Of a stretch of 17,852 nucleotides of DNA, positions 1 to 17,852 are shown piece by piece. Positions within the stretch are counted from its first letter, which is position 1; each line of letters begins with the position of its first letter. The translations under genes and the position numbers were made by a program. Source of the DNA: Globomyces pollinis-pini. Taxonomy: Eukaryota > Chytridiomycota > Chytridiomycetes > Rhizophydiales > Globomycetaceae. The notes under the pieces were generated by a model, which saw only the letters and a program-made list of their open reading frames with translations, was not told where the DNA came from and made no database searches. Location: NCBI GenBank assembly GCA_025399215.1, contig MU621427.1, forward strand, positions 1-17,852, given 5' to 3'.

Positions 1-486
1 TCTCTAGTTGACGCCGTAGATAACACAGATAACACTACTATTTTCGCGCCTAACAATGAAGCCTTCAACAATTTAGTCAAATTCACTTCCGATAACAAAA
101 TTGACTTGACCGACGCTTTACTCAAGAGCACTCTTACTCTTCACGTCATTCCAGGTGTTGTCTACAGTACTGACATTCCAAAGGTCACTGCTCCAGTTAA
201 AGCACTATCCGGTGACCTAGTTACTATCAAGATCGAAAACGGAACTGTTTTAGTATCGGGGGAAGGTAACACCAAACCAGCCAAGGTGATCAAAGCTGAT
301 GTCCTTCACTCCAAAGGTGTAATTCATGTCATTGATACCGTTTTACTCCAAAAAATGGTTGGTTCCACTTCTAGTCCAGATAAGCCTTCCACAACCAGTG
401 GTAACTCTACTGCTTCGTCAGCTTTTCATTCTAGCTCAGTCTTATATTTATCTGCTCTTGTTCCTATCCTTTTAGCTTCGGTCTAA
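1..486 (+). CDS. GPI-anchored fasciclin (FAS1) domain protein, 3' end only
   Basis: The reading frame is open from the first base, so the 5' part lies outside the window. The visible 161 residues hold most of one FAS1 domain: TIFAPNNEAF is the first conserved FAS1 block, LTLHVIPGVVYSTDI matches the second, and a GVIHVIDTVLL strand closes the domain. A Ser/Thr-rich linker follows (SSPDKPSTTSGNSTASS), then a hydrophobic C-terminus (LYLSALVPILLASV) with no charged tail, which is the form of a GPI-attachment signal. FAS1 proteins are secreted or surface proteins that mediate adhesion; a cell-surface role is inferred from the family and the tail. The only obvious N-glycosylation sequon is NST in the linker. 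No mini-intron is seen in this part. The upstream exons, signal peptide and number of FAS1 domains cannot be judged. Confidence 0.88.
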   Translation, partial: SLVDAVDNTDNTTIFAPNNEAFNNLVKFTSDNKIDLTDALLKSTLTLHVIPGVVYSTDIPKVTAPVKALSGDLVTIKIENGTVLVSGEGNTKPAKVIKADVLHSKGVIHVIDTVLLQKMVGSTSSPDKPSTTSGNSTASSAFHSSSVLYLSALVPILLASV

Positions 487-1229
487 TGTAGTTTTTCCAA
501 TAAACACTGTTTTAAACTATTTCTTGAATGGTTGTTCACAGACACATAAAATGAAAGTGAGAAACACACACAAACACACACACTGAAATTGCGATTTGTT
601 ATAACCAGAATAACAACATCCATATTGTCAAATTGGTACTCTTGAGGATGAAAGAAAACAAAAAAGTAACTTAATGGTGCGTCACTAAATATATCATGAA
701 GGACAATTACAGCAGCATGGTTTCTATTTTCAGGTTTTATTTATTTAGTGTATTGCCTAATTGCCTAAACCGGCATTTACAAGAGTAAGAGTCCCACCAT
801 ACCCATTATAAGACCAAGTGATTTTTGTTGTGGTAACAGGATACCATATGTTCAAGAGAAAGCGTTTTTTCTTACTATCAACATTCATTATTATGGTTAT
901 TTCAACTTGAGATACGACTTTGGTTGCCTTCTTCATTTCCTGATAATAACGCTGCTTAATTATGATGTCAACTTTGATAACAAATTTTCGAATCTGATGG
1001 ACTTTTTTCTAATCTGTTCTCCGATACAGTTATGTCTCTGAATCTCAACTCTGTATATACAACCCTCTACAAAAACAAGTTTTCTATTATGATCGTCAGG
1101 CCCATTCAATATGCGGGACACTTATTACCCATTAGATGAACTGATCACTATGTGATGGTGTTGAACCACGATATCAAAAAATGGTGTTAATTTGCAATCT
1201 ATATATTTTGAACATCAAAAAAGTATCAT
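487..1229. other. Intergenic region between two convergent genes
   Basis: This 743-base gap lies between the 3' ends of the FAS1 gene (+) and the GH76 gene (-). It begins with a CA-rich tract near 562-583 and has an 8-base tandem (TTGCCTAA twice) near 754-769. On the minus strand an 84-codon open frame runs from 1008 to 757 and ends in TAG. Its last residues (TWSYNGYGGTLTLVNAGLGN) look protein-like, and a second open frame precedes it around 1020-1120, offset by one base at a run of six A. I found no family match and no clean intron joining them, so this may be a gene relic or chance. No RNA gene was seen. Confidence 0.5.
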
Positions 1230-2595
1230 TTATAAGAACAAAAGTCCCATCACAGTCATTACAAGAGCGACTGCACTTCCAGCTTTGAAAGCAGATCCAT
1301 CAACTGGTCCAAGCTCTTCAGATGGCGGAGCTGCGGTTGGGGGAGCGAACTTTTGTGGAGCTGCGGCTAAATCAGGTGCGGTATTGATCTTCAATAAAGT
1401 GTTGAATAATTCTAATGCATTCATTTGGAAATGAACATTTCTAGGTTCAACCTTACCAGCAGACCAATAATTGGAATTACAGTTGAAATTGTCATCACAT
1501 AATGGAAGTAAGGCTTTAGCAGTGTTTTGAAGTAGACTTTTTAATTGTGCTTTCAAAGTCACATTCTTGGAAAACATGTACAAATCTCCAAGACCGCGAA
1601 TGTATGTGCCTTTAGGTAACACCTGGTTCTGTGGGCAAGTTTGCGTCTTTTCACAAGGATCATAAACGATATTGTTCAGAGTATAAGTTGGAAGAGAAGC
1701 AGCAGCGATATTTTCACCCAATTGAATGTATTCCTCTTTTCCAGTAGCTTTATATAACCAACCAAGTGAACCGGCCAACATACCAGCATTATAACTATGC
1801 AAGTCAATAACAAGTGCACAGGAATCAGCACTGAAAGCTTTTACGTTATCAAATACCGTAAAGTTCCTGGCGATTAACCCACCTCTTAGCCATTTGACCA
1901 TCTTATCAGCATGTTCAAGATAAGTTTGGTTACGGTTAATGATGGAAAGTCTTGCACCCATCATGATTTGTTGAGCATGAGTAATGGTAGATTTGATGTC
2001 TTTACGAGTAGCATCTTTACGATCTTTTGACCAATAAAGCCCACCTGGGTTTCCTTTACAAGTAACAGTTTCCCAATCATTCCATACGTCATCGTAAGTA
2101 TTTTGGGCCAATTGAAAGTAAGTGACACCTTTTGGCATCACAGTATTGACAGGGTAAATTTCAGCACCATATAAGCTACCAAGAGACCACCATAAGATAT
2201 CGTCATTCCATTTTCCTTGAATAGATATTTGACTGGCACGGTTTGATCCAAGAAACGAACCAACAGGACCATATGAAGCCAATGTTAAACCATTGGTGAC
2301 GACAGTTTTATATTGATCATCACCAGTCAATTTTTGGTATTCCATCATTGTTCCCCACATAATACCGCCTTCATACCATTGAAAGCCTTCAGGACCAGGC
2401 CTGGCATTTGGAAGGATTGACCCGCCGCTTGATGTTTTTGGAGTATAATAACTCATCAATTGGGCAGCAACTTTCTTGGTAGCTGCCAATAATTGGTCTA
2501 ATAGATGAATAACTTTAAAGAATTTTACCAGGTTTGTTAATGTCCAAAGTTGCAGCCAGTGCAACCGCGTTTAGAATGAAGTGTATTTTTACCAT
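1230..2595 (-). CDS. GPI-anchored GH76 cell-wall enzyme of the DFG5/DCW1 type
   Basis: GH76 proteins of this type act outside the plasma membrane and are thought to transfer GPI-anchored mannoproteins onto cell-wall glucan, processing the alpha-mannan part of the anchor. Two exons (2595-2529 and 2497-1230) give 444 residues, normal for the family. Residues 1-16 are a signal peptide. WNDDILWW carries the paired catalytic aspartates at about 121-122. Many Trp and aromatic residues, NRT/NFT/NVT sequons and paired Cys follow. The C-terminus has a Pro/Ala-rich stretch and a hydrophobic tail (SAVALVMTVMGLLFL) typical of GPI anchoring. The start ATG at 2595 is chosen because it alone gives the signal peptide. 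Without splicing the signal-peptide frame stops after 26 codons. Removing the 31-nt intron (2498-2528) joins LDINKP to DQLLAATKK and restores the spacing I expect for the family. A TATA element lies 36 nt upstream. Confidence 0.93.
2498..2528 (-). other. 31-nt mini-intron of the GH76 gene
   Basis: The donor is G|GTAAAA and the acceptor CTATTAG|AC. It is a phase-1 intron: the split codon G+AC gives Asp. Intron retention would bring TAA into frame within 12 nt. A later AG (at 2484) would give a 46-nt intron but would delete DQLLA and upset the family spacing, so the 31-nt form is preferred. No clear CTAAC branch site is visible; the best candidates are weak. Confidence 0.75.
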
Positions 2596-2630
2596 TTATG
2601 CTTTTAGCAAAAGAATAACGTGTTGCTTCA

Positions 2631-2637
2631 TTTTATA
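2631..2637 (-). promoter_or_regulatory. Probable TATA box of the GH76 gene
   Basis: On the minus strand this reads TATAAAA, about 36 nt upstream of the ATG at 2595. It is a consensus core-promoter element at a short but plausible distance for a yeast gene with a short leader. Confidence 0.4.
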
Positions 2638-3123
2638 AGTATGGTTGAATCTACTCAGTTCCCGACTTGGATATGGCTATGTGTTTTGTATCGCGATCTC
2701 ATATGTATGTATCAAAAACCAAGGACATTCCTATCAAACTCCATCTGATTGAAACCGATTCAATCATGTTGTGCAATTGAATAATTGAATATTAACTTGG
2801 TATTGTATAAGTTAAATATATCTGGTATGCTTGTATGTATTACAAGACACTCAGAATACCTAACTAATGGAAAAATGGAAACTGCACTATTCAATCCATA
2901 CAGTTCGTAGAGTTGTGTTCCTAAGTTAAACATATTACCTGAAAACATAATGTAACCGATTCCTGATTAGAAATGTGGATGACAGTTGAAAGTAGATATT
3001 GGGCGTGTCACCCGCCAGCAACATTTTCTCTCTCTTATTGTGAACAAATTTCATGGTCAGACTACCGTAGATTTGGACAATCCAAAATAAGATCAAATTA
3101 TATGTAAGGTTTCCGTTTATTAC

Positions 3124-3183
3124 ACATGTAATCGAAACACACAGTATTTCATAACATGTAATCGAAATATGCAGTATTTCAAA
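3124..3183. repeat. Two-copy 30-bp tandem repeat in the phosphatase 3' flank
   Basis: Two adjacent 30-base units start ACATGTAATCGAAA at 3124 and 3154, each followed by CAGTATTTCA near its end. They differ at only a few positions. The repeat ends 3 bases before the phosphatase stop codon at 3186, so it would form the start of the 3' untranslated region on the minus strand. Each unit contains a small GAAAT...ATTTC or similar inverted pair, so an RNA hairpin is possible. Confidence 0.7.
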
Positions 3184-3185
3184 TT

Positions 3186-4581
3186 CTATTCTTCTTTTAA
3201 TTGATTGGAATTCAAGGCACTGTAACGATACATGAATTCCAAATAATCCATGTAATGAAAATACGATTCAGATACCCAAAACAAAGGTAACAACGATTCA
3301 GACTGAAGGTGAATCATTTCGTATTCTTTCAGTGCCATTGCAAACCCTCTATTAGGTCTAATGATTGGTCGTATCTAAAACGCTTAGATCAACAAAATGT
3401 TTACCTTGTATGATTGATTCCATGCATCATATAACGACATTTGCTTATATCTAGGATAAAATATTCCAAATGAATTTACCGTATCAAGTATGCCAATACA
3501 ATGGTAGATGAACGAGAGACCCCAGCGTGGCAATGTACCTATAAAACATCAGCGTATTATAAAAGTACCAAGACTCTCTCGCCGTTCAATCGACAAGTTT
3601 CTATAATATCTGTAACAGCATCTAATAATTGATGTATTGGAGCATTTGGAGAGTCACCAATGGCATAATCGTAAAATTTTATAGTTTCTAAAGTTAAGGA
3701 GAGAAATGATACCATCACAATCATTCTGGAATCCCCAACCCATTCTAATTACATTTTTAATATCATATCTATCTAAATGTTGTTGATTACAGGCAAAGCA
3801 ACTGGAAAGGTATAAGAAATCATCAATAATAGGACTGGGCTGATCGCCTGGTATGTGCTTGCCAAACCAAACCTAAAATGTTAGTACAGTGACAGATATA
3901 ATCATGAGAATGCTTTTCATTTCGAATAACAAAAAAATCTTAAAAAGAACATAAAGAGTATAATGCCTCACTTAGCGAAAAAAGCGATTAAAATAAAATA
4001 AATATCCAGGATCATTGAACTAATAAAAAACATACCGAATCAACTAGCTCCTGCTGCATCCATTTAATACTTTGAATAGGGTTTTCTGAAGGGATATTAC
4101 CCAGAGAGCCTAAAAAGTCATGGTTCACCAAGTTTGTAGAAGGGTATGAAGAGTTAGTTAATAAAGTAGGGTATTGTTTTATGAATTCTGTCATTCCACC
4201 TTGCAAATAAACGCAAGATATGCATTCCCCTTCCTCCCTGATCCAGTGTGCTACAGACTGAGCAGCGCCATCCGTTAGTCCATCTTCATCATATACAATG
4301 ACATGTCCACCTATACGCTGATTGAAAATGGAATTTCCAGGAGAAAAATCGGGAGTGGTAAATCCATTATCGTCTCCAGTTTCCGATAAAATATTGCGAT
4401 CCTCTTGGTTAATCCAAACATGAGGTTTTAATGTGCTTTTCAGGTGCGGGAAATGCCTCGCACCAGGAATGGCGAATGAGAATTTGGAGCTAACATCGAT
4501 GATAATCGTCTTAAGATAATTTTCAGCCAGGAAAGAAATCAACTCTGAAGCGCTCAGGCTTTGAACTGAAGACGTTGGCAT
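3186..4581 (-). CDS. MAP-kinase-phosphatase-like protein: rhodanese domain plus dual-specificity phosphatase
   Basis: Six exons (4581-4036, 3872-3713, 3687-3569, 3538-3480, 3450-3405, 3374-3186) give 372 residues. Residues about 10-140 form a rhodanese/CH2-like domain (IIIDVSSKFSFAIPGARHF; HVIVYDEDG; VYLQGGMTEFIKQYP), with no obvious active-site Cys, as in MAP kinase phosphatases where it docks the kinase. The dual-specificity phosphatase domain starts near 196 (IIDDFLYLSS). It has the general-acid Asp at 247 (AIGDSP), the P-loop VHCHAGVSRSS with catalytic Cys278 and Arg284, the AYLIR helix, and IRPNRGFAMALKEYE at the end. This order is that of MKPs, so dephosphorylation of a MAP kinase in cytosol or nucleus is inferred. 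The introns are one 163-nt intron and four of 25, 30, 29 and 30 nt; one abuts the P-loop. An alternative start at 4625 (ATG TCC) joined by a 29- or 35-nt intron would add only a few residues and remains open. Confidence 0.93.
3375..3568 (-). other. Three mini-introns of 30, 29 and 30 nt in the phosphatase catalytic region
   Basis: The introns are 3539-3568 (GTACTT...TATAG, 30 nt, phase 0), 3451-3479 (GTAAAT...CCTAG, 29 nt, phase 2) and 3375-3404 (GTAAAC...TTTAG, 30 nt, phase 0). Their removal gives GERVL+VHCHAGVSRSS, then AYLIR+YKQMSLYDAWNQSYK, then IRPIIRPNRGF. This is the uninterrupted dual-specificity phosphatase sequence. The intervening exons are only 59 and 46 nt long. Confidence 0.92.
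3688..3712 (-). other. 25-nt mini-intron, the shortest in the window
   Basis: The donor is GTATCA; the putative branch site CTTAAC lies directly before the acceptor TTTAG. It is a phase-1 intron: G+AA gives Glu, joining QNDCD to ETIKFYDYAIGDSP and leading to the general-acid loop. Read through, the downstream frame is lost before the catalytic P-loop. The exact donor is inferred from frame and consensus. Confidence 0.8.
3873..4035 (-). other. Conventional 163-nt spliceosomal intron in the phosphatase gene
   Basis: The donor GTATGT and branch site TACTAAC (3880-3886) are the exact budding-yeast consensus, and the acceptor TTTTAG follows the branch site closely. It joins QQELVDS to VWFGKHIPGDQ in phase 0. 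It serves as the in-gene reference for ordinary splicing beside four mini-introns. Confidence 0.93.
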
Positions 4582-4956
4582 GGACTGAAACTGAATAAAA
4601 AAAAACAAAAAAAATTTACGGACATTAAGCAATTAGGAAATCAATGGTAAATCATATGGTAAGAACTTGGACCTGTTGGGGTGGTATTCCTACGGACTTC
4701 AAACATCGTCCAAGTTTTAATTTTGTTCCAAATGGTGTCTTTTTAAGGTATCACAAGAAAAAGCAAAAAGCAATAAAAGCAATCACAACTCATCAAATGA
4801 TTTACTGGAATTCAGGAAAATTTCTTTTACCTTTACTAGATTATTTGGCTGTTTTTACCTGTTACTGGATTTCTGGATTCACTGGCCTCATATTGTGTGA
4901 TTTATACTCAGAAATTCAAAAAAATATCAATTAGAAACCAGCTACAAGATCTCAAT
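4582..4956. promoter_or_regulatory. Divergent promoter region between phosphatase and the 4957 gene
   Basis: These 375 bases lie between two start codons facing away from each other, so they probably carry both promoters. A T/A-rich tract at 4596-4616 lies just upstream of the phosphatase start; it could instead be a short 5' intron. A 96-codon open frame (4644-4934, +) with one hydrophobic stretch fills much of the gap. I found no family for it and do not call it a gene. Confidence 0.4.
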
Positions 4957-5681
4957 ATGGTTCAATTCGCTGATGATATTGCATCGATTTGTATATTCAA
5001 CCCAGATGACTCTCCTACCCTCCTAAATCCTCACGAGTCGTTATCTGTACTGAATCTCCATAACTTGGATCACCCAACATCCATCGGTTTGGCATATCGT
5101 CTCTCATCTCTTCATACTCCTCAGTGTACACAAATTCATTTACTTTCAGTCTCAAATTTGGGTGTTTCGGGAGCTGTAGTCTTCCCCGAATCTATTGTTT
5201 ACGACCTCATCCTATGTATATCATTTGACAATTGGGAATCTAACCATACGGTACCTGTTTCAAAAAACTTATTCCACATACAATTGGATCAGCATCTTCA
5301 ATCTTGTCAATTTCTCCTTACATATAAACTATTGGAGGAAAAATGTGATATAGAATACCACGATCGTTATCAGGTACACATTTCCAAACTTATTTTTAGC
5401 TGGATTATATTCCAGAAAAGGAAAAGCATGTCATTGAAGTAATCTCTTCTCTAGTATCCCCAACCTTACCTTCCTCTTTACGCCGTTATCAATCCAGAAA
5501 ATCAGATATAAATTCAGAAAGGTTCTATGAATTAGGAATACCCACAATTGCCTCAGAGACGAATCTTCTCCCGATCGTCGATTCATGTCGGTTTGATGTC
5601 AGATTAGATGACTTTCACTCAGACTTTCATTTCACCCCTACGAGTGCTACTGATTTGCTCTGTTTCTCTGCATCCATTTAG
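4957..5681 (+). CDS. Unrecognised 232-residue protein, two exons
   Basis: Exon 1 (4957-5373) and exon 2 (5400-5681) are joined by a 26-nt intron (GTACAC...TTTTAG, phase 0), linking HDRYQ to LDYIPEKEKHVIEVISS. Unspliced, the first frame continues only 23 more codons to a stop, while the second exon is open to TAG at 5679 with even, protein-like codon use. The product is soluble: no signal peptide and no convincing membrane segment. It starts MVQFADDIASICIFNPDDSP and has a hydrophobic core (SGAVVFPESIVYDLILCISFD), an acidic segment and a Ser/Asp/Phe-rich C-terminus ending LLCFSASI. I do not recognise a family. The ATG at 4957 is the first in frame; only non-ATG codons lie upstream. It is divergently arranged with the phosphatase gene. 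Confidence 0.75.
5374..5399 (+). other. 26-nt mini-intron in the 4957 gene
   Basis: GTACAC donor and TTTTTAG acceptor, phase 0. A CCAAACT stretch just before the pyrimidine-rich end is the only branch-site candidate. The call rests on restoration of a 94-codon downstream frame plus the same GTA...TAG form seen in the other mini-introns. It is the only plus-strand example. Confidence 0.78.
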
Positions 5682-5938
5682 AATTTAGACACTTTACTAA
5701 TATAATATTAATTAAACGTAATCAATGATTTTAAGATCAAAATACTTACCTAAGATGAGAATATCACTTGACTGCCTAGAGCATGCAGCATCATCACCTA
5801 GCATCAAGTTCATCGCTACTGCATGATCCGCTTTAATCTCCACGATCAATATTTGGTTCATCCACGGTTGCCAGATTGCCACCATTCAAATGATGAATTT
5901 CTCAACCATTGTTCATCCTCTAAACGACTACTATTATA

Positions 5939-7282
5939 ATGGCAACATCACGATTTGTAGGATCAGTGGCCTCTCTTCAAAAACTTCGAGAAACTGCAGA
6001 GACAGGGGACCCAATGGCGAATTATCAATTGGGATTATATTATGAAATAGGATGTGATGATGCCAATGGGAATGTACTGATCGTTGGTGGTGATTATTTG
6101 AATGCACTAAAATGCTACAAGACAATCCCAAATTATGCTATGAACCAAAATCGATTTTACCTTCAATCACCTTTATCCCAATTCCGAATTTCGTATATTT
6201 ATCAAATAAGTTATCATAATGACAAATTAAAAGGTAAAATCTATATGGATTGGTTATACAAATCATTTTGCCAAGGTTATGCTATTGCAGCAATGGAACT
6301 AGGAGAGAAATTGTTGAATCAAGATATGAGTCCTAAATCAAAAAATCTATCAATATTTCTTTACTATCTATCCATATTTGAATATGGGATTGACAGAATT
6401 CAAGTTCAAATCAACCAAAATAATATCAAAGACAATGATATTTTAAATGCCAATACATTAAACATGACATTGAAGATGGACAACGCGAAACCAATCATGA
6501 AATCATTCCATAATTTATTTATCAATGATCAATTTTCGGATAGTGAAAATGAAACTTCAAGTCAAATTACAATTGATTCACAATACCAAATGAATCAAGA
6601 TACAGACACGTCTCTGTTCAACAAAGAATCAATGATTTTGATCACAAATGGATACACTGTTTTGAAAATGAAATCTCAACAAAAGATATTAAAATATTTA
6701 ACGGATGATCGTCACTTGGTGAACAATTTCAAAAATTGTATAGCACCAAATATACCTTTTGCTAAAAACATTGGAACAGAATTCTATCATTACTATTTAC
6801 TATCCAACTGGAAATATGGAGAACCAGAATTGAAATCTATCCAATTTTTACAAATGTCAAGTGCTTATTTCTGTTCGGACGGATCATATGAATATGCTAG
6901 ACAACTTCAATTCTATGCTAACCAAAGCTGGTGTGATTTCGATGAGGATACAAGAAAAATCCATTATATTTCCTTCTATTGGGATGCTGCAAGGAAAGGC
7001 CATATCTTGGCCCTTTTAGCTTTAGCAGATTGCATTCAAAACGATGAAAAGGCTTTAGCGTGTAGAAAACTGGCATTTTATTATCTAGGAAAAGATATTA
7101 CTTTAGAAAATCAAATCAAAAATCTATTTTCAATTGCTAAACCTAAACTTCCACGATTGACGAATGTCAATGAATTTTTGGATTTTGAAAAGAAGAAATT
7201 TAAAGCTCATTGGTTTGGAAAGCAACAACCAAGAAAAAACCAAATGAATATTTTATTATCCTGGTGTTGTTGCATACCTTGA
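5939..7282 (+). CDS. Sel1/TPR-like repeat protein with a cysteine-rich tail
   Basis: This is a single-exon frame of 447 residues starting at the first ATG. The N-terminus (LRETAETGDPMANYQLGLYYEIGC, then NALKCYKTIP) and later segments (MDWLYKSFCQGYAIAAMELGEKLL; SFYWDAARKGHILALLALADCI) have the A/G/L/Y spacing of Sel1-like alpha-helical repeats, which mediate protein-protein contacts. Between about 150 and 220 is a low-complexity Asn/Asp/Ser-rich insert. The protein is charged and soluble overall but ends LLSWCCCIP, three adjacent Cys close to the C-terminus. These could be S-acylated or act as an unusual prenylation site; CCIP is only a poor CaaX box. No mini-intron was found. Function is unknown; a scaffold or regulatory subunit role is inferred only from the repeat type. 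It converges on the MFS gene, with 39 bases between stop codons. Confidence 0.75.
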   Translation: MATSRFVGSVASLQKLRETAETGDPMANYQLGLYYEIGCDDANGNVLIVGGDYLNALKCYKTIPNYAMNQNRFYLQSPLSQFRISYIYQISYHNDKLKGKIYMDWLYKSFCQGYAIAAMELGEKLLNQDMSPKSKNLSIFLYYLSIFEYGIDRIQVQINQNNIKDNDILNANTLNMTLKMDNAKPIMKSFHNLFINDQFSDSENETSSQITIDSQYQMNQDTDTSLFNKESMILITNGYTVLKMKSQQKILKYLTDDRHLVNNFKNCIAPNIPFAKNIGTEFYHYYLLSNWKYGEPELKSIQFLQMSSAYFCSDGSYEYARQLQFYANQSWCDFDEDTRKIHYISFYWDAARKGHILALLALADCIQNDEKALACRKLAFYYLGKDITLENQIKNLFSIAKPKLPRLTNVNEFLDFEKKKFKAHWFGKQQPRKNQMNILLSWCCCIP

Positions 7283-7321
7283 ACTAAAATTCATATTAAT
7301 AAAAAATACAATTTATTTTAA

Positions 7322-9087
7322 TCATCTTCGCTTACGTTTCCGAATGTAATACAGTGCACATGATAAACAGACAGATATTAGTTGGAAAGCAGTAGAAACA
7401 TGGAATGTAGTTGAAAAGCAATGAATTCCATAACAATAATTAGATTTTGGTCCACTTTGATTCTGATTTGCCAATTGCATGTCATAAATAGTGCCAAATA
7501 CAAGATTCATCACCACAATCAATAGAGGTACTCCCATTAAAGAAAATGAACATGCAGTACCATAATATTTAGGACCAGATATTGATCGAAGTACTGTTGG
7601 GAATAGTCCACCTCCAGCACCAAATCTATGATTAGCACTATCAGATTTGTTACCCTAATCCAGTGAGAATAGAACATATCGATAGTATTGGTGAATCAAT
7701 CAAATATGATAAATTACTGGTGGTTGATAAAATAATACAAGGTAAGAGAATAATAACTTCCGCAACAATCAATAATATCGTTCGATCATATTTATAATGT
7801 ACCACAATATCAGAAAATATCCCAAAACTTAGTCGTCCTACTGATTGAGATATCGAAACCAGTGTCACATGCCTGGTTGTTAAAGCCTGGAGTTCAATCA
7901 CGTTGGTGGATATGGAAGATCCGGCTCGAATGATTGCATTGACGTTATTCATGTAACTTAATCCTTGTTGAAAAACAATGGTAAGTGCATAAAGTAGAAA
8001 GGCCTTATCTCTTAGCATCTGTGATGGTGTAATTGATACAGGTTCGCCTGTGACTAGCATAGACATTTCGGTGCTTTTAGGTACTGTTTCCGTATTATTT
8101 GTGGTAGTTCCATGATTGAGTGAACCAAGTTCGACCATGTTGGAATGATTTACTGGTTCTTGTTTCAAATTCACGGAACGATTGCATATACCAGGAATCA
8201 GTTTGCATATGAATTCTTTTCTAGATGAAAATCTTCTGGTATGTTGGGTATCAGGAACCATTAGACTTTGATTTTTAACAATCTCAGTTGGAGGTACCGA
8301 TATAAGCTCAATTGATGCAACTCTGGGTGTTATTGCAAGTTCTATTGGTGCAGTTGCTAGTATCTCATTTGCTTGTGGTGCTGATGTTTCTGGTAACAAT
8401 CCAATCTGTTTTGGTAACGGTATTTTGACTACAAATAGACATCCTAACCCATATATGGTCACTACTGAAAGAGTCAGAAACCCAAGGAATCCTTCTAAAT
8501 TGGTATTGTAAGAAAACCAAAGATTGTACGCCTAAGGTTAGACATGAGATTGAATTCTCATACCAGTGCATATAACGTCCCTGATAAACCATAGAATAAA
8601 AGCAATGAACCAGTAATGATTCCTAAATACTTCTCAGGGAAGTTCTGTGATGTGACTCCAATTCCAACCATATATCTAACCAAATAAGTAATAATTAAAT
8701 ACCCAGAACTCGATCCAAACCCACACATCACATAATAAACTGCAGTAAGTATTGCGGTGGTACCAATTGACCTATTGTATGACAAATACATCAACAAGTA
8801 TCCCAAAGAATAGACAATCTACCGATTAACGATTTATAAAATACCATTCCAGTAAAGAGAGTGACTGTTGATCCATATTTATCATACAACGGACCAGCAA
8901 CCAAATAAGATAAATAGAGGGACGCAGTACCAGCAGCACTGACGACGTTAACATCTGAGAATGACCATAAAAATCGTTCACGTAATCCATCCGACAAAAT
9001 AGAAAATGTAGCTAATGATCCAGATACAACAATCACAAGACAACTAATCAGATATGCTGTTATTCGACTTTTTGGTATAGCCAACAT
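7322..9087 (-). CDS. MFS transporter A, MCH1/nodulin-like (monocarboxylate-porter-like) family
   Basis: Five exons (9087-8845, 8818-8703, 8675-8564, 8531-7654, 7625-7322) give 550 residues with about 12 membrane segments. MFS signatures include YLVAGPLYDKYG in the loop between helices 2 and 3, and GLSYMNNVNAIIRA after a long cytoplasmic loop, as in fungal Mch1 and plant nodulin-like MFS proteins. The second half has SQSVGRLSFGIFSD and GLGFGAGGGLFP. The central loop (about 110 residues longer than in paralog B) is hydrophilic and Ser/Thr/Pro-rich, a likely regulatory segment. Near the C-terminus YCYGIHCF is shared with B, a possible disulphide pair, and the tail is basic (RKRKRR). The four introns are 26, 27, 32 and 28 nt. 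The substrate is unknown; a small carboxylate or metabolite is only a family-level guess. It lies 176 bases downstream of the seven-helix gene on the same strand. Confidence 0.92.
7626..7653 (-). other. Mini-intron 4 of MFS A (28 nt)
   Basis: GTAACA donor, GCTAATC branch-like sequence and ATAG acceptor. Phase 2: GG+A gives Gly, producing GLGFGAGGGLFP. It is at the same position as intron 4 of paralog B. Confidence 0.92.
8532..8844 (-). other. Mini-introns 1-3 of MFS A (26, 27, 32 nt)
   Basis: Intron 1 is 8819-8844 (GTATTT...GGTAG, phase 0), joining LFTGM to IVYSLGYLLM. Intron 2 is 8676-8702 (GTATTT...GTTAG, phase 2); it contains no stop in the coding frame and is a multiple of three, so it hides inside an open frame. 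Intron 3 is 8532-8563 (GTATGA...CCTTAG, phase 0) with a clear CTAAC five bases before the end. All three positions are occupied in paralog B. Confidence 0.9.
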
Positions 9088-9263
9088 TAAGAAATAAACA
9101 ATTCAATTGACGGTTGTGAAGGCATGATTGAAATCACCAGATGTGATTTACGTGACTTTATCCACGACTAATCACGAACGAAAATCAATCAACTCACACG
9201 ACTTGAAAAACATTTGTATTGCACATGTTTAAATATATTTTAGGTACTATAAATACTATTCCA

Positions 9264-10346
9264 TTATACATTACTGTCAGTATTGAAACTGATATCAAAT
9301 TTGTAATCTTCTGGTTGAATGAATGCAGCAAACCCAGAAAAATCATACAGATTTGGTGATTTAGTATCAGTAGAAATTTCTAAATTATCCAATTGATAAA
9401 ATTGTTGACCATTATAACGTGACACGCTAGTAATAGAAGTTCTAGTGGTCGCTTGTTGCATGTTTGTAGAACCCAATGATCTATTGGTAGCTTGTTGAAA
9501 GTTTGTGGATAATATGGATGAAAAATATTGATTGGATCTTAATGGTAATCTTGATTCTGAAAGTAAATTTCGTAATAATCCTATAAATCGAAGATTACAT
9601 CTACATCTGTAAGTTAGCATTGTTATGGTGATGATGCCATCAAACGTTAAGGATACTCCAAAAGCAAGTAAATATTTCATTACAATATTCAAGATTAATA
9701 ATAACCAGATCGTGAAGTAATCCATCCAAATAAGTCTGATGAAAGTATTCTTGTTCTTTGATATTGAATCTGATTTGGGCTTTGAATTCTTTTCTACCTT
9801 TACCAATGGTAACAAGACCAAAATATCAATAAATACTGATATTAAGATGGTAGAAAATATCATGAGGATATTAATTGGTTCAAATATTTGAGAATAGTAG
9901 AATGATCGCATCACATAATTCTGATTTACTGTTGCATTTCCAACACCAATATACAACGGAATTAACGTCAAAAAAGGAATTAGGTAGAAGAACTTGAAAT
10001 TGGTAAAGATTAGATTGATCCATGTGGAGTTATTGGCGATTCTGTACCTTCCCAGAGAATTGTGATTGACAATAATAAGACTGAAGTGTAGACAAGTATT
10101 GATGATCAAAATCAATAGATTGATCAATGTAATTTGTTTTGTGGTTGGTATAATTGGGTATAGGAATAAATAGCAAATAGACGATATAAACATCAACGTT
10201 GATAACACATTCTGTCGACTTTCATCATTTTTGAATGACAATGGGATTCCATTTGTAAAGATTATTTGAGAATTCAACACCAGACTGAAACCGGTAAACA
10301 AACTTCCTAAAGACACACTGAATGATATCAATGGTTCTAACGGCAT
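9264..10346 (-). CDS. Seven-helix membrane protein, divergent member (paralog D)
   Basis: The single exon of 360 residues begins at the ATG that aligns with the starts of the three plus-strand paralogs. It shares the family frame: an N-terminal helix, a short loop with NDESRQ (NDTDRQ in the others), LINLLILIINTCLHFSLIIVNHN (others IIINHNT), YLIPFLTLIPLYIG, an NAT glycosylation sequon in the loop after helix 4, a helix beginning FEPINI (others FKPLNI), a basic loop, and FDGIITITMLTYRCRCNLRF (others FDSAVSITTMIMRGRFNL). The tail has a short repeated element (STNFQQATNRS / STNMQQATTRT) and ends with FSGFAAFI...FDISFN, a degenerate form of the family tail motif. It is the most divergent and most AT-rich of the four. 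Same strand as MFS A. Function unknown; topology resembles a receptor. Confidence 0.82.
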   Translation of the reverse strand: MPLEPLISFSVSLGSLFTGFSLVLNSQIIFTNGIPLSFKNDESRQNVLSTLMFISSICYLFLYPIIPTTKQITLINLLILIINTCLHFSLIIVNHNSLGRYRIANNSTWINLIFTNFKFFYLIPFLTLIPLYIGVGNATVNQNYVMRSFYYSQIFEPINILMIFSTILISVFIDILVLLPLVKVEKNSKPKSDSISKNKNTFIRLIWMDYFTIWLLLILNIVMKYLLAFGVSLTFDGIITITMLTYRCRCNLRFIGLLRNLLSESRLPLRSNQYFSSILSTNFQQATNRSLGSTNMQQATTRTSITSVSRYNGQQFYQLDNLEISTDTKSPNLYDFSGFAAFIQPEDYKFDISFNTDSNV

Positions 10347-10876
10347 TCAATTTTTTTAATGATACAGATGATTGTGGTGCCTACTTATACATAATGCCAC
10401 GATCCTTGGTGTGAAACATTCCTTCACGCAGATATTACACCAATACTTTGATCCTAAATGGCCATGGAGCGTAACGGATACTTCTTAGAAGGATTGTTGA
10501 TTATTTTATGGGAATTGGTGGTGAGTACAAGGACTTCACACGAGAATCATCAAGTGGCTCAACCTGTTGAAACTATTCCGTATGGCTTTCAAACCCATGT
10601 CGTCATGCTTCTCGAGATGCCAAAAAACGGTTTGAGATCGATGATGACGATATGGATCATGAGATAATTGCTTTTGAGTGCTTGGGATATGGGATATGTC
10701 TGTTGTGGTAACTATTTCTTTGGTAATAGGTATTTGAAAAAAACCAACTCATTAGTTGAATGTTGACTAAAATTCTCGAGAATTGCTCAGGAAAAGTTCA
10801 AAGTCGCGAATTGAATGTGCAAGTAGGAATAAATAAATTTATTTCGTGTAAAATCACTTTAAATGTTGAATGTAAG
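10347..10876. other. Gap between paralog D and MFS B
   Basis: The left part would hold the promoter of paralog D (minus strand), the right part the 3' flank of MFS B. Between them is degraded coding-like DNA on the plus strand, given as a separate entry. Nothing else was identified. Confidence 0.4.
10408..10710 (+). pseudogene. Possible gene relic of unknown family
   Basis: One plus-strand frame reads protein-like sequence broken by in-frame stops (TAA near 10471, TGA near 10570): IVDYFMGIGGEYKDFTRESS before the second stop and HASRDAKKRFEIDDDDMDHE after it, up to TAA. No GT-AG segment removes the stops. An alternative frame at 10458-10667 opens with ATG but gives a less protein-like product. 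I do not recognise the family. It may equally be chance. Confidence 0.25.
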
Positions 10877-12339
10877 CTAGTAAATTCTCTTTTTAGATGA
10901 ATTGTAAAATAACCAAGCTGATAACGTCGTTGAAATAATTTGAAAACATAATGAAATCACAAATGTAATTTGAAAACAATGTATCCCATAACAATAATCC
11001 TGGTAGTCTCCAGATTCATTTTGTTGAGCTAATGCAGAATCATATACTGCACCGAATATCATATTGGAGGTGACGATAAGGATTGGAACACCTGTCATAA
11101 CAAATGCACATGCCGTTCCATAGTATTTCAAACCAGAGATGGATCTTAAAATAATAGGAAATAATCCTCCTCCAGCACCTATAAAGTAAATTGGCAAAAT
11201 CATTACCAAATCTAAAAGATTAACTACATAAGTTTATGGTACCCTAATCCATACAATATGGAGCAAACAGTCAAAATTGGAGATTCTACCAGAGTTGATA
11301 AGTCAGTTGTAAACGCTAAAATAAGATTCGGTATTAAAATAATAATTTCAGTTAATAATAGTAAACATGTTCGATCCATGTTAAAATATGATACAACATC
11401 AGATAAAGAGCTGAATCCTAATCTTCCAACTGATTGAAATACTGAGAGTAAAGTTACATGGTAAGCGGTCTGGGTCGCAAGCCATGATGCATCAATTGAA
11501 GGTGATGATGCGGCACGAATAATCGCATTTACATTGTTCATATAACTTAATCCTTGTTCAAATATAACTGAAAGGGCAAATATAAGAATGTTTCTGTTTG
11601 TGAACATTTGTAGTGGTGTTAAGTTATCATCATCTTCTGAATCATCGGTAATTTCCTCATATACTTGAATATCAGTGACAAACACGATGCCAATTGAATA
11701 GACTATCAAAACGATAATCGCCAAAAATTTGAAATAATCACCTATATATACTTCAAGTTCAGTTGTATAGAAGTAATGATAGATCTGAGTGGGTGAGAAC
11801 AATATACATTACTTACTTGAGCAAAAAAAGATCCTGCAATTCCATAAAAGAACAGTAACATTCCCATTATCAATCCTACATGCCCACCCAGAAAATTAAT
11901 TGAATTCACTCCAACACAAACAAGGTAACTAATCATAAAAGTTCAAGTTCAATACCCTGCACTGGCACCAAATCCACACATGAAGTAGTAAAATGCTGTA
12001 ACCAAAGGACTGGTAGATATGATTCCAATAAACGACAACCACATCAGTCCATAACCGAGAGTATATGCCACCTACAACTTTGTCAGAATTATTTTATACC
12101 ATTCCTAAGCCCAAAGTCAAAGAAGCTCCATATTTATCATAAAAAGGACCAACGAACATATAAGAAATATATAAAGCAGCAGTTCCAGCAGCGCTTATTA
12201 AATTTACATCCGAAAAACTCCAATTATAGCGCTCACGAAGTCCATCGGAAACTAAAGAGAAGGAAGACAAAGAACCGGTCACTAGCATGACTATTGTTGA
12301 GCATATAAAGGTTGATATTCGATTTTTTTGAATCAACAT
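10877..12339 (-). CDS. MFS transporter B, paralog of A, with a 5-nt microexon
   Basis: Six exons (12339-12100, 12071-11956, 11928-11817, 11784-11243, 11211-11207, 11178-10877) give 438 residues. The protein aligns with MFS A along its whole length: SDGLRERYNWSFSDVNLISAAG, YMFVGPFYDKYG, FEQGLSYMNNVNAIIRAASS, SVGRLGFSSLSD, GLGFGAGGGLFP and YCYGIHCF. The central loop is short and acidic (TDDSEDDDN), where A carries about 110 extra residues. The introns are 28, 27, 32, 31 and 28 nt; the first four match those of A in position and phase, the fifth is unique. The substrate is unknown, as for A. Its start faces the start of the seven-helix gene at 12697 across 357 bases, so a shared promoter is likely. 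Confidence 0.92.
11207..11211 (-). other. 5-nt microexon of MFS B
   Basis: The sequence ATTTG lies between intron 4 (11212-11242, 31 nt, GTACCA...TTTTAG) and intron 5 (11179-11206, 28 nt, GTAATG...TTATAG). Including it gives GG+A TTT G+GT, coding GFG in GLGFGAGGGLFP, identical to paralog A. Skipping it joins GG to GTGCTGG and breaks the frame at once. Confidence 0.82.
11785..12099 (-). other. Mini-introns 1-3 of MFS B (28, 27, 32 nt)
   Basis: Intron 1 is 12072-12099 (GTATAA...TTGTAG, phase 0). Intron 2 is 11929-11955 (GTATTG...GATTAG, phase 2); here the 27 nt carries in-frame TGA codons, unlike its counterpart in A. Intron 3 is 11785-11816 (GTAAGT...CTCAG, phase 0), the only CAG acceptor in the set. 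The exons between are 116 and 112 nt, as in A. Confidence 0.92.
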
Positions 12340-12696
12340 TTATTAATGGTAAAAGTGATAGGCTGATAATTTTAGAAATTTTAAATTATTCGGATTCCTA
12401 TCAATCCAAGATTCTTTCTTTAGTTTTTATTGATTTGGTTTTAGTCCAAAGATTTAAACCAAACTAAAATTAATGAGATACCCGAAAGAAAATACAAAAC
12501 TTCAAAGTAAGTATCCAAAATATAATCCAACATGAATGAATTTGGATACATTGGTTTTTACTTAGCAATCAAACATCCTTAACAAAATCCATTTCAATTT
12601 GTAATTTGATTTTCAAACTCAAAGCACTTTTAAAAACACAGGGATCCACAGGGCAAGGCGTATGGGCAACACCCTCAAAACTTGACGTTTTTTATA
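12340..12696. promoter_or_regulatory. Divergent promoter region between MFS B and seven-helix gene A
   Basis: These 357 AT-rich bases separate divergent start codons. They contain a nested inverted repeat: TTTAGTTT (12419-12426) and TTTGGTTT (12434-12441) are mirrored by AAACCAAA (12456-12463) and AAACTAAA (12461-12468). A smaller pair, GGATT/AATCC, lies at 12392-12407. These could be binding sites for a dimeric regulator shared by both genes; this is inference. Confidence 0.4.
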
Positions 12697-13761
12697 ATGG
12701 CATTGGCAACACCTATTATAATTACTTTAACTGGAGGTGGATTTTTTACTGGAATGAATCTGGCTTTGATTTACACTTTATTAAGACAGTATAAAGTCAA
12801 TTGGGATTTGGAAAAGGATGAAGACCGTCAAACTGTACTTTGTGTTGTGTTGCTAATCAGTACTATTGCTGCTACAATTGTTTACCCTTTAAACGAACAT
12901 GGTTCCCAAGTACCTTTAATTAACTTCCTTTGTTTTACCTTTTTTATTGGAATTCAATTTGGTTTGGTTATCATTAATCACAATACTTTGTTCAGGTTCA
13001 GTGCAGCATTCCCTAATATTGCATTTTTCAAATTCATGTTGAATCATTATGCAGTTCTATATATTATACCTCTCTTTACAATGATTCCAATTTATCTGGC
13101 TGCATACGATTCAAGAAACACTCATGTGGCCTTCAACAAAAACTATTATAACACAGAGGTATTTAAACCTTTAAATATTGCATTGGTATTCATCACGGAA
13201 TTACTTGCAGTCATAACGGACATGTGCCTATTGTCCGTTGTAGTGGATGCAACTTCCAAAAATCACAGACACTCTATGAATTCATTCTCCAACAAGAAAA
13301 ATAGATCGTTGAAAGGAAGATGGAAAGAAGTCAAACTTAATCTAAGTGGAGAACTATGGTCAGATTACATTGTCATTTGGTTTCTTTTAGCGATTGATAT
13401 ATCCTTAAAACTAGCAATTGCTTCTGGGGTTAAAATAGTATTTGATAGCTCCGTATCAATTGCAACTATGGTCATGAGAGCCAGATTTAACTTACAATAC
13501 AAATCATCTTTGGAATACATGTTGATAAAATCCAAAAGGAAATATACACAGAAAATATCAAGCATCACAAGTGACGAACCTCCAACTATTCCAAACAATG
13601 TCCCTGCGAATACTTTTGATTTTTCTAATGTATTGGATTCATTTATAGTAGACGAAGGTCAAAAGTTTGCTATGAAATCATTTAATCCTTTGGATAAATC
13701 TCACCAATCGAATTCAAACCCAGACTCTTTTTCTTTTATTTCGGATAAATCTACAATATGA
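12697..13761 (+). CDS. Seven-helix membrane protein (paralog A)
   Basis: The single exon codes 354 residues. The ATG at 12697 is chosen because it gives an N-terminus of exactly the same length as in the two downstream paralogs (MALATPIIITLTGGG...). Seven hydrophobic segments are predicted, with family blocks DRQTVLC, GLVIINHNT, YIIPLFTMIPIYLAAY, FKPLNIAL, DYIVIWFLLAIDISLK and FDSSVSIATMVMRARFNLQY. The longest loop, between helices 5 and 6, is strongly basic (NKKNRSLKGRWKEVK), indicating a cytoplasmic side. The cytoplasmic tail of about 95 residues has FDFSNVLDSF and AMKSFNPLD. Unlike the other three it lacks a clear N-glycosylation sequon in the loop after helix 4. A GPCR-like topology (N-terminus out) is inferred; I cannot assign it to a named receptor class. 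Confidence 0.85.
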   Translation: MALATPIIITLTGGGFFTGMNLALIYTLLRQYKVNWDLEKDEDRQTVLCVVLLISTIAATIVYPLNEHGSQVPLINFLCFTFFIGIQFGLVIINHNTLFRFSAAFPNIAFFKFMLNHYAVLYIIPLFTMIPIYLAAYDSRNTHVAFNKNYYNTEVFKPLNIALVFITELLAVITDMCLLSVVVDATSKNHRHSMNSFSNKKNRSLKGRWKEVKLNLSGELWSDYIVIWFLLAIDISLKLAIASGVKIVFDSSVSIATMVMRARFNLQYKSSLEYMLIKSKRKYTQKISSITSDEPPTIPNNVPANTFDFSNVLDSFIVDEGQKFAMKSFNPLDKSHQSNSNPDSFSFISDKSTI

Positions 13762-14015
13762 TGGGTTTAGAATAGTTTCAGTTTCACCAGAAGTAGCCAA
13801 ACTTGATGTTACATTCAGAATGACATTTTATATGGATTGACCGAAATGTATAATAAAAAATTAACGGTATTGTTTCTCCTATTTTGTAGTTTCAGTGTCT
13901 TTGCAGATTGAATCGGACCAATATCCCCAGTTTTGATTGTGACTTCGCAAAGTCCCGTGAGTTTCACAACCAAAACTAAAAGCTGGGATCTCTATAGACC
14001 TAATTTACCATTACA

Positions 14016-15209
14016 ATGCCCATATCAAATATTGTTCTAGCAACGCTTGGTTGTGGATGTTTCTTTGCCGGAATGAATTTAGCATTGATTCAATCAACAT
14101 TAAAAGAATATGGAATTCATTTAAATTTACAGAATGATTCTCATAGACAAACTGTATTATGCTTGGTTTTATTGGTTTCTACTCTTTCCGCTATCATTGT
14201 ATATCCAGTAAACGAAGAAGGCTCTCAAATTACCTTAATCAATATTTTAACTCTATCACAACTATCCAGTGTGCAATATGGATTGGTTATCATTAACCAT
14301 AATACCATATTTAGATTCGGTGCTGCATATCCAGAAAACAAAATATTGAAACTCATACTGAAGTATTATGGATTATTGTATATTATACCATTCTTCACTA
14401 TGATACCCATTTATTTGGCTGCTTACCACTCAATACCATATAACAAAACTTTAAACAAACATTTTTATAACGTTGAAGTTTTTAAACCTTTAAATATTGG
14501 ATTGGTATTGGGAACCGAATTCCTGGCTGTTATAACTGACTTACGATTATTGGTCAGAGTTGGAGAAGTCACCGATAAAACAACACTCAGAAATCCTATA
14601 TTAGCACACGACAATGGATTGAAAAGGAAATGGAAAAAAGTTCAGAAATATTCCAAAAATGGATTATGGAGGGAATATTATGTGATTTGGGGATTATTAG
14701 TATTGGATATATCAATCAAAATTGCTATTGCATCTGGAATACGATTATTATTTGATAGTGCAGTATCTGTTACAACAATGATCATGAGAGGTCGATTTAA
14801 CTTACAATACACATCTTTATTAAAATTTATGTTGGAGAACCCGAAATATAAGACAACAATGGCCACTCAAATATTACCTAACCATGCCTTGGGTGGAGGA
14901 GAATTGACTGTTCCAATGACTAGTGGATTCTCTGATGCCATTGACTCGTTTTTGGGTAATCAAACAGATTTGTTTGGGATGAAATCTTTTAATCCGTTGG
15001 ATGAATCTACACTGGGTGGGCCAAGGAGTGGTCAATCAGATGAACTATTGGCTTCTACACTAGGTGGTCAGATTAGTGGTCAAACAGATGAATTATTGGT
15101 TTCTACATTGGGTGGTCAATCAGATGAATTATTGGCTTCTACAATGGGCAGTGGGCAGAGGAGTGGACAATCGGATGAATTATTGACCTCCCCTGCGCCT
15201 ACACTATAA
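14016..15209 (+). CDS. Seven-helix membrane protein with repeat-extended tail (paralog B)
   Basis: The single exon codes 397 residues. The core is close to paralog C: GCGCFFAGMNLALIQSTLKE, RQTVLCLVLLVSTLSAIIVYP, GLVIINHNTIFRF, YIIPFFTMIPIYLAAY, NKT sequon, FKPLNIGLVLGTEFLAVITD, a basic loop, YYVIWGLLVLDISIK, FDSAVSVTTMIMRGRFNLQY. The tail carries the family motif (GFSDAIDSFL...FGMKSFNPLDES) and then about 60 further residues made of four imperfect repeats (STLGG...SGQSDELLA), which the other paralogs lack. The repeats are polar and acidic, suggesting a flexible cytoplasmic extension that could bind partners or set turnover. It starts 254 bases after the stop of paralog A, a tandem arrangement. 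Confidence 0.85.
   Translation: MPISNIVLATLGCGCFFAGMNLALIQSTLKEYGIHLNLQNDSHRQTVLCLVLLVSTLSAIIVYPVNEEGSQITLINILTLSQLSSVQYGLVIINHNTIFRFGAAYPENKILKLILKYYGLLYIIPFFTMIPIYLAAYHSIPYNKTLNKHFYNVEVFKPLNIGLVLGTEFLAVITDLRLLVRVGEVTDKTTLRNPILAHDNGLKRKWKKVQKYSKNGLWREYYVIWGLLVLDISIKIAIASGIRLLFDSAVSVTTMIMRGRFNLQYTSLLKFMLENPKYKTTMATQILPNHALGGGELTVPMTSGFSDAIDSFLGNQTDLFGMKSFNPLDESTLGGPRSGQSDELLASTLGGQISGQTDELLVSTLGGQSDELLASTMGSGQRSGQSDELLTSPAPTL
15010..15188 (+). repeat. Coding tandem repeat in the tail of paralog B
   Basis: Four imperfect copies, about 48 bases each except a shortened third, encode STLGGPRSGQSDELLA, STLGGQISGQTDELLV, STLGGQSDELLA and STMGSGQRSGQSDELLT. The shortened copy and base-level similarity suggest expansion by slippage or unequal exchange within an otherwise conserved gene family. 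Confidence 0.85.
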
Positions 15210-15730
15210 CTTTTGCTTGTGAGATTGGTTGGTGTACCATTTGGTTTTACAGTTCGAGAAAAACATATAATTTAATATATATAATACTTCTACTTGACAC
15301 TGTCCGTAATCTTCAAGTATTTAAGAATTCTTTTTCACAGTTGTTTCCATATGAAAACATATGGATATACGCGCTTCATATGAATTGGACAAATACAAAA
15401 CAGGAGTTATAATATTTCCTTTCTCAGGATCGTTGAATTTAATCGACCGATTCAATTTTTTTTTCTGTCCCGTTTTATCCATTTACTATTTACATCCACC
15501 ACCCAAAAATGAACAAAAATAAAACCATATTTTGTAATACTTTGAAAGACCACAAAGTAAAAATCAGAACCAAATAAAATAGTGGGTAATACCAAGCATT
15601 AGTTCAGCAGGTTAACTTTCTTGTACGTGAAATATGGCAGACCGAGTCCTGTCCCAAAACACTAAACTCAAGCGCTGAAACAAAAGGAAAAAACCCTAAT
15701 CAGAATTCTTTACAATTAAAAAAATAACAA
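15210..15730. other. Intergenic region upstream of paralog C
   Basis: These 521 AT-rich bases lie between tandem paralogs and presumably hold the terminator of B and promoter of C. A TATATATAAT stretch sits near 15276 and a short perfect inverted repeat at 15346-15365. No coding remnant or RNA gene was seen. Confidence 0.4.
15346..15365. repeat. Short perfect inverted repeat
   Basis: TCCATATG and CATATGGA are 8-base arms separated by AAAA. It lies about 140 bases after the stop of paralog B and 365 before the start of C. It could form a hairpin in RNA or bind a dimeric protein; neither is shown. Confidence 0.6.
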
Positions 15731-16792
15731 ATGCCAATACCACTTTTGATTGCTGTCACTATTGGAGGTGGATGTTTCTTTGCTGGTGTTAATATCGCAT
15801 TAATTCAAATGACCTTAAAGGAATATGGATTCAATTTTAATCTTAAAAACGATACTGATAGACAAACTGTACTATGTTTGGTTTTGTTTATTGGTGCTAT
15901 TACATCCATGGTTTTGTATCCACTGAATGATGAAGGATCCCAAATTACTTGGATTAATATTTTGGTGGTAACGTTACTATTCAGTGTACAATATGGACTT
16001 GTCATCATCAATCACAATACCATTTTTAGGTTTAGTGCTGCCTATCCAGAAAACAAATTCTTTCAATTCATTTTACGTCATTATGGATTCTTGTATATCA
16101 TACCAATTTTTACAATGATACCGATTTATTTGGCAGGATATTATACCATCCCATCCAATGTCACTCTCAACAAACATTTTTTCAATATGCAAGTATTTAA
16201 ACCAATGAATATTGCGTTGGTTTTAATAACAGAATTATTGGCTGTGATTACAGATATACGATTGTTGGTTAGAGTAGGGGAAGTTACTGATAGAACAAAT
16301 TTAAAGAATTCATCAATACAACCTAAAGGATTTAAACGAAATTGGAAAAAGTTTCAGAAGTATTCTCGAGCAGATTTATGGAGAGATTATTATGTCATTT
16401 GGGGATTATTGGTTATCGACATCAGTTTAAAAATCGCTATTGCAAGTGGTGTAAAGATCATTTTCGATAGTGCCGTTTCTATTACAACGATGATTATGCG
16501 AGGAAGATTCAATTTACGATATACTTCTTTATTGAAATATATGCTGGAAAACCCAAAGCTTAAACCCACAAATGTGACTTATACTGTTCCATTACAACAT
16601 GCTCAATACGAACGTACCCATCAAAGTTCAGCGACATTACCAGCAGATACAGTTGGATTTTCTAATGTTTTGGATTCTTTCATGTTTGATGAAAGTGCTC
16701 AGTTTGGAATGAAACAGTTTAATCCATTAGATTCTTCAATTGCTGATGAGAGTCTTAAAGCAAGTGAAAATTCTCTCTTACCAAACAAATAG
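15731..16792 (+). CDS. Seven-helix membrane protein (paralog C)
   Basis: The single exon codes 353 residues. Predicted membrane helices are at about 4-26, 46-65, 73-95, 117-138, 158-178, 219-238 and 241-256. The loop between helices 5 and 6 (about 179-218) is rich in Lys/Arg, and an NVT sequon lies in the loop after helix 4 (residue 143). By the positive-inside rule this places the N-terminus outside and the tail of about 97 residues in the cytosol. Conserved blocks: NDTDRQTVLC, GLVIINHNTIFRF, PIFTMIPIYLAGY, FKPMNIALV, FDSAVSITTMIMRGRF. The tail has GFSNVLDSFMF and FGMKQFNPLD. It is closest to paralog B, indicating recent tandem duplication. Sensing of an extracellular ligand is a topology-based guess. 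Confidence 0.86.
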   Translation: MPIPLLIAVTIGGGCFFAGVNIALIQMTLKEYGFNFNLKNDTDRQTVLCLVLFIGAITSMVLYPLNDEGSQITWINILVVTLLFSVQYGLVIINHNTIFRFSAAYPENKFFQFILRHYGFLYIIPIFTMIPIYLAGYYTIPSNVTLNKHFFNMQVFKPMNIALVLITELLAVITDIRLLVRVGEVTDRTNLKNSSIQPKGFKRNWKKFQKYSRADLWRDYYVIWGLLVIDISLKIAIASGVKIIFDSAVSITTMIMRGRFNLRYTSLLKYMLENPKLKPTNVTYTVPLQHAQYERTHQSSATLPADTVGFSNVLDSFMFDESAQFGMKQFNPLDSSIADESLKASENSLLPNK

Positions 16793-17709
16793 CGATTATT
16801 GTCATTTACTACTTCCTATCTACAATATAATCTTAATTACCCTATGTTATATTACTTTAATAATTTGGTTGCATGTACAAACGTAAAAAACACCTAAGTA
16901 ATAAGAGTGCAATTTATTCTAAAAACTCATACAGTATAGAAGTATAGACCAATATTACAATTCGTTTTCTGGCAAAAATGGCAACACACTAAAGAAATGC
17001 ACAAGGCCAAATACCTTCCTCCAATCCAGATCAGTCGCTTTAAAAGGCTGTTTCACTAACTGCTCAGGGAGTTTTCGAGATATTGAACTTGGATGGATCA
17101 TATGTTAGGTTTGATTCAAATTGGTAGAAAGAAAAGTCGATCCGTTCTGTTGATTTTTTAGGAACAACAGAGGGATCAACTCTTGATTATGCAAAAGTTT
17201 GGCCAGTTTAATAGGAGCATTTTCAAAATCACAGTGGATCTACTCTTCAATCATGTAGTACCATGCATTGTAAAACGACTGATCTGGATTGAGTCTGGGA
17301 TGGTAAATTGGCCTCTAAATTATTCTTGTGTACATTTCTTTGGTTGTTGCCAACGTTTTGATTCTTTATATAGTTCCGTTTCTTTTAGCAGTGTCGGTTT
17401 TTGTTGGTTGATTTGAAGCGCCTTCTGAGTCATATAGGAACAAGCTACCATTAAACATATTATCATTGCGCAATCGAAAACGCAACGGTTAGGTAAAATA
17501 TCCAGTCACTTGATTTTCATTTCCTTAACGATGGATCATTTAGTTGTTTCCATTATAATTAGTCAGTGTAGTCTACCATTATGGCCCTAACGTCTAGTGA
17601 TGGATTCATTCTCCTGGATATTCTATTACTGGGGTTCCTGCATAATATACCAATGGAACCAAGCATTTCTATGGGAAGAGATTGAAAAAAATTCCCCAAC
17701 AATTTTCAA
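16793..17709. other. Intergenic region with a gene relic
   Basis: The 917-base gap lies between paralog C and the F-box gene. Its centre holds coding-like minus-strand sequence with stops, listed separately. The last 200 bases before 17710 would be the F-box promoter. The plus-strand open frame at 17183-17416 is the antisense of the relic and is not called. Confidence 0.4.
16955..17451 (-). pseudogene. Decayed gene of unknown family
   Basis: On the minus strand a 43-codon frame from ATG 17451 (MTQKALQINQQKP, KETELYKESKRW) stops at 17320. One other frame then continues for about 370 bases with three internal stops: PIYHPRLNPDQSFYNAWYY, then FENAPIKLAKLLHNQELIP, then RKLPEQLVKQPF and DLDWRKVFGLVHFF, ending ENEL at TAA 16955. 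The segments between stops read like ordinary protein and stay in one frame, unlike random DNA. No GT-AG segment of intron-like form removes the stops. I do not recognise the family. A pseudogene is the simplest reading; the first ATG frame could alternatively be a real small gene. Confidence 0.35.
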
Positions 17710-17852
17710 ATGACCAGCACTCTGGATACTAATTCAAGCCAAAGAGAGGCAGAGAATGTGGAATTGGATACAGTTAAGAGTTCATTTCCATTAAGCGACT
17801 TGGAGAAGCTTCCACAGGAATTGATTTACCAAATTACTGGATACTTGAACCT
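17710..17852 (+). CDS. F-box protein, 5' end only
   Basis: The ATG at 17710 opens a frame that runs off the window end (47 codons visible). After a polar, acidic leader of about 30 residues (MTSTLDTNSSQREAENVELD) comes LEKLPQELIYQITGYLN, which matches the start of an F-box (LPxELxxxIxxYL). F-box proteins are substrate adaptors of SCF ubiquitin ligases through Skp1. What it recognises depends on the C-terminal part, which is outside the window. Whether introns follow cannot be seen. Confidence 0.75.
   Translation, partial: MTSTLDTNSSQREAENVELDTVKSSFPLSDLEKLPQELIYQITGYLN

Follow-up and report, generated by a model that had tools for sequence, protein, structure and literature searches.

Ultrashort introns, some seemingly stacked end to end, appear to form the main intron class of the chytrid fungus Globomyces pollinis-pini

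The window analyzed here, i.e., the whole 17,852-nt stretch of contig MU621427.1 of Globomyces pollinis-pini (GenBank assembly GCA_025399215.1), carries five genes in which an earlier note had proposed 15 spliceosomal-type introns of 25-32 nt. All 15 segments were recovered at the proposed lengths, with outer coordinates 2498 and 12099. Independent support that their removal restores the expected protein was obtained for 13 of them; for the remaining two, in the GH76 gene and in the gene starting at position 4957, that claim comes down to frame restoration and a splice motif. The GH76 gene (1230..2595, minus strand; ab initio gene call) encodes a spliced product of 444 amino acids matching PF03663 with 186.7 bits, a score that was unchanged by splicing (Pfam search of spliced and unspliced versions); its 31-nt intron (2498..2528, minus strand) lies upstream of the Pfam domain. 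The gene at 4957..5681 (plus strand; frame restoration and ab initio call) contains a 26-nt intron (5374..5399, plus strand), and its 232-amino acid product matched no Pfam family in a Pfam search.

The rhodanese and dual-specificity phosphatase gene (3186..4581, minus strand; extent from an ab initio call) contains four short introns on the same strand, with 25 nt (3688..3712), 30 nt (3539..3568, immediately ahead of VHCHAGVSRS), 29 nt (3451..3479) and 30 nt (3375..3404), all within the DSPc domain. After splicing, the product matched DSPc (PF00782) with 94.2 bits over residues 202-329, which span all four short introns, and the rhodanese family (PF00581) with 27.1 bits, as compared to nothing but a sub-threshold rhodanese match for the unspliced ORF (Pfam searches). 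Inspection of the sequence also revealed an intron of 163 nt in this gene (3873..4035, minus strand; GTATGT ... TACTAACATTTTAG), with a GTATGT donor and a TACTAAC branch sequence, and our gene finder calls the same intron. It had been overlooked in the earlier note, whose set stands for all 15 short introns but does not extend to every intron of these genes being short.

The two remaining genes, MFS A (7322..9087, minus strand; spliced product of 550 amino acids) and MFS B (10877..12339, minus strand), could be compared with deposited proteins. The gene model deposited for MFS B on this contig (P0123, 438 amino acids) was identical at 438 of 438 residues when precisely the five proposed introns were removed, i.e., intron 1 (28 nt, 12072..12099), intron 2 (27 nt, 11929..11955), intron 3 (32 nt, 11785..11816), intron 4 (31 nt, 11212..11242) and intron 5 (28 nt, 11179..11206), all on the minus strand. 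Introns 4 and 5 are separated by an exon of 5 nt (11207-11211). Alignment of P0123 to MFS A gave the same four intron boundaries, i.e., those of intron 1 (26 nt, 8819..8844), intron 2 (27 nt, 8676..8702), intron 3 (32 nt, 8532..8563) and intron 4 (28 nt, 7626..7653), again on the minus strand; intron 5 of MFS B has no counterpart in MFS A. A protein of Globomyces sp. JEL0801 (P0122), identical to MFS A at 389 of 393 positions, requires one of these introns, intron 4, as well. MFS_1 was matched after splicing by both MFS A (58.6 bits) and MFS B (47.6 bits), and was absent from the two longest unspliced ORF pieces (Pfam searches). Our own gene finder erred twice in the window: a false 191-nt intron misplaced the start of MFS B, and intron 2 of MFS A, which is divisible by three and has no in-frame stop, was missed and read as coding, as was another stop-free intron divisible by three, with 24 nt, in RPB2.

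Short introns are not peculiar to the window. The deposited AK7 gene model was reproduced at 730 of 730 residues after removal of 12 introns of 26-34 nt; a Terramyces orthologue yielded the same 12 introns at this locus and a Boothiomyces orthologue 11 of the 12. The earlier prediction that gene callers would shatter such genes was borne out by neither of the deposited models that could be checked, which contain 5 and 12 ultrashort introns; the introns of MFS B and AK7 are already part of public gene models, and we found no paper that discusses them. Actin was identical at 333 of 375 residues with four introns of 29, 36, 27 and 31 nt, and when the GT/AG requirement was lifted these lengths were unchanged, with edges sliding by 1-3 nt. 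Less favorable outcomes were seen at two further loci on lifting this requirement: at the Arp2 locus, introns of 24, 228, 58, 25 and 27 nt persisted but spurious introns appeared at the ends, and at the Arp4-like locus (L030), several introns changed. Introns whose lengths are beyond the reach of an actin query were left out as length evidence, i.e., those of 78, 48 and 37 nt in L030, of 228 and 56 nt in L031, and of 93, 195, 116 and 78 nt (the second of that length) in L036; those of L036 are presumably coding in part, judging from the Arp3 sequence. Spliced RPB2 aligned over residues 23-1223 (1874 bits). Across six genes, all but one of 42 introns had 36 nt or fewer (median 29). This set takes in five phosphatase introns supported solely by the domain match and, in RPB2, one intron upstream of the aligned region, junctions past the printed part of the alignment (after residues 987, 1039, 1110 and 1154) and a 24-nt intron that was entered manually on the basis of an 8-residue insertion. 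Lengths divisible by three showed no deficit among the protein-supported introns of up to 36 nt (15 of 41, a small sample).

We also scanned a 218-kb sample, representing 1.2% of the genome (draft assembly, 459 contigs), using a gene finder whose length prior was flat from 12 to 400 nt; strict thresholds for coding potential had made an initial scan too insensitive. The 358 introns called bear out the proposal of dense, spliceosomal-type introns in a fungal genome, and 217 of them fell into a main class of 24-33 nt with a mode of 28. The description of this genome as yeast-like was mistaken, as G. pollinis-pini is a chytrid that carries axonemal genes. With flat splice-site weights, and under a coding model trained on GT..AG genes, the sample yielded 102 calls of 24-33 nt for GT..AG boundaries, while 10 alternative dinucleotide pairs yielded 11-29 calls each. 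Longer introns coexist with the short ones, including the 163-nt phosphatase intron of the window and one of 106 nt called in an isocitrate lyase-like gene. The pattern GTAT..CTAAC..TAG had 235 matches genome-wide as compared to 189 for the control (2 and 3, respectively, in the sample); none of the sample's called introns of up to 36 nt fits this pattern, and its counts therefore say nothing on introns. The exact 18S 3'-end pattern had no match. Introns of about 28 nt appear to represent most introns in G. pollinis-pini, near the shortest known in nature.

The 217 short introns of the sample have a weak donor (G|GTA, with little fixed beyond GTA) and 3' ends that are mostly TAG. They share a YTNAY-like branch motif, with an information gain of 1.07 bits as compared to a mean of 0.38 and a maximum of 0.45 in 20 shuffled sets; for 174 of the 217, its A falls within 6-10 nt of the 3' end. 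Donor and putative branch A are 17-23 nt apart in 189 of the 217, in line with the short donor-branch spacing that the earlier note had expected. Rfam searches found U2 snRNA (135.4 bits, carrying GTGTAGTATCTG) and U5 snRNA (80.5 bits), both of ordinary form. U1 was not found, nor was U6, whose best Rfam match reached 24.2 bits where the cut-off is 44; the searches made do not show that either is absent. The U6 core with one mismatch had one match, as compared to 2 for a control, and at that locus U6 was not matched at any E value up to 1.

The removal of GT..AG segments restores proteins, deposited and foreign proteins fit exactly afterwards, and a branch motif with a matching U2 snRNA precedes the acceptor. 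We consider it very probable that the segments of 24-36 nt are genuine spliceosomal introns, forming the modal class genome-wide, of U2 type and handled by intron definition. Removal would take place in RNA, where a U2-type spliceosome would recognize each short intron as a unit from a donor barely specified past G|GTA, the YTNAY-like branch sequence, whose A is the likely branch point, and a mostly TAG acceptor. That the frame breaks instead reflect assembly or sequencing errors, or pseudogene decay, with intron-like ends arising by chance, might be entertained for a draft assembly in 459 contigs; this seems extremely improbable, however, as GT starts and AG ends recur alike in actin, RPB2, AK7, MFS and phosphatase genes, decoy dinucleotides yield far fewer calls, and removal recovers foreign as well as deposited proteins.

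Weak donors past GTA and the failure to find U1 and U6 would fit a non-spliceosomal route, with ribosomal bypassing or DNA elimination as examples. Such a route is made very unlikely by the GT..AG ends, by a branch-like motif whose spacing to the 3' end is set, by ordinary U2 and U5 snRNAs and, within the same phosphatase gene, by an intron with textbook GTATGT and TACTAAC signals. We give equally little credence to the short introns being copies of a mobile introner-like element. Their density and uniform size, and the single gain or loss that distinguishes MFS A from MFS B, are compatible with such an origin, but no families of near-identical introns were found among the 217 short introns, whose best pair scored 14.5, no better than the best pairs of shuffled sets (12.0, 15.0 and 13.0).

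Some introns of 53-96 nt can be parsed without remainder as two or three full short introns that abut at AG|GT. Among gene-finder calls, weak ones included, 7 of 24 introns with 44-70 nt could be divided at AG|GT to give a pair of units of 22-36 nt (mean 0.91, maximum 4 in 200 shuffles) and 2 of 24 with 73-110 nt split into three (0.025 in shuffles), while none of 52 with 111-400 nt decomposed. Paired units of a stack were more alike than random short introns, with three of 16 pairs carrying much of the signal, in 13 stacks that were chosen from scans and by eye and hence are not a random set. Similar tandem units occurred at 10 AG|GT junctions as compared to 0-11 at 13 decoy junctions (83 as compared to 0-75 per 10,000 pairs; two pairs of decoys are mutually reverse complementary, and AC|CT, which is AG|GT read from the other strand, was kept out of the decoys), a comparison that is only suggestive of duplication. 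One of these 10 junctions looks coding. A gene finder allowing stack jumps tests nothing here: across 11 junction types it called no stack at all, as the penalty for a second intron exceeded the gain.

Stacks are possibly tandem duplications. AG|GT also occurs at the ratchet sites of recursive splicing, and the internal AG|GT of a stack would regenerate a donor. We tentatively propose, as a reading of the sequences that we hold to be rather doubtful, that intron modules of about 28 nt multiply in place by head-to-tail duplication, where each new AG|GT junction would supply a full acceptor and donor, and that the spliceosome may remove a stack unit by unit via zero-length exons. Mid-size introns could, on the other hand, be single introns of the ordinary kind that are excised whole, with internal AG|GT arising by chance or as functionless history, an explanation that is plausible, if short of an even chance. 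One-step removal would yield the same protein, similar tandem units are not clearly commoner at AG|GT than at the decoys, and the longest introns do not decompose; conversely, single introns would not be expected to give two- and three-unit splits in such excess over shuffles, nor units that resemble each other beyond random short introns, even with three of 16 pairs weighing heavily.

Ultrashort introns are the main class in ciliates, with introns around 25 bp in Paramecium and Nyctotherus and a reported deficiency of lengths divisible by three (PMC5014332). G. pollinis-pini resembles these in having most introns in that size class (217 of 358), dense in genes and GTA...TAG-like, and differs in being a fungus, in having longer introns rather than only ultrashort ones, and in that, in our small sample, lengths divisible by three are not depleted. 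Trichomonas has a small class of about 25 nt beside one of 56-196 nt (PMC12316389), sharing with Globomyces a short class with variable ends and longer introns with TACTAAC-type signals, but has few introns in all, as compared to about 358 calls in 218 kb. Among fungi, the intron-dense Cryptococcus neoformans has short introns with a mean of 63 bp (PMC8476143), and a 20-40-nt bin has been analyzed (PMC11913375), such that these sizes have already been counted in a fungus; the mode of 28 nt and a main class of 24-33 nt set the Globomyces sample apart. Published Saccharomycopsis introns are no shorter than 37 nt, with a median of 113 nt (PMC13148404), or average 213 nt (PMC5106798). Stwintrons and recursive splicing involve intervening sequences removable in consecutive reactions (PMC8469720, PMC7138796), which is also conceivable for the AG|GT-joined stacks described here; unlike stwintrons, these consist of complete units of about 24-33 nt side by side, not nested in each other's signals.

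A free-standing case in a fungus whose U2 has an ordinary branch-pairing sequence would make it possible to test directly, in a fungal system, how small an intron can be for a spliceosome to assemble on it. For annotation, stop-free introns divisible by three are read by ORF-based methods as extra amino acids. Stacked introns would visibly record how introns are gained and extended and, if the modular reading is true, introns would lengthen by one intron per step and intron gain would be tandem duplication of introns. Globomyces, a flagellated fungus with some introns seemingly stacked end to end, is thus a good place to ask how small an intron can be and where new introns come from.

All 15 of the GT..AG segments of 25-32 nt that an earlier note had proposed as introns in the GH76, phosphatase, 4957, MFS A and MFS B genes were recovered, with their coordinates and lengths, when located and excised by script; left unspliced, these genes are broken ORFs. 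For MFS B (10877-12339, minus strand), whose product is a deposited G. pollinis-pini protein, the deposited sequence fits the window at 438/438 positions, with introns of 28, 27, 32, 31 and 28 nt where the earlier note had placed them. The deposited protein also implies the 5-nt exon (11207-11211, minus strand) between introns 4 and 5. Alignment of MFS A (7322-9087, minus strand) to the same protein required introns of 26, 27, 32 and 28 nt; a 345-nt alignment jump over an extra central loop of MFS A is open reading frame and was left out of the intron count. The fifth MFS B intron is absent from MFS A, and a single gain or loss thus separates the paralogues. The phosphatase gene (3186-4581, minus strand) carries an additional intron of 163 nt (4035-3873) with GTATGT and TACTAAC.

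The window also holds intronless ORFs. Four of these (9264-10346 on the minus strand; 12697-13761, 14016-15209 and 15731-16792 on the plus strand; 353-397 aa) look by eye like a single multi-copy family of membrane proteins, and the three that were scanned matched no Pfam family. Another, of 447 aa (5939-7282, plus strand), is without a Pfam family and gave only a self-match in a search of 5.8 billion proteins.

The window is the entire contig 338 of an assembly of 18.55 Mb in 459 contigs, and the source taxonomy places Globomyces pollinis-pini in Chytridiomycota, Rhizophydiales, Globomycetaceae. The top database match to a predicted contig 100 adenylate kinase that carries a Dpy-30 motif is a deposited G. 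pollinis-pini protein (95% identity). The genome also encodes a predicted radial-spoke protein (286.9 bits), which fits a flagellated life stage.

Short introns were likewise required by proteins elsewhere in the genome. At the AK7 locus (contig 100), the deposited protein is matched in full (730/730) when 12 introns, each 26-34 nt long, are removed; orthologue alignments gave the same 12 introns with Terramyces and 11 of the 12 with Boothiomyces. The actin locus, 333/375 identical to a yeast actin query, required introns of 29, 36, 27 and 31 nt. When the GT/AG requirement was dropped, the actin intron lengths were unchanged and their edges shifted by 1-3 nt; at the loci presumed to be Arp2 and Arp4-like, introns were added or altered, and this control is therefore clean for actin only. 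After splicing, RPB2 aligned to chain 3h0g_B (presumably S. pombe) over residues 23-1223 (1874 bits). Compared to two fungal-type RPB2 chains, the RPB2-like gene on contig 2 (loci L014-L016) has an 8-residue insertion, encoded by a 24-nt segment (GTACATATTTTCATCTAATACCAG; GTA..CAG) that is divisible by three and stop-free; the gene finder took it as coding, and it is probably an intron. Overall, six genes provided 42 introns, of which 41 were ≤36 nt (median 29, shortest 24); this set includes weaker rows, i.e., five phosphatase introns with domain support only and some RPB2 rows.

Intron lengths were surveyed in a sample of 217,852 bases, or 1.2% of the genome, in which the window is included. 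The gene finder, whose prior on intron length was flat between 12 and 400 nt and which was trained on the sample itself plus confirmed introns, called 102 genes with 358 introns. Lengths of 24-33 nt accounted for 217 of the 358 introns, as compared to 9 with 12-23 nt, 47 with 34-60 nt and 85 with 61-400 nt, errors being present among the longer calls. With flat splice-site weights, GT..AG yielded 102 calls in the 24-33 nt band versus 11-29 for 10 decoy pairs, a comparison somewhat biased toward GT..AG as the coding model was trained on GT..AG genes.

Among the 217 short introns, the final exon base is G in 68%, donor position +3 is A in 92% (positions +4 to +6 are weak), and T precedes the acceptor AG in 78%. 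A motif search recovered a YTNAY-like motif whose A is present in 98%; 174/217 introns have this A 6-10 nt before their end, and 189/217 have it at positions 17-23 counted from the donor. The motif gained 1.07 bits per intron, as compared to a mean of 0.38 (maximum 0.45) in 20 shuffled sets. Among the snRNAs, U2 (135.4 bits, GUGUAGUAUCUG retained) and U5 (80.5 bits, GCCUUUUAC loop retained) are clear and keep their ordinary elements. U1 was not found by Rfam search of the genome, and U6 was found neither by Rfam (best match 24.2 bits, cut-off 44) nor by a genome search for its core sequence allowing one mismatch; absence of either is not implied, and the U6 gene may contain an intron or be missing from the assembled sequence.

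Some mid-size introns are stacks, divisible into complete short introns (units) that meet at AG/GT. The 58-nt Arp2 intron (29+29) and the first 78-nt intron (27+24+27) of the presumed Arp3 gene are both removed whole in protein alignments, and a gene that we take to be Prp6-like has a 58-nt intron of 30+28. Splits at AG/GT occurred in 7/24 called introns of 44-70 nt (shuffled mean 0.91, maximum 4), in 8/29 of a slightly larger set, and as three-way splits in 2/24 introns of 73-110 nt (0.025 shuffled); none of 52 introns of 111-400 nt split. In that slightly larger set, AGGT and its one-base neighbour GGTA were the two most over-represented split-site tetranucleotides. A decoy junction scan did not clearly distinguish AG/GT from other junctions. 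Contig 31 carries two stacks of similar, head-to-tail GT..AG units that look like tandem copies, one of 32+30+26 nt (L045:2232-2319, plus strand) and one of 89 nt (28+29+32; L022:8653-8741, minus strand) in a MYST-type gene (PF01853 match). The latter, not called as an intron, is flanked by two same-frame open stretches which, when joined, cover the full PHD profile at 17.1 bits, under the cut-off of 24. Mean similarity was 4.4 for 16 pairs of units taken from 13 stacks and 1.6 for random short-intron pairs, with three of the 16 contributing much of the excess. Stacking is likely to be real in the DNA, duplication is a plausible origin, and stepwise splicing of the stacks is a hypothesis.

Short introns are known in microsporidia. 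Ultrashort introns are described for ciliates (PMC5014332); a second source treats those of Trichomonas and gives lengths of 15 nt in Stentor and 18 nt in Bigelowiella (PMC12316389). Cryptococcus neoformans is reported to have a mean intron length of 63 bp (PMC8476143). In another study, no other fungus compared had so large a proportion of introns <100 nt, and a 20-40-nt bin was analyzed there (PMC11913375); individual fungal introns of such size are hence not new. The accessible part of a 590-species survey (PMC11649378) mentions no such fungus, those of two papers on relatives (PMC13391722, PMC11797018) do not mention intron length, and the word "intron" is absent from a third (PMC3207900); by titles and abstract openings, no paper describing ultrashort introns in a chytrid was recognized. 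The MFS B and AK7 gene models, the two that were checked, already carry their introns in the public annotation; the novelty therefore lies in recognition of the class and in the stacks. We infer that the short introns are removed at the RNA level, for which the simplest mechanism would be U2-type splicing via intron definition across a very short span.
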